Of a stretch of 64,000 nucleotides of DNA, positions 1 through 64,000 are shown in pieces. Below the pieces are notes generated by a model. That model was not told the DNA's origin. It saw only the letters and a list, made by a program, of their open reading frames with translations, and did not search any database. Origin of the DNA: Chloroflexota bacterium (GTDB taxonomy: Bacteria > Chloroflexota > Dehalococcoidia > Tepidiformales > Tepidiformaceae); assembly GCA_026705605.1 (NCBI GenBank), contig JAPPAK010000007.1, positions 372,001-436,000 on the forward strand. Reading direction: 5' to 3'. Positions within the stretch are counted from its first letter, which is position 1; each line of letters opens with the position of its first letter. The position numbers and the translations under genes are program-made.

Positions 1-1027
1 CGGCGACATCGTCGGGCATCTTGCGCCAGGCGATCGTGCCGGGTCGGGGGGAGTACGCGGCCGTGTGAACCTTATCGAAGCGCAAATCCTCGACCAGTTC
101 GAGCGTCTCCTCGAAGTCGGCTTCGGTCTCGCCGGGGTAGCCGACGATGACATCCGTGGTGATGCCGGCATCGGGCATGAGGGCACGCACCTCGGCCACT
201 TTTTCCAGGTACTCGGCCTTCGTGTAGCCGCGGCGCATCGAATCGAGCACGGCGTCGCTGCCGGACTGGACGGGCAGCGAGAAGCACTCCATGACCTTCG
301 GCAGCTCCGCGACGGCCTCGAGGATGCGGTGGGTCATGTCCTTCGGGTAGGAGGTGAGGAAGCGGATGCGGGCGAGGCGCTCGATGGCGGAAAGCTCGCG
401 CATCAGGTCGCCGAGGTCGGGGGTGTCGTCGAGGTCGTGGCCGTAGGCCTCGACCGTCTGGCCGAGCAGGGTCACCTCACGGACGTCGTTGGCGGCCAGG
501 TAGGCGACCTCGCGCACGATCTCGTCGATGGGACGGCTGCGCTCGCGTCCCCGGCGGTAGGGGACGATGCAGTAGGTGCAGAACTTGTCGCAGCCGTGGA
601 CGATGGGGACGTAGGCGGTGGGGCCCTCAGGGACGGCGAAGGTGGAGGGCCAGAACTCGCCGCCGAGGTCCTCGGCGGGGCCTTCGACCAGCTCCATGAT
701 GGGTTCGAACTGCTGCGGCCGGGCGAACACATCGACGAAGGGGAAGCGCTTCTCGAGGTCGCGGGTGCGCTGGCCGACCATGCAGCCCATGACCGCGATC
801 TTGAGGTCGGGGCGCTCCTCCTTGATGAGGCGCACGCGGCCAAGCTGGGAGTAGGCGCGGTCCTCGGCGTGCTGGCGCACGCTGCAGGTGTTGATGACGA
901 CGATGTCGGCGCCGGCGGCCTCGGGGGCGGGCTCCATGCCAAGGCGCGTGAAGCCGGCGGCCAGCTTCTCGCTGTCCGCGACGTTCATCTGGCAGCCGAC
1001 CGTCCAGAGGAAGTAGCGCTCCGTCAT
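1..1027 (-). CDS. miaB: tRNA-2-methylthio-N6-dimethylallyladenosine synthase MiaB (3' end outside window)
   Basis: Minus-strand translation MTERYFLWTVGCQMNVADSEKLAAGF...HGCDKFCTYCIVPYRRGRERSRP...; radical-SAM CxxxCxxC motif. Absent from the ORF track because it runs off the left edge; the +65..1105 ORF is its antisense. Confidence 0.95.
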   Translation of the reverse strand, partial: MTERYFLWTVGCQMNVADSEKLAAGFTRLGMEPAPEAAGADIVVINTCSVRQHAEDRAYSQLGRVRLIKEERPDLKIAVMGCMVGQRTRDLEKRFPFVDVFARPQQFEPIMELVEGPAEDLGGEFWPSTFAVPEGPTAYVPIVHGCDKFCTYCIVPYRRGRERSRPIDEIVREVAYLAANDVREVTLLGQTVEAYGHDLDDTPDLGDLMRELSAIERLARIRFLTSYPKDMTHRILEAVAELPKVMECFSLPVQSGSDAVLDSMRRGYTKAEYLEKVAEVRALMPDAGITTDVIVGYPGETEADFEETLELVEDLRFDKVHTAAYSPRPGTIAWRKMPDDVA

Positions 1028-1048
1028 GGGTGCTCCGGGGGTGCTGAG

Positions 1049-1140
1049 TGGCGGAGGGGGAGGGATTCGAACCCTCGACCGACGTTTCCACCGGTAAGCG
1101 CTTAGCAGGCGCCCGCACTAGGCCACTATGCGACCCCTCC
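1049..1140 (-). tRNA. tRNA-Ser (anticodon GCT), CCA encoded
   Basis: Minus strand GGAGGGGTCGCATAGTGG...CTGCTAAGC...GGTTCGAATCCCTCCCCCTCC-G-CCA; 7-bp acceptor stem, long variable arm, T-loop GTTCGAATC. Confidence 0.93.
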
Positions 1141-1227
1141 GCAGGCATTGTAGGCACGGGATTGCTTGCGCCACATCCCGCGTGTGACCTTCACCCCGCG
1201 ACCGGCGGCAGGTCCTACACTTGCGGC

Positions 1228-1833
1228 ATGGCGCCCGCGGTGGTCGTGGTCATCTTCACCGTGCTGGAGGGACGGCTCTCCGTGCTCCTGATCGAGCGCG
1301 CGGCGGAGCCCTGCCAGGGGGAGTGGGCGCTGCCGGGGGGGCTGCTCCAGGCGAATGAGACGCTCGACGGGGCAGCGAGCCGCAAGCTCCAGGACGAGAC
1401 CGGCCTGACGGACGTGTTCCTCGAGCAGCTCTACAGCTTTGACGCGACGGACGAGGGCAACGCGGACATCGTGGTGGCCTACTTCGCGCTGCTGCCGGCG
1501 GCGCAGGCGCGGCTCCGTCGCGAGCTGGAGTGGCGCCCAGCCTGGCGCGCCCTTCGGGACCTCGACGCGCTCGCGTTCGAGAACGAGCAGATCCTCGAAT
1601 ACGCGCGGGAGCGGCTGCGGAACAAGCTCGCCTACACGAACGTGGCCTACAGCTTCCTGCCCCGCCGCTTCACCCTGCGGGAGCTGCAGGGCGTGTACGA
1701 GGCGATCCTCGAAGAGCCGGTCGACAAGCGGAACTTCCGCCGTCGGATGGTCGGGCTCGGCATCGTGCAGGCGACGAACGAGACCCGCAAGGAAGGCGCT
1801 CACCGCCCCGCCCGCCTCTACGAATTCGTCTGA
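1228..1833 (+). CDS. Nudix-domain protein with C-terminal winged-helix region (NrtR-like transcriptional regulator)
   Basis: MAPAVVVVIFTVLEGRLSVLLIERAAEPCQGEWALPGGLLQANETLDGAASRKLQDETGL...; degenerate Nudix box (RK for RE, DE for EE) plus C-terminal FTLRELQGVYEAILEEPVDKRNFRRRMVGLGIV typical of NrtR-type proteins. Start chosen by TACACT-6nt-ATG. Confidence 0.82.
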   Translation: MAPAVVVVIFTVLEGRLSVLLIERAAEPCQGEWALPGGLLQANETLDGAASRKLQDETGLTDVFLEQLYSFDATDEGNADIVVAYFALLPAAQARLRRELEWRPAWRALRDLDALAFENEQILEYARERLRNKLAYTNVAYSFLPRRFTLRELQGVYEAILEEPVDKRNFRRRMVGLGIVQATNETRKEGAHRPARLYEFV

Positions 1834-1920
1834 GGCCGGCAGCGTTTTTTCTGAAGCCAGCGGCGTTCAAGCCACCGGAGGGGGAGGCGTAGAGAACAGG
1901 GGCAGCCGTGGCTGCAGGCA

Positions 1921-3018
1921 CTACGCGGGCGGCGGCCACTCGTCGCGCAGGGCTTCGTAGAAGGCATCGTCGACGCGGGCGCCGCGGTGGAGGCGGTTCT
2001 GGCGGGCGATCCCGGTGCGGGTCATGCCGACCTTCTCCATGACTCGCCAGGAGGCGGCGTTGCGGAGGTCGGTCGAAGCCTGGATCCGAGCAAGACCAGC
2101 CTTTCCGAAGCCAAAAGCGAGGATCGCGGTCGCGGCTTCCGTCACGAGGCCCTTGCCCCAGAGGGGTCGCGTGAGGCTGTACCCCATCTCGGCGGCACCA
2201 GGTCCGCAAGCGGACAGGCTGATGCCGCCGACCACGCGGTTCTCGTGGACGATGGCCCAGATCGGGGCCGTGTCGGGATCAGCGAGGACCGCCCGGGCCA
2301 CGTCGGCTTCGGCGCTGCGACGGGTGTAGGGCTGGGGAACGTCGAGATAGCGGGCCCACTCGGGGTCCTTCCCGTATTCGAAGACGGCGTCGACATCGGC
2401 CATACGGTAGGGGCGGAGGAGGAGTCGGTCGGTGCGGATTTCGGGCGGGCCTTCTGGGGCTGGCGCCGCGGTGGCCTGTTGGTCTGACGGCGACCAGCCG
2501 TCCCGGACGATCGAGTAGAGGACGTCGTCCACGTACTCGCCACGGATCGTGCGGTGACGGCGGAGGAAGCCCTCTCGCCGCATCCCGAGCTTCTCCATCA
2601 CCTTCCAGGAGGCCTCGTTGTCGACTACCGCGTAGGCGTAGATCCGGGCCAGGCCCAGCGAGTCGAACCCATACTGTAGGACGACGTTGGCAGCCTCGGT
2701 CACCAGGCCCTGCCCCCAGAGAGGCCGGGCGATCCCATAGCCGAGTTCAGCTGCGCCCGCCGCCGCAGGCATGAGGTTGACGAACCCCGAGACGCGACCC
2801 TCGTAGACGATCGCCCACCTCAGTTTCGCTCCTGCGTCGAGGAGGACTGCACCAGCCACGAACTCTTCCGCATCGCGTCGGGAGTAGGGCATGGGAACCT
2901 CAAGGTAGCGCCCCCACTCCGGGTCGGAGGAGAACGAGAACACATCGTCGACGTCGTCCGCGCGGAAGGGGCGCAGCAGCAGGCGCTCGGTGCGGATCTC
3001 GGGCGGGCGTTCGGTCAC
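1921..3018 (-). CDS. Tandem double-domain GNAT (RimJ/RimL-like) N-acetyltransferase
   Basis: Two full GNAT domains in one ORF, each beginning RTERLLLRPFR../RTDRLLLRPYR.. and containing the E(L/M)GY..RPLWG(Q/K)GLVTEA acetyl-CoA loop. Confidence 0.9.
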   Translation of the reverse strand: MTERPPEIRTERLLLRPFRADDVDDVFSFSSDPEWGRYLEVPMPYSRRDAEEFVAGAVLLDAGAKLRWAIVYEGRVSGFVNLMPAAAGAAELGYGIARPLWGQGLVTEAANVVLQYGFDSLGLARIYAYAVVDNEASWKVMEKLGMRREGFLRRHRTIRGEYVDDVLYSIVRDGWSPSDQQATAAPAPEGPPEIRTDRLLLRPYRMADVDAVFEYGKDPEWARYLDVPQPYTRRSAEADVARAVLADPDTAPIWAIVHENRVVGGISLSACGPGAAEMGYSLTRPLWGKGLVTEAATAILAFGFGKAGLARIQASTDLRNAASWRVMEKVGMTRTGIARQNRLHRGARVDDAFYEALRDEWPPPA

Positions 3019-3025
3019 GACTTCG

Positions 3026-4147
3026 TCACCCGCGGGGCTCCGGCGGTGACCACTCCTCGCGGAGGATGGAGCAGAAGATGTCGTCCACGTATTCGCCGCG
3101 TATCAGGCGATGGCGGCGCAGGAGGCCCTCACGCTTCATGCCGAGCTTCTCCAGGACGCGCAGCGAGGCCGCGTTGGTAGAGACCGCATAGGCGAAGATA
3201 CGGACGAGGCCCAGTGACTCGAAGCCGTAGGCGAGGGCGGCCCTCGCAGCCTCCGTCGCCAGTCCCTGCCCCCAGACCGGTCGAGCGAGGGCGTAGCCCA
3301 ACTCGGCTACGCCCTCGGGCCCGGGCGTGAGGTCCAAGTTCCCCGCTACACGTCCCTCGTGGACAAGTGCCCAGCGCAGGTTGTCCTCCGGATCGGTGAG
3401 GACCACGCGAGCCACGAACTTCTCGGCGTCGCGCGGGGTGTAGGGGGCGGGAACCTGGATGTAGCGGCCCCACTCCGGGTCTGAGGCGTTGGCGAACATG
3501 TCGTCGACATCGGCCATCCCGAAGGGGCGTAGCAACAGGCGGCGCGTGCGGAGCTCCGGTGGGCCTGCGTCCGCGGGCGGCTGAGGGGCCTGCTGTTCGG
3601 CCGGCGACCAGTTGTCCCTCAGGAGTTCGTAGAAGACCGAGTCGACGCGGTTTCCATTGACGAGGCGGTCCCTGTGCGCCACCCCGATGCGCTCCATCCC
3701 CAGTTTCTCCATGACCCGCCACGAGGCGGCGTTACGGATATCGGCAAAGGCCTGGATACGGACAAGACCGAGCTCCTCGAAGGCGTGCGCGATGACGGCC
3801 AGCCCTGCCTCGGTCGTGAAGCCCTGCCCCCAGAGCGGGCGGGCGATGCTATAGCCCAGCTCGGCAACCCCGGGACGCCGGATGGTCAGGCTGACGCCAC
3901 CGGACACTCGGCCGTCGTGGACGACCGCCCACTCGAACCGCTTCTCGCCATCGACGAGGATGCACCCCGCCACGAACTCCTCGGCGTCGCGCCGGGTGTA
4001 GGGGTCCGGGACGGGCAGGTAGCGGGACCACTCCGGGTTCGAGGCGTAGGCGAACACGTCGTCGACGTCGCCGCTGCGGAAGGGGCGAAGGAGAAGGCGC
4101 TCGGTGCGAAGTTCGGGGATGGCTTCCATCGATTGAGTATTCGGCAT
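3026..4147 (-). CDS. Tandem double-domain GNAT (RimJ/RimL-like) N-acetyltransferase
   Basis: Two GNAT domains (RTERLLLRPFRSGDVDD.., RTRRLLLRPFGMADVDD..); paralogous to the neighbour 7 nt downstream. Confidence 0.9.
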   Translation of the reverse strand: MPNTQSMEAIPELRTERLLLRPFRSGDVDDVFAYASNPEWSRYLPVPDPYTRRDAEEFVAGCILVDGEKRFEWAVVHDGRVSGGVSLTIRRPGVAELGYSIARPLWGQGFTTEAGLAVIAHAFEELGLVRIQAFADIRNAASWRVMEKLGMERIGVAHRDRLVNGNRVDSVFYELLRDNWSPAEQQAPQPPADAGPPELRTRRLLLRPFGMADVDDMFANASDPEWGRYIQVPAPYTPRDAEKFVARVVLTDPEDNLRWALVHEGRVAGNLDLTPGPEGVAELGYALARPVWGQGLATEAARAALAYGFESLGLVRIFAYAVSTNAASLRVLEKLGMKREGLLRRHRLIRGEYVDDIFCSILREEWSPPEPRG

Positions 4148-4210
4148 CGATGGGCTTTACGCGAGGATACGGCGGTGCTGCGGTATCCTTGAGGGACGAG
4201 GCCACAGGCC

Positions 4211-4474
4211 GTGCACCCCTACGTCGCACAGTTCACGATGACGTTTCTCACGATCCTGACGTGGGCGATCGTGGCGCGCGCGCTCATCAGCTTCCTGCCG
4301 ATCGACCAGGGCAGCACGATCTACCAGGTACTGTTCCGGATCACGGAACCAGTGATCGACCCGATCCGGCGGGTGCTACCGAGCACGGGGATGCTGGACC
4401 TGAGCCCGCTCGCGGCGATCCTGCTGCTGATCGTGCTCCAGCAGATGGTGATCAGGCTCTCGGAGATCGGCTAG
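4211..4474 (+). CDS. YggT family integral membrane protein
   Basis: MHPYVAQFTMTFLTILTWAIVARALISFLPIDQGSTIYQVLFRITEPVIDPIRRVLPS...; GTG start. Confidence 0.88.
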   Translation: MHPYVAQFTMTFLTILTWAIVARALISFLPIDQGSTIYQVLFRITEPVIDPIRRVLPSTGMLDLSPLAAILLLIVLQQMVIRLSEIG

Positions 4475-4483
4475 GGCCGCGGA

Positions 4484-4843
4484 TCAGGCGGCGATTGCTT
4501 CCTTCGCGCGCTCGGCAACCCTGGCGAAGGCATCGGGCCGCGTGACGGCGAGATGCGCGAGCATCTTGCGGTCGAGCTCGATGCCGGCCCGCTTCAGGCC
4601 GTTCATGAGGCGCGAGTAGCTGAGGCCCTCACGACGGGCGGCGGCGTTGATGCGGATGATCCAGAGGCGGCGGAAGTCGCCCTTGCGGGTGCGGCGGTCC
4701 TCGTAGCTGTAGCGGAGGGCGTGCATGACGCTCTCGTTGGCACGGCGGAAGACGCGGTGGCGCTGGCCGTGGTGGCCCCTGGCCAGCGCGATGATCTTCT
4801 TGTGGCGGCGGTGCGAGGTAACACCGCGCTTCACTCGACTCAT
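4484..4843 (-). CDS. rplT: 50S ribosomal protein L20
   Basis: [70 protein letters not shown]... Confidence 0.98.
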
Positions 4844-4895
4844 TCGGTGGGCTCCTCCGTGAAACCCGGCCTTCCTGGCCAGGCGAGCAGGGTGG

Positions 4896-5090
4896 TTACT
4901 TGACCAGCATCTCGCGGATGGTCCGCGACTGCGACGCAGAAACGGGAACGGTTCGGCCGTATTTCACGCGGACGGGCTTGCGCTTCTTCCGGCGAAACTT
5001 CTGGCGATTGCCGTACATCCGCATGATCTTCCCACCGCCGGTTACGCGAAAGCGCGAGGCGGCGCCCTTGTGGGTCTTGATCTTTGGCAC
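4896..5090 (-). CDS. rpmI: 50S ribosomal protein L35
   Basis: [51 protein letters not shown]... Confidence 0.98.
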
Positions 5091-5093
5091 TGG

Positions 5094-5765
5094 CTAGTCC
5101 CCGGACGCGCCCGCGGTTACCGGTTCTCCGCTCTCGCCCTCAGGCTCTTCCCCTGCCGGAGCGGCCCCGTTCTGGGCCTCCGCTTCGGCCTGGGCGGCAC
5201 GATCCCGAGCCGCGATCCCGCGCTTGTCCGGGATCAGGATCATCGACATGTGCCGGCCTTCGAGCGCTGCGTCCTTCTCCTTCGTCGCTACATCTTCGAG
5301 GTTGTCGAAGATACGATCGAGGAGGTTCTTGCCGATCTGGGGATGGGTGATCTCCCGGCCCCGGAACATGACCGTCACCTTCACCTTGTCGCCCTGGCGC
5401 AGCAGCTTCTCGACGGTGCGCGTCTTGAAGTCGATGTCGTGCACGTCGATCTTCGGCTTCATGCGCACTTCACGCAGGCGGGTCTTGGCCTGGTGCTTGC
5501 GCGCCTCGCTCTCCTTCTTCGACTGCTCGTACTTGAAGCGGCCGAAGTCCATGAGGCGGGCGACGGGGGGTGTGGCCTGGCCGGAGACCTCGACGAGGTC
5601 GACGTCACGCTCGCGGGCCATGGCGATTGCATCTGCGGTTGGGAGCACGCCTACCTGCTGACCCTCTTCGTCGATAACCCGCACTTCGGGAACGCGGATG
5701 CGCTCGTTAATGCGCGGCTGCGGCGGCGGTGGCTTAGGCGGAACCTTCGAGCGTCGTTTTCTCAA
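5094..5765 (-). CDS. infC: Translation initiation factor IF-3 (probable TTG start at 5765; ATG at 5807 is the alternative)
   Basis: ...PRINERIRVPEVRVIDEEGQQVGVLPTADAIAMARERDVDLVEVSGQATPPVARLMDFGRFKYEQSKK...; operon order infC-rpmI-rplT. Start is discussed in findings. Confidence 0.93.
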   Translation of the reverse strand: MRKRRSKVPPKPPPPQPRINERIRVPEVRVIDEEGQQVGVLPTADAIAMARERDVDLVEVSGQATPPVARLMDFGRFKYEQSKKESEARKHQAKTRLREVRMKPKIDVHDIDFKTRTVEKLLRQGDKVKVTVMFRGREITHPQIGKNLLDRIFDNLEDVATKEKDAALEGRHMSMILIPDKRGIAARDRAAQAEAEAQNGAAPAGEEPEGESGEPVTAGASGD

Positions 5766-5852
5766 GCTGCTCCCCGTCAGACGTGCGGTGGATGATAGCA
5801 CCCCCATTATCGCGCTGTATATCGGAACGGCCCGGCGCTCTACCATGCCTCT

Positions 5853-6731
5853 ATGGCGCCCGTGCGACGAGCGGTCATCCTCGCGGCCGGGCTCGGCACG
5901 CGCATGCTGCCAGCCACCAAGTCCGTGCCCAAGGAGATGCTGCCGGTCGTCGACCGGCCCATCATCCAGTACGCGGTGGAGGAAGCGGTGGCGGCCGGGG
6001 TCGAGGAGATCGTGATCGTGCTCGCGCCCGACCGTGTCGCCATCCGCGAGCACTTCGGCGGCGGGTCGCGCATCGAGGCGATCGCCCGTGAGCGGGGCGA
6101 CACCGCCCTTGCCGAGCGAGTGCTGGCGCCGGAGCAACTGGCGGCGTTCACGTTCGTCGAGCAGCGGGAGCCGCTGGGGACGGGTCACGCCGTCCAGCAG
6201 GCGCAGCCGTACCTCGAAGGCGAACCGTTCGCGCTGCTGTTCCCGGACGACATCATCCTGGGGAAGACGCCCTGCACGGCCCAGCTCGCAGCGGCCTACG
6301 AAGGCTGTGGAGCCGCAACCGCGATCGCGGTGCAGCAGGTCACGCCGGAGCAGATCCCGCAGTACGGCATCGTCGACCCGGACGGCCCCGGCAACCCGGT
6401 CCGCCTGCGCGGCATCGTAGAAAAGCCGTCGGCGAGCGAGGCGCCGTCCGACCTGGGCGTGGTAGGACGCTACGTGCTCGGCCCCTCCATCTTCGACCAG
6501 CTCGAGACGCTGGAACCGGGCGCGGGCGGCGAGCTGCAGCTCACCGACGCGATCGCCGGGCAAATCGCGGCGGGCGAGCCCGTGTGCGCCTGCCGCTTCG
6601 AGGGGCGTCGCTACGACGCCGGCCGTCCCGCGGGGGCGATCGCCGCCGCGGTCGCCGCCGCCATCGACCGCGAGGAGATCCGCACGGACCTTCTCGCCCA
6701 CCTCACCGCCCTCATGCGAACGGAGCAGTAG
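5853..6731 (+). CDS. galU: UTP-glucose-1-phosphate uridylyltransferase
   Basis: MAPVRRAVILAAGLGTRMLPATKSVPKEMLPVVDRPIIQYAVEEAVAAG... Confidence 0.95.
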   Translation: MAPVRRAVILAAGLGTRMLPATKSVPKEMLPVVDRPIIQYAVEEAVAAGVEEIVIVLAPDRVAIREHFGGGSRIEAIARERGDTALAERVLAPEQLAAFTFVEQREPLGTGHAVQQAQPYLEGEPFALLFPDDIILGKTPCTAQLAAAYEGCGAATAIAVQQVTPEQIPQYGIVDPDGPGNPVRLRGIVEKPSASEAPSDLGVVGRYVLGPSIFDQLETLEPGAGGELQLTDAIAGQIAAGEPVCACRFEGRRYDAGRPAGAIAAAVAAAIDREEIRTDLLAHLTALMRTEQ

Positions 6732-6733
6732 CC

Positions 6734-8089
6734 ATGCGCATCCTGACCATCGGGTACTCCCTGCCGAACCAGATTGTGGACAACCACACGATCCTGAACT
6801 CGCCGAGCTTCACGGATTACGACGCGGTCTTCATCGACCCGGAGGCGATCACGACGGCTGTCCAGCAGCTGCTCGACGGGGAGCGCCCCTTCAACGCGCA
6901 GGACGGGCGTCCGGTGGTGAACGGGGCGACGACGGCGACGCAGCTCTCCGCCGCCGACCAGCTGACGCGGCGCTCGGAGGAGGCCAGGCGTTTCCTGGAA
7001 CAGGGGGGCACAATCTTCGTCATCGGGCGCCCGAACGCGGTGTTGCCCGGGGTTGTCGGCTTCGAGGGGTTCGACCGCTACAGCTGGCTGCCCGCGCCCA
7101 AGGGCGCGAGCTGGAACCCGCCCCACATCCGGGCCGGAGAGGGGAAGACCGTCCGCATCGCCGACGACCGCCATCCGCTGAGCCCGGTGCTGCGCGAACA
7201 CCGCCGCCACCTCTCCTACCGGGCCGTGCTCGACCAGGCCATCGGGACGAGGGGCCACGAGGGGCACGTGATTGCCACCGGCGGATCGAACATGCCCATC
7301 GCCGCCGAGTTCCCGGTGCTGGCGGGGCGTGTCGTGGTAACGCCCATGTTCGCCACCGTGACGGGCACCGCGCGCACCAAGCTCGCCCAGTCGCTCGTCG
7401 ACGCAATGACGGAAGTGGCCTCGGGGGCCGTGTCGGAGGATGCGCCCGGGTGGTCGCGCACTCACGCCCTTCCCGGCTCGGAGCAGATCGAGGCGGAGTT
7501 GGAGGAAGCGGCCGAAGCCGAGTCGGCGGCCGCCTCGAGGGCAGCAGCGGTGCGGGAGCGGCTCAACGCCCTCACGTCCCACCGCCGCCTGCTGTGGGCC
7601 ACCGGCCCGGCGTTCGCGACCGCCGTGGAGGAGGCGCTTGCGCTCCTGGGACTGAACGCGACCGAAGCCGACGAAGGCCTCGCAGTTACGGAGGGGGAGC
7701 ACACCGCCCTCGTGGAAGTCGAGAGCTCGCGCGAGGACGTCGCGGAGTGGCCCTACGTGCGGCTGCAGCGCCGCCTGGAGCGGCACCTGCTGGATGAGGG
7801 CGAGCAGCTCCGCGGCATCATCGTGGCGAACGGCAAGCGGCACATCACGCCTTCGGCGCGACGCGGTCAGCTCACGGACGCCCTTCGCATCGCCTGCGAG
7901 AACTACGGGTACGCGCTCGTCACGGGCGAGACGCTCTTCGCGCTCGTGCAGCGCGCGCTGGGAACCGACGCCGAGGGCGCCACGCCCTTCGAGGCAGCGG
8001 GCCGGCGGCTCCTCTTCGGTAACGGCCTGGTCACGACGGAGCAGGCGGTCGGCGAGGCGGAAGAGGAGAGCGACGCCAGCATCTTCTAG
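6734..8089 (+). CDS. Uncharacterised protein: N-terminal alpha/beta region, central coiled coil, C-terminal candidate restriction-endonuclease-like (PD-(D/E)XK-like) domain
   Basis: MRILTIGYSLPNQIVDNHTILNSPSF...; C-terminal LLWATGPAFATAVEEALALLGLNA...HTALVEVESS...QLRGIIVANGKRHITPSARR...LVTGETLFALVQRA. ATG 6734 lies 2 nt after the galU stop. Confidence 0.6.
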   Translation: MRILTIGYSLPNQIVDNHTILNSPSFTDYDAVFIDPEAITTAVQQLLDGERPFNAQDGRPVVNGATTATQLSAADQLTRRSEEARRFLEQGGTIFVIGRPNAVLPGVVGFEGFDRYSWLPAPKGASWNPPHIRAGEGKTVRIADDRHPLSPVLREHRRHLSYRAVLDQAIGTRGHEGHVIATGGSNMPIAAEFPVLAGRVVVTPMFATVTGTARTKLAQSLVDAMTEVASGAVSEDAPGWSRTHALPGSEQIEAELEEAAEAESAAASRAAAVRERLNALTSHRRLLWATGPAFATAVEEALALLGLNATEADEGLAVTEGEHTALVEVESSREDVAEWPYVRLQRRLERHLLDEGEQLRGIIVANGKRHITPSARRGQLTDALRIACENYGYALVTGETLFALVQRALGTDAEGATPFEAAGRRLLFGNGLVTTEQAVGEAEEESDASIF

Positions 8090-8105
8090 GCATCCGGCCT
8101 GCTGC

Positions 8106-8555
8106 CTACCCGGACAGGACCGAACTCTCCCATGCGTCTACGTCCAGGGGGTCGAGCCGTGTGACCCCGGGCAGCCGGTCGAAGTCCCGATCGGCGGAGA
8201 TGATGCGCTCGACGCCCAGGCGTTGCATCACGGCCGCGTGCAGCAAGTCCCTGGCGCCGATTCCCGGATGATCGTCTGCGAAAGCCGAGGCCACGCGAAT
8301 GTCCGAGACGTGGACCGGTTCGATCCGGTTTCTCATGACCTCGGCGAACATCGAGAGTACCTCTCTCCCGAGGCTCCATCGGTCGGAGGAGAGGTAGCGG
8401 TGCATGAGTTCCTGCAGGACCTCGACATCGGTGACGAAGGCGCGCGGCTGGCGAGCGGCCAGGTCCATGACTCGCAGGCAGGGGGCCTTCTGCTGGTGGA
8501 CCCCACCTGAAGCGTAGATGGGAACGTTGGTGTCAAGAAAGGCCACCGGGCTCAT
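8106..8555 (-). CDS. PIN-domain ribonuclease toxin (VapC-like)
   Basis: MSPVAFLDTNVPIYASGG...VLQELMHRYL...GIGARDLLHAAVMQRLGVERIISADRDFDRLPGV; PIN acidic residues; overlaps the upstream RHH gene. Confidence 0.88.
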   Translation of the reverse strand: MSPVAFLDTNVPIYASGGVHQQKAPCLRVMDLAARQPRAFVTDVEVLQELMHRYLSSDRWSLGREVLSMFAEVMRNRIEPVHVSDIRVASAFADDHPGIGARDLLHAAVMQRLGVERIISADRDFDRLPGVTRLDPLDVDAWESSVLSG

Positions 8556-8784
8556 AGGTCTCCTCAAGCTCCCGCGACAGCGTTTCAGGATCCGGAGGAT
8601 CCTCGACCTCCAGCTGGGCCATGCGTTCCACCGCGGCGAGGCGGCGGGCACGCATGACCTCCTCCCAGGCGTCGTCGATCAGGCGACGTACCACCTCGGA
8701 GATGGGGACACCCTCAGCCTCGCCCAGTTCCTCCAGGCGTTGCTTCCGTTCGTCGTCGAGCCGTACTTCCAGGCGCGCTGGCAT
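8533..8784 (-). CDS. Ribbon-helix-helix antitoxin (VapB-like)
   Basis: MPARLEVRLDDERKQRLEELGEAEGVPISEVVRRLIDDAWEEVM...; 5' partner overlapping the PIN gene by 23 nt. Confidence 0.85.
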   Translation of the reverse strand: MPARLEVRLDDERKQRLEELGEAEGVPISEVVRRLIDDAWEEVMRARRLAAVERMAQLEVEDPPDPETLSRELEETYEPGGLS

Positions 8785-8794
8785 TGTGCCGCTC

Positions 8795-8844
8795 CCGTAC
8801 GGAAGGTGCCGTACGGCTACCAGTGTACGGTAAGATTCTTACGG
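8795..8844. promoter_or_regulatory. Four-copy operator array, exact 14-bp period, upstream of vapB
   Basis: CCGTACGG 8795-8802, CCGTACGG 8809-8816, GTGTACGG 8823-8830, TCTTACGG 8837-8844; minus-strand -10 TACACT at 8827-8822 overlaps copy 3. Confidence 0.7.
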
Positions 8845-8858
8845 CAGAAAGGGGTCGG

Positions 8859-9095
8859 CTAGGACTCGGGGAAGGTGACGCAGGTGGTCGTGCTCTCGAT
8901 GCCCTCGACCACGCGGATGTGCTGGCTGATGAGGGCGGGCACCTGCGTGATGCTGGGCGCCTCGATGACCGCCACGATGTCGTAGGGCCCCATCACCTGG
9001 TAGACCTCGGAAATGCCGTCCACTCCCTGGAGGGAATCGAACACGCTCTGGGTCTCGGCCGGGTCCACCACGATGAGCACGAATGCCTTGATCAT
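8859..9095 (-). CDS. Stand-alone Lrp/AsnC ligand-binding (RAM) domain protein
   Basis: MIKAFVLIVVDPAETQSVFDSLQGVDGISEVYQVMGPYDIVAVIEAPSITQVPALISQHIRVVEGIESTTTCVTF; no HTH. Confidence 0.85.
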   Translation of the reverse strand: MIKAFVLIVVDPAETQSVFDSLQGVDGISEVYQVMGPYDIVAVIEAPSITQVPALISQHIRVVEGIESTTTCVTFPES

Positions 9096-9104
9096 GTTTC
9101 GCTC

Positions 9105-10931
9105 CTAGTCCTCGCGTAGCTGCAGGACGGCCATGAAGGCCTCCTGCGGAATTTCCACGTTGCCGACGCGCTTCATGCGCTTCTTGCCCTCGGCCTGCTT
9201 CTCAAGCAGCTTCCGCTTTCGCGTTATGTCGCCACCGTAGCACTTGGCGAGGACGTTCTTGCGCAGCGCGCGGACGGTTTCGCGGGCAATGATACGGCCA
9301 CCGATCGCGGCCTGCAGGGGCACATCGAACATCTGGCGGGGGATGAGACTGCGCAGCTTCAGCACGAGCGAGCGGCCCTCGCGGGAAGCGTTTTCGCGGT
9401 GCGTGATGATGGAGAGCGCATCGACGACCTGACCGTTGACGAGCACGTCGACCTTGACCAGCGAGGCGGCGCGATAGCCGGCAGGCTGGTAGTCGAGGCT
9501 GGCGTAGCCGCTGGTTGAGCCCTTCAGGGTGTCGTAAAAGTCGACGAGTATCTCGGCCATGGGGATCTCGTAGGCGAGGAGGACGCGCGCTTCGCCCGGG
9601 GCGAGATCGCTTTCCGGTTCGAGGTACTCCATCCGCAGGAACTGCCCGCGCCGGCTGGTCACGAGGTCCATCACCTGGCCGATGTGGCGGCTGGGGGTGA
9701 CCACGTCGATGGTGGCCCAGGGTTCGCGGATCTCCTCGATGTGCGAGGGGTTGGGCAGGAGGGAGGGGTTCTCGATGGCGACGACCTCCCCGGAGCGTAG
9801 CTCGACCTCGTACTCGACGCTGGGGGCGGTCGTGAGGAGACCGAGGTCGTACTCGCGCTCGAGCCGCTCGACGACGATCTCAAGGTGCAGCAGCCCGAGG
9901 AAGCCGCAGCGGAACCCGAACCCAAGCGCTGCCGACGACTCCGGCTCGTAGACGAGCGAGGCGTCGTTGAGGGCGAGGCGCTCCAGCGCCTCGCGCAGCT
10001 CCTGGTACTGGTCGGAATCGGTGGGGTAGATGCCGGCGAAGACCATCGGCTTGGCCTGGCGGTAGCCGGGGAGGGGTTCGGCGGCGGGAGCCTCGGCGAG
10101 CGTGACGGTATCGCCCACGCGGCAGTCGGCGACCTCCTTGAGGCCGGTTGCGATGTAGCCAACCTCGCCCGCCGCCAGTCCTTCGAGCGGCTGCATCGCC
10201 GGCGAGAAGATGCCGAACTCGAGCGGCTCGAAGGTCTTGCCGGTTTGCATCAGGCGCAGGTCGGCGCGGCCGTGCATCCCGCCGTCGACCACGCGCACGT
10301 GCGCGAGCACGCCCTTATAGGCGTCGTACTTCGAGTCGAAGATGAGCGCCTTCACCTCGCCCGAGGGGTCGCCCTCGGGGGGCGGGACGCGCTCGTGAAT
10401 GGCCTCGAGGATCTCGGCGATGCCACTGCCCTCCTTGGCGCTGGCGAGGATGATCTCGTCCTCGGAGAAGCCGACGACGCGTTCGAGCTCGTGGACGACG
10501 CGCTCGGTCTCCGCGTGGGGCAGGTCGATCTTGTTGATGACGGGGATGAGCGTGAGACCCTGATCGAGCGCGAGGTAGACGTTCGCGAGCGTCTGCGCCT
10601 CGATGCCCTGGGAGGCATCGACCACCAGGATGGCGCCCTCGCAGGCAGCCAGGGAGCGGGAGACCTCGTAGGTGAAGTCGACGTGGCCGGGCGTGTCGAT
10701 GAGGTTGTACTGGTATTCCTCGCCGTCGTTCCCGCGATAGGTCATACGCGCGGCCGCGGCCTTGATGGTGATGCCTCGCTCGCGCTCCAGGTCCATGGTG
10801 TCGAGCACCTGGTCGGCCATGGCGCGCACGGCGACCGTGCCCGTCACCTCCAGGAAGCGATCGGCGAGCGTCGACTTGCCGTGGTCGATGTGGGCGATGA
10901 TGCAGAAGTTGCGGATGTGGGACTGATCCAC
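9105..10931 (-). CDS. lepA: Elongation factor 4 (LepA GTPase)
   Basis: [33 protein letters not shown]...[26 protein letters not shown] start with TACACT 6 nt upstream. Confidence 0.97.
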
Positions 10932-11044
10932 AGCATCAGTGTATGGGCTGCCGGTATTGCGAGCTTGCCGCGCGGCGACGGCGGTCCCTAGGGAAGGCCC
11001 GTGCTAGTCTCCCGGCACAAATTCGCACCCTCGAGAGGAACACG

Positions 11045-11983
11045 ATGGCACGGAAGAAAGTCACGATCGTTGGCGCCGGCATGACGGGCGGCGCCATGGC
11101 GCAGCGGCTCATTGAGCGCGACATCTGCGACGTCGTCCTGCAGGACGATCCGCAGTTCGCCGGCACCATGCACTTCGGCAAGGCGCTGGACGAGTCGCAG
11201 GCGGCCGCCTGGAGCGGATTCAGCGCCTCCATCAGCGCCACCGACGGCTGGGACGAGACGGCCGGTTCGGACGTGGTGATCGTGACCGCGGGCGCCCCGC
11301 GGAAGCCGGGCATGAGCCGCGAGGAGTTGCTGAACAGCAACGCGGCGATCGTGCGGGCCAAAGTCGCGGACGCGGCGAAGGCCTCGCCGGACGCGGTGCT
11401 CGTCATCTTCTCGAATCCGATGGACGCCATGTGCCACGTCGCCCTGGAGGCGAGCGGCTTCCCGCGGGAGCGGGTCATCGGCCAGGGCGGGGCGCTCGAC
11501 AGCGCCCGCTACCGGCACTTCGTCGCCGATGCCTGCGGCGTCTCGCCGCAGGATGTGCACGGCTACGTCATCGGCGGCCACACCGACACGACGATGGTCC
11601 CGGTCGTCTCGCAAACACGCGTCGGCGGCGTGCCACTGACGCAGCTGCTACCCGCGGACAAGGTCGACGAGGTAGTAGCTCGCACGATGCGGGGCGGGGC
11701 CGAAATCGCCGAGCTGATGCGGGTCGGCAGCGCCTTCTACGCCCCCTCGGCGGGGACGATCGCAATGGTCACGGCGATCCTGCTCGACCAGCGGCGCCTG
11801 ATGCCCTGCTCCACCCTGCACGAGGGCGAGTACGGCATCGAGGGCGTGTTCTCTGGCACGGTGGTCCAGCTCGGCGAGGGCGGCATCCAGCGCACCTTCG
11901 AGCTGGAGCTGTCGGACGAAGAGCGCGAGCGCGTGGTAGCGGCGGCGGAGGCGACGAAGGGGCTGGTCGCGCAGCTGGACTAG
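11045..11983 (+). CDS. mdh: Malate dehydrogenase (LDH/MDH family)
   Basis: MARKKVTIVGAGMTGGAMAQRLIERDICDVVLQD...VTAGAPRKPGMSREELLNSNAAIV...GQGGALDSARYRHFV. Confidence 0.92.
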   Translation: MARKKVTIVGAGMTGGAMAQRLIERDICDVVLQDDPQFAGTMHFGKALDESQAAAWSGFSASISATDGWDETAGSDVVIVTAGAPRKPGMSREELLNSNAAIVRAKVADAAKASPDAVLVIFSNPMDAMCHVALEASGFPRERVIGQGGALDSARYRHFVADACGVSPQDVHGYVIGGHTDTTMVPVVSQTRVGGVPLTQLLPADKVDEVVARTMRGGAEIAELMRVGSAFYAPSAGTIAMVTAILLDQRRLMPCSTLHEGEYGIEGVFSGTVVQLGEGGIQRTFELELSDEERERVVAAAEATKGLVAQLD

Positions 11984-13356
11984 GAGCCGACCTCGCTTCG
12001 CAGCGCCGCAGCAGCCTCGCGGACGCGGGCGGGGGCGGTGCCGCCGACAGCGTCGCGGGCGGCGAGGGCCGAGTCGACGTCAATTTCGAGGACATCGGGC
12101 TCGAAAAGGTCGCTGGCCTCCGCGTAGCGGTCGAACGGAAGCTCGTGGAGCTCGCAGCCGCGCTCCTCGGCCTCGCGCACGAGGCCACCGGTGACGGCAT
12201 GGGCGTCGCGGAAGGGCATGCCCTTCCGTACGAGGTAGTCGGCCACGTCGGTGGCGAGGGAGAAGCCTCCGGAGGCAGCCTCGCGCATGCGCTCCAGATC
12301 GAATTCGAGGGCAGGCGCCATAGCCGCGAAGATGCGCAGCGAGGGGACGACGACGGCGGCCGCGTTGAGGATGGCGGCCTTGTCCTCCTGCAGGTCGCGG
12401 TTGTAGGCGAGGGGCTGGCCCTTCAGGTTGGCCAACAGGTTCACCAGCTCGCCGAGAGCGCGCCCGGAGCGACCCCGGGCCAGCTCGGCGACATCGGCGT
12501 TCTTCTTCTGGGGCATCATGCTCGACCCCGTGGCGAACGCATCGGGGAGCCGCACGAAGGCGAACTCGGCGCTCGACCAGAGCACGATCTCCTCGGCGAG
12601 CCGGGAGAGGTGCACCTGGGTGACCGCGCAGGCAGCGAGGAACTCGATGGCATAGTCGCGGTCGGCGACGGCATCGAGGCTGTTGCGCGACACGCCGTCG
12701 AAGCCAAGCTCGCGGGCGGCCATCTCGCGGTCGAGGGGGTAGGGGGAGCCGGCGAGGGCGCCCGAACCGAGCGGGAGCACGTTCGCGCGGCCGCGGCAGT
12801 CCCGGAAGCGGTCGCGGTCGCGCAGGAGCATCTCGCCGTAAGCGAGCAGGTGGTGGCCGAGCGTGACCGGTTGGGCGCGCTGGAGGTGCGTATAGCCGGG
12901 CATCGGGTCGGCAGCATGGGTCAGCGCGAGATCGCAGAGCGCGGCGATGAGCGCCTCGGCGCCGGCGGCGGCGAGGTCGCACTGCTCGCGCACAAGCATG
13001 CGATTGAGCAGCGAAACCTGGTCGTTGCGGGAGCGTGCGGTGTGCAGCCGCCCCGCGGCGGCGCCGATCTGGTCGCGCAGGAGGACCTCGACGTGGGTGT
13101 GAATGTCCTCAAGGTCGGGGCGCCACTCGACCTCGCCGGCGCGGAAGCGTTCGAGAACGCGGCCGAGTCCGGCGACGATCGCCGCTGCGTCGTCCGCGGG
13201 GATGATGCCGGTGGCCCCGAGCATGCGCGCGTGCGCAACCGAACCGGCGATGTCGTGCTCGTAGAGGTCACGGTCGACGCCGGCGGTGTAGTCGCGCGTG
13301 AGGTCGTCCATCGATCCCTCGAAGCGACCGCCCCAGGTGCGCTGTTCCTCACTCAT
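11980..13356 (-). CDS. argH: Argininosuccinate lyase
   Basis: MSEEQRTWGGRFEGSMDDLTRDYTAGVDRDLYEHDIAGSVAHARML...GSSMMPQKKNADVAELARGRSGR... Confidence 0.97.
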   Translation of the reverse strand: MSEEQRTWGGRFEGSMDDLTRDYTAGVDRDLYEHDIAGSVAHARMLGATGIIPADDAAAIVAGLGRVLERFRAGEVEWRPDLEDIHTHVEVLLRDQIGAAAGRLHTARSRNDQVSLLNRMLVREQCDLAAAGAEALIAALCDLALTHAADPMPGYTHLQRAQPVTLGHHLLAYGEMLLRDRDRFRDCRGRANVLPLGSGALAGSPYPLDREMAARELGFDGVSRNSLDAVADRDYAIEFLAACAVTQVHLSRLAEEIVLWSSAEFAFVRLPDAFATGSSMMPQKKNADVAELARGRSGRALGELVNLLANLKGQPLAYNRDLQEDKAAILNAAAVVVPSLRIFAAMAPALEFDLERMREAASGGFSLATDVADYLVRKGMPFRDAHAVTGGLVREAEERGCELHELPFDRYAEASDLFEPDVLEIDVDSALAARDAVGGTAPARVREAAAALRSEVGS

Positions 13357-13438
13357 GCATCCAATTGTCCAACGCGAACGCGCTGTGTCCTACCACGAAC
13401 GCCGCAGACCGAAGAACCGCGCCGCGTAGACTGCTCCC

Positions 13439-14245
13439 ATGGCCACCGATCCGGAGCCGTCCCCCATCCCCGACGACCTGCGCCAGTTCGAGGCGCTGGA
13501 GGCGATCATCCGCCGCCTGCACGGCCCCGAGGGGTGCCCCTGGGACCGGGAACAGACGCACGAATCGCTGCGCCCCCACCTGCTGGAGGAGGCGTACGAA
13601 CTGCTGGAGGCGATCGACGCCGGGGAAGCGGACGCCATCGCCGAGGAGCTCGGCGACGTGCTGCTGCAGGTGCTCATGCACGCGGCGGTGGCCGAGCGGC
13701 TGGGGGAGTTCGAGTTCGGCGACGTCTATTCGCGTATCGCGGCGAAGCTGGTGGCGCGGCACCCGCACGTGTTCGCCGACGCCACGGCGGAGACGGCAGA
13801 AGACGTGCGCGAGAGCTGGGAGGTCCTGAAGCAGAAGGAGCGGCCGGACAAGCCCCGCCTCGAAGGCGTACCTGCGACGCTTCCCGCGCTGGCGGAGTCG
13901 CAGACGATCCAGGGGCGGGCGCGCCGGGCCGGCTTCGACTGGCCGGACATCCAGGGGCCGCTGGAGAAGCTCTCCGAGGAGATCGCGGAGCTGGCGCTGG
14001 CGGAGACGGAGAAGGACCGCGAGGAGGAGTTCGGGGACGTGCTCTTCGTGATCGCCCACATCGCGGCGACGATGGGCGTCGACGGCGAACAGGCCCTGCG
14101 GCGTGCGAACGGGAAGTTCCGCCGCCGCTTCGGACTCGTGGAACAGCTGGCTGCACAGGAGTCGCTGGACCTGAACGAGATGGACATGGACACGCGCGAT
14201 GAGCTGTGGGAGCGAGCGAAGGCGTCGGAGCGGGGCGAGTTGTAG
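13439..14245 (+). CDS. mazG: Nucleoside triphosphate pyrophosphohydrolase MazG
   Basis: ...RLHGPEGCPWDREQTHESLRPHLLEEAYELLEAIDAG..EELGDVLLQVLMHA...EKEREEEFGDVLFVIAH-type second domain. Confidence 0.95.
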   Translation: MATDPEPSPIPDDLRQFEALEAIIRRLHGPEGCPWDREQTHESLRPHLLEEAYELLEAIDAGEADAIAEELGDVLLQVLMHAAVAERLGEFEFGDVYSRIAAKLVARHPHVFADATAETAEDVRESWEVLKQKERPDKPRLEGVPATLPALAESQTIQGRARRAGFDWPDIQGPLEKLSEEIAELALAETEKDREEEFGDVLFVIAHIAATMGVDGEQALRRANGKFRRRFGLVEQLAAQESLDLNEMDMDTRDELWERAKASERGEL

Positions 14246-14301
14246 CGTCAGCGCGCCGCCGATAGGCTGACTGCAAGCGATACACGACCGGGGAGGCCGC
14301 A

Positions 14302-14940
14302 GTGGCTCAGGCAACGGAATCCGTCATCACGCGCGAGCGCTTTGCGACGGGCAAGACCTACCAGGAATACATCGAGTCGGGCATCCGCAACCGCGAGCAG
14401 TTCGACGACAACTACGGGAGCCTGGCGATCAGCGGGGAGCAACAGACCGCCCTGAGCGACCTGGCCTCGCAGCCGAACGGGCCGGATCACATGGTCATCA
14501 TCGGCGAGGACTGGTGTCCGGACGTTTACCGGGGGATGCCCGTGGGGGTTCGCATCGCGGAGGCCCTTGGCATCGAAGTGCGCATCTTCGAGCGTGACGA
14601 GAACAAGGACATGATCGCCGAATACCTGAAGGACGGCGAGTTCGAGTCCATCCCTGTCTACATCTTCTACAACGCCGAACATGTGGAGCTGGGGCACTTC
14701 ATCGAGCGGCCGGCCCTGGCGAACGAGCAGATGGATCAGCTCTACGAAGTGCTGGGGGACATGCGTCCGGAGGCTATCGGGGAGCGCCTGGGACACGAAC
14801 CGAGCGAAGAAGAGATCCAACAGGCGCGGGCGGAAGGCCGCGAACGGTACCTGGAGTGGCAGCGAACGAGCGAGACGTGGGCGAATTGGCGGGTGGCGGC
14901 CGTGGACGAGGTGATCGAGCTGCTGCGCGGGGCGGTCTGA
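14302..14940 (+). CDS. Thioredoxin family protein
   Basis: ...QQTALSDLASQPNGPDHMVIIGEDWCPDVYRGMPVGVRIAEALGIEVRIFERDENKDMIAEYLKDGEFESIPVYIFYN; GTG start. Confidence 0.75.
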   Translation: MAQATESVITRERFATGKTYQEYIESGIRNREQFDDNYGSLAISGEQQTALSDLASQPNGPDHMVIIGEDWCPDVYRGMPVGVRIAEALGIEVRIFERDENKDMIAEYLKDGEFESIPVYIFYNAEHVELGHFIERPALANEQMDQLYEVLGDMRPEAIGERLGHEPSEEEIQQARAEGRERYLEWQRTSETWANWRVAAVDEVIELLRGAV

Positions 14941-14956
14941 AGGACTGGCCCGCGTT

Positions 14957-14972
14957 TCCGAAACGTTTCGGA
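14957..14972. promoter_or_regulatory. 16-bp perfect palindrome TCCGAAACGTTTCGGA (candidate operator)
   Basis: Perfect dyad with central CG, 5 bp upstream of the putative tRNA-Lys -35 element. Confidence 0.5.
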
Positions 14973-14976
14973 GTTG

Positions 14977-15006
14977 TTGTCGCGCGTGAAGGCGCTTGGG
15001 TATACT
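14977..15006 (+). promoter_or_regulatory. Promoter of tRNA-Lys (-35 TTGTCG, 18-nt spacer, -10 TATACT)
   Basis: TTGTCG 14977-14982; TATACT 15001-15006; tRNA starts at 15020. Confidence 0.55.
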
Positions 15007-15019
15007 CCGCGCGACCTCG

Positions 15020-15095
15020 GGGCCGCTAGCTCAATTGGCAGAGCAAGTGACTCTTAATCACTAGGTTGAAGGTTCGAGTCCTTCGCGGCTCACCA
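15020..15095 (+). tRNA. tRNA-Lys (anticodon CTT), CCA encoded
   Basis: GGGCCGCTAGCTCAATTGGCAGAGCAAGTGACTCTTAATCACTAGGTTGAAGGTTCGAGTCCTTCGCGGCTC-A-CCA. Confidence 0.96.
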
Positions 15096-15139
15096 CTTCA
15101 GAAAGGTCTTACCGGATGGTTCGCCAGCCGGATTGGGCC

Positions 15140-15221
15140 GGGGAAGTGTCGGAATTGGCAGACGAGCATGATTTAGGATCATGTGCCGCAAGGCGTAGGA
15201 GTTCGAATCTCCTCTTCCCCA
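15140..15221 (+). tRNA. tRNA-Leu (anticodon TAG), CCA not encoded
   Basis: GGGGAAGTGTCGGAATTGGCAGACGAGCATGATTTAGGATCATGTGCCGCAAGGCGTAGGAGTTCGAATCTCCTCTTCCCCA. Confidence 0.95.
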
Positions 15222-15293
15222 TGGCCGCATGGGGAGCCCGTTTCTCGTCGATGGGTGGCGCAGGCAAATCCGAGTCGGGGGAAAGGGGGCGTC

Positions 15294-16295
15294 ATGGCGC
15301 TTCTTGAGGTAAATGACCTTCGGACGTACTTCTACACGCAGGAGGGCGTCGTCAAGGCAGTTGACGGCACGTCCTACTCAGTGGAGGAGGGCGAGACGCT
15401 GGGGCTTGTGGGTGAGTCGGGCTGCGGGAAGAGCGTCTCGGCGCTTTCGATCCTCCGCCTGATCCCTTCGCCCCCCGGCAAGATCGTCTCCGGCGAGATC
15501 ATGTTCCAGGGACGTGACCTGCTGAAGCTCGACGAGAACGAGATGCGGCGGATTCGCGGCAACGACATCGCCATGGTGTTCCAGGAGCCGATGACGTCGC
15601 TCAATCCCGTGCTCACGATCGGGCGGCAGATCACGGAGTCGCTGGAACTGCACCAGGACCTTCGCGGCCGGGCCGCCCGGGAGCGGGCCGTCGAGCTGCT
15701 GGAGCTGGTGGGTATCCCCGCCGCCCGCAGCCGCATCGACGACTACCCGCACCAGTTCTCGGGGGGCATGCGCCAGCGCGTGATGATCGCGATGGCGATG
15801 AGCTGCAACCCGAAGATCCTGCTGGCGGACGAGCCCACCACCGCGCTCGACGTGACGATCCAGGCCCAGATCCTCGAGGTTATGGCCCGGCTCAGTCGCG
15901 AGTTCGGAACCGCGGTCATCATCATCACGCACAACCTGGGCGTGGTCGCGCGCTACGCCGACCGGGTGAACGTGATGTACGCGGGCAAGGTGATCGAGCG
16001 CGCGGATGCCGCCGAGCTGTACGCGAATCCGAAGCACCCCTACACCGTGGGGCTGCTGAACTCGGTGCCGCGGCTCGATGAGCACCGGCAGGAGAAGCTG
16101 ATCCCCATTGAGGGCCTGCCGCCCGACCTGGCGCACCTGCCGGAGGGCTGCAGCTTCTATCCGCGGTGCGACTGGCGCACCGACCAGTGCCTCACGCAGT
16201 ATCCTGACACGGCCCAGATCGAAGGCGAGCATCAGGCCGCCTGCTGGGAGTGGCAGAACGTCGGAAGGGAGAGGCCAATTGTCGCAACAAGCTAG
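15294..16295 (+). CDS. Dipeptide/oligopeptide ABC transporter ATP-binding protein (DppD/OppD-like)
   Basis: [56 protein letters not shown]...[17 protein letters not shown]...[17 protein letters not shown]. Confidence 0.95.
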
Positions 16296-17313
16296 CACCG
16301 CCGAGGCCGCACCCGGTATGAGCAACGGGGTGGGAGACGCCCTCCTTGAGGTCGAGGACCTGGAGGTTTACTTCCCTGTAACGGCGGGTCTGATCTTCCA
16401 GCGGCGCGTAGCCGATGTGAAGGCGGTCGATGGCGTCACCTTCAACGTGAAGCGCGGCGAGACCCTGGGTCTCGTGGGCGAGTCGGGGTGCGGCAAGAGC
16501 ACGACCGGCAAGGCCATCCTCCAGCTGAACCGGCCTACCGCCGGCAGCGTCAACTTCGCGGGTACCGATCTGACGCAAGTGCGGGGCCGTTCCTTGCGGA
16601 ACTACCGGCGCCGCATGCAGATGATCTTCCAGGACCCGTACGCGAGCCTGAACCCGCGTATGTCGGTTGGGTCGATCGTCTCGGAGCCGATCACCATCCA
16701 TAACCTGGCGCGCGGGCAGGAGAAGCGCGACCGCGTTCACAGCCTGCTGCAGACGGTGGGCTTGAACCCGTACTTCGCCAGCCGCTACCCGCACGAGTTC
16801 TCGGGCGGCCAGCGGCAGCGCATCGGCATCGCCCGGGCGCTGGCGGTGGAGCCGGAGTTCATCGTCTGCGACGAGCCCGTCTCGGCGCTCGACGTGTCGA
16901 TCCAGGCGCAGATCATCAACCTCCTGCAGGACCTGCAGGAGGAGTTCAACCTCACGTACCTGTTCATCGCGCACGACCTTTCGGTGGTGCGTCACATCAG
17001 CGATCGCGTGGCCGTGATGTACCTCGGGCACATCATGGAGCTGACCGACCGCGACACGATTTTCGACGACCCGCTGCACCCGTACACGAAGGCGCTGCTT
17101 TCGGCGGTTCCGATTCCGGACCCCGACGTGGAGCGCGAGCGGGAACGCATCATCCTCCTTGGCGACGTGCCCAGCCCGCTGGCGCCGCCGCCGGGCTGCG
17201 TGTTCAACACGCGCTGCCCGATCGCCGTCGACCAGTGCCGCGAGGAAGTCCCCGAGTGGCGCAACGTCGGCACCGGAGGCAAGGAGCACTGGGTCTGGTG
17301 CCACCGCGTGTAA
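16279..17313 (+). CDS. Dipeptide/oligopeptide ABC transporter ATP-binding protein (DppF/OppF-like)
   Basis: ...[60 protein letters not shown]...; probable TTG start at 16279 (SD GGGAGAGG) overlapping dppD; ATG 16318 is the alternative. Confidence 0.93.
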
Positions 17314-17340
17314 CGCGCGGCTCGCGGAACCAACACCGAA

Positions 17341-17361
17341 GGGGTGGCCTGAGGCCACCCC
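17341..17361 (+). terminator. Intrinsic terminator hairpin GGGGTGGCC-TGA-GGCCACCCC followed by TTCTTCCTGCTT
   Basis: 9-bp perfect GC-rich stem, 3-nt loop, pyrimidine/T tail, 27 nt after the dppF stop. Confidence 0.8.
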
Positions 17362-17411
17362 TTCTTCCTGCTTAAAGACCGGAAGTTAGCGGACCGGCAG
17401 GAGCCGGGGGC

Positions 17412-18410
17412 CTAGTTGCCATCGTTGAGCCAGGACATCATGCCGCGCATCTCCGCGCCGACCTGCTCCACCTGGTGGTTGGCGTCGCGGCGGCGCATGG
17501 CGAGGAAGCTCGAACGGCCGGCCATGTTCTCCAGGATGAACTCCTTGGCGAACTTGCCGGTCTGAATCTCATCGAGGATGCGGCGCATTTCAGCGCGCGT
17601 CTCGTCGGTGATGATGCGGGGACCGCGGCTGTAGTCGCCATACTCGGCGGTGTCGCTGATGGAGTAGCGCATGTTCGCGAGGCCGCCTTCGTAGATGAGG
17701 TCCACGATGAGCTTGAGCTCGTGCATGGTCTCGAAGAAGGCGCTCTCGGGCTGGTAGCCGGCCTCGACGAGCGTCTCGAAGGAAGCCTTGATGAGCGCGG
17801 AGAGGCCGCCGCAAAGGATGACCTGCTCGCCGAAGAGATCGGTCTCGGTCTCCTCGAGGAAGGTGGTCTCGAGGACGCCGCCGCGTGTGCCGCCGATGCC
17901 CTTGGCATAGGCGAGCGCAAGCTGCGAGGCGACCTCGCTGGCGTCCTGGTGCACGGCCAGCAGGCAGGGCACGCCGCCGCCCTCGGTGTAGACGCGGCGC
18001 ACGAGGTGGCCTGGCCCCTTGGGGGCGACCATCGTCACATCGACGAAGTCGGGCGGATCGATCTGCTGGAAGTGGATGTTGAAGCCGTGGGCGAACATCA
18101 GCATCTTGCCTTCGGCCAGGCCGGGCTCGATGGCCTTCTCGTACACATCGCGCTGCAGGTGGTCGGGGATGAGCACCATGATCACGTCGGCCTCGCGGGA
18201 CACGTCCTCGACGGTGCCGACGCGCAGACCCGACTCCTCGACCGAGCTCCAGGAGCGTGACCCCGGGTAGAGGCCGACGCGCACATCGAGTCCGGAGTCG
18301 TGCAGGTTGAGGGCGTGGGCGTGACCCTGGGAGCCGAACCCGATGACCGCGATCTTGCGGTCCTTCAGCAGCCCCAGATCGGCGTCGTCGTCGTAGTACA
18401 TCGTGGCCAT
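17412..18410 (-). CDS. ilvC: Ketol-acid reductoisomerase
   Basis: [54 protein letters not shown]... Confidence 0.97.
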
Positions 18411-18464
18411 GCGGGCACTCCTCGTGATGGTGAGCCGCGGCAGAGAGCGCGGCAACTGGGTGGC

Positions 18465-19271
18465 TTACTTCGGCAGGATCACCTGGCGGCGGTGCCGGTC
18501 GCGAGCGTATTCGACGAAGGGGTTGATACCGATCTCGCGCAGCATCCAGTGCCGCTCGATGACCAGCACCTTGCCCTCGACGACCCGCACCCAGTCCGCG
18601 ATACGGGGGCGGGCGGGGTCGATCGCGATCTCGACGGCGGCATCCTTCTCGCCGGCGACGACGGCCGTCAGGCGGGGGTAGCCGAAGGCGGGTCGCGGGG
18701 TCGCCTCAAGCAGGTCAAGTACCGCATCGACCCCGGAAACGATGCCGTAGACGGAGTCGATGAGGGTGACCTTCTCGTCGAGGGATTCGGCAGCCTCGTC
18801 GCGCTCGGAGGCGATGAGCTTCTCGTAGAGGCCGCGCACAAGCCTGCGGGTGGAGCGAGGGGAGCCGCCGCGGAAGGCGTTGGCGGCGTCCGTGGCCGCG
18901 AGCGCGGGCTTGTCGAGCTCGATGTCGCGCATCATGCCGTAGAGACGGCGGTCAACGATGAGGTCGTCCTCGACGCGGCTAATGTCGAGCACGCGCTGCT
19001 GGAAGGCGCGCCAGTCGTAGCCCTTGGCCTCGATTGTGGCGCGGACGGCAACGGCGCCGCCGTCCTCAACGGCCTCGACCTCCGTGTAGGTGCAGTCGGC
19101 GTAGCGCTCAAGCAGCTCGTGGTGGAAATCGCGGACGGCCACGCTGTCACGCAGCATCGGGCTGCGGAACGAGTGGAACACGACGCCCGGGGCGTGCAGC
19201 GCCTGGATGTCTTCGAAGCGGTCGTAGTTGATGGCGGTGACGAGCGCCTCGACAACGTCACTGTTGGGCAT
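18465..19271 (-). CDS. Protein with two SnoaL/NTF2-like domains (uncharacterised)
   Basis: MPNSDVVEALVTAINYDRFEDIQALHAPGVVFHSFRSPMLRDSVAVRDFHHELLERYADCTYTEVE...; second NTF2-like half from about residue 145. Confidence 0.6.
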   Translation of the reverse strand: MPNSDVVEALVTAINYDRFEDIQALHAPGVVFHSFRSPMLRDSVAVRDFHHELLERYADCTYTEVEAVEDGGAVAVRATIEAKGYDWRAFQQRVLDISRVEDDLIVDRRLYGMMRDIELDKPALAATDAANAFRGGSPRSTRRLVRGLYEKLIASERDEAAESLDEKVTLIDSVYGIVSGVDAVLDLLEATPRPAFGYPRLTAVVAGEKDAAVEIAIDPARPRIADWVRVVEGKVLVIERHWMLREIGINPFVEYARDRHRRQVILPK

Positions 19272-19412
19272 GGAAGCGGGACACCTCGGGCTGAGCTTGG
19301 CCGATTGTACCCCGCGTCACGAACGCGGGACAGGAGCGGCCAGCCTGACGCTGAGGGCGGGGGGCGGTAGCCTTTGCGGGCCACCCACCGTCGACAAGAA
19401 GCGAGGAACCCC

Positions 19413-21959
19413 GTGACCGAGCCCATCCTCACCCAGGAACGCGACATCCTCACCGAGACCGACGCCTCGGCCAGGGCGGAACGCGTCTCCAACTGCCGCT
19501 ACGAGCTCGCGCTCGACCTGACCAAGGGCGCCCCCACGTACGGCGGCGCCGTCACGATCACGTTCGACCAGAACGGCGGCGACGACCTGATGCTGAACTT
19601 CCGGGGGAAGCGCATCGACCTGCTGGAGCTGAACGGCGAGGCGGTCGACTTCCAGTGGCGGGGGCGCGAGCTGACGCTGCCCGGTGGGGCACTCGCGGAC
19701 TCGAACACGTTGCGGATCGAGTACGAGAACGACTACGACCACGGCGGCGACGGACTCCACCAGTTCGTCGACCCGGAGGACGGCGAGGAGTACCTGTACA
19801 CGAACTTCGAGCCATTCGACGCGCACCGGCTGTTCCCCTGCTTCGACCAGCCCGACATCAAGGCGCGCTACCAGCTGACGGTGACGGCGCCGGGGGAGTG
19901 GACGCTGACGGCGAACTCGCAGGAGGTCTCGGCGGAGGCGCTGGCGGACGGGCGCATCCAGAGGGTGTACGCGGAGACGCCGCCGTTCAGCACCTACCTG
20001 TTCGCGCTGATCGCCGGGCCGTACCACGTGGCCACGGACGAGCACGCCGGCATCCCCCTCGGGCTGCTGTGCCGGAAGTCGATGGCGCAGTACCTCGACA
20101 CGGACGAGCTGTTCACGATCACGCGGCAGGGGCTCGACTTCTTCGGGGAGTTCTTCGACTACGCCTACGCGTTCGGGAAGTACGACCAGATCTTCGTGCC
20201 GGAGTTCAACCACGGGGCGATGGAGAACGTGGGCGCGGTCACCTTCAACGAGTCGATGGTGTACCGCGACCCGCCGACGGAAAACCAGCGGCGGCGCCGC
20301 GCGGAGGTGATCCTCCACGAGATGGCGCACATGTGGTTCGGGAACCTGGTGACGATGCGCTGGTGGAACGACCTCTGGCTGAACGAGAGCTTCGCGACCT
20401 ACATGTCGTACCTCGCGATGGAGGGAGCAACGCGCTTCCAGTCGGGTTGGCAGGACTTCAACAACGGCATCAAGAACTGGGCCTACCGGCAGGACCAGCT
20501 CATCACGACGCACCCGATCGCGGGGACCGTGCGCGACACCGACGAGACGTTCCTGAACTTCGACGGGATCACGTATGGCAAGGGCGCCTCGGTGCTGAAG
20601 CAGCTCGTCGCCACGATCGGGATCGACGGGTTCCGGGAGGGCATGCGGCACTACTTCCGGACGTACGACTACGGCAACGCCTCGCTGCAGGACTTCCTCG
20701 GGGCGCTGGAGGAGGGGAGCGGGCGCGAACTGGGCGAGTGGTCACGCCTCTGGCTGGAGACTTCGTCGCTGAACACGATCCGGGCGGACTGGGAGAGCGA
20801 CGGCGAGCGGGTGACGCGCCTGGAGCTGAGCCAGACCGCGCCCGTGGACTACCCCACCATCCGGCCGCACACGCTGGAGACGGGACTGCTGACGGACGAC
20901 GGGGCTGCAACCGCCGTCGAGGCGGTTCCGGCGGTGCTCGAGGGCAAGAGCACCGAGATCGAGGCGGCGCGGGGCCGCCCGCGTCCGGCGCTCGTGTACC
21001 CGAACTTCAACGACCACGCCTACGCCAAGATCGCGCTCGACGACGAGTCGGTGGCCTGGGCACGGGAGAACATCGAGCGCGTCGACGACGACCTGCTGCG
21101 GCAGCAGCTCTGGTCGACGCTCTGGAGCATGGTTCGCGACCAGCAGCTCAAGTCGACGGACTTCCTCGCGATCGTGCGGGAGAAGATCGGGTTCGAGCAG
21201 AACATCGAGCTGGTCGACTCCGTCCTCGGGCACGCCGCCAGCTCACAGAGCCGATACGTGCCCGCCGAGCAACGGGACGCCGAGGCGCACCTGTTGTTCG
21301 AGACGGCGAAGGAGGGGCTGCTGGCCGCCTCCGATACCGACACGCGCATCATCTGGGGGCGGGCGCTCGTGGCCCTTGCCGTGAACCCGGACGACCTCGC
21401 CTACATCGGCCGGCTGGCCGACGGGGAGGAGGTTGTCGAAGGGTTCGAGCTGGACCAGGACATGCGCTGGGGCGTGGCCGCGCGCCACACCGCTTTCGGG
21501 ATGCCGGGAGCAGCTGACCGCGTGGCCGCCGAGGCCGCGCGCGATCCCTCCGACCGCGGGCAGCGGGCGCAGCTCCGCTGCGAGACCGCCGTGCCCGACG
21601 CGGGCGTGAAGGCGGAGGCGTGGGAGCGCTTCACCGACGAAGGGTACGGCTCGCGCTACCTGAACCAGGCGGCGATGAGCGGCTTCAACTGGACGCACCA
21701 GGCGGACGTGTTGGCGCCATATGTCGACGCCTTCTTCGAACAGGTCGCGGACATCTTCGTGGAGCGCGACCGCGAGTTCGCGACCGTGTTCTACGGCGGG
21801 CTCTTCCCCAGCTATCGCGTCGAGCAGGACACGCTCGACCGGGCGCAGGCGCTCCTCGACGAGACGCCAGAGGAGCAGGCGGTGCTGCAACGCATGCTGC
21901 GCGAGTCGATCGACGACCTCGGTCGGGCGATCGCCTGCCGGGAGTTCGCAGCCAGCTAG
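19413..21959 (+). CDS. pepN: Aminopeptidase N (M1 family zinc metallopeptidase)
   Basis: GTG start (SD GCGAGGA); GAMENVGAVTF and VILHEMAHMWFGNLVTMRWWNDLWLNESFATY zinc/exopeptidase motifs. Confidence 0.96.
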   Translation: MTEPILTQERDILTETDASARAERVSNCRYELALDLTKGAPTYGGAVTITFDQNGGDDLMLNFRGKRIDLLELNGEAVDFQWRGRELTLPGGALADSNTLRIEYENDYDHGGDGLHQFVDPEDGEEYLYTNFEPFDAHRLFPCFDQPDIKARYQLTVTAPGEWTLTANSQEVSAEALADGRIQRVYAETPPFSTYLFALIAGPYHVATDEHAGIPLGLLCRKSMAQYLDTDELFTITRQGLDFFGEFFDYAYAFGKYDQIFVPEFNHGAMENVGAVTFNESMVYRDPPTENQRRRRAEVILHEMAHMWFGNLVTMRWWNDLWLNESFATYMSYLAMEGATRFQSGWQDFNNGIKNWAYRQDQLITTHPIAGTVRDTDETFLNFDGITYGKGASVLKQLVATIGIDGFREGMRHYFRTYDYGNASLQDFLGALEEGSGRELGEWSRLWLETSSLNTIRADWESDGERVTRLELSQTAPVDYPTIRPHTLETGLLTDDGAATAVEAVPAVLEGKSTEIEAARGRPRPALVYPNFNDHAYAKIALDDESVAWARENIERVDDDLLRQQLWSTLWSMVRDQQLKSTDFLAIVREKIGFEQNIELVDSVLGHAASSQSRYVPAEQRDAEAHLLFETAKEGLLAASDTDTRIIWGRALVALAVNPDDLAYIGRLADGEEVVEGFELDQDMRWGVAARHTAFGMPGAADRVAAEAARDPSDRGQRAQLRCETAVPDAGVKAEAWERFTDEGYGSRYLNQAAMSGFNWTHQADVLAPYVDAFFEQVADIFVERDREFATVFYGGLFPSYRVEQDTLDRAQALLDETPEEQAVLQRMLRESIDDLGRAIACREFAAS

Positions 21960-23320
21960 CGGACTCCGGGGAGGCGTTCGGCGAGGGCAGCGACGAGGCC
22001 GGCGATGGGGACGCGCACCTGTTCCTGCGTGTCGCGCTCGCGGATGGTGACCGCTTCGTCCTCGAGGGTGTCGAAGTCGACAGTGACGCAGAGGGGCGTG
22101 CCGATCTCGTCCTGGCGACGGTAGCGGCGGCCGATCGACTGCGTCTCGTCGTACTGGGTCATCCAGTGCGAGCGGATGAGCGCGTGGACGCGCTTCGCGG
22201 TGGGCGTGAGCGTGGCCTTCTTCGAAAGGGGCAGCACGGCGACCTTGATGGGCGCGATGGCGGCGGGCAGCTTGAGCACGACGCGCTCGTCGCCCTTCTC
22301 GTCGGGCTCGACCGTGTAGGCCTCGAGCAGCGCGACCGCGAGGGTGCGCGTGAGGCCGGCGGCGGGCTCGATGACGTAGGGGATGAAGCGCTCGCGCGTC
22401 TCCTCGTCGAAGTACGAAAGGTCCTGGCCGCTGTGCTCGCTGTGCGCCTTCAGGTCGAAGTCGGTGCGGTTGGCGATGCCTTCAAGCTCGCCCCAGCCCC
22501 AGGGGAACTCGTACTCGATGTCGCTGGTGCCGGCGCTGTAGTGCGAGAGCTCCTCCGGCTCGTGGTCGCGGATGCGCATGCGGGAGGGGTCGATGCCGAT
22601 GGTCTCTGCGTACCAGCGCTGGCGCTCGTCGATCCAGTAGCGGTGCCACTCGGCGGCGTCGGCGGGACGGCAGAAGTACTCCATTTCCATCTGCTCGAAC
22701 TCGAGCGTGCGGAAGATGAAGCGGCCGGGCGTGATCTCGTTGCGGAAGCTGACGCGCGTCTGGGCAATGCCGAAGGGCAGCTTGCGGCGCATAGAGCTGC
22801 GCACGTTCTCGAAGTTCACGAACATGCCCTGGGCGGTCTCGGGGGGCAGGTAGGCGATGGAGCCCTCATCGACGACCGTCCCCACCTGCGTGCTGAACAT
22901 GAGGTTGAAGAGGCGCGGCTCGGTCAGCTCGCCGCCGCAGGTGGGGCAGCGGAAGTTCCCGTCGGCGTCCCGCTCGACCTCGCCGTACAGTCCTTCCTCG
23001 ATGTGGTCGGGGCGGAAGCGCTGGCGGCATTCCTTACAGTCGACGAGGGGGTCGTTGAAGGTCTCGGTGTGGCCGCTGGCGACCCACACCCGGGGGTTCG
23101 TCATCATGGCCGCATCGATGCCGACAACGTCGTCGCGCTCGCGCACCATGGCGCGCCACCAGGCGTCGCGGATGTTGCGCTTCAGCTCAACGCCGAGCGG
23201 ACCGTAGTCGTAGGTGTTGGCGAAACCGCCGTAGATCTCGGAGGAGGGAAAGACGAAGCCCCGGCGCTTGGCCAGGGAGACGATGGTGTCGAGGTCGGGT
23301 GCGGGCACGGGTGGCTCCAA
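21956..23320 (-). CDS. glyQS: Glycyl-tRNA synthetase, alpha2 dimer type
   Basis: ...LDTIVSLAKRRGFVFPSSEIYGGFANTYDYGPLGVELKRNIRDAWW...FRNEITPGRFIFRTLEFEQMEMEYF; TTG start likely at 23320. Confidence 0.96.
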   Translation of the reverse strand: MEPPVPAPDLDTIVSLAKRRGFVFPSSEIYGGFANTYDYGPLGVELKRNIRDAWWRAMVRERDDVVGIDAAMMTNPRVWVASGHTETFNDPLVDCKECRQRFRPDHIEEGLYGEVERDADGNFRCPTCGGELTEPRLFNLMFSTQVGTVVDEGSIAYLPPETAQGMFVNFENVRSSMRRKLPFGIAQTRVSFRNEITPGRFIFRTLEFEQMEMEYFCRPADAAEWHRYWIDERQRWYAETIGIDPSRMRIRDHEPEELSHYSAGTSDIEYEFPWGWGELEGIANRTDFDLKAHSEHSGQDLSYFDEETRERFIPYVIEPAAGLTRTLAVALLEAYTVEPDEKGDERVVLKLPAAIAPIKVAVLPLSKKATLTPTAKRVHALIRSHWMTQYDETQSIGRRYRRQDEIGTPLCVTVDFDTLEDEAVTIRERDTQEQVRVPIAGLVAALAERLPGVR

Positions 23321-23371
23321 TCTCGCGCTGGCTGCGCGGCGTGGGAGGCTTCACCTTCGCGCAACGCGGAG

Positions 23372-23866
23372 TTAGGCGCCAGAGTCGAGCGCCGCGACCA
23401 GCATCTCGAGGGCGTGCTCGGCAATCTGCTCCATGATGGCCACGCGCGAGCCCTCGAAGTGCATTTCTTCGCTCACCGTGCCATCCGGCCCGGCGACGGC
23501 GAAGGAGACGCCGCCGATGGGCTTCGACGACCGCCCCTTGATGGGCCCGGCCATGCCGCTCTCGGCGACGACGTAGTCGGCGGCGCTGCGATCGAGTACG
23601 GACTCGGCAATGGCGGCGACGGCGACGGGACTGACCGTGCCGTGCTCACGGAGGAAGTCGATGCTGACACCGAGTGTGTCCGGCTTCGAGGGCATGGTGT
23701 AGGCGACGAGCCCGCGGTCGAACCACTTCGAGGCGCCGGAGACGCTGATGAGGCGGGCGGAGATGAGGCCGCCGGCGGTGCTTTCGGCAACGGCGACGCG
23801 GGCTTCGCGGGCCAGCAGCAGCTCGCCGACGCGCGCGGCGAGGGAGTCGTTCTCTTGAATGGACAT
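23372..23866 (-). CDS. cinA: CinA C-terminal domain / nicotinamide-nucleotide amidase
   Basis: ...VAVAESTAGGLISARLISVSGASKWFDRGLVAYTMPSKPDTLGV...AESGMAGP. Confidence 0.88.
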   Translation of the reverse strand: MSIQENDSLAARVGELLLAREARVAVAESTAGGLISARLISVSGASKWFDRGLVAYTMPSKPDTLGVSIDFLREHGTVSPVAVAAIAESVLDRSAADYVVAESGMAGPIKGRSSKPIGGVSFAVAGPDGTVSEEMHFEGSRVAIMEQIAEHALEMLVAALDSGA

Positions 23867-23888
23867 GGGCCGATGCTACGCTCCCGCG

Positions 23889-24781
23889 ATGGCCGAGTAC
23901 GAGATCACGATCGTCGACTCCTTCACCACCGAGCGGTATGCCGGCAACCCCTGCGGCGTCGTCACGCACGCGGATGGGCTCACGCCCGAGCAGATGCAGA
24001 CCATCGCGCGCGAGATGAACCTGAGCGAGACCGCGTTCGCCATGCCCTCGGAGGTGGCGGATTTCCGCGTGCGATTCTTCACGCCACGGAAGGAGATCCC
24101 GCTGGCGGGCCACCCCACGATCGCGACGATGCACGCGCTCGTGGAGGACGGGCTCATCGAGCTCGCCGAGGGATCGCGCCGCGTGACGCAGGAGCTGAAC
24201 GTGGGCGTACTGCCGGTCGACCTGTCGCGGCGCGACGACGGACGGGTGCGGATCGCGATGACGCAGGCGACGCCGGAGTTCCGAGACGAACTCGACCGGG
24301 ACGTGTACGCGCGGGTGCTCGGCATCGGGACCTCGGACCTGCTTGAGGGAGCGCCGCCCCGGGTCGTGAGCACGGGAACGCGCCAGGCGATGATCCCGGT
24401 GGCCTCCCTGGCCGTGCTGGAACGCGTCCGTCCCGACCTCGAGCAGCTGGCCGAGCTGGAGACGGCGGAGGGCTACTTTTCAGCACCCACGTGTTCGCGC
24501 TGGAGACCTACGACCCGGCGAACCGGGTGCATGCGCGCCACTTCGGGCCGTCGTCGGGTGTCTGGGAGGATCCGGTGACGGGCAGCGCGACGGGCGGGAT
24601 GGCGGCCTACCTGTGGCGGCAGGGCCTCGTGCGCGAGGCGGCGTACACCGTCGAGCAGGGCCACATCATGGGGCGGCCGGGGCTGGTCGAGGTGGAGGTG
24701 GAGGGTGAGGGGGACACGCCCACGACGGTGCGTATCGCGGGGACGGCGGTCACGGTTCTGCGGGGGACCATCACGGTCTGA
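23889..24781 (+). pseudogene. PhzF family isomerase interrupted by a frameshift near 24477-24480 (frame A to 24578, frame B to 24781)
   Basis: Frame A MAEYEITIVDSFTTERYAGNPCGVVTHADG...LETAEGYF; then frame B STHVFALETYDPANRVHARHFGPSSGVWEDPVTGSATGGMAAYLW... restores the PhzF C-terminus. Confidence 0.88.
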
Positions 24782-24820
24782 CTCGCCGCCGCCCTCAGTC
24801 GCTCTGCTACGCTGCCCGCC

Positions 24821-25555
24821 ATGACCCGCAGCATCGACATGGCCGGGGCCGAGGCACTGCTGCTGGAGGCGGAGTTCGAGGATCTGAAGCTGCTCTGGTC
24901 CTCCAGCAACTACGTCTACCTGGCGCGGCTCTGTGCGGGCGACGGACAGGAGATCGCGGCGGTCTACAAGCCGGAGTCGGGCGAGACGCCGCTGTGGGAC
25001 TTCCCCACCGGAACGCTGTACGCGCGCGAGGTGGCGGCCTACCAGCTCGCGCAGCTGCTGGGGTGGTCGTTCGTCCCGCCGACGGTCGTGCGGGACGGGC
25101 CGCAGGGGATCGGGTCGCTGCAGCTGTATGTGCCGCACGACCAGTCGTCACACTTCTTCGAGCAGCGAGACGACCCGGAGCTTGTGCCGCAGCTGCAGCG
25201 GATGGCGGTGTTCGACTTCGTGGCCAACAACGCCGACCGCAAGGGCGGCCACTGCCTGCTGGACGAGCAGGGCCGCGTCTGGGGCATCGACCACGGGCTC
25301 TGCTTCCACCGCGAGTACAAGCTCCGCACGGTGATCTGGGACTGGGCGGAACAGCCCATCTCGGATGAGTGGCTGGGGGACGTGGAGCGGGCGGCGACGG
25401 CGGTGGCGGGGGACGATGAGGAAGCCGAAGCGTTTAACACGCTCCTCTCACCGGACGAGGTCGGGGCGTTCCTGGGCCGAGCCGACCGGCTCCTGCGGAC
25501 GCGAGCGATGCCCACTCCGGGTCCGCACCGGAGCTACCCCTGGCCCCTGGTCTAG
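24821..25555 (+). CDS. SCO1664 family protein (PI3/4-kinase-like fold)
   Basis: ...LWSSSNYVYLARLCAGDGQEIAAVYKPESGETPLWDFPTGTLYAREVAAYQLAQLLGWSFVPPTVVRDGPQGIGSLQLY...NNADRKGGHCLLDEQGRVWGIDHGLCFH. Confidence 0.88.
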   Translation: MTRSIDMAGAEALLLEAEFEDLKLLWSSSNYVYLARLCAGDGQEIAAVYKPESGETPLWDFPTGTLYAREVAAYQLAQLLGWSFVPPTVVRDGPQGIGSLQLYVPHDQSSHFFEQRDDPELVPQLQRMAVFDFVANNADRKGGHCLLDEQGRVWGIDHGLCFHREYKLRTVIWDWAEQPISDEWLGDVERAATAVAGDDEEAEAFNTLLSPDEVGAFLGRADRLLRTRAMPTPGPHRSYPWPLV

Positions 25556-25944
25556 GAAGCGTCGTCCGGGAGCTGCAGCAGCTGGAGGGTGTTGCCATCG
25601 GGATCGGCAAAGGTCGCGACCCAGCCGCCCCAGCGCTCCTGCTCGGGCGGACGCGAGAATTCGACGCCCTGCTCCACCAGCCGCTCGTGCGTCGCGGCGA
25701 TATCAGGGACGGCGAAGTGGACCATGATACGCAGGGGGTCGCGGGCGGGGCCGTGGACCTCGTCGTGGGCGGCGACGCTAAGGCGGAAGCCGTCCCACTC
25801 GAAGTTCGCGAAGGTCGGGCGCTCGCTCCGGGGGGTCAGGCCAAGCACGTCGCGGTAGAAGGCGAGCATCTCGGGGTACCGGTCGGTCCAGATGATGACC
25901 CCGGCGACGCCCTCGATGTCCATGTCCGCACTAGTCATCGGCAT
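25552..25944 (-). CDS. VOC (glyoxalase/bleomycin resistance) family protein
   Basis: ...GVAGVIIWTDRYPEMLAFYRDVLGLTPRSERPTFANFEWDGFRLSV...FADPDGNTLQLLQLP. Confidence 0.88.
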   Translation of the reverse strand: MPMTSADMDIEGVAGVIIWTDRYPEMLAFYRDVLGLTPRSERPTFANFEWDGFRLSVAAHDEVHGPARDPLRIMVHFAVPDIAATHERLVEQGVEFSRPPEQERWGGWVATFADPDGNTLQLLQLPDDAS

Positions 25945-26792
25945 CAGTCGAGGGGGCGGTAGGCGCGAACGCCGTCGCCGTCGCCGGCGACCGCGTGACC
26001 AAGACCGGGGAAGGGGAAGTGGCCGCTCGCGATGAGCGCGCCCTCCTCCTCGATGCGCTCCATGAGCGCCTTGCGGCTGGCCGCCGAGGCGACCTTGTCG
26101 ACATCGGCGCCGGCGCACCAGCCGTCCTCGCACACCTGCACGGGCTGGTGGGCGGCGTCGCCGATGAGGTAGGCGCGTTCGCCCGCGCTCGCCAGCACGA
26201 AGGAGACGTGCCCGCGGGTGTGGCCGGGCGTGGGGACGGTCACGAGCTCGCTGGTGACGGCGTGCTCGCCCTCGACCAGGTCGAGCAGCCCCGCAGATTC
26301 GATCGGGTCGAGAACGTTGTCGTACTGGGCGGCGGCGCGAAGCTCGTCGCTGCCGGTCCAGTAGTCCCACTCCGTTTGCTGCACGACGTGGCGGGCGTTA
26401 GGGAAGAGGGGGACGGCAGCGCCGTCGTCGTCGATGGTGGTCCAGCCGGTGTGGTCGAAGTGAAGGTGGGTGTAGACGACCGTGTCGACATCGTCAGGCA
26501 TGACACCGGCCTCCTCCATCACGGAGGGCAGGGCGGTGTCTTCCTTCAGAGGCATGGGCGCGGGGCGCCCGCCGAGGCCCGTATCGACGAGGATCGTGTC
26601 GCCCTCGCTGGCGACGAGCCAGGCGCCGAGATTGAGCGTCAGGTTGCCGTCGCCGTCGAGGAACTCGCCGTAGTCAGACCAGGCGTCGGCGGGGACATCG
26701 GGGTAGAACATGGAGGGAGGCATCGCCGTCCAACTGTCCTGGAGCGCGATGATCTCGGCGTTACCGACCTGCTGGCGGTGAAACCGCCCCAT
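25944..26792 (-). CDS. MBL-fold metallo-hydrolase (lactonase-like)
   Basis: ...ILVDTGLGGRPAP...VVYTHLHFDHTGW...VPTPGHTRGHVSFVL...YLIGDAAHQPVQ. Confidence 0.92.
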   Translation of the reverse strand: MGRFHRQQVGNAEIIALQDSWTAMPPSMFYPDVPADAWSDYGEFLDGDGNLTLNLGAWLVASEGDTILVDTGLGGRPAPMPLKEDTALPSVMEEAGVMPDDVDTVVYTHLHFDHTGWTTIDDDGAAVPLFPNARHVVQQTEWDYWTGSDELRAAAQYDNVLDPIESAGLLDLVEGEHAVTSELVTVPTPGHTRGHVSFVLASAGERAYLIGDAAHQPVQVCEDGWCAGADVDKVASAASRKALMERIEEEGALIASGHFPFPGLGHAVAGDGDGVRAYRPLD

Positions 26793-26888
26793 CTCGAACC
26801 TCCTGCGATGTTGTGGTGGGTGCGGGCAGTATGTGACGGACCGGCGGCTCGCGTCTATCTACACCCGCCCGATCGCTAGAATGACCTC

Positions 26889-27554
26889 GTGCACGACTTG
26901 GCGATAGAGGCCATCGCAGCCCGGCGGGACTTCACGTTGGGCGAGGTGGCGGTGGCGTTTCGGGATGGGCAGGTCGAGTTCTCCGGCCCGCGTTCGGGGC
27001 CGGACGCGGGCGAGCTCACGGGTACGGTCGAGGCGCTGCGGGAACATGTGCGCTTCGACGACCAAGGTCGCTACCGGCCGCTCAGTGGCGCACGGACATT
27101 GCCTGGCAACTGGCACGTCTCGCTGCCTGAAACCCTGGCCGAAGCAGCAATCGAAGCAGTCTACCCACAGGCGCTGCTGCACCAGCAACAGGGGGAGGAA
27201 GGAACGCTACGAGTCACGACACTGGACGAGGTGGTGGTGCGGCAGCGGGGGCGCTATCGCATAGCGGCCGAGCTCGATGCAGAGGGGCGGGAGAGGGCGC
27301 GTGACGCGCTCTGCGGTCGGTGCGTGCGGACGCCTGTCTGGGCCGAGCAAGCGGCATCGGATGAGGAGATTCCCTGCCCGGAGCCGTGCAGCGTCATGAT
27401 TGCGCTCTGTCGCGAGGCAGCGCTGTGGCAGCGGGAAACGCCTCAGCCGTCGAGCCCCTACCCCGAGGTCGCGTTCGCCGACTTCCCGACGCCCGGGAAC
27501 GAGGTCCGCGAGGCGTACCTTGCCCGGATGCCCGCCGGGGTCACCCGTGGATAA
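26889..27554 (+). CDS. DR2241-like protein with Cys-rich (putative Fe-S) C-terminus
   Basis: GTG start; GRYRPLSGARTLPGNW... and CGRCVRTPVW..CPEPCSVMIALCREAALWQRE...EVAFADFPTPGNEVREAYL; overlaps hemL by 8 nt. Confidence 0.65.
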   Translation: MHDLAIEAIAARRDFTLGEVAVAFRDGQVEFSGPRSGPDAGELTGTVEALREHVRFDDQGRYRPLSGARTLPGNWHVSLPETLAEAAIEAVYPQALLHQQQGEEGTLRVTTLDEVVVRQRGRYRIAAELDAEGRERARDALCGRCVRTPVWAEQAASDEEIPCPEPCSVMIALCREAALWQRETPQPSSPYPEVAFADFPTPGNEVREAYLARMPAGVTRG

Positions 27555-28845
27555 CGCCGACCTGCGCGAGCAGGCCGCAGCGCTCTTCCCTGGCGGCGTC
27601 TCCAGCCCCGTTCGCTCGTTCCGCTCGATCGGGGGCGAGCCCATCCCGATCGCCCGCGCGTCCGGGGCGCGACTGTTCGACGCCGAGGGCAAAGAGTACA
27701 TCGACTACGTCGCGGCATACGGGCCGCTCATCCTCGGGCACGCGCACCCGGCGGTGGTGGCGGCGCTGGGGGAGGCGGCAGCCGGGGGGACCGCCTTAGG
27801 GGCGCTCTCACCGGGGGAGGTGGAGTTGGGGAGGCGCATCAGCAATGCCACGGGGCTTGAGCGGCTCCGCTTCGTGAACTCGGGGACGGAAGCAACGATG
27901 ACGGCCATCCGGCTGGCGCGGGCGGCAACCGGACGCGACCTCGTCGTGAAGTTTGAGGGGTGCTACCACGGCCACAGCGACGGGCTGCTGGTGAAGGCGG
28001 GGAGCGGGGTCGCGACGCTCGGGCTGAGCGACTCGGCGGGCGTTCCGGAATCCATCGCCGCCGGGACCGCCGTGCTTCCCTACAACGATCCGGACGCGCT
28101 CGCTCAGTGGTTCGAGGCGCACGGCGACGAGACGGCCGCGGTCATCGTCGAGCCGGTCGCCGGGAACATGGGCGTCGTGCCACCCGAAAACGCCTTCCTG
28201 CACGCCCTGCAGACGGTCCCCCGCCAACACGGCGCGCTGCTGATAGACGACGAGATCATCACGGGATTCCGGCTGCGGTACGGCCTCAGCGGCCTCCTGC
28301 CGGAAGCCGACATCGTCTGCCTCGGCAAGGTCGTCGGGGGCGGGCTGCCGGTGGGGGCGCTGGGAGGACGGGCGGAGCTCATGTCGCTGCTGGCGCCAGA
28401 AGGGCCGGTCTACCAGGCGGGCACGCTCAGCGGGAACCCGCTCGTCATGGCGGCGGGTATCGCGACGCTGGACGTGCTCTGCGACGGGCGTCCGTACGCG
28501 CGCACCGAGGAGCTGGCACGGTACCTCGAGAACGGCCTCGCGACGGCGGTGCGCCGTTCCGAGGCCGAGGCCTGCGTCGTGCGGCGGGGCTCGCTGCTGT
28601 CGCTGTTCTTCCGCTCGACGCCGCCGCGCGACTACGCGGAGGCCGCGGAGAGCGACACGGACACGTTCGCCCGGTTCCACAAGGGGATGCTGGCGCGGGG
28701 CGTGATGCTGGCCCCGTCGCAGTTCGAGGCGTGGTTCGTCTCGGCAGCGCACACGGAGGCGGACATCGACCACACGGTGCGTGCCGCCGCGGAGGCGCTG
28801 CGCGAAGCGAGTCCGGGGCCGGTGGCGAGCAGCAGCGGCCCGTGA
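27547..28845 (+). CDS. hemL: Glutamate-1-semialdehyde 2,1-aminomutase
   Basis: GTG start; ALFPGGVSSPVRSFRSIGGEPIPIARASGARLFDAEGKEYIDYVAAYGPLILGHAHPAVV...CLGKVVGGGLPVGALGG. Confidence 0.96.
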   Translation: MDNADLREQAAALFPGGVSSPVRSFRSIGGEPIPIARASGARLFDAEGKEYIDYVAAYGPLILGHAHPAVVAALGEAAAGGTALGALSPGEVELGRRISNATGLERLRFVNSGTEATMTAIRLARAATGRDLVVKFEGCYHGHSDGLLVKAGSGVATLGLSDSAGVPESIAAGTAVLPYNDPDALAQWFEAHGDETAAVIVEPVAGNMGVVPPENAFLHALQTVPRQHGALLIDDEIITGFRLRYGLSGLLPEADIVCLGKVVGGGLPVGALGGRAELMSLLAPEGPVYQAGTLSGNPLVMAAGIATLDVLCDGRPYARTEELARYLENGLATAVRRSEAEACVVRRGSLLSLFFRSTPPRDYAEAAESDTDTFARFHKGMLARGVMLAPSQFEAWFVSAAHTEADIDHTVRAAAEALREASPGPVASSSGP

Positions 28846-29741
28846 CGACGCTCCGGCTCGGGACGCGCGCGAGCCGGCTCGCGCTTCATCAGACCGAACT
28901 CGTGGCCGCCCGCCTGAAAGCCATGTGGCCGGACCTCGCACTGGAGACCGTCGAGATCACCACGGCGGGGGACCGCGACCGCACGAGTCCGCTCACGTCG
29001 GGGGAGGGCGCGGGGTGGTTCACGTCGGCGATTCAGGATGCGTTGCTGGCGGGGGAGGTCGACGTGGCCGTGCACAGCTACAAGGACCTGCCGACGGCTC
29101 GACCCGACGGTCTCGTGATCGCGGCGGTGCCGGAGCGCGCCGACCCGCGCGACGCGCTCGTCTCGCGCGACGGCGCAACACTGGCGGGGCTACCCGCGGG
29201 GGCGGTCGTGGGGACGAGCAGTCCGCGTCGGTCGACGCAGACGCTCGCGGTCCGGCCCGACCTCGAACTGCGACCGATTCGCGGGAACGTGGATACCCGG
29301 ATCGAGAAGGTCGAGGCGGGGGAGTACGACGCGGCGCTCTTCGCGATCGCGGGGCTGGAACGGCTGGGGCTAGGCGAGCGTGCCAGCCAGGTGTTCGGGT
29401 TCGAGGAGATGCTGCCCGCACCGGCCCAGGGGGCGCTCGCGGTCGAGTGCCGGCGGGACGACGCGGAGACGCAGCGCCTGCTCGCGGCCATCGACGACCG
29501 GGAGCTGCGGCAGCTCGTGGCGGCGGAACGATCGTTCCTGGCGGCGCTCGAGGCGGGGTGCAGCTATCCCGCCGCCGCCTACGCGGAGAGCTTCGGCACG
29601 ACCCTGAAGCTGCACGGACTGGTGGCGCCGGAAGGCGTCATCGTGCGGTCGAAGGTGGGCGGGCCGGTCGCGGCGGGGCCGGGGCTGGGGCGGGCGCTCG
29701 CACAGGAGCTCCTGGAGATCGCCGAACAGCGCGGGGCGTGA
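28842..29741 (+). CDS. hemC: Porphobilinogen deaminase (hydroxymethylbilane synthase)
   Basis: GTG start in a GTGA overlap with hemL; LRLGTRASRLALHQTELVAARLK...VGTSSPRRSTQTLAVRPDLELRPIRGNVDTRIEK...AGCSYPAAAYA. Confidence 0.96.
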   Translation: MTTLRLGTRASRLALHQTELVAARLKAMWPDLALETVEITTAGDRDRTSPLTSGEGAGWFTSAIQDALLAGEVDVAVHSYKDLPTARPDGLVIAAVPERADPRDALVSRDGATLAGLPAGAVVGTSSPRRSTQTLAVRPDLELRPIRGNVDTRIEKVEAGEYDAALFAIAGLERLGLGERASQVFGFEEMLPAPAQGALAVECRRDDAETQRLLAAIDDRELRQLVAAERSFLAALEAGCSYPAAAYAESFGTTLKLHGLVAPEGVIVRSKVGGPVAAGPGLGRALAQELLEIAEQRGA

Positions 29742-29745
29742 GCGT

Positions 29746-30924
29746 CTAGCCGACGCGAACGATGACGGCGTCGCCCTGACCACCGCCGCCACAGAGCGAG
29801 GCCGCCCCGAGCCCGCCGCCGCGGCGGCGTAGCTCGTTCAGGAGCGTCACCATGAGCCGGGCGCCCGTCGCCCCGAGGGGATGGCCGAGGGCGACGGCCC
29901 CGCCGTTCGGGTTCACGCTTGCGGGGTCGAGGTCGAGCATGCGCGCGGACCAGAGGGCAACCGAGGCGAACGCCTCGTTAATCTCGACCACGTCGAGGTC
30001 GGAGGCGGACAGGCCAGCGCGGTTGAGCGCAGCCTGGATGGCTTCGGCGGGGCGCTCGTGCAGGGTGGCGTCGGGGCCGGCGACCTGGCCGTAGGAGACG
30101 ACCTCGGCGATCGGTTCGGCGCCGAGGTCGGCGGCGGCGCGTTCGCTGGTGACGACCACGGCGGCGCCGCCATCGCTGATCTGCGAGGCGTTGCCGACGG
30201 TCGTCGTGCCCTCGGGCGTGAAGACGGGGCGGAGTCCGGCGAGCGACTGCACGGTCGTGTCGTCGCGGATGCCCTCGTCGTGCTCGACCTGCACGGTCTG
30301 GCCGCGGCGGGCGGGCACATCGACCGGCACGATCTCGCGAGCGAAGTGGCCACTGTCGCGGGCGGCAGCGGCGCGCTGGTGGCTGGCGGCCGACCACTCG
30401 TCCTGCTCCTCGCGGAAGATGCCGAGGGCCTCGTTCTTGAGGTCGGCCGACTCACCCATCGAGCACTCGTCGAAGGCGCAGAAGAGGCCGTCGTGCTGCA
30501 TCGCATCGACGAGCGGGCCGTGGCCGAGGCGGCCTCCCCAGCGGGCGTCGGGGAGCAGGTAGGGCGCGTTGCTCATCGACTCCATGCCGCCCGCCACGAT
30601 GACGTCCGACTCGTCGAGGCGGATGGAGCGGTCGGCCATGGCGATGGCCGTGAGGCCGGAGAGGCAGACCTTGTTGATGGTGGTCGCGGGGACGGTCATG
30701 GGGATGCCGGCGCCGCTGGCCGCCTGGCGGGCGGTTATCTGTCCCGCGCCCGCCTGGACGACGTGACCGAAGATCACCTCATCGACGGCATCCGGGGGCA
30801 CGGCGGCGCTCTCGAGGGCGCCGCCGATCGCGGCCGAGCCGAGCCCGGTCGCGGGCAGGGGCTTCAGGCCCCCGCCGAAGCGTCCGATGGGGGTTCGCGC
30901 CAGACCAACGATGACCGACTTCAT
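29746..30924 (-). CDS. Acetyl-CoA C-acetyltransferase / thiolase family protein
   Basis: [37 protein letters not shown]...[14 protein letters not shown]...[22 protein letters not shown]...[11 protein letters not shown]. Confidence 0.95.
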
Positions 30925-31013
30925 GGCATGTCTCCTCTTCGCTCCCAAGACTGTACGCCAGAGCGGGCTGCGAGCGATGGCGGAGCGGGTGGCCGGGCGG
31001 TAGGGTTCGCGCG

Positions 31014-31763
31014 ATGAGTCCAGTTGCGATCGTGACAGGGGCGGGTTCGGGGATCGGCAGGGCGGTGTCGCTCGCGTTCCTGCGCGAGGGGTACTCGGTT
31101 GCGCTGGCGGGACGCCGCGCGCAGACGCTGCGCGCGACCATCGCCGAGGCGGGCGCCGACGGCGACCGCGCCATCGCCATCACCACCGACGTGCGTGAAC
31201 CCGCTTCGATACGGGAACTGTTCGACTGGACGGTCGAGCGCTTCGGACGGCTTGACGTGCTGTTCAACAACGCCGGCATCGGGGCGCCGCCGCGGCCGCT
31301 GGAGGAGCTGACGTTCGAGCAGTGGCAGGCGGTGGTCGAGACGAACCTGACGGGGACGTTCCTGTGTACGCAGGAGGCGTTCCGCGTGATGAAGGCGCAG
31401 GACCCACAGGGCGGGCGCATCATCAACAACGGCTCCATCTCGGCGACGACGCCACGACCGAACTCGGCGCCGTACACGTCGACGAAGCACGCGATCACGG
31501 GGCTCACGAAGTCGACGGCGCTCGACGGGCGCCAGTACGACATCGCCTGCGGCCAGATCGACATCGGGAACGCGACCTCGCCGATGACGGCGAAGATGGA
31601 GCGGGGCATGCCGCAGGCCAGCGGCGACGTGCGCCCGGAGCCGACGATGGACGTCGAGAACGTGGCCAAGGCGGTGCTCTACATGGCGAGCCTGCCACTC
31701 GACGCCAACGTGCTCACGCTGACGGTGATGGCGACGAAGATGCCGTTCGTGGGACGCGGCTAG
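31014..31763 (+). CDS. SDR family oxidoreductase
   Basis: [35 protein letters not shown]...NNAGIGAP...[14 protein letters not shown]. Confidence 0.95.
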
Positions 31764-31767
31764 GGCC

Positions 31768-32196
31768 GTGACGACCCACATCGTTGCGCTTGCCCTGCTG
31801 GGCATCGCCGTGCTGACCCTTGCCGCCTGCGACGAGTGGGGCGAGGACCGGAAGGCCTGTCCCGAGGACACGGAGCGGTGGACCGAGTACCAGCTCTTCT
31901 TCGGCCTGAGCCAGAGCGACGGGGGAACGATCTCGGAGGAGGAGTGGCGCGAGTTCCTCGCGGATACGGTCACGCCGCGCTTCCCCGATGGGCTGACGGT
32001 CCTCTCGGGGAACGGGCAGTGGCGGGATTCGAGCGGCGAGGTCCTGCGGGAGGGGAGCAAGCTGCTCATCATCTACGCCCCGCCCGGGGAGGGCGGCAGG
32101 CGTGCCATCGACGAGATCTCGGAGGAGTACGAGCGGCGCTTCAACCAGGAGAGCGTGCTGCGCGTGATCGGCAGCGCGTGCGTCTCGTTCTCCTAG
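31768..32196 (+). CDS. DUF3574-like lipoprotein
   Basis: Signal peptide with lipobox LTLAAC; WTEYQLFFGLSQSDGGTISEEEWREFLADTVTPRFPDGLTVLSGNGQWRDSSGEVLREGSKLLII. Confidence 0.75.
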   Translation: MTTHIVALALLGIAVLTLAACDEWGEDRKACPEDTERWTEYQLFFGLSQSDGGTISEEEWREFLADTVTPRFPDGLTVLSGNGQWRDSSGEVLREGSKLLIIYAPPGEGGRRAIDEISEEYERRFNQESVLRVIGSACVSFS

Positions 32197-32203
32197 GGCC
32201 TCG

Positions 32204-32659
32204 TTACCTGTTCGAAGGGGTGGCAGTGGGCGTGGGTGTCACGAGCCCCTCCCACTCGTACGAGGCCGCGATAGCTCTGAGCATGCCCCGGCTCCTCTCC
32301 CACTCCCCAACAGCAGCAATCGCTGGTGGCTCCTCACAGGGCCCGCCCCAGGTCGCCAGCGAGCACTTGAGATGACCGACGTACTGTATCTCGTACGGCT
32401 GGGCATCAACGGTCCAGATGCCCTCAAGGCGCTCCCCCCGCTGGTTCACCCCGAACCTCACCTGCACGTTCGCCGGCGCCGTCATGCGAATCACGCCCTG
32501 CTTCCGATGCCACTCCCATACAACGTCCGGGCCATCGCCAGGCTGTTCCTTGTCGTCCAGGCCGCAGTTCAGGGATGACACCACGATGGCGAACACCATT
32601 GCGGCGACGACGAAGAGTAGCGGGCCCCAGAGGGGGATTGTCACATCACCCAGGCGCAT
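32204..32659 (-). CDS. Hypothetical protein with one N-terminal TM segment
   Basis: MRLGDVTIPLWGPLLFVVAAMVFAIVVSSLNCGLDDKEQPGDGPDVVWEWHRKQGVIRMTAPANVQVRFGVNQRGE... Confidence 0.5.
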   Translation of the reverse strand: MRLGDVTIPLWGPLLFVVAAMVFAIVVSSLNCGLDDKEQPGDGPDVVWEWHRKQGVIRMTAPANVQVRFGVNQRGERLEGIWTVDAQPYEIQYVGHLKCSLATWGGPCEEPPAIAAVGEWERSRGMLRAIAASYEWEGLVTPTPTATPSNR

Positions 32660-32887
32660 CTCAGTAGTCCGAGTCCAGAACTCTCGATAAGCTCGCGATT
32701 GTAGGTGCTGTAGAGGTACTCCTCGACCTGATCGGCGGAGAGGTCACTCCGGTCGAGGATTCTCAGGACGGCAATCTGTTCCATGCACCTGAGCACCGCA
32801 GTGTCGCACAAAACACTACGCCGCATGGGTGTTCCGAATGTGTCAACAGGCCCTAGGAGCGCGCTGAGCCGCTACGCTACCGGGGCC

Positions 32888-35362
32888 GTGTCGAGCGAGC
32901 CGGGTTCCGCGACTTCCGAACCGTTCCCGTTGGTCGAGCGCGCCTTTGTCGAGGTGGCGGTGAACAGCGGTCAGCCGGCGCGCCATCCGTTCACGTACGC
33001 GCGGCCGGAGGGGATGGAAGTGCGGCTGGGGCAGGCGGTGTTCGTCCCGTTCGGGAGCCGCCTGCTGCAGGGCATCGTGCTGGGGGAAACGGACACGCCT
33101 CCCGAGCAGGAGGCGCGACCGGTCGAGGCGGTGGCGGACCCACAGCCGGTGCTGGACGGGCCTCACCGCGAGCTCGCCCGCTGGCTCAGCGACCACTACC
33201 TGGCGCCGCTGTGGGAGTGCGTCACGACGTGCCTGCCGTCGGGGTACGGGCAGCGGTCGGTGACGGTCGTGTCGCCGGTCGACGTGCCCCTGCTCCTCCC
33301 CAGCGACCCCGCCGACCAGCGCGTGCTGCGGTACCTCGCCGAGAACGGCCAGACCGCCCTCGACACGCTTCGGGAAGCGCTGGGGCAGGTGCCGTTGGAC
33401 CTGCTCCGGCGGCTCCAGGACAGCGGCCACCTGACGGTCGCGCAGGGGCTGGCCCGGCCGGCGGGGCGACCGCGCATGGAACGCCGCGTGGCGCTCGTGG
33501 CGGAGCCGGAGTTCGCGCGACGGCATGCACGCGAGCTCGCCGGGCGGACGCCACGGTCGGTGGCGGCGCGCATCCTCGAACGGCTCGCGGAGGCGCGGGA
33601 CACGACGCTCACCGAGATACGGGAGCTGGGGGCGCAGCGCCGCCACCTCGACGATCTGGCGGAGGAGGGGTGGTTGCGGGAGTACGAGGCACGCGTCGAG
33701 CGGGACCCGATCGCGGAGCGGCGACCGGAGCCGCTGCCGCCCGCGACGCTGACGGAGGCGCAAGCATCCGTGGTCGAAGCCATCTCCGAGGCGCCGGGGG
33801 AGTACCTGCTGCACGGGGTCACGGGGTCGGGGAAGACCGAGGTGTACCTCGAACTGGCGCGGCGGGCGCTGGAGGCGGGGAAGGGCGCGATCGTGCTCGT
33901 CCCGGAGATCTCGCTGACGCCGCAGGCGATCCAGCGCTACGGCGAGCAGTTCCCGGCGGAGATCGCGGTGCTGCACTCGAGCCTCAGCACGGGCGAGCTG
34001 TACGACCAGTGGCACCGCATCCAGGGGGGGCAGGCGCGGCTGGTGGTGGGATCCCGGAGCGCCGTGTTCGCGCCGGTGCCGGACCTCGGGCTGGTCGTGC
34101 TGGACGAGGAGCACGAGTGGACCTACAAGCAGGTCGACCCCCAGCCCCGCTACCACGCCCGCGACGCCGCCGCCGAGCTGTGCCGTCTGACAGGGGCAAC
34201 GCTCGTGCTCGGCAGCGCGACGCCGGACGTGACCACGTACCACCGGGCCGAGGTCGGCGCGCTCACCCGGCTCGACCTGCCGTCGCGGGTGATGGCGCTC
34301 AACGAGGGCGACACGCAGGTGGTCCCACTGCCCGAGATTCGGGTGGTCGACATGCGGGAAGAGCTGAAGGCGGGGAACCGGGGTGTTTTCAGCGTGCCGC
34401 TCCGAAACGCGCTTCGGCGAGCGCTGGAGGAGGAAGAACAGGCGATCCTGTTCGTGAACCGGCGGGGCGCGGCGCGCTTCCTATTATGTCGCGCGTGCGG
34501 GTACCTGCCGACGTGCCCGACGTGCTCGCTCGCGATGGGGCTCGACACGCGCGACGTGCTGCACCCGCGCATCTTCTGCCACCACTGCGGGCGCAGCCGC
34601 ACGCAGGAAACGACCTGCCCCAAGTGCGGCAGCGCGCGCTACCGGCCCTTCGGCGTGGGGACGCAGCGGATCGAGGAGGAGGCGAAGCGCGCCTTCCCGG
34701 GGGCGCGCGTCGCGCGCTGGGACAGCGACGCCGCCAGCCGCAAGGGGAGCCACGAACAGATCCTGCAGGCGCTGGAGGCGCGCGAGGTCGACATCCTCGT
34801 GGGAACGCAGATGCTGGCGAAAGGGCTCGACCTGCCCGCCATGACGGTCGTGGGGGTAGTCGACGCGGACGTGGGGTTGAGCCTTCCCGACTACGTCGCG
34901 CACGAGCGCACGTTCCAGCTCCTGAGCCAGGTGGCGGGGCGAGCGGGGCGGCGGGAGCGGCGGGGGGAGGTCTACATCCAGACGTACGAGCCGGACGTCC
35001 CACCCATCCACGCCGCCGCCGAGCACGACTACCGCGGCTTCTTCACCCACGAGACGCAGCACCGGCGGCGAGCCAGCTACCCGCCCTTCGCACGACTGGC
35101 GCGGCTCACGTACCGGCACGCGAACCAGGAGCGGGGCCTGGAGCACGCCTCGCAGGTGGCGGGGGAGCTGCGGACGCGTCGCGACGCGGCCGGCTGGCCC
35201 GACCCGGACGTGCTCGGCCCGACTCCCGCCTACGTGCGGCGTCTGCGGGGCGAGTACCGCTGGCACATCCTGCTGCGGGGCCGCGACCCGCGGGCGCTGC
35301 TGGAGCAGGTCACGCTGGGGCGACGCTGGAGCGTGGATATCGATCCGGTGAGCCTTCTCTAA
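32888..35362 (+). CDS. priA: Primosomal protein N' (replication restart helicase PriA)
   Basis: ERAFVEVAVNSGQPARHPFTYARPEGMEVRLGQAVFVPFGSRLLQGIVLG...LLHGVTGSGKTEVYLELARRAL...zinc-binding CRACGYLPTCPTCS/CHHCG/CPKCGS. Start inferred (GTG 32888); could extend to 32783. Confidence 0.93.
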   Translation: MSSEPGSATSEPFPLVERAFVEVAVNSGQPARHPFTYARPEGMEVRLGQAVFVPFGSRLLQGIVLGETDTPPEQEARPVEAVADPQPVLDGPHRELARWLSDHYLAPLWECVTTCLPSGYGQRSVTVVSPVDVPLLLPSDPADQRVLRYLAENGQTALDTLREALGQVPLDLLRRLQDSGHLTVAQGLARPAGRPRMERRVALVAEPEFARRHARELAGRTPRSVAARILERLAEARDTTLTEIRELGAQRRHLDDLAEEGWLREYEARVERDPIAERRPEPLPPATLTEAQASVVEAISEAPGEYLLHGVTGSGKTEVYLELARRALEAGKGAIVLVPEISLTPQAIQRYGEQFPAEIAVLHSSLSTGELYDQWHRIQGGQARLVVGSRSAVFAPVPDLGLVVLDEEHEWTYKQVDPQPRYHARDAAAELCRLTGATLVLGSATPDVTTYHRAEVGALTRLDLPSRVMALNEGDTQVVPLPEIRVVDMREELKAGNRGVFSVPLRNALRRALEEEEQAILFVNRRGAARFLLCRACGYLPTCPTCSLAMGLDTRDVLHPRIFCHHCGRSRTQETTCPKCGSARYRPFGVGTQRIEEEAKRAFPGARVARWDSDAASRKGSHEQILQALEAREVDILVGTQMLAKGLDLPAMTVVGVVDADVGLSLPDYVAHERTFQLLSQVAGRAGRRERRGEVYIQTYEPDVPPIHAAAEHDYRGFFTHETQHRRRASYPPFARLARLTYRHANQERGLEHASQVAGELRTRRDAAGWPDPDVLGPTPAYVRRLRGEYRWHILLRGRDPRALLEQVTLGRRWSVDIDPVSLL

Positions 35363-35447
35363 ACCTTTCCGTTCCCTATTGTGTTGACGTGGGCTCTGCT
35401 ATCCTCGGGCCTGCCCGTGCGGCGCAATCGCGCGCGGGCGAGGCTTC

Positions 35448-36440
35448 ATGCAGCGATCAGTGGATCCCTGGCGCCGAATCGCCCTCATCTTTCCTGGTCA
35501 AGGCTCACATAGCGTCGGCATGGGCGAGCGCCTGTACCACGCGTCGCGGGCGGCCCGCGAGGTCTTCCGGCGCGCGGACGAAGTGCTCGAGACGAAGCTC
35601 TCCAGCCTCTGCTTCGAGGGGCCCGAGGAAGAGCTCGAACGGACCATCAACCAGCAGCCGGCGACCTTCGTGATCTCGATGGCCTGGCTCGCGGCGCTCA
35701 AGGAGCGTTGGGCGGCGATCGACCGGCGGCTTCAGCCGCACGTATTGGCCGGACACTCGATGGGCGAGTTCACAGCAGCGGTGGCGGCGGGCTCGCTCGA
35801 ATTCGAGGAAGGGCTGCTGCTCGTGCGCGAGCGCGGCCGCGCCATGGACGAGGCCGGCCAGGAGAACCCGGGCGGGATGGCCTCCATCCTCGGCCTTTCC
35901 GAGGAGTCGGTGCTCGCCATTTGCGACGAAGCCACGGGCAGCGACGGGTACGTCGGCATTGCGACGCTTAACTGCGAGGGGCAAAACGTTATTTCCGGCG
36001 CCGTCGGGCCGCTGAAGCGGGCCATGGACGCCGCCCAGGCAGCAGGCGCGCGCAAGGTCGTGCGGCTGCCCATCACCATCGCTTCCCACTCGCCGCTGAT
36101 GCAGCGGGCGAGCGACACCATGAGCGGCTGGCTCGAGCGCTTCCCGCCACGGGAGCCGGACGCCCCCGTGGTCGGCAACATCAACGCCGCCGTGCTCCGC
36201 TCCCAGGGCGAGGTTCACGCGGAGTTGCGTGACCAGCTGACCTCGGTGGTGCACTGGCAGCGCGGCGTCGAGCGCATGCAAGAGCTGGGCGCGGACCTGT
36301 TCGTCGAGGTCGGGCCGGGCAACGTGCTCACCAAGCTGGTGCGCCGCATTGACCCGAAGACGAACGTGGTCAGCCTGAGCGACGACCGCACGGGCCTGCT
36401 CAGCGAGCGTTTTGCCGCCGTCGAGAGTGCGACGCAGTGA
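35448..36440 (+). CDS. fabD: Malonyl-CoA:ACP transacylase
   Basis: RIALIFPGQGSHSVGMGERLYHASRAAREVFRRADE...LAGHSMGEFTAAVAAGSL. Confidence 0.95.
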   Translation: MQRSVDPWRRIALIFPGQGSHSVGMGERLYHASRAAREVFRRADEVLETKLSSLCFEGPEEELERTINQQPATFVISMAWLAALKERWAAIDRRLQPHVLAGHSMGEFTAAVAAGSLEFEEGLLLVRERGRAMDEAGQENPGGMASILGLSEESVLAICDEATGSDGYVGIATLNCEGQNVISGAVGPLKRAMDAAQAAGARKVVRLPITIASHSPLMQRASDTMSGWLERFPPREPDAPVVGNINAAVLRSQGEVHAELRDQLTSVVHWQRGVERMQELGADLFVEVGPGNVLTKLVRRIDPKTNVVSLSDDRTGLLSERFAAVESATQ

Positions 36441-37687
36441 ACCGCCCCCGCGTCGTCGTCACCGGCGTCGGCGCAGTCACCCCAGCCGGGAACACGGCTG
36501 AGGAGACGTGGGCGTCGGTCTTAGACGGCCGCAGCGGCGTCGGTCCGATCACCCTCTTCGACGCCGAGCCCTTCCCCGTGCGCATCCAGGCCGAGGTGAA
36601 GGACTTCGAGATCGACGAGCGCATCGGCGCGAAGCAGCGGCGTCACATGAACCGGGGCGTGCGCTTCGCCATGAACTCCGTGCTCGAGGCGCTCGACGAC
36701 AGCGGCCTCGAGATCACCGAGGAGAACTGCGAGGACGTCGGGATCATCTTCGGGAACGGGGGCGGCGGCTACGAGGAAATCTGGGAAGGCGACCAGGCCC
36801 TGCAGACGCGCGGACCGAGGCGCGTTTCACCCTTCCTCATCGCAAACTTCATCGTCGATGCGGCCAGCGGCCACATCTCCATTCACACCGGCGCGCGGGG
36901 GCCGAACGTAGCCGTCGTGAGCGCCTGCGCGACGGGCGCAGCGGCGATCGGGGCGGGGGCGCACGCCATCCAGCGCGGTGACGCCGCGGCCGTCATCGCG
37001 GGGAGCTGCGAATCGGTGCTGGTGCCCGTGTTCCATGCGACCTGGTGCTCGATGCGCGCGCTCGCGAGCGACAACGAAAACCCCGAGCAGGCGGTCAAGC
37101 CGTTCGACCTGAATCGCGATGGCTTCGCGGCGGGCGAGGGAGCCGGCGCGGTCATCCTCGAGGAGTACGAGCACGCGCGGGCGCGCGGGGCGCGCATCTA
37201 CTGCGAGCTGCTCGGTTCGGGCACCTCGAACGACGCTTACGACATGATTGCGCTCGACGAGGCGGGTCGGGGGCTGCGCCGCTCGATCACGGGCGCCCTG
37301 CGCGAAGCCGACATCGACGCCGCCGAAATCGACTACATCAATCCCCACGGCAGCGGCACGAAGCTGAACGATCGCATCGAGACCGTCGTGGTGAAGGAGC
37401 TCATGGGGGAAGCGGCGCACGAAGTCTCGATGAGCTCGATCAAGCCGGTGACCGGACACGGCATGGCGGCGGCGGGTTCGATCGAGGCGATCGCCTGCAT
37501 CCTGGCCATCCGCGACCAGAAAGTCCCCCCGACCATCAACTACACGACGCCGGACCCCGAGTGTGACCTCGACTACGTGCCGAACGTGGCGAAATCCCGC
37601 CCCGTTCACACGGCGCTGAGCACTTCGGTGGGACTTGGCGGACACAACGCCGCGGTGATCTTCCGCGCCGTGAACGGAGCGGTTTGA
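36437..37687 (+). CDS. fabF: Beta-ketoacyl-ACP synthase II (FabF-like, paralogue 1)
   Basis: RPRVVVTGVGAVTPAGNTAEETWASVLDGRSGVGPI...VSACATGAAAIG...NPHGSGTKLND...KPVTGHGMAAAGS (Cys-His-His retained). Confidence 0.93.
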   Translation: MNRPRVVVTGVGAVTPAGNTAEETWASVLDGRSGVGPITLFDAEPFPVRIQAEVKDFEIDERIGAKQRRHMNRGVRFAMNSVLEALDDSGLEITEENCEDVGIIFGNGGGGYEEIWEGDQALQTRGPRRVSPFLIANFIVDAASGHISIHTGARGPNVAVVSACATGAAAIGAGAHAIQRGDAAAVIAGSCESVLVPVFHATWCSMRALASDNENPEQAVKPFDLNRDGFAAGEGAGAVILEEYEHARARGARIYCELLGSGTSNDAYDMIALDEAGRGLRRSITGALREADIDAAEIDYINPHGSGTKLNDRIETVVVKELMGEAAHEVSMSSIKPVTGHGMAAAGSIEAIACILAIRDQKVPPTINYTTPDPECDLDYVPNVAKSRPVHTALSTSVGLGGHNAAVIFRAVNGAV

Positions 37688-38922
37688 TGACCAGCGCGCT
37701 TGTTACGGGAATCGGGGCGGTCACGCCCGTGGGCCTCACGGCCCCCGAATCGTGGCGCAACCTGCTCGCCGGGAAGTCGGGCATCGCGCCCATCGAGGCG
37801 TTCGACGCGAGCGAGCTTCCCGTGCGCATTGCCGGGGAGGTGAAGGGGTTCACCCCCACGGGCGTCGACTCGAAGGCGGCGCGGCGGATGTCGCGCTTCG
37901 CGCAGTTCTGCGTGGCCGCGGCTCACGAAGCAGCCGAAGATGCGGGTCTGGAGCTGACCGACGAGGAGCGCCCGCGCGCGGCGGTCGCGCTGGCCACGGG
38001 CGCCGGGGGCGTGCTCAACACCTTCCTCGAGACGGAGAACTACATCGCCAAAGGACCCGCGCGCGTGTCCCCCTTCTTCGTGCCCCTGATGGCGCCGAAC
38101 ATGGGCGCCTGCCAGGTGGGCATGCAGCTCGGGCTGCGGGGGCCGACGCTCGCCTCGACGGCGGCCTGCGCGAGCGGCCTGTACAGCTACATCGAGGCGA
38201 AGGCGCTGATCGAGAGCGGCCTCGCCGATGTCGTGCTAGCTGGCGGCGCGGAGGCCGCGATACACCCGGTGTCCGTGGCGGGCCTGGCGAACATGAAGGC
38301 GCTCAGCCGGAACAACGACGACCCGGAGGGCGCCTCCCGCCCGTTCGACCGCGACCGCGACGGCTTCGTGTTCGGTGAGGGCGCATCGGTGTTCGTGGTG
38401 GAGTCGGAGGAGCGGGCGCGCAAGCGCGGCGCTCGCGTGTATGCCGAGATCGCGGGCGGCGCGCTGAGCAGCGACGCGTACCACATCACGGCTCCTCGCG
38501 ACGATGGCAGCGGAGCGGCGCAGGCGATGTCCTCCGCGCTCGATGCAGCCGGCATGGGGCCGGAAGCGATCGATTGCATCTCCGCTCACGGCACGGGCAC
38601 GCCGCTGAATGACGTGTCCGAGACGCTCGCGATCAGGATCGCGTTCGGGGAGCAGGCCGACTCCGTCGCAATCAGCGCGACGAAGTCGATGGTCGGGCAC
38701 CTGCTGGGCGGGGCCGGCGCGGTGGGGGCGATGGCATCGGTGCTGGCGATCGCGGAGGGCTGCGTGCCTCCGACGATCAACCTGGAGAATCCCGATCCCG
38801 AGTGCGACCTCGACTACGTCCCCAACGAGGCCCGCGAGATGACGGTCGACGCGGCGATGGTCAACGGCTTCGGGTTCGGCGGCCAGAACGGCAGCGTGAT
38901 CTTCAAGCGCTACGAGGGCTAG
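37687..38922 (+). CDS. fabF: Beta-ketoacyl-ACP synthase II (FabF-like, paralogue 2)
   Basis: MTSALVTGIGAVTPVGLTAPESWRNLLAGKSGIAPI...TAACASGLYS...SAHGTGTPLND...KSMVGHLLGGAGA. Confidence 0.93.
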   Translation: MTSALVTGIGAVTPVGLTAPESWRNLLAGKSGIAPIEAFDASELPVRIAGEVKGFTPTGVDSKAARRMSRFAQFCVAAAHEAAEDAGLELTDEERPRAAVALATGAGGVLNTFLETENYIAKGPARVSPFFVPLMAPNMGACQVGMQLGLRGPTLASTAACASGLYSYIEAKALIESGLADVVLAGGAEAAIHPVSVAGLANMKALSRNNDDPEGASRPFDRDRDGFVFGEGASVFVVESEERARKRGARVYAEIAGGALSSDAYHITAPRDDGSGAAQAMSSALDAAGMGPEAIDCISAHGTGTPLNDVSETLAIRIAFGEQADSVAISATKSMVGHLLGGAGAVGAMASVLAIAEGCVPPTINLENPDPECDLDYVPNEAREMTVDAAMVNGFGFGGQNGSVIFKRYEG

Positions 38923-40088
38923 CCTGGGGCGAGCGCGCGAAGGCGCTCGACGATCGGCGGGAGCTGCTCCAGCACGTAGTCGATCTGCTCGTCCGTGTTT
39001 CCCCTGCCAACGGTCAGCCGGAGCGAGGCGTGCGCGAGGTCATCTTCGATTCCCATGGCTGTGAGGACGTGCGAGGGCTCAAGTGAGCCGGTCGTGCAGG
39101 CGCTGCCCGAGCTGGCGGCGATCTCAACCATGTCGAGCCCGAGCAGGACGCTCTCGCCCTCGACGTTGCGGAAGCAGCAGCTGAAGCTGTTGGGGAGGCG
39201 GCGGTCGGGGTCGGTGGGGCCGGTGACGACCGTGTCGGGCACGCGCTCGGGGAGTTCGAAGAGGAGGCGATCGCGGAGGCGGCGGTAGTGGGCGACACGC
39301 TCCTCGCGCTCCTGCCAGGCAAGCTCCATGGCGACGGCAAGGCCGAAGGCGCCGGCGACGTTCTCGGTGCCGGCGCGACGCTCGCGCTCCTGCGTACCGC
39401 CCAGGATCTGCGGCTGCCAGGGCGTTCCGCGGCGCACGTAGAGCAGGCCCGTGCCCTTCGTGCCGTACAGCTTGTGCGAGGCCATGCTGAGGAGGTCGAC
39501 GCCGAGTGCTTCGGGGGTTATGTCGATTGCGCCGGCAGCCTGCACGGCGTCGGTGTGGACGACGATGTTCGGGTTTCGCGCCTTTGCCAGTGCCGCCGCC
39601 TCGGCGACCGGCTGGAGCGTGCCGACCTCGTTGTTGGCCGCCATCAGCGTGAGCACGGTCGTGTCGGGGCCGACGGCCTCCTCGAGCGCGGCGAGGTCGA
39701 CGCAGCCGTCGGAGTCGACGGGGAGGTAGGTGGCGCGGAAACCGTCGCGTTCGAGCTGCTCGACGGTGTGGAGGACGGCGTGGTGCTCGACCTGGCTCGT
39801 GACGATGTGGTCGCCCCGGCCACGCTCGCGCTGGGCGAGGGCGGCCCCGCGAATGGCGGCGTTGTCGGATTCGGTGCCACCGCTCGTGAAGATGATCTCG
39901 CTCGGTTCGGCGCCGAGGAGGCGGGCGCAGCGGGTGCGGGCCTCATCGAGCCAGCGGTTGGCGGTCTGGCCCTCGAGGTAGATGGAGGAGGGGTTGCCCC
40001 AGTCCCGCGAGAAGACGGGCCACATGGCCTCGAGCACGCGCGGGTCGGGGGGCGTGGTGGCGGCGTGGTCGAGGTAGACGCGCTCCAT
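38919..40088 (-). CDS. Cysteine desulfurase (NifS/IscS-like)
   Basis: MERVYLDHAATTPPDPRVLEAMWPVFSRDWGNPSSIYLEGQTANRWLDEAR...TSGGTESDNAAIRG...MASHKLYGTKGTGLLYVRRG...SGSACTTG. Confidence 0.96.
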   Translation of the reverse strand: MERVYLDHAATTPPDPRVLEAMWPVFSRDWGNPSSIYLEGQTANRWLDEARTRCARLLGAEPSEIIFTSGGTESDNAAIRGAALAQRERGRGDHIVTSQVEHHAVLHTVEQLERDGFRATYLPVDSDGCVDLAALEEAVGPDTTVLTLMAANNEVGTLQPVAEAAALAKARNPNIVVHTDAVQAAGAIDITPEALGVDLLSMASHKLYGTKGTGLLYVRRGTPWQPQILGGTQERERRAGTENVAGAFGLAVAMELAWQEREERVAHYRRLRDRLLFELPERVPDTVVTGPTDPDRRLPNSFSCCFRNVEGESVLLGLDMVEIAASSGSACTTGSLEPSHVLTAMGIEDDLAHASLRLTVGRGNTDEQIDYVLEQLPPIVERLRALAPG

Positions 40089-40137
40089 GCTTCCCTCCCG
40101 ATGACGCCCTGGCGGGCGCGTGGGCCATCTCTCTTGC

Positions 40138-40143
40138 TATACT
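40138..40143 (+). promoter_or_regulatory. Extended -10 (TTGCTATACT) upstream of the IscA/HesB gene
   Basis: TATACT 40138-40143 preceded by TGC; 60-nt leader to ATG 40204. Confidence 0.5.
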
Positions 40144-40203
40144 TTAGCCGCGCCCGGCGTTTGCGCGCCGGATTCGTATGCGAACAAGCTCCAAGGAGTG
40201 CAC

Positions 40204-40593
40204 ATGACGACCGAAGCCACCACCGAGACTCAACTCGTCAACATCACCGATGCCGCTGTTGAGAAGGCGAAGGCGCTCCTTGAGGCGCGCGACCTTCCCG
40301 AGGGCGCGCTGCGCGTGTTCGTGGCCGGCGGCGGCTGCTCGGGCTACCAGTACGGCATGGCCCTTGCCCGCTCGACCGAAGAGGACGACCTCGTCCTGGA
40401 GCGGAGCGGCGTCCGCATCGTCGTGGACCCGGAGAGCGCCCAGTACCTCAATGGCGCCGAGATCGACTACGTCGACGAGGTGATGAAGAGCGGCTTCAGC
40501 ATCTACAACCCGAACGCTACGAAGAGCTGTGCCTGCGGCTCCAGCTTCCAGACCGAGGGTGGAGGCGGCGAGGCGCGCCCCTGCGGCCACTAG
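40204..40593 (+). CDS. Iron-sulfur cluster assembly accessory protein (IscA/HesB/ErpA family)
   Basis: ...VNITDAAVEKAKALLEARDLPEGALRVFVAGGGCSGYQYGMALA...KSCACGSSFQ (A-type Cys residues). Confidence 0.94.
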   Translation: MTTEATTETQLVNITDAAVEKAKALLEARDLPEGALRVFVAGGGCSGYQYGMALARSTEEDDLVLERSGVRIVVDPESAQYLNGAEIDYVDEVMKSGFSIYNPNATKSCACGSSFQTEGGGGEARPCGH

Positions 40594-40616
40594 GCCTCAC
40601 CCGATCCGAAACCACG

Positions 40617-40640
40617 AAAGGGGCGCAGATGCGCCCCTTT
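40617..40640 (+). terminator. Hairpin AAAGGGGCGC-AGAT-GCGCCCCTTT, plausible bidirectional terminator
   Basis: 10-bp perfect stem between convergent genes ending at 40593 (+) and 40667 (-). Confidence 0.75.
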
Positions 40641-40666
40641 CTCGTGCCCGGCGGCTCGCGCCCGGA

Positions 40667-41320
40667 CTAGAGGACGTTCCGCATCAGCTCGACATGGGTG
40701 GTGAGGAAGGCCATCGCCTCGCGGGTGGCGCGGCGGAAACGGGCGAACTCGGCATCCTGAAGGGCAAGGTCGTCAAAGCGTTCCAGCTCGGCCATCGAGT
40801 CGAACTCACCGGCGATGGCGATTCCGTTCGTGCCGCCGGAGAGGGCGCTCCAGACGCTCGTGGTGGCGTCGACTCCGCGCTCACTCTGGTACCGCAGCGC
40901 CTCCGAGAGGGAGAGCACGAACTCGCGGCCCTTGCCCGGCAGCACCTCGCCCGTCATAAGGCGCAGGAACCGGCGGGGGGCGGTCGCCTCCTCGGCGGAG
41001 ATGAGGCCCTCGGAGTGGTAGGAGAGGCGGTGGATGGAGGCGTCGGTGCGGCCGGGGAGGAGGTGGCGCTCGACATCGGCCCAGATCCCGGCGAACTGCG
41101 AGTCCTGGGTGGCGAGGTCGTTGAGGCGCTCAAGCTCCTCGAGCGTGTTGAAGTCCATCACGATGGAGACGGCGTTGGTGGGGCCGGTCATGGCCGCCCA
41201 GAGGGCCGTGCGCGCGCGGATGCCGCGGTTGTCCTGGTGCTCGAAGGCGACGCGCGCGGCGGCCAGCAGCTCGCCCGTCTGGCCACGCTCGACGATGCCG
41301 CGGATCAGGCGCCGGTACAT
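40667..41320 (-). CDS. Uncharacterised protein with two dimeric alpha/beta-barrel (ABM/NIPSNAP-like) repeats
   Basis: Two similar halves: RTALWAAMTGPTNAVSIVMDFNTLEELERLNDLATQDSQFA and TSVWSALSGGTNGIAIAGEFDSMAELERFDDLALQDAEFA. Confidence 0.6.
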   Translation of the reverse strand: MYRRLIRGIVERGQTGELLAAARVAFEHQDNRGIRARTALWAAMTGPTNAVSIVMDFNTLEELERLNDLATQDSQFAGIWADVERHLLPGRTDASIHRLSYHSEGLISAEEATAPRRFLRLMTGEVLPGKGREFVLSLSEALRYQSERGVDATTSVWSALSGGTNGIAIAGEFDSMAELERFDDLALQDAEFARFRRATREAMAFLTTHVELMRNVL

Positions 41321-41381
41321 ACACGCTCCTGGCCGTTCGAGACCTGCGCCAGTGTAGCAGGCGCGCTCAGCGCCCCTTGAT

Positions 41382-42179
41382 TCAGCGCCCCTTGAACTCG
41401 GGGTCGCGGCGTTCGAGGAAGGCGGTCATGCCCTCGCGGAAGTCCTCGCTGGTGAACATGGGGCGGAGCTGCAGGTAGGTGTGGTCGACGGCCGTCTCGA
41501 AGGTCTCGTCCATGCCGAGCCGCATCATGCGCTTGGTGGCCTGCACGGAGTAGGGCGCGTTGCTGGCGATGCGGCCGGCGACGGCGCGGACCTCTTCCAT
41601 GAGGTCGTCGTGGGGGACGACGCGGTTCACGAGACCGAGCTCGTGCGAACGCTCGGCATCGAGCACATCGCCCATGAAGGCGATCTCGGCGGCCTTCGCC
41701 CAGCCGACGAGGCGGGGCAGGTACCAGGTGCCGCCCGACTCGGGCAGGACGCCGCGCCGTACGAAGACGGCGCCGAGCTTGGCACGGTCGCTGGCGATGC
41801 GGATGTCGCAGCCGAGGGCGAGGTCCATGCCGTAGCCGGCGGCGGGACCGTTGAGGGCGCAGATGACGGGCTTGTCCATGCGATGGAGGACGAGCGGAGG
41901 CGTGTTGTGCAGGTCGAAGAGGCGCAAGTCGGTGGCGCCGCTCATGTCATCACCGTCGGCGCGGGCCTTCAGGTCGAGGCCGGCGCAGAAGCCGCGGCCG
42001 GCGCCGGTCAGCACCACGACACGGATCTCGGGATCGACGTTGGCACGGTCGAGCTGTTCCGAGAGGGCGGCGAGCATGGGGCCGCTAATGGCGTTGAGCC
42101 GCTCGGGTCGGTTGAAGGTGAGGGTGAGCACGCCGTCGCACTGGTCGACGATCAGTTCATCGGTGGCATCGGTGGACAT
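41382..42179 (-). CDS. Enoyl-CoA hydratase/isomerase family protein
   Basis: ...LTLTFNRPERLNAISGPMLAALSEQLDRA...GAGRGFCAGLDLKAR...ALNGPAAGYGMDLALGCDIRIAS. Confidence 0.94.
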   Translation of the reverse strand: MSTDATDELIVDQCDGVLTLTFNRPERLNAISGPMLAALSEQLDRANVDPEIRVVVLTGAGRGFCAGLDLKARADGDDMSGATDLRLFDLHNTPPLVLHRMDKPVICALNGPAAGYGMDLALGCDIRIASDRAKLGAVFVRRGVLPESGGTWYLPRLVGWAKAAEIAFMGDVLDAERSHELGLVNRVVPHDDLMEEVRAVAGRIASNAPYSVQATKRMMRLGMDETFETAVDHTYLQLRPMFTSEDFREGMTAFLERRDPEFKGR

Positions 42180-42231
42180 GGGGTTGCCTCCTGTCGGGGG
42201 CGAGTCTTACATCCGGCAGAGTGGCGGGCAA

Positions 42232-43038
42232 TCAGCGCAGGAGGAACTGGCCGAGGGTCAGGCCGCTGGCACGCACCTCGGCCGCCAGCTCGCGGCCGAC
42301 CCAGCGGAAGTGCCAGGGCTCGTAGGCGTACCCCGTGACCACCTCCTTGCCCTCGGGGTAGCTGAGAATGAAGCCGTACTCGTGGGCGTGTTCGGCGAGC
42401 CAGCGGCCCTCGGGCGTGCTCCCGAAGGCCTCGACGAGTTCGTAGCTCACGGCGGTGCTGGAGAAGTCGACGGTGGTGCCGAGCTGGTGCTCGCTGTGAC
42501 CGGGGCGGGCGCTCACGCGCAGGGCTTGATCGAGGCCATACTCGTTGACGTGGTATTCGAACGTGTTGCGCTGGGTCTCGTAGCTGCGGTAGCTGCTGAC
42601 GACCGCGACCAAGTGTCCCGCTTCCGACGCTGCCTCCAGCAGGGCAAGGAGATCGGGGAGGACACCCTCGACGACTTCCTGGGGACCGTAGGCGTACTCA
42701 TCGGGCAGGGACACGAGCGCGTTCGGCGCGCAGTCCTCCTCGAGGCGATGGACCTTGTCGAGGGGCACATAAAAGTCGTGGCAGGCGACGATGTAGACCC
42801 CGTCGGCGTTGGGGGTGGCGGTTGGAGGGGCAGGCGTGGCGGCGGCGGTGGAGGCAGCGACCGCCTGTCCGGCCGCCGTAGGGGTGGTCCCGGGCGGGGT
42901 CTCCCCCGAGGCCGGTGAGCGGCGCACTAGCTCGTCGTCGACGCCGTCCCCGTCGTCGTCGCAGGCGACGAGGGCGAGAGGAAGCAGCAGCGCAAAGACG
43001 AGGAGGAGCGGTTTCGTTCCCGGCATCATCTTCGGCAT
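42232..43038 (-). CDS. D-alanyl-D-alanine carboxypeptidase family (VanY-type) lipoprotein
   Basis: MPKMMPGTKPLLLVFALLLPLALVAC lipobox; SSYRSYETQRNTF...SARPGHSEHQLGTTVDF...YEPWHFRWVG. Confidence 0.92.
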   Translation of the reverse strand: MPKMMPGTKPLLLVFALLLPLALVACDDDGDGVDDELVRRSPASGETPPGTTPTAAGQAVAASTAAATPAPPTATPNADGVYIVACHDFYVPLDKVHRLEEDCAPNALVSLPDEYAYGPQEVVEGVLPDLLALLEAASEAGHLVAVVSSYRSYETQRNTFEYHVNEYGLDQALRVSARPGHSEHQLGTTVDFSSTAVSYELVEAFGSTPEGRWLAEHAHEYGFILSYPEGKEVVTGYAYEPWHFRWVGRELAAEVRASGLTLGQFLLR

Positions 43039-43058
43039 CGCGCGGGACACGATCGCCG

Positions 43059-43862
43059 CTAGCTGGTGGTGAAGGCGCTGATGCGCGGGTCGCGGCGAAC
43101 GTCGTCGACGAACGCGCGCAGGAGGGCGTTCGTCATGGCGGGATTCTCGAGCTGGAGGAAGTGGCCGGCTCCGGTGACCGGCTCCTGGCGGAGGAAGAAG
43201 GTGATCTGGCGCAGACGCTCGGGGTCGCCCAGAGGTGCGTTTCCCCAGAGGGCCATGAACGGCTTCTGGTCGGCCGCCTGCAGGAGGGCGCCGAGGTTCT
43301 GGGAGAAGTAGCCGTTGTCGGTGAGCTGGCCGGCGGCGACCTGCGGGTCGCAGGCCATCATGCGCTCCTCCACGTGCTCGCGGACGTCCGGGTCGGAAGC
43401 TTCGCTGAAGAAGCGGTCGAAGAAGACGCGGGCAGGCTCCATGGAGCCGTCGTCGCGAAGCTGGGCGGCAAGGCCGCCCATTGCGCCGCGGGCGGCGGAG
43501 TCGAGGGGCGGATCGACCATGACGGTGCCGATAACGCGGTCCTCGTGGCGGCTGTTCGCGAGGAGCGCGACCAGCCCGCCGATGTCGTGCCCGGCGACGA
43601 TAGCGGCCTCCATGCCCCGCTCCTCGATAACGGCGGCGATGTCGTCGGCGGCCTGGGTAAGGTCGTAGGGGGGATCGAGCGAGGACTCGCCGCAACCGCG
43701 CAGGTCGAGGGTGAGGCAGTGGAAGTCTCGCGAGAGGTCGTCGACCTGGGGACGCCAGAAGGAACGGTCGCCGGCCCAGCCGTGGACGAAGACGAAGGCG
43801 GGGGCGCCCTGCCCTGCCTCGTCGTACCCGAGCGAGGCTCCCTCGACGGTGAGTTGCGGCAT
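43059..43862 (-). CDS. Alpha/beta hydrolase
   Basis: ...GAPAFVFVHGWAGDRSFWRPQVDDLSRDFHCLTLDLRGCGESS...IVAGHDIGGLVALL. Confidence 0.92.
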   Translation of the reverse strand: MPQLTVEGASLGYDEAGQGAPAFVFVHGWAGDRSFWRPQVDDLSRDFHCLTLDLRGCGESSLDPPYDLTQAADDIAAVIEERGMEAAIVAGHDIGGLVALLANSRHEDRVIGTVMVDPPLDSAARGAMGGLAAQLRDDGSMEPARVFFDRFFSEASDPDVREHVEERMMACDPQVAAGQLTDNGYFSQNLGALLQAADQKPFMALWGNAPLGDPERLRQITFFLRQEPVTGAGHFLQLENPAMTNALLRAFVDDVRRDPRISAFTTS

Positions 43863-44917
43863 TACGCCTCGTCGTCCCTTCGTCCCCTGCGGAATCGCGA
43901 GAACAGGAAGGCGCCGGCAGCGGCGACGGCCGTCACGGCGACGGCCGCCCCGGCGACCAGCGCGAGGCCGGGAATGCGTCGCTCACGGGCGCGCCAGCCA
44001 CGGCGCAATTCGTCGATGTCGTCGGGGATGGGGATCGGGGTGGAGTCGGCCTCGGCTTCGGCAAAGCGGCCGGCGCCGACGTCGTCCAGGAACGCGGTGA
44101 CGGCTTCGGTAAAGCCGTCGGGATTGTCTCCGGGCACGCTGTGGCCGGCTTCGGGGACCACGACGAGGCGGGCGGCGGGGATTTCGCCGGCGGTGCGCTC
44201 GGCGACCTCCTGGCTGAGGATGTCGCTCTGCTGGCCACGCAGGAGCAGCACGGGCGGGGCGAGCTCGCGAAAACGGCGCCATAGCTCGTCGCTGCTGAGT
44301 TCGCTGCCGGAGCGGACGGCGCCCTCGCCCTCACGGAAGCGCTTGTCGAACTTCCAGGTCCACTTGCCGTTCTCCAGCGGGCGCAGGCGGTGGCGCATCC
44401 GCTCGCGGATGTTCTCCTCGGTGCGGCGGGTGTTGAAGCGCATCGCGTTCTGGACGAACTCGTCGAAGTCGAGCTCGTCGGGGCCGCGGGTGAACCGCAT
44501 GATGTTGTCGACCCCTTCCTTCGCCGCCTCGGGGCCGACATCGACGAGGATGAGGGCGCTTACGCGTTCGGGGTGCTGGAAGGTGTACTCGACAGCGTTG
44601 AGGCCGCCCATGCTGTGGCCCATGAGAATGACCGACTCGAAGCCCAGCCCCTCGCGGACGGCTTCGACATCGGCCACGAACGCCTCGCGGGTGTAGTCGC
44701 CGTCGGAGGCCCACTCGCTGTCGCCGTGGCCGCGCTGGTCGAGGTTGATGAGGCGGTAGCGGTCGGAGGCTCGCTGGCCGAACTCGTCGAACATGTGGCC
44801 GGAGACGCCGAAGCCGTGGAGGGCGAGTATGACAGGACCGTCATCCGGTCCCCACTCCTGGTAGGCCAGCTTCAGGTCGCCACTGGCGGTTGTGCGCTCG
44901 CGGTAGGTCGCAGTCAG
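43862..44917 (-). CDS. Alpha/beta hydrolase with C-terminal TM anchor (start uncertain; CTG 44917 or GTG 44983)
   Basis: ...GPVILALHGFGVSGHMFDEFGQRASDRYRLINLDQRGHGDSEW...LMGHSMGGLNAVEY...; C-terminal LALVAGAAVAVTAVAAAGAFLFSRFRRGRR. Confidence 0.85.
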   Translation of the reverse strand: MTATYRERTTASGDLKLAYQEWGPDDGPVILALHGFGVSGHMFDEFGQRASDRYRLINLDQRGHGDSEWASDGDYTREAFVADVEAVREGLGFESVILMGHSMGGLNAVEYTFQHPERVSALILVDVGPEAAKEGVDNIMRFTRGPDELDFDEFVQNAMRFNTRRTEENIRERMRHRLRPLENGKWTWKFDKRFREGEGAVRSGSELSSDELWRRFRELAPPVLLLRGQQSDILSQEVAERTAGEIPAARLVVVPEAGHSVPGDNPDGFTEAVTAFLDDVGAGRFAEAEADSTPIPIPDDIDELRRGWRARERRIPGLALVAGAAVAVTAVAAAGAFLFSRFRRGRRDDEA

Positions 44918-45013
44918 GGTTCGGGCCCTCCGCGGAAGTCTCGCGGCGCACGCGATGCCGCCGCGGGTTCTCGATGATAGCACCGGCCGGGGTGTGCGCC
45001 GGGGGGCGCAGGG

Positions 45014-45553
45014 TCAGGCGCTCAACTCGATGTAGCGCTCGACGACCCACTTGAGGGCATCGGAAGCGGTGACGACGCGGTACCCCTGGCGGGTGCCCAT
45101 GGGCACGTGGCGGAAGCCGCCGTCGGCCATCTTGTGGAGGGCGACGGCGACGGTTTCGTTCTCGCGAACGACGACGGGATCCGTCGTCATATACTCGGCC
45201 ACGGGCGCATCGAGGGCGCCGGGGCGGCCGGCGACCTTCTTGAGCACGTCCCGCTCGGTGAAGATGCCGGAGAGGGAGTCGCCATCGACGACGAGGACGG
45301 CGCCGCCCTTGTTCTCGACGAGCAGGTTGACGGCGTCGCGCACGCTTGCGGTGGGAGCGATGGCGGGGGGGCGGAGGAGGCGCAGGGAGGCCAGGGGCGC
45401 ACTGAAGGCGCTCTCGCTCAAGGCCTGGTCCGGTTCGGGAATATCCATGCTGCGCAGGGGCTGGAGACAGTTCTCACAGCGATCGACGCCCGCGATGTTC
45501 TGCTCCCCACAAAGGGGACAGGTAACCAGTTCGGTTCCGGAAGGTCTGGTCAT
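45014..45553 (-). CDS. CBS-domain protein with N-terminal zinc ribbon
   Basis: TCPLCGEQNIAGVDRCENCLQ then two CBS repeats (AVNLLVENKGGAVLVVDGDSLSGIFTERDVLKKV...). Confidence 0.88.
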   Translation of the reverse strand: MTRPSGTELVTCPLCGEQNIAGVDRCENCLQPLRSMDIPEPDQALSESAFSAPLASLRLLRPPAIAPTASVRDAVNLLVENKGGAVLVVDGDSLSGIFTERDVLKKVAGRPGALDAPVAEYMTTDPVVVRENETVAVALHKMADGGFRHVPMGTRQGYRVVTASDALKWVVERYIELSA

Positions 45554-45589
45554 GGCGTTTCTCCCGTACGCCGGGCGGCACGGTGGCCG

Positions 45590-46624
45590 CTAAAGCACGT
45601 TCCAGGTTTCGGGGCCGGCGATGAGGGCCTCGATGTCGGGTTCAGGAGAGAGGCGAGACACATCGATCTGGTCCTGGACCAGCCCGTCGTAGGTTTCGCG
45701 CTCGACCTGCCGGAAGACGCCGAGGGGCACGGGGAAGTCTGGGTAGTCCATGCCACTGAGGATCATCGGCAGGGCGATGTCTTCGCGGCTGGTGTCGTGC
45801 ACCAGCAGCTCGCCGTCGCTCATGGGGTTCTCGACCACCTCGGGCTGGAAGCCGTTGAGGCGGATGCCGTGCTCGAGATGCTTGCCGTAGCGGAGCGGCT
45901 TGCCGTTCTCGAGGTAGACCATGCGGTCCTGGCGCACGTCCTTGTCGGCGAAGGAGGCGAAGGCGCCGTCGTTGTAGATGTTGCAGTTCTGGAAGACCTC
46001 GACGAAGGCGGCGCCCTTGTGCTGGGCGGCAGTGGCCAGGGTCGACTCCAGGTGCTTCGTGTCGCGGTCGACGGAACGGGCGACGAAGGTCGCGCCGGCG
46101 GCGAGGGCGAGCTTGATCGGGTCGAGCGGATTCTCGGTCGTGCCCATGGGAGCCGACTTGGTGACCTTGCCGATGGGCGAGGTGGGCGAGTACTGGCCCT
46201 TGGTGAGGCCGTAGATGCGGTTGTTGAAGAGCACGACCGTCACGTCGACGTTGCGGCGGAGGAGGTGCATGAGGTGGTTCCCGCCGATGCTGAGGCCATC
46301 GCCGTCACCGGTGATGACGAAGACGGTGAGCTCGGGGCGGGCGGTCTTGAGGCCGGTCGCGATCGCGGGGGCGCGGCCGTGGATGGTGTGGAAGCCGTAG
46401 GTGTTGACGTAGTAGGGGAAGCGGCTGGAGCAGCCGATCCCGCTGACGAAGACGATCTCCTCACGGGGAATACGGAGGCCGGGCAGGGTCTTCTGCATCT
46501 GGGCGAGGATGGAGTAGTCCCCGCAGCCCGGGCACCAGCGGACTTCCTGGTCGGAAACGAAGTCCTTCCGCGTGAGGAGAGGGATCTCCTCGTCGAGGGC
46601 TCCGTTGGAACTAGCTGCCGTCAC
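45590..46624 (-). CDS. korB: 2-oxoacid:ferredoxin oxidoreductase, beta subunit
   Basis: ...EVRWCPGCGDYSILAQMQKTLPGLRIPREEIVFVSGIGCSSRFPYYVNTYGFHTIHGRAPAIATGLKTARPELTVFVITGDGDGLSIGGNHLMHLLRRN. Confidence 0.94.
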   Translation of the reverse strand: MTAASSNGALDEEIPLLTRKDFVSDQEVRWCPGCGDYSILAQMQKTLPGLRIPREEIVFVSGIGCSSRFPYYVNTYGFHTIHGRAPAIATGLKTARPELTVFVITGDGDGLSIGGNHLMHLLRRNVDVTVVLFNNRIYGLTKGQYSPTSPIGKVTKSAPMGTTENPLDPIKLALAAGATFVARSVDRDTKHLESTLATAAQHKGAAFVEVFQNCNIYNDGAFASFADKDVRQDRMVYLENGKPLRYGKHLEHGIRLNGFQPEVVENPMSDGELLVHDTSREDIALPMILSGMDYPDFPVPLGVFRQVERETYDGLVQDQIDVSRLSPEPDIEALIAGPETWNVL

Positions 46625-46653
46625 TGGATAGCCTCCCGCGGCGAAGGTCGCCG

Positions 46654-48534
46654 CTAGAACTCAAACTCGAAGGGGCCGCCCACACCGAGGACCTCGTCGA
46701 TCTTCCCGCAGATCTCGGTGATCTTGAACGGTTGGCCGGCGATCTTATTGAAGGGGATCGCGTCCACAAGGAACTGCGACCGGACGAGCACCGAGAGCTG
46801 CCCGTTGTTCAGCTCCGGAACCAGGACCTTGTCGTAGCGCGAGAGGATCTCGCCGAGGTTGGAGGGGAAGGGGTTGAGGTGGCGGATGTGGGCGGAGGCC
46901 ACCGACTTGCCCTCCGAGCGGGCCCGCTCGCCCGCGCTGGTGATGGCGCCGTAGGTGCCGCCCCAGCCGAGGAGGAGCAGATCGCCCTGCTGGGGACCGG
47001 TCACCTCGATGTCGGGAATGTCGTTCGCGACCTTCGCCACGCGCTCGGCGCGGGTGAGGGTCATCTTGTGGTGATTCCCGGGCTCGTAGTTGATGTCGCC
47101 GGTCTCGTACGACTTCTCGAGGCCGCCGACGCGGTGCTCAAAGCCGGCCTGGCCGGGAACGGCCCAGGCCCGGGCCAGCGTCTCCGGGTCACGCTCGTAG
47201 GCGTGGGAGGCGCTTCCGGGGTCGGCGTGACTCCACTCGACGGGCGGGATGTCCGCCAGCTGGGGAATGAGCCACGGCTGCGAGCCGTTCGCGAGGTAGC
47301 CGTCGCTGAGGATGATGACGGGGACCATGTACTTGAGGGCGATGCGGAAGGCTTCGATCGCCATCCAGAAGCAATCACCCGGCGTGGAGGGCGCAATGAT
47401 GGCGACGGGGGAGTCGCCGTTACGGCCGTACATCGCCTGGAGCAGGTCGGCCTGTTCGGTCTTGGTGGGCATACCGGTGCTGGGGCCGGCTCGCTGCACG
47501 TCGAGGATGACGAGCGGGAGCTCGGCCATGACGGCGAGGTTGAGGCCCTCGCTCTTGAGGGCGAGGCCGGGGCCGCTGGTGCCCGTGAGAGCCATCTGGC
47601 CCGCGTAGGAGGCGCCGATGGCGGCGCAGACCGCGCTGATCTCGTCCTCCGCCTGCATGGTCTTGACGCCGAACCGCTTGAAGCTGGCGAGCTCGTGCAG
47701 GACATCGGAGGCGGGAGTGATCGGGTAGCTCGCGTAGAAGAGGGGCAACCCCGCGAGGTGCGATGCCGTCACGAAGCCAAGCGCCGTCGCCTCGTTGCCG
47801 CTGATGTGGCGGTAGACGCCGGGCGCGACTTCGGCGGGGGGCACCTCGTAGCGCTCGTGCACGAGCTCGCTGGTCTCGCCAAAGGCGTTGCCCGCGCGCA
47901 GCGCGCGCAGGTTCGCCTCGAGGACAACCGGGTTCCGCTTGAACTTGTCCGTTGCCCAGCGGACGACCGTGTCCATGGGGCGGCTGAAGAGCCAGAGGAC
48001 GAGGCCGAGGGCGTAGAAGTTCCGCGAGCGGAAGCGCTCCTTCGCGCCAAGCTCGAGCCCGTCGAGGGCGTCGGCGTTGTTCTTCGTGATGTCGATGCGC
48101 ATGAGGCGGTAGGACGAGAGCGACCCGTCCTCAAGCGGGTTCTCCTCGTAGCCGGCCTTGCGCAGGTTGGTGGCGTTGAACTCGCCCTCGTCGACGATGA
48201 GCAGCCCGCCGGGGACGAGATCGCCGAGGTTCGTCTTGAGGGCGGCGGGGTTCATGGCGACAAGCGCGTCCGGGTTGTCGCCCGGGGTATGGATGTCGTT
48301 ACTGGAGAACGAGAGCTGGAAGCCGGACACGCCCGGGAGCGAACCGGTTGGGGCGCGAATTTCGGCGGGGTAGTCGGGCAGGGTCGCGAGATCGTTCCCG
48401 TAGACGGCGGTCGTGCGGGTGAACTGCGTCCCCGTGAGCTGCATCCCGTCGCCGGAGTCACCAGCAAAGCGAATCGTGACGCGATCACGCGTCGTGGTGG
48501 CTTCGGACAGCGGTGACTCGATTTCGGTGGTCAT
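46654..48534 (-). CDS. korA: 2-oxoacid:ferredoxin oxidoreductase, alpha subunit (gamma-alpha fusion)
   Basis: VTIRFAGDSGDGMQLTGTQFTRTTAVYGNDLATLPDYPAEIRAPTGSLPGVSGFQ...SYPITPASDVLHELASFKRFGVKTMQAEDEISAVCAAIGASYAGQMALTGTSGPG. Confidence 0.94.
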   Translation of the reverse strand: MTTEIESPLSEATTTRDRVTIRFAGDSGDGMQLTGTQFTRTTAVYGNDLATLPDYPAEIRAPTGSLPGVSGFQLSFSSNDIHTPGDNPDALVAMNPAALKTNLGDLVPGGLLIVDEGEFNATNLRKAGYEENPLEDGSLSSYRLMRIDITKNNADALDGLELGAKERFRSRNFYALGLVLWLFSRPMDTVVRWATDKFKRNPVVLEANLRALRAGNAFGETSELVHERYEVPPAEVAPGVYRHISGNEATALGFVTASHLAGLPLFYASYPITPASDVLHELASFKRFGVKTMQAEDEISAVCAAIGASYAGQMALTGTSGPGLALKSEGLNLAVMAELPLVILDVQRAGPSTGMPTKTEQADLLQAMYGRNGDSPVAIIAPSTPGDCFWMAIEAFRIALKYMVPVIILSDGYLANGSQPWLIPQLADIPPVEWSHADPGSASHAYERDPETLARAWAVPGQAGFEHRVGGLEKSYETGDINYEPGNHHKMTLTRAERVAKVANDIPDIEVTGPQQGDLLLLGWGGTYGAITSAGERARSEGKSVASAHIRHLNPFPSNLGEILSRYDKVLVPELNNGQLSVLVRSQFLVDAIPFNKIAGQPFKITEICGKIDEVLGVGGPFEFEF

Positions 48535-48541
48535 CCTGTGA

Positions 48542-49015
48542 CTATCCCCCCTCCCGCTTCGCCACGACCTGGTGAGGACGCGGCGGCAGGTTCAGCACTT
48601 CCTCGGGAAAAGATTCGGCAAAGTGCTGCAGAAGCTCGCCCAAACGAACGAGTCCAATGACGGCGCCATCTTCCATGACCGGCAGGGTGCGATAGTTGTA
48701 GCGCTGCATGAGCGCGATCGCATCACCCACGGTGGTCGAGGAGGCGATGGTGACCGGATTGCGGGTAAGCAAGCCTGGGCCGAGCGGCTGATCCCAGTCG
48801 AAGTCCCCAGACATGCAGCGCGTGAGCACATCCCGTTCGGTGAAGATGCCCACGAGCTCCTCCTTCTCCACGGCGAGGACGCATGAGCGCGCGCCCGAGT
48901 GCATCCGCTGGACAGCGGTGCGAACAGAGGCCGTGGGCGGGAGAAACACTGGTTCCGCGAGTGGGAGCTCGCCCACGCGCTGGTCTATGAACTTCGCGAG
49001 CCGGGACCGATCCAT
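48542..49015 (-). CDS. CBS-domain protein
   Basis: Two CBS repeats: TAVQRMHSGARSCVLAVEKEELVGIFTERDVLTRC...GDAIALMQRYNYRTLPVMEDGAVIGLVRLGELLQH. Confidence 0.88.
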   Translation of the reverse strand: MDRSRLAKFIDQRVGELPLAEPVFLPPTASVRTAVQRMHSGARSCVLAVEKEELVGIFTERDVLTRCMSGDFDWDQPLGPGLLTRNPVTIASSTTVGDAIALMQRYNYRTLPVMEDGAVIGLVRLGELLQHFAESFPEEVLNLPPRPHQVVAKREGG

Positions 49016-49232
49016 CCGTTCCTGACTGCTTCCGCGAGCCGCGGAGTCTACCCCCGCGGTGGCGCTTAGCTCTGCATCGGAGTGTAGCGCCTTTTGAGCT
49101 TATACACGCCAGGGGGGTCACTCGCTACGAGCTTGCTTACACCAGCGGTGGGTTGCCGCATCGGTCACACTTGCAGGAGGGCGAGAGGCGTTACAATCCC
49201 GCCGCACGAAAACTTGCCCGAGGGGGCCAGGG

Positions 49233-49868
49233 ATGAACATCCGGATCGTGGCGATTGCCCGGCCCGTGGGAACGGCCGGGGAGGAGATCGCCCAGCTGAC
49301 CGCAGACAAGCTGGGCTTCCGTTTCTACGACTACCAGGTGGTGCAGACAGCCGCCCAGGAAGCGGGCGTCTCGCCAGAGACGGTAAGCGAGGCGGAGCAC
49401 ACGCCTTCGCTCCTGACCCGCATCCTGGAGGCGCTGGCGCGCAACCCCAGCATGCCCGTCGCCGCCTGGGCCGACCCGGTCCCGCTCGCGACCAACCCCC
49501 TCCTTACCTCTACCGAGTACCGGCGCTTTATCGAGGACGTAATCCGCGACCTCGCCGACCAGGGCGAGGCGGTCTTGATGGGACACGGCGCGCCGATGGT
49601 CCTGCAAGGCCGCTCCGACACGCTCAAGGTGCTCACGACCGGCTCCACCGAGCAGCGCGCCCAGCGCATCGCCGGAGGCATGAACATTGATGTCGATTCG
49701 GCACGGAAGACGGTCGAGAAGACGGATGCGGAGCGGCAGGACTACTTCCGGCGGTTCTACAACCGCGCATGGCTGGCCACGGAGAACTACGACCTCTGCC
49801 TGAACACGGACCGGCTCACGCCGGACCAGGCGGCCACGATCATCGCGCAGACCGCACAGATGCACTGA
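49233..49868 (+). CDS. Cytidylate kinase-like family protein
   Basis: MNIRIVAIARPVGTAGEEIAQLTADKLGFRFYDYQVVQTAAQEAGVSPETV...GHGAPMVLQGR. Confidence 0.78.
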   Translation: MNIRIVAIARPVGTAGEEIAQLTADKLGFRFYDYQVVQTAAQEAGVSPETVSEAEHTPSLLTRILEALARNPSMPVAAWADPVPLATNPLLTSTEYRRFIEDVIRDLADQGEAVLMGHGAPMVLQGRSDTLKVLTTGSTEQRAQRIAGGMNIDVDSARKTVEKTDAERQDYFRRFYNRAWLATENYDLCLNTDRLTPDQAATIIAQTAQMH

Positions 49869-49877
49869 GGCGGGCGA

Positions 49878-50816
49878 TCAGGCCCGCTCGAAGGCGACGA
49901 TCGCGGCGCCGAGCAGCACCGCCTGGATGAGCGCGGCCGAGGCCAGCAGCCAGAGGCCGGCGGCCCGCTCGCGGGCGTGCAGGATGAACCCGAGGGCCAG
50001 ATTCACCGCGACGATGCCCCCACCCACGGCACCGATGCGCAGGAGCTCGGAGCGCTCGCCCACGCGCACGATACCGGTGCTTTTGGGAAAGTCGATCTGC
50101 ACGAGCGCGGGCAAATCCGGGTACTGGGTGAACAGGTAGCCGCCAAGCACGCCGAGTCCTACGAGCACGAGACTGAAGACGAACCAGACATCGCCGTCGC
50201 GCCAGAGGGGAAGCAGAGAGAAGCCCTGGGGTTCGGAGCGCTGCGGCTCCCCCGGCTCGAAGCCGACGATGAGGCGGCGTGAGCAGGCCTCGGCGAAGGC
50301 AACCTGGTCGGGCACGGTGAGGCCGTAGGTGCGTCCGGGCGTGACGACGAAGACATTGTCCTCGGGGCGGTTGTGGGTGGCGAAGAAGAGGGTGGGACCG
50401 AGGGAAGAGGCGACGCCCCGGCCGATGTGGCAGCCCCACCAGTTCAAACCGGTGACGGACTCCTCGCCGACGGTGCGGCCGGGGACGACGCGCTGGATGT
50501 CGACGACGGGAACGACAACCTCGCCGCCGGCCCAGCGAATGCGGAGGGCGTCGTCGTCGATCTGGTAGGCGAGCCGCGCCACGCCGAGCGTCCACCAGCC
50601 GAAGAGGAGGGCAACACCGGCGAAGAGGGCGACGACCACCCAGGCGAGGAAGGTGGTGGGCTCGACGGCGGCGCCGCCGGCCAGGACTCCAGCCACAAGG
50701 GCGATGAAGGCCGCCCAGACGGTGAACGCCCCGCCGACGATCATGCCGAGGGCGCGAGGCGGCCGAAAGGTATCGGCGTCTACGACGCCACCCGCACGCG
50801 TGCCGGGGTGCACCAC
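49878..50816 (-). CDS. Hypothetical multi-TM membrane protein
   Basis: Four hydrophobic segments; RPPRALGMIVGGAFTVWAAFIALVAGVLAGG...; start overlaps ilvE. Confidence 0.5.
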   Translation of the reverse strand: MVHPGTRAGGVVDADTFRPPRALGMIVGGAFTVWAAFIALVAGVLAGGAAVEPTTFLAWVVVALFAGVALLFGWWTLGVARLAYQIDDDALRIRWAGGEVVVPVVDIQRVVPGRTVGEESVTGLNWWGCHIGRGVASSLGPTLFFATHNRPEDNVFVVTPGRTYGLTVPDQVAFAEACSRRLIVGFEPGEPQRSEPQGFSLLPLWRDGDVWFVFSLVLVGLGVLGGYLFTQYPDLPALVQIDFPKSTGIVRVGERSELLRIGAVGGGIVAVNLALGFILHARERAAGLWLLASAALIQAVLLGAAIVAFERA

Positions 50817-51712
50817 TGGCGATACTTCTCGCTCTTGCCGCGAATGGCATCGAAGAAGAGGCGGGACAGATCCTTCGTGATGGGGCCCGGCTCTCCTCCC
50901 TTGACCACTCGGCGGTCGATCTCGGTCACAGGTGTGAGGTGAGCGGCGGTGCCGGTCATGAACACCTCGTCGGCGATGTAGAGCTCAGAACGGTCGATGG
51001 ACCGCTCGACGGTCTCGATGCCGAGCTCGTTGGCGGCGAGCTCGACGACGGTGGCGGCAGTGATGCCCTCGAGGACGTTATCGGAGGGCGGGGGCGTGAT
51101 GATGGCGCCGTTGCGCACGATGAAGATGTTCTCGCCGCTGCCCTCGGAGACGTGGCCGTCGGAGTTGAGGACGATGGCCTCGTCGAAGCCGTTCAACTCG
51201 GCCTCGGACTTGGCGAGGGCGCTGTTCACGTAGATACCCGTCACCTTGGCGCGGGGCGGGATGCCGGTATCGTCGACCCGCCGCCAGCTGCTGGTGTGGC
51301 AGCGGGCGCCCTTGTCGATATCGAGATAGGGGCCGAAGGGGGCGATGAAGATGAGGAGGTCGCTCTCGAGTCCGTGCAGGCGGACGCCCAGCACCTCGGA
51401 GCTGAGGTAGACCATCGGGCGGATGTAGACGTCCTCTTCGTAGCCGCTGCGCTCGACGATCTCGACGGTGAGGTCGCAAAGGCGGTCGATCTCCTCGTTC
51501 ATCTCCAGCCCGAGGATGCGGCTGCTCTGGGCGAGGCGCTCGTAGTGCTCCCGCATGCGGAAGAGGTAGAGGCAGCCGTCGTCGGCGTTCCAGTTGCCGC
51601 GGATGCCCTCGAAGACCGCCGTTCCGTAGTTGAAGGCGTGGGTCATCACACCCACCTTGGCCTCCTCCAGGGGAACGATCTGACCTTGGAAGTAGGCATA
51701 GGGCGTGGACAT
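50780..51712 (-). CDS. ilvE: Branched-chain amino acid aminotransferase
   Basis: MSTPYAYFQGQIVPLEEAKVGVMTHAFNYGTAVFEGIRGNWNADDGCLYLFRMREHYERL...EGSGENIFIVRNG...VFMTGTAAHLTPVTEIDRR. Confidence 0.95.
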   Translation of the reverse strand: MSTPYAYFQGQIVPLEEAKVGVMTHAFNYGTAVFEGIRGNWNADDGCLYLFRMREHYERLAQSSRILGLEMNEEIDRLCDLTVEIVERSGYEEDVYIRPMVYLSSEVLGVRLHGLESDLLIFIAPFGPYLDIDKGARCHTSSWRRVDDTGIPPRAKVTGIYVNSALAKSEAELNGFDEAIVLNSDGHVSEGSGENIFIVRNGAIITPPPSDNVLEGITAATVVELAANELGIETVERSIDRSELYIADEVFMTGTAAHLTPVTEIDRRVVKGGEPGPITKDLSRLFFDAIRGKSEKYRQWCTPARVRVAS

Positions 51713-51763
51713 CGGCGGGTACTCCTCGGGGCTGCTTGGCGACTTCAGTATACGCGCGAGCCG

Positions 51764-52183
51764 CTACTGGTCCGCCTGCGAACCGTTGAAGAACGTAGGC
51801 TCGCGGCACTCCTCCACGGAGCGCTCCTTGTCCGCGAGTCGCTCCCGCACATCGTCGTCGGGGAGGGGAGGCGCAAGCACGAGCGGGCTGGTGGGGTCGT
51901 CGACCGCTTCCTCCAGGTACTCGATGAAGGCCTCGTGGAAGTCACGCAGATCGGCAGGCGGCTCAACCGCCTCGAGCTCCTCGATGAAGCCCTCAATGAC
52001 CTCTGCGATCTCCGCTTCCGCGGTCGCCTCCATGACCGCATCGGAGAAGCGGTCGAGGTTCACGCACATGACGGCGAGGTACTCCTCGTCGGCAACGGGG
52101 TCCGGGGGCGGCTCGTCATCGCAGGCGAGGGCCAGCAGGCCAAGCAGGGCCGCGAGCAGAAGGACCGGGAGGGAGCGGGCCAT
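51764..52183 (-). CDS. Hypothetical lipoprotein
   Basis: MARSLPVLLLAALLGLLALACDDEPPPDPVADEEYLAVMCVNLDRF...; lipobox LLALAC. Confidence 0.7.
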   Translation of the reverse strand: MARSLPVLLLAALLGLLALACDDEPPPDPVADEEYLAVMCVNLDRFSDAVMEATAEAEIAEVIEGFIEELEAVEPPADLRDFHEAFIEYLEEAVDDPTSPLVLAPPLPDDDVRERLADKERSVEECREPTFFNGSQADQ

Positions 52184-52209
52184 CGGAGAAATCGTACGCG
52201 CCGCGGTCG

Positions 52210-53067
52210 CTACAGGACGATGCGTCGAACGGCGCCGGCGGGGGCGCGCCGCCAGTTCTCGACGACGAAGCGCTCGACCCCGCCGATATAGCGGCGCTCG
52301 ATGCGGCAGCGGCGGAGCTCTTCCAGCTCGCGACGTGCGGATCGGGCCCAGCGCGTGAGCGCCTCGGGGTCGGAGATGGGAAGGACGTCGCCGGCTTCGA
52401 GGAGCAGCTCGACCTTCGCGACGCCGAGCGCCAACAGCCAGCCGCTCGTCAGCTCGGCGAGGGCCATGTGGAAGTCGCGATCGGCGAAGGTGACGGCAAG
52501 CCTGCCGGGACCGCTCTCCCCGCCCGCGAGCAGTAGGGTCGCGCCCGGCGAGGGCTGCGCGAGGGCCTGGGTCGCGTCGCGCACATTCGCAAGGAGTTGC
52601 GGGAGTTCGGCATCTCGCGGCGGCTCGCCGAGGGCGAGCTGGGTCGCGTGCGCTTCGGGCATATCGCTCACGCCTTCCGCGTCGAGCAGGTCTTGCCAGA
52701 CAGCAGCGCCGTCCGCAAGGAGCGCGACGCAGGCGGCCTCGTGATCGGCCGCCGAAGCGACGAGCGGCGCGGCCGCCGCGTAGCCCCCCGACTCGATGGC
52801 GTGCAGGGCCTCAAGGCGGGCACTCCACGAGCGCGAACCGGTCGCGAGCAGGGCGGCGACGGCGACGTTGCGGTAGCGCGACCCCGCCGCCTCGTTCGCG
52901 ACGGCCGATTCGAGGCGCAGGCCATCCAGCACGAGGTCGACCGTCTCGCCAAGGACGAACGCCATCTGGCGGTGGGCATCGACGGAGCCGGCAGAGCCGG
53001 CGGGCGGGCGCGACGAGCGCTCCGCCTCGGGGTGGATGCTGGGCGGGGAGACGCGGAAGCCGGCCAT
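52210..53067 (-). CDS. Hypothetical protein
   Basis: MAGFRVSPPSIHPEAERSSRPPAGSAGSVDAHRQMAFVLGETVDLVLDGLRLESAVANEAAG...; start 4 nt after the eno stop. Confidence 0.55.
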   Translation of the reverse strand: MAGFRVSPPSIHPEAERSSRPPAGSAGSVDAHRQMAFVLGETVDLVLDGLRLESAVANEAAGSRYRNVAVAALLATGSRSWSARLEALHAIESGGYAAAAPLVASAADHEAACVALLADGAAVWQDLLDAEGVSDMPEAHATQLALGEPPRDAELPQLLANVRDATQALAQPSPGATLLLAGGESGPGRLAVTFADRDFHMALAELTSGWLLALGVAKVELLLEAGDVLPISDPEALTRWARSARRELEELRRCRIERRYIGGVERFVVENWRRAPAGAVRRIVL

Positions 53068-53071
53068 CGGC

Positions 53072-54896
<1,825 letters not shown>

Positions 54897-54900
<4 letters not shown>

Positions 54901-55409
54901 GCCCTTTCCTCCACTTCCTCCGGTGCGGCGTCGACGCGGACGAGCGCGTCGGGACTGTCGAGGTAGTCGATATAGAGGATGCCGTTGAGGTGGTCGATCT
55001 CGTGCTCGAGGGCCTCGGCGAGGAGGTCGTCTTCGGCGCGAATGCGGACCTCCCTCCCGGTGGTGGGGTCGATGCCTTTGACGAGGACCTTCACCGAACG
55101 CGTGATCTCACCCCGGAAGCCGGGCACGGAGAGGCAGCCTTCGTGGAGCTGGCGCTCACCCGAGCGCTTGATGATCTCGGGGTTGAGCAAGGCGAAGGGC
55201 TCGGCCGGGGGCGTATCGAGCACGATCACCTGGAGGGGGATGCCGATCTGGGGAGCGGCGAGACCCACCCCGGGGGCGTCGTACATGGTCTCGAACATGT
55301 CCTCGATGAGCTGCGGAATGCTCGAATCGCGCACGCGGACGCGCCTTGCTTTCTGCCGGAGGACGGGGTCGCCGGCGCGCCGGATTGGATGGATCGCCAC
55401 CCTTGGCAT
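54897..55409 (-). CDS. def: Peptide deformylase
   Basis: MPRVAIHPIRRAGDPVLRQKARRVRVRDSSIPQLIEDMFETMYDAPGVGLAAPQIGIPLQVIV...HEGCLSVPGF...ALEHEIDHLNGILYIDYL. Confidence 0.97.
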
Positions 55410-55462
55410 TGTACGGCGGCGCACGATTCGGGCGACTGGCAGGGCCGTTGGCGCGCGTCGCG

Positions 55463-55493
55463 GGGACTTCGTGTACGACGTACACTAAGTCCC
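55463..55493. promoter_or_regulatory. 31-bp near-perfect palindrome overlapping the nadB -10 element (candidate operator)
   Basis: GGGACTTcGTGTACG-a-CGTACACtAAGTCCC: 15-nt arms, one mismatch pair; ends immediately before GTG 55494; contains TACACT 55481-55486. Confidence 0.75.
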
Positions 55494-57038
55494 GTGAGCG
55501 ATCCCCCACGGGCGGATGGGCGGTACCGGGCGATCGTGGTCGGGAGCGGCATGGCGGGCCTCTTCGCCGCGCTCGAAGCAAGCGCGCTGGGTCCCGTGCT
55601 GCTGGTCACGAAGGGGCAGTTGCACGAGGGCAGCACGCGCCACGCCCAGGGCGGCATCGCCGCCGCGATCGGCCCGGACGACTCCACCGAGCAGCACCTC
55701 AAGGACACGATCGCGGCGGGCGCGGGGCTCGTCGACGAAGAGATGGCGCGCATTCTGGTGGAGAGCGCACCGCGCCGCATCCGTGACCTCGAACGGTACG
55801 GGGTCAGCTTCGACAGTGAGGGGGCGAATCGCGCGTTCGGGCGCGAGGGAGCGCACCGGAACGCACGCGTCTTGCACGCTCGTGGCGACCGCACGGGGGC
55901 GGCCATCACCACAGCACTCGCGGAGCAGGTCGAGAGCGGCCGAATAACCGTCAAGGAGCACACGCTGGCAACCGAGGTCCTGCTGGAAAGCGGCTCGACC
56001 GTGGGCGTTCGCGCCCTCGACCAGGGGGCAGGGGCAAAGTGCATCTTCGAGTCGGACGCAGTCGTGCTGGCGACGGGCGGGGCGGGGGCGGCCTTCTCGC
56101 ACACGACGAATCCACCAGTAGCCACAGGCGACGGCATCGCCCTTGCCTTCGACGCCGGGGCGGAGGTGACCGACCTCGAGTTCTACCAGTTCCACCCGAC
56201 GGCCTTCCGCCAGCCGGGAGCGCCGCCCTTCCTGATTTCGGAGGCACTGCGGGGGGAGGGCGCGGTGCTACGCAACGACGGGGGCGAGGCGTTCATGCCG
56301 CGCTACCACGAGCTTGCCGACCTCGCGCCGCGCGACGTGGTCGCGCGGGCGATGGTCGCGGAGATGCGGGGGGCGGGGGCGGACCACGTCTGGCTCGACT
56401 GCAGCGCGCTGGAGCGCGTTGACCCAATCGAGCGGTTCCCGGGGATCGCGGCCTTCTGCCGCGAGCGCGGGGTCGACCTGCGCCGCGACCCGGTACCGGT
56501 CGCCCCCGCCGCGCACTACCTGATGGGCGGCGTGCGCACGGACTCGTGGGCGCGCACGACGGTTCCGGGGCTCTACGCCTGCGGGGAGACCGCGGCGACG
56601 GGCGTCCACGGGGCGAACCGGCTGGCAAGCAACTCGCTGCTGGAAACCGTGGTGTTCGCAAAGCGCGCGGTCGAGCACATCGCGGAGGGGGCGGGCGGCG
56701 CCATGGCGCCCTGCCCGGACTCGACACCGTTCGCGGCGGGCAGAGCGGCGCCCCCCGACCACGCAGCGGTCCAGCGGCTGCTCTGGGAACACGCGGGTAT
56801 CGAGCGCTCAGGAGAGGCGCTCCAGGAGGGTCTCGACGCGATCGACGGATGGCCCGAGGGCGAACCGGAGCCCTCACGGGAGGGGCATGAGGGGCGCTGG
56901 CTGGGGGTCTTCGCGGAGCTACTGCTAACGGCCGCGCTCAGGCGCGAGGAGAGCCGGGGCGCGCATTTCCGCACGGATTTCCCCGAGCGCGACGACTCGC
57001 GCTGGGCGCAACGGCAGGTGTTCCATCGTGCTGATTGA
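55494..57038 (+). CDS. nadB: L-aspartate oxidase
   Basis: GTG start; YRAIVVGSGMAGLFAALEASALGPVLLVTKGQLHEGSTRHAQGGIAAAIGPDDSTEQHLKDTIAAGAGLVDEEMARILVE...HYLMGGVRTD. Confidence 0.96.
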   Translation: MSDPPRADGRYRAIVVGSGMAGLFAALEASALGPVLLVTKGQLHEGSTRHAQGGIAAAIGPDDSTEQHLKDTIAAGAGLVDEEMARILVESAPRRIRDLERYGVSFDSEGANRAFGREGAHRNARVLHARGDRTGAAITTALAEQVESGRITVKEHTLATEVLLESGSTVGVRALDQGAGAKCIFESDAVVLATGGAGAAFSHTTNPPVATGDGIALAFDAGAEVTDLEFYQFHPTAFRQPGAPPFLISEALRGEGAVLRNDGGEAFMPRYHELADLAPRDVVARAMVAEMRGAGADHVWLDCSALERVDPIERFPGIAAFCRERGVDLRRDPVPVAPAAHYLMGGVRTDSWARTTVPGLYACGETAATGVHGANRLASNSLLETVVFAKRAVEHIAEGAGGAMAPCPDSTPFAAGRAAPPDHAAVQRLLWEHAGIERSGEALQEGLDAIDGWPEGEPEPSREGHEGRWLGVFAELLLTAALRREESRGAHFRTDFPERDDSRWAQRQVFHRAD

Positions 57039-57900
57039 ACCACCCCCCGTAGGAACCATCGCCTCCGTGGTGCGAACGGCGCTCTCGGAGGATCGCGCCG
57101 GCGACGACGTCACGACGCAGGCGGTAGTGGAGGAGGGGCTCGTCGCGCGGGGGCAGTTGGTGGCGCGGGAGGCGGGGGTGGTCTGCGGGCTTGTCGTGGC
57201 CCGGTACGTCTTCGCGATGCTGGACGAGGGGACCGCCTTCGAAGCTCATGTGGGCGACGGGGACGAGGTCGAGGGAGGAACGGTTCTCGCGAGCGTGGAG
57301 GGTCCAGCCCGGGCGATCCTGTCGGGGGAGCGGACGGCGCTGAATTTCGTGCAGCGGCTCTCGGGGGTCGCGACGATCACGAGTCGTTATGTAGAGGCGG
57401 CCAAAGGGACGGACTGCGTCATCCTCGACACACGGAAGACGACGCCCGGCCTGCGGGACCTGGAGAAGTACGCGGTGCGCTGCGGGGGCGGGGCGAACCA
57501 CCGGCGCGACCTCGCCGTAATGGGGATGATCAAGGACAACCACCGCGAGGCGCTCGCACGCCAGGGCAAGACGCTCGCGCAGGCGGTGGCAACCATCCGG
57601 CAGCACGCGCCGGAGACGCCGGTCGAAGTCGAGGTCGACACGCTCGAGGAGCTCCGGGGCGCGCTCGACGCGAAACCGGAGTGGATCCTGCTCGACAACA
57701 TGACGACGGAGCAGATGCGCGAGGCGGTCGCGCTCGTCGCGAGGCGGGCGCGGCTGGAGGCGAGCGGCGGCATCACGTTGGAGCGGGTCGCGGAGATCGC
57801 GGCGACGGGCGTGGACGCCATCTCCTCAGGGGCCCTCACCCACAGCGCGCCCGCGCTGGACATCGCGCTCGATATCGACTTCGAGGACCGGGCCGGCTAG
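57028..57900 (+). CDS. nadC: Nicotinate-nucleotide pyrophosphorylase (carboxylating)
   Basis: ...TALSEDRAGDDVTTQAVVEEGLVARGQLVAREAGVVCGLVVA...ERTALNFVQRLSGVATITSRYVEAAKGTDCVILDTRKTTPGLRDLEKYAVRCGGGANHR; overlaps nadB by 11 nt. Confidence 0.97.
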   Translation: MLIEPPPVGTIASVVRTALSEDRAGDDVTTQAVVEEGLVARGQLVAREAGVVCGLVVARYVFAMLDEGTAFEAHVGDGDEVEGGTVLASVEGPARAILSGERTALNFVQRLSGVATITSRYVEAAKGTDCVILDTRKTTPGLRDLEKYAVRCGGGANHRRDLAVMGMIKDNHREALARQGKTLAQAVATIRQHAPETPVEVEVDTLEELRGALDAKPEWILLDNMTTEQMREAVALVARRARLEASGGITLERVAEIAATGVDAISSGALTHSAPALDIALDIDFEDRAG

Positions 57901-58808
57901 CCGAGACCGACGGAACGCAGGAAGTCGGGCGCGGCGCGGACGTCGTCGTCGGTCTCGCGCTGGTCGATCTCAAGCGTGATGGCGTCGAGCGAGGAAAGGC
58001 CGCCAGCGACCATCTCCCAGTCGAGCTGGGCCGTGCCGGGGGCGCGGTGGTCGACGACGCCACGGACGTCGTGCACGTGGGCGCCAATGAGTCGGTCACC
58101 GAGCTCGTCGAACCAGGCCCGGTGGGGCAGGAAGCCGAGGCGGTCCAGCACCTCGGCGTGGCCGGTGTCGTGCCAGTGGCCGACCTCGTCGGGGGCGAAG
58201 CCTTCCATGAGGGCGATCGACTCGGCGGGGAGCGGGATCTGGTGGTACTCGAGCCGGTTCTCGAGGCCGATGCTGATGCCGTGGGGCCGGGCCGCCTCGA
58301 CAAGCTGCTCCAACGACTCGCGGGCAGCTTCCAGGTTCGCGGGGGCTGCCTCGGCCCGGCGTTGCTCCATCTCGGCGCGCGCCTCGGCGGCGCGGTTGTC
58401 CCTGATGCTGTGCTGCCGGAAGAGGCGGTAGAGCTCGGCCGTCGTGCCGGAGAAGGAGCCCTCGACCTCGCCGAGGTGGACGACGAGCGCCGACGCGCCC
58501 GCCTCCGCCGCCCACTCGATGCTGCGGAGGGCGTGCTTGAGCGCGCGAGCGTGCTCGCTCCGCTTCGTCGAGGCGAGGTTCAGGTCGTGGTTGCTCTTTC
58601 CACCCTCGACCTCGACGAGCGGGGCAGGCTGGTGGATGGAGGTCACGGGCAGGATGCCGCTGTCGAGGATTTCGCGGAGTTTCTCCGGTGTCGTCGAGTG
58701 GGAGACCTCGATGGCGTCGTAGCCGGCATCGGCGGCGTACCGCGCGAAGTCCGCGCCGTTCTCGAAGCGCTTCTGCTGGGCGTACATGGTCGAGAGGGCG
58801 ATGGTCAT
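57897..58808 (-). CDS. Sugar phosphate isomerase/epimerase (xylose isomerase-like TIM barrel)
   Basis: ...RYAADAGYDAIEVSHSTTPEKLREILDSGILPVTSIHQPAP...ENRLEYHQIPLPAES...VGHWHDTGHAEVLDRLGFL...IGAHVHDVRG. Confidence 0.88.
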   Translation of the reverse strand: MTIALSTMYAQQKRFENGADFARYAADAGYDAIEVSHSTTPEKLREILDSGILPVTSIHQPAPLVEVEGGKSNHDLNLASTKRSEHARALKHALRSIEWAAEAGASALVVHLGEVEGSFSGTTAELYRLFRQHSIRDNRAAEARAEMEQRRAEAAPANLEAARESLEQLVEAARPHGISIGLENRLEYHQIPLPAESIALMEGFAPDEVGHWHDTGHAEVLDRLGFLPHRAWFDELGDRLIGAHVHDVRGVVDHRAPGTAQLDWEMVAGGLSSLDAITLEIDQRETDDDVRAAPDFLRSVGLG

Positions 58809-58812
58809 GGAG

Positions 58813-59094
58813 TCATTCCGAGGCTTCAGGCTGCCAGCGACGAGAGACTCGCCGGACGGTCAGCAACAGGGTAGGGAACGCAAATGCTACGACGAAGCTG
58901 AGGATGAGGCCGAGCTCATCGTCGCGGAAGACGGGGACGGCGAGACCGCCAATCACCGCCGCGGCCATGCTCAGAAACAGGTAGCGGAAGCCAGCGTTCC
59001 CGCGGGTCGCAACGCTGAGCGCGAGCCAGGGCAGGAATCCGAGGGCGAGCCACCCGATGACGAAGAGCGTGATGAACAGCGCGTCGAAGAGCAC
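58813..59094 (-). CDS. Hypothetical small membrane protein
   Basis: MLFDALFITLFVIGWLALGFLPWLALSVATRGNAGFRYLFLSMAAAVIGGLAVPVFRDDELGLILSFVVAFAFPTLLLTVRR; embedded between rseP and the isomerase. Confidence 0.65.
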   Translation of the reverse strand: MLFDALFITLFVIGWLALGFLPWLALSVATRGNAGFRYLFLSMAAAVIGGLAVPVFRDDELGLILSFVVAFAFPTLLLTVRRVSRRWQPEASE

Positions 59095-59103
59095 GGCGGC
59101 GCG

Positions 59104-60294
59104 TCAGGTGATGAGGCGGGAGATGTCGAAGAAGGTGATGACGAGGATGCCCGCCAGCAGCACGGCAAACCCAACGAAGTGGACGAAGCCTTCCTTCTCG
59201 GGGGAGATACGGCGGCCGCCACGCAGTATCTCGACGACGACGAAAGTCATGCGCCCGCCGTCGAGGGCGGGGATGGGGAGGGCGTTGAATACCGCCAGGG
59301 AGAGGCTGAGAAGGGCGGCAAGCTCGATCAGCGGTCGCCAGCCGGCCGCCTCGACGATGTCGCCGGTGGTGTTGGCGATGCCGACGGGGCCGGAGAGGAG
59401 GGGCTGGTCCGGAGCGGCGCCGGAGCTACCGTTCACCCGCACCTGGATCTCGTTCTTGGTGACGATGACGGCGTCGATCATCGCCTGCCAGCCGCGCGGG
59501 ACCGCTTCCCAGGGCGGGTACGCGACGTTCTCCGTGTAGGGGAAGCGCTGGCTGCAGCCGATGGGGTTGCCATCGTCGTCGACATCGGTGCAGACGGTGG
59601 GGGCGCCCACGCGGATGCCGGTCGGGCCCTGCCCTTCGGGCGGGCGCCAGCGGGCGTAGAGCTCGGCCTCGAGCGTCGAGTTCGCCCGCGAGATTACCCA
59701 GGTCTGCGTCTCTCCGATAAAGCGGCGGGTGTGGAAGATGAGCTCGCTGACGTTGCGGACCTCGCGGCCGTTCACCTCCATGACGACGTCGCCGGGCTGG
59801 AGGCCCTGCGCCGGCTCGGTGCCGTCACGCAGCGTGCCGGTGATGGTCGCCATTGCGGCGGGGGAGTCGGGCATGACCTCGGCGACCTGCGCGAGGTTGA
59901 GGGCGCGTTCGCGCGGGACCATGAACGCGATCGTGAACAGCAGGAGGGCGAGCCCCACGTTCATGACGACGCCCGCGGCCATGACGGTGAGGCGCTTCCA
60001 GGCGGCGGCGGCGGCGAGCGAGCGGGGGTCGGTGGGGTCCTCTTCGCCCATCATGCGGACGAAGCCGCCGATGGGGAGCCAGTTGATCGTGTACTCGGTC
60101 TCGCCACGCCTGAACGACAGGCCCTTGATGCGTGGCGGGAAGCCGATGCCGAACTCCAGCACCTTGATGCGGAACGCCTTCGCCGCAAGGAAGTGCCCGA
60201 GCTCGTGGATGACGACGAGGGGAACGAGGAGAGCCGCGAAGATCAGCGCCGAGCGAAGGACATCGACGACCTCGAAGGCGGCGAGGAAGGTCAC
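59104..60294 (-). CDS. rseP: RIP (site-2) metalloprotease RseP
   Basis: LVPLVVIHELGHFLAAKAFRIKVLEFGIGFPPRIKG (HExxH), PDZ region, NALPIPALDGGRM; GTGA overlap with dxr. Confidence 0.95.
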   Translation of the reverse strand: MTFLAAFEVVDVLRSALIFAALLVPLVVIHELGHFLAAKAFRIKVLEFGIGFPPRIKGLSFRRGETEYTINWLPIGGFVRMMGEEDPTDPRSLAAAAAWKRLTVMAAGVVMNVGLALLLFTIAFMVPRERALNLAQVAEVMPDSPAAMATITGTLRDGTEPAQGLQPGDVVMEVNGREVRNVSELIFHTRRFIGETQTWVISRANSTLEAELYARWRPPEGQGPTGIRVGAPTVCTDVDDDGNPIGCSQRFPYTENVAYPPWEAVPRGWQAMIDAVIVTKNEIQVRVNGSSGAAPDQPLLSGPVGIANTTGDIVEAAGWRPLIELAALLSLSLAVFNALPIPALDGGRMTFVVVEILRGGRRISPEKEGFVHFVGFAVLLAGILVITFFDISRLIT

Positions 60295-61442
60295 GCGCCG
60301 GCCCCCGTCGGAGCCACCTCCGCCGCGGTGCGCGCCCACCGGTCGGCGGCGAAGACCGCCTCAAGGTCGGGATCGGGCGTCGACTCGTGCCGCTCCATCA
60401 CGCCTTCGATGATTCCGGGAATATCGAGGAAGCCGACCTCGCCGGCCATGAAGCGCTCGACGGCGACCTCGTCGGCGGCGGCCATGGCGGCGGGATACGT
60501 TCCGCCGAGGCGTCCGGACTCCATCGCGAGGCGGAGGCAGGGGAAACGCGAGATGTCGGGCTCGCCAAAGGTGAGCTGGCCGGCGACGGCAAGGTCGAGG
60601 GCGGGAGCGGGGGGCTCGGGCATGCGCTCGGGATAGGCGAGGGCGCACTGGATGGGGAGGCGCATATCGGGCACGCCGAGCTGCGCCTTCACGCTGCCGT
60701 CGCTGAACTCAACGAGGGAGTGGACGATCGACTCACGATGGAGGACGACCTGGACGGCCTCCATGGGCACATCGAAAAGCCACATCGCCTCGATGGTCTC
60801 CATGCCCTTGTTCATGAGGGTGGCGCAGTCGACGGTTATCTTGTCGCCCATGTTCCAGGTGGGGTGCTTGAGGGCCTGCGCGGGGGTGACGGCGGCGAGC
60901 TGGCCGGGGTCGAGGTCGCGGAAGGCGCCACCGCTGGCCGTGAGCATGATGCGGCGGATGCCGTGCTCCTCCTCGCCCCAGAGGCACTGCCAGATGGCGG
61001 AGTGCTCGCTGTCGACGGGGCGGAGGTCGCCCCCGCCGGCGACCATGGCGCGGCGGATGAGGTGCCCGGCCATGACGAGCGCCTCCTTGTTGGCGATGGC
61101 GACGGGCTTGCCCGCTTCCAGGGCGGCGATGGTGGGGAGGAGGCCGGCGGCGCCGCCCGTGCCCGCGAGCACGATGTCGACATCGTCGGCGACGGCCATC
61201 TCGGCCATGGGGAGCCAGGTGGCGCCGGCTGCCTCGATGGCGTCGTCGAGGGCGGCGTCGCGATGGGCGGCGTAGACGTAGCGGGGGCGCAGGTCGGCGA
61301 CCTGCTCGGCGAGGCGGGCGGTGTTCCGCCCGGCGGCGAGGGCCATGATCTCGAAGAACTCCGGGAGCTGCCGGGTCACGTCGATGGTCTGGCGGCCGAT
61401 GGAGCCGGTGGAGCCGAGAACCGCGATTCGCTTTGCTGCCAT
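60291..61442 (-). CDS. dxr: 1-deoxy-D-xylulose-5-phosphate reductoisomerase
   Basis: MAAKRIAVLGSTGSIGRQTIDVTRQLPEFFEIMALAAGRN...ANKEALVMAGHLI...PVDSEHSAIWQCL...LTASGGAFRD; TACGAT 6 nt upstream of ATG 61442. Confidence 0.97.
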   Translation of the reverse strand: MAAKRIAVLGSTGSIGRQTIDVTRQLPEFFEIMALAAGRNTARLAEQVADLRPRYVYAAHRDAALDDAIEAAGATWLPMAEMAVADDVDIVLAGTGGAAGLLPTIAALEAGKPVAIANKEALVMAGHLIRRAMVAGGGDLRPVDSEHSAIWQCLWGEEEHGIRRIMLTASGGAFRDLDPGQLAAVTPAQALKHPTWNMGDKITVDCATLMNKGMETIEAMWLFDVPMEAVQVVLHRESIVHSLVEFSDGSVKAQLGVPDMRLPIQCALAYPERMPEPPAPALDLAVAGQLTFGEPDISRFPCLRLAMESGRLGGTYPAAMAAADEVAVERFMAGEVGFLDIPGIIEGVMERHESTPDPDLEAVFAADRWARTAAEVAPTGAGA

Positions 61443-61522
61443 GCGCCCATCGTAGCCCGCCCCCGCGCCGGTGTCTGCGATCACCCTTGCCGCGAGCCAA
61501 CGGAGTTGTGACACTGGACCGT

Positions 61523-61819
61523 ATGAAGACGATCACGGTCTCTCTCGACGACGAGACGTACCGGCGGACATGCGCGAAGGCGGCGGAGGCCGGCACGGAC
61601 GTTGATGAGCTTGTGCGCGCCTACCTCTGCGAGTACGCAGAGACGCCGGATGAGCGCTTTGATCGGTTGCGCAGGCATCAGGAGGAACTCCTGGAGTCAA
61701 TGAAGGCGCGTGGCGGCGGGCTGGACTCCCGCGAAAACCTGACCCGAGAAGAGCTTTACGACCGCGCGGTCGGGCTGATCGACGACAACGACGCGAAGCC
61801 CACGTCCACGGCCACCTAG
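61523..61819 (+). CDS. Ribbon-helix-helix-like antitoxin candidate (VapB-like)
   Basis: MKTITVSLDDETYRRTCAKAAEAGTDVDELVRAYLCEYAETP...; immediately 5' of a PIN gene. Confidence 0.7.
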   Translation: MKTITVSLDDETYRRTCAKAAEAGTDVDELVRAYLCEYAETPDERFDRLRRHQEELLESMKARGGGLDSRENLTREELYDRAVGLIDDNDAKPTSTAT

Positions 61820-61826
61820 GGCCGCG

Positions 61827-62252
61827 ATGCGCTTCGTCGACACGAACGTACTGCTCTACGCGGCCTGCGCCGGTCCAGAAGATGCGCTAAAGAGTCAACT
61901 CGCCGTCACCCTCCTCCGGAGCAGGGATATCACGCTGTCCGTGCAAGTACTTCAGGAGTTCTACTGGCAGGCGACTCACACCCAGCGCGCTAACCGGATG
62001 TCCCACGACGAGGCAAGGGCACACATCCGTGACTTCCGTCGATTCCCCACCGTTGCGTTGACCCTCGATGTTGTGGACGTCGCGATCGACCTCACCGAGC
62101 GCTACCAGATTGCCTACTGGGACGCCGCCATTCTGGCGGCCGCCATTCTGGGTGAGTGCGACACGGTCCTGACAGAAGACCTGAGCGCTCACCAGGACTA
62201 CGACGGGATCCGCGTCGTCAACCCGTTCGCGGGCGCCGGCGCGAATCGCTAG
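61827..62252 (+). CDS. PIN-domain toxin (VapC-like)
   Basis: MRFVDTNVLLYAACAGPEDALKSQLAVTLLRSRDITLSVQVLQEFYWQAT...YWDAAILAAAILGECDTVLTEDLSAHQDYDGIRVVNPF. Confidence 0.9.
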   Translation: MRFVDTNVLLYAACAGPEDALKSQLAVTLLRSRDITLSVQVLQEFYWQATHTQRANRMSHDEARAHIRDFRRFPTVALTLDVVDVAIDLTERYQIAYWDAAILAAAILGECDTVLTEDLSAHQDYDGIRVVNPFAGAGANR

Positions 62253-62285
62253 GCGGCAGCGACGGCGGGCTCTAGCATGATCGCC

Positions 62286-63185
62286 ATGCGCTGCGTGGTG
62301 ACCGGAGGGTGCGGGTTCATCGGGTCGCACATCGTCGATGCGCTTGTGCGGGACGGATGCGAGGTGGCGGTGCTCGACGACCTCTCGACGGGCAACCTCG
62401 AGTACCTGAACCCCGCGGCCGAGCTGGTGGAGGGGTCGGTGGCGGACGCGGAGGCGGTGCTGGCGGCGGTGGCGGGGGCGACGTGGGTGTTCCACCTGGC
62501 GGCCCTGCCGCGCGTGCAGCAGTCGGTCGACGACCCCATCGGGACCCACGCGGTAAACGTGAACGGCACGCTGAACGTGCTGCAGGCGGCGCGCGAACAC
62601 GGCGTCGAGCGGGTGGTCGTCTCGTCCTCGTCGAGCGTATACGGGGACCAGGAGACGCACCTGATGACGGAGGACCTGGCGCCGAACCCGCTCTCGCCGT
62701 ACGGGCTGCACAAGCTCATCGGGGAGCAGTACGCGGACCTGTTCGCGGCGCTCTTCGGGATGCAGATCGTGTCGCTGCGCTACTTCAACGTGTACGGCCC
62801 ACGGCAGTCGGCGGAGGGGGCCTACGCGCTCGTGATCCCGCACTTCCTGCGGCTCCGGGACGAGGGCAAGCCGCTGACCGTCTACGGCGACGGCTGCCAG
62901 ACGCGCGACTACGTCCACGTCGAGGACGTGGCGCGGGCGAACATCAACGCGGCGAACTCGGAGCTGCCGCAGGGGCGGGCGGTGGCGCTGAACGTGGGGT
63001 CGGGCGAGGAGACGTCGGTGAACGAGATCGCGGCGATGGTGGGGGGCGACGTGGAGCACATCTTCCCGAACCCGCGGGGGGCGTTCGAGGAGCTGCGCAA
63101 GTGCGCGGACACGTCGCGGGCGAAGCAGGTGATCAGCTGGGAGCCGGGCATCCTGCTGGCGGAGGGGATCAAGTCGGTCCTGTAG
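62286..63185 (+). CDS. NAD-dependent epimerase/dehydratase (UDP-glucose 4-epimerase-like)
   Basis: MRCVVTGGCGFIGSHIVDALVRDGCEVAVLDDLSTGNLEYLNPAAEL...SSSSSVYGDQ...YGLHKLIGEQYADLF; start 62286 fits both the GxxGxxG motif and TAGCAT-7nt-ATG. Confidence 0.94.
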   Translation: MRCVVTGGCGFIGSHIVDALVRDGCEVAVLDDLSTGNLEYLNPAAELVEGSVADAEAVLAAVAGATWVFHLAALPRVQQSVDDPIGTHAVNVNGTLNVLQAAREHGVERVVVSSSSSVYGDQETHLMTEDLAPNPLSPYGLHKLIGEQYADLFAALFGMQIVSLRYFNVYGPRQSAEGAYALVIPHFLRLRDEGKPLTVYGDGCQTRDYVHVEDVARANINAANSELPQGRAVALNVGSGEETSVNEIAAMVGGDVEHIFPNPRGAFEELRKCADTSRAKQVISWEPGILLAEGIKSVL

Positions 63186-63210
63186 GGGGCGGCGGGTAGA
63201 CTGGCGGGGC

Positions 63211-63284
63211 GGGCGATTAGCTCAGCTGGTTAGAGCGCTTCGCTTACACCGAAGAGGCCGGGGGTTCGAGTCCCTCATCGCCCA
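63211..63284 (+). tRNA. tRNA-Val (anticodon TAC), CCA not encoded
   Basis: GGGCGATTAGCTCAGCTGGTTAGAGCGCTTCGCTTACACCGAAGAGGCCGGGGGTTCGAGTCCCTCATCGCCCA; TAGACT 8 nt upstream. Confidence 0.96.
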
Positions 63285-63398
63285 TGAGTTCCGGCCGTGG
63301 CGTACCGTATTGCGAACTGACTCCGCGGCTCTCGTTCCGCCCGCTGTCCCCCGCAAACGGACGGTGTAAATCGCGACCCCCGTCGCTATGCTCGCTTC

Positions 63399-64000
63399 AT
63401 GACGCGCGGACTTCCCGCATCGCTGGCCGCATTACCTGTTCTGTTGGCGCTGGCCGTGCCGCTCGGCCTTGTGGTCGGCGCGCGGGTTGACGCGCTCCAG
63501 GAGGAAGGGGAAGCGGTGCAAGTGGATCTCCGGGTGTGGCAGAGCGTGACCGATCCCTTGCGGGTGTATCTCTCTGCCCGGCCCGAGGCTGGGCGCTGGG
63601 GCCGCACCGAGCTGCTGTTGTTCGTGCCGAACCGCGACGAGACGTTCCGCTCCGCCGAGCGCACGGTGGTCGTACCCGGTGCCACATCGTCCTCCGCGGT
63701 GCACGTAAGGCTGAGGGTCTTGCAGCGGGTGAGCGACCCCCTGCAGGTATACCTTGAGGTGCGCCATCCTGGGCGCCTCGACCCCTATCCTTTCTGGGGT
63801 GCGAGCGAGCGCCTGCCCCTGGACAAGACGAATGAACGCGGCACCTATCGTTATAGCGACCACACGGTGGCGCGTCCGCGGCTCTCGCTGCGGGCAGCCT
63901 GCGGGGTGGCGGCCCGGGTCCAGGCCGAGGCTGCCAACTCCCAACTCGTCGAGGACTGCGTGGTCCTGCTGGCGTGGCGGGACACGCTCGCGGGTGCGGC
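63399..64000 (+). CDS. Secreted/anchored protein with repeated WQxVxDPLxVYLxxR motif (C-terminus outside window)
   Basis: MTRGLPASLAALPVLLALAVPLGLVVGARVDALQEEGEAVQVDLRVWQSVTDPLRVYLSARPEAGRWG...VRLRVLQRVSDPLQVYLEVRHPGRLDPYPFWG...GTYRYSDHTVARPRLSLRAACG. Open to the window end, so absent from the ORF track. Confidence 0.75.
   Translation, partial: MTRGLPASLAALPVLLALAVPLGLVVGARVDALQEEGEAVQVDLRVWQSVTDPLRVYLSARPEAGRWGRTELLLFVPNRDETFRSAERTVVVPGATSSSAVHVRLRVLQRVSDPLQVYLEVRHPGRLDPYPFWGASERLPLDKTNERGTYRYSDHTVARPRLSLRAACGVAARVQAEAANSQLVEDCVVLLAWRDTLAGA

Follow-up and report, generated by a model that had tools for sequence, protein, structure and literature searches.

A conserved palindrome at nadB in Tepidiformaceae is a predicted operator for an NrtR-type regulator of NAD synthesis

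What does the long palindrome that abuts the start of nadB do, and which protein would read it? The stretch analysed here (the window, 64,000 nt) comes from a member of the Tepidiformaceae (Chloroflexota, Dehalococcoidia) and carries at 55463–55493, with no strand assigned, the 31-bp sequence GGGACTTCGTGTACGACGTACACTAAGTCCC, in which 15-nt arms (GGGACTTCGTGTACG-A-CGTACACTAAGTCCC) flank a 1-nt centre and form 14 of 15 complementary pairs. Its core, GTGT-N7-ACAC, occupies 55471–55485. The hexamer TACACT (55481–55486, plus strand) lies inside the right half, 7 nt follow it (55487–55493), and the GTG start codon of nadB, encoding L-aspartate oxidase (55494–57038, plus strand), begins directly after the palindrome ends. 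The first-pass annotation had described a near-perfect palindrome with one mismatched pair, a TACACT within it and an end just before the GTG, and all of these were reproduced at the same coordinates. Its naming of nadB and nadC, genes of de novo NAD synthesis, was likewise confirmed: nadB scores above the cut-off of TIGR00551 and nadC (carboxylating nicotinate-nucleotide diphosphorylase; 57028–57900, plus strand) above that of TIGR00078. The start of nadC overlaps the end of nadB, so the two genes are presumably co-transcribed. The other neighbour, def (peptide deformylase, assigned by a curated model; 54897–55424, minus strand), is divergent.

Among the Tepidiformaceae, nadB is present in all 38 genomes. 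Absence of the motif upstream of nadB in relatives had been named in the first-pass annotation as an observation that would speak against its proposal; when looked for, a T(C/A)GTGT-N7-ACACTA box was found at nadB in 34 of the 35 assessable genomes, covering 18 genera. This count joins a first scan (29 of 30 loci) to five genomes recovered by pattern search (G303, G107, G302, G118 and G266), G303 being the thirtieth locus, whose start the script had missed; in the remaining genome, G272, the nadB region lacks a box of this type. Conservation at the family nadB sites reached 98% in the half-sites, compared with 64% in the 7-bp spacer and 46% in the upstream flank. On these comparative grounds, the palindrome is a predicted DNA operator conserved family-wide.

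Searching with the family pattern TNGTGT-N6-TACACTA yielded one further exact site in the window's own genome, at C8:39307–39325, which reads TAGTGTAGCTGCGACACTA towards the downstream gene, nadA (quinolinate synthase); the relatives examined have similar sites. Because exact-pattern sites occur in this genome only at nadB and nadA, the predicted regulon consists of nadA and nadBC, whose products together lead from aspartate to nicotinate mononucleotide. The family nadA promoters, as read by script, have the form TTGACN-N17/18-CANNNT, with the operator 9–13 bp further on. In about half of them a distal second box covers the −35 element, 50–54 bp upstream, and this distal box is missing in all seven loci read of the window's own genus. 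Paired boxes 50–54 bp apart were seen at nadA in several genera (for example, L201, L203–L207 and L209); such an arrangement would suit cooperative binding or the formation of a short loop.

The candidate reader of these sites is encoded in the same window, 54 kb from nadB. The product of nrtR (1228–1833, plus strand) matches both PF00293 and PF21906 (NrtR_WHD, E 9e-25) above their curated cut-offs, and its Nudix box has RKLQDE in place of the catalytic REUXEE, which bears out the earlier description of a Nudix plus winged-helix protein with a degenerate Nudix box. The Arg-Lys-Leu (K53) and Glu-Thr-Gly positions of this box are invariant among 11 aligned relatives, and the degenerate box would fit a sensor rather than an enzyme. 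The protein scores 141.2 bits against NF050029, which models one orthologous ADP-ribose-responsive repressor, below the equivalog cut-off of 400; it shares that broad family and stands outside that ortholog group. In the Tepidiformaceae loci nrtR was not seen clustered with NAD genes, and the script-readable family loci have no operator palindrome at nrtR, only a TACACT-like −10. In the window this is the TACACT at 1216–1221 (plus strand), 6 nt before the ATG; as it has no palindromic partner, autoregulation of nrtR through the box was rejected. The segment 1216–1228 resembles a leaderless promoter of nrtR's own. Since TACACT recurs here, it looks like a general −10 of the lineage.

Regulator and box also travel together. 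NrtR was found in 35 of the 38 family genomes, among them every one of the 22 good-quality ones; in a Dehalococcoidia class sample, 110 of 295 genomes have PF21906. In many other Dehalococcoidia, nrtR lies at most a few kilobases upstream of nadA on the same contig, and at those loci the box is found about 20–110 bp before nadA. Overall, a box within ~200 bp of the nadA start accompanies 44 of 57 NrtR-positive genomes versus 2 of 29 NrtR-negative ones (Fisher p 2e-10, a value that overstates independence because the genomes are related). Both NrtR-negative genomes with a box are incomplete assemblies (90% and 72%) from families that otherwise have NrtR. The 13 NrtR-positive genomes without a box belong mostly to one family, f27, most of whose members have at this place a variant palindrome (TTTGYGTA..TACGCAAA) that escaped the weight matrix used for the counts; a strict class-wide pattern search was too noisy relative to its control to be used alone. 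A scan of named genomes added an nrtR-nadABC locus with two boxes (L144, apparently the same contig as L242, each being 165,841 bases long, and counted once) and a locus in which the box precedes an nrtR-nadA pair (L186).

Two other loci also carry the box. At L156:4587-14415, from the scan of named genomes, three boxes form a compact NAD regulon, standing before nadE-nrtR with divergent nadK, before pnuC-nadR and before pncA-pncB; from context and domain, we read the AAA_28-domain protein beside pnuC as NadR and the isochorismatase-family protein with pncB as PncA. At L191:8587-12553, on a contig titled as a Chryseobacterium gleum MAG, a TAGTGT-N7-ACACTT box precedes nrtR, which is followed by a NAMPT-type gene and then, as judged by eye only, a phosphoribosylpyrophosphate synthetase-like gene, with a methylase-like gene nearby. 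This locus is reminiscent of a phage or mobile-element cassette for NAD salvage.

A structural basis for recognition is suggested by the closest solved relative, Bacteroides thetaiotaomicron AraR (BtAraR; BT0354; PDB 5bs6, 5dd4, 5ddg and 5deq; phmmer E 6e-41). In its DNA complex, Lys179, Arg180 and Asn181 make the contacts to the GTGT/ACAC bases that define the GTGT motif, the bound DNA being GTGTTACTTTTACAC, a GTGT-N7-ACAC site (PMC4666351). These residues align with K167, R168 and N169 in the recognition helix of the window NrtR (D166-K167-R168-N169-F170-R171-R172-R173), a short tag accounting for the offset between the numbering in the BtAraR paper and that of the aligned chain. The helices read DKRNFRKR in BtAraR and DKRNFRRR in NrtR, and the window operator, GTGTACGACGTACAC, has the identical GTGT-N7-ACAC spacing. 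The two proteins differ in their targets: BtAraR governs arabinose genes, with l-arabinose as its signal (PMC4666351), whereas those of the window NrtR are predicted to be NAD genes.

We therefore put a probability of roughly 0.93 on the reading that the palindrome is an operator for a dimeric NrtR repressor (1228–1833) controlling nadB-nadC, and that the matching operator places nadA under the same control. By homology with the crystal structure, each monomer would read one GTGT half-site through its Lys167-Arg168-Asn169 helix, and about one turn of the DNA would separate the two half-sites. At nadB, the dimer would cover the −10 element and the start of what is predicted to be a leaderless promoter, and the dimer at nadA would sit just downstream of the TTGACN-N17/18-CANNNT promoter, with the −35 element covered too in several other genera. 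Occlusion of the −10 and start at nadB, and of the start region at nadA, would block RNA polymerase and so repress transcription sterically. By analogy with related regulators, a nucleotide that signals NAD turnover, ADP-ribose or NAD, may bind the catalytically dead Nudix domain and alter DNA binding.

The proposal that best survives beside this one is that another transcription factor, of the NiaR, NadQ or NadR type or a new one, binds the palindrome and that NrtR merely co-occurs with it. The remoteness of nrtR from both nadA and nadB in the window genome would suit such a factor, and binding of NrtR to the palindrome is so far a prediction from comparison. Against it, the 3H domain of NiaR (PF02829) matches none of the 38 family genomes although it is found in control genomes, the NadQ consensus (ttATRCTCannntGAGYATaa; PMC5343134) differs from the box, in many other genomes and at the distant loci the box stands beside nrtR or in one operon with it, and the recognition residues and spacing agree with a solved NrtR-family complex. 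We regard a different regulator as improbable. The first-pass suggestion of the NrtR-like protein as the likely binder is instead supported by linkage, co-occurrence, the distant loci and the base-reading residues shared with BtAraR.

An inverted repeat with 15-nt arms and one mismatch could also fold as RNA, acting as a terminator, attenuator or riboswitch-like hairpin in a nadB leader, and here the geometry of the promoter is decisive. The automatic promoter scan reported no sigma-70 promoter with a −35 at nadB, and the −10 is assigned because the distance from TACACT to the start codon is fixed across the family. In 23 of 29 family nadB loci the start codon, as chosen by script, follows TACACT by 5–7 nt, and three of the remaining six (L056, L057 and L061) have an ATG 4–7 nt past TACACT that the script passed over. 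Among loci with the 5–7-nt gap, the number of nadB residues ahead of the FAD-binding motif ranges from 10 to 31, so what is conserved is how far the start codon lies from the promoter rather than from the fold. As TACACT stands 7 nt before the nadB GTG, a leaderless transcript is predicted, and the right operator half fits the −10 of a predicted leaderless nadB promoter. In the left half, the mirror position is occupied by C at 23 of these 29 loci, by A at 5 and by G at 1. A repeat so placed would lie upstream of +1. The automatic scan found no terminator-like site either, and the divergent orientation of def excludes a terminator shared between def and nadB. The far better conservation of the GTGT half-sites than of the spacer, and the identical type of box at NAD genes with different leaders, point the same way. 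An RNA hairpin or terminator was rejected on the promoter geometry and seems very unlikely; the earlier preference for a DNA operator over an RNA hairpin is upheld by the family-wide conservation at nadB together with the second site at nadA. As for def itself, 20 of the 30 nadB loci in the family have it as the divergent neighbour, but it was not found at other nadB loci that keep the operator (for example, L042–L047 of genus g3), so it is dispensable and was rejected as a conserved co-target.

REP-like elements can be long palindromes, but a repetitive, mobile or chance repeat can be dismissed, because the palindrome is single-copy in the 2.79-Mb genome with up to 3 mismatches allowed, is the sole one in the 64-kb window with 15-nt arms, at least 14 pairs and a 0–1-nt spacer, is expected to have no match in shuffled sequence and has kept its place throughout the Tepidiformaceae.

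Variation of the box between lineages was also seen. In f27 (for example, L226, L240, L247 and L255), the variant operator upstream of nadA is TTTGYGTAC-N3-GTACGCAAA, and the NrtR helix reads LDRRNFRKR versus LDKRNFRRR, a pairing confounded by shared ancestry. The Lys-to-Arg exchange was not accepted as the reason for the changed box, as some Arg-bearing f27 members keep TTAGTGTA. A tentative idea, which we hold to be possible and on balance doubtful, is that NrtR operators are parts of the core promoter, the nadB half-site doubling as the leaderless −10 and the mirror C (23 of 29) spoiling a −10 on the opposite strand, and that the shift from TTAGTGTA to TTTGCGTA in the sister family, with Lys-to-Arg at a base-reading position, offers a lead to an NrtR recognition code.

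That NrtR can control nadABC is established (PMC6800001), as is the variation of NrtR motifs from lineage to lineage (PMC4666351). The Mycobacterium smegmatis regulator (MSMEG_3198) is likewise a Nudix-related repressor of de novo NAD genes that binds a palindrome and has lost catalytic activity (PMC6800001). Its motif is GTTTTCGA-N7-TCGAAAAC, compared with T(A/C)GTGT-N7-ACACTA here, and its gene adjoins nadABC and is autorepressed (PMC6800001), whereas the window nrtR lies far from both nadA and nadBC and has no palindrome. Shewanella oneidensis NrtR (PDB 3gz5, 3gz6 and 3gz8) is an NAD regulator of the same Nudix plus winged-helix type but more distant (phmmer E 2e-25), with a different recognition helix (QGKSFRRR). 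ADP-ribose suppresses its DNA binding (PMC4666351) and has been reported to act as anti-repressor in Shewanella, Synechocystis and M. smegmatis (PMC4666351, PMC6800001), whereas Corynebacterium glutamicum NdnR, likewise an NrtR-family regulator of NAD metabolism, has NAD and not ADP-ribose as its reported effector (cited in PMC4666351). NadQ (PMC5343134; PDB 7q91) has a related DNA-binding domain and is predicted to control nadABC, but differs from the window NrtR in its N-terminal domain and its palindrome. Among the papers searched, none joined NrtR with the Dehalococcoidia; RegPrecise 3.0 describes a Chloroflexi regulon collection. Relative to the papers searched, the lineage regulon would be new and the regulator family is known; the novelty is modest and the evidence unusually clear.

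Two remainders are of most interest: the operator overlaps the −10 of a predicted leaderless promoter, and the box changes from one lineage to another. The variation between lineages (GTGT versus GCGT, Lys versus Arg) provides a ready test set for site choice in the NrtR family, and a solved homologous complex ties the operator sequence to specific regulator residues. Together, these comparisons assign, as a sequence-based prediction, a regulator, an operator and a regulon to the NAD synthesis of a bacterial class that is large and mostly uncultured.
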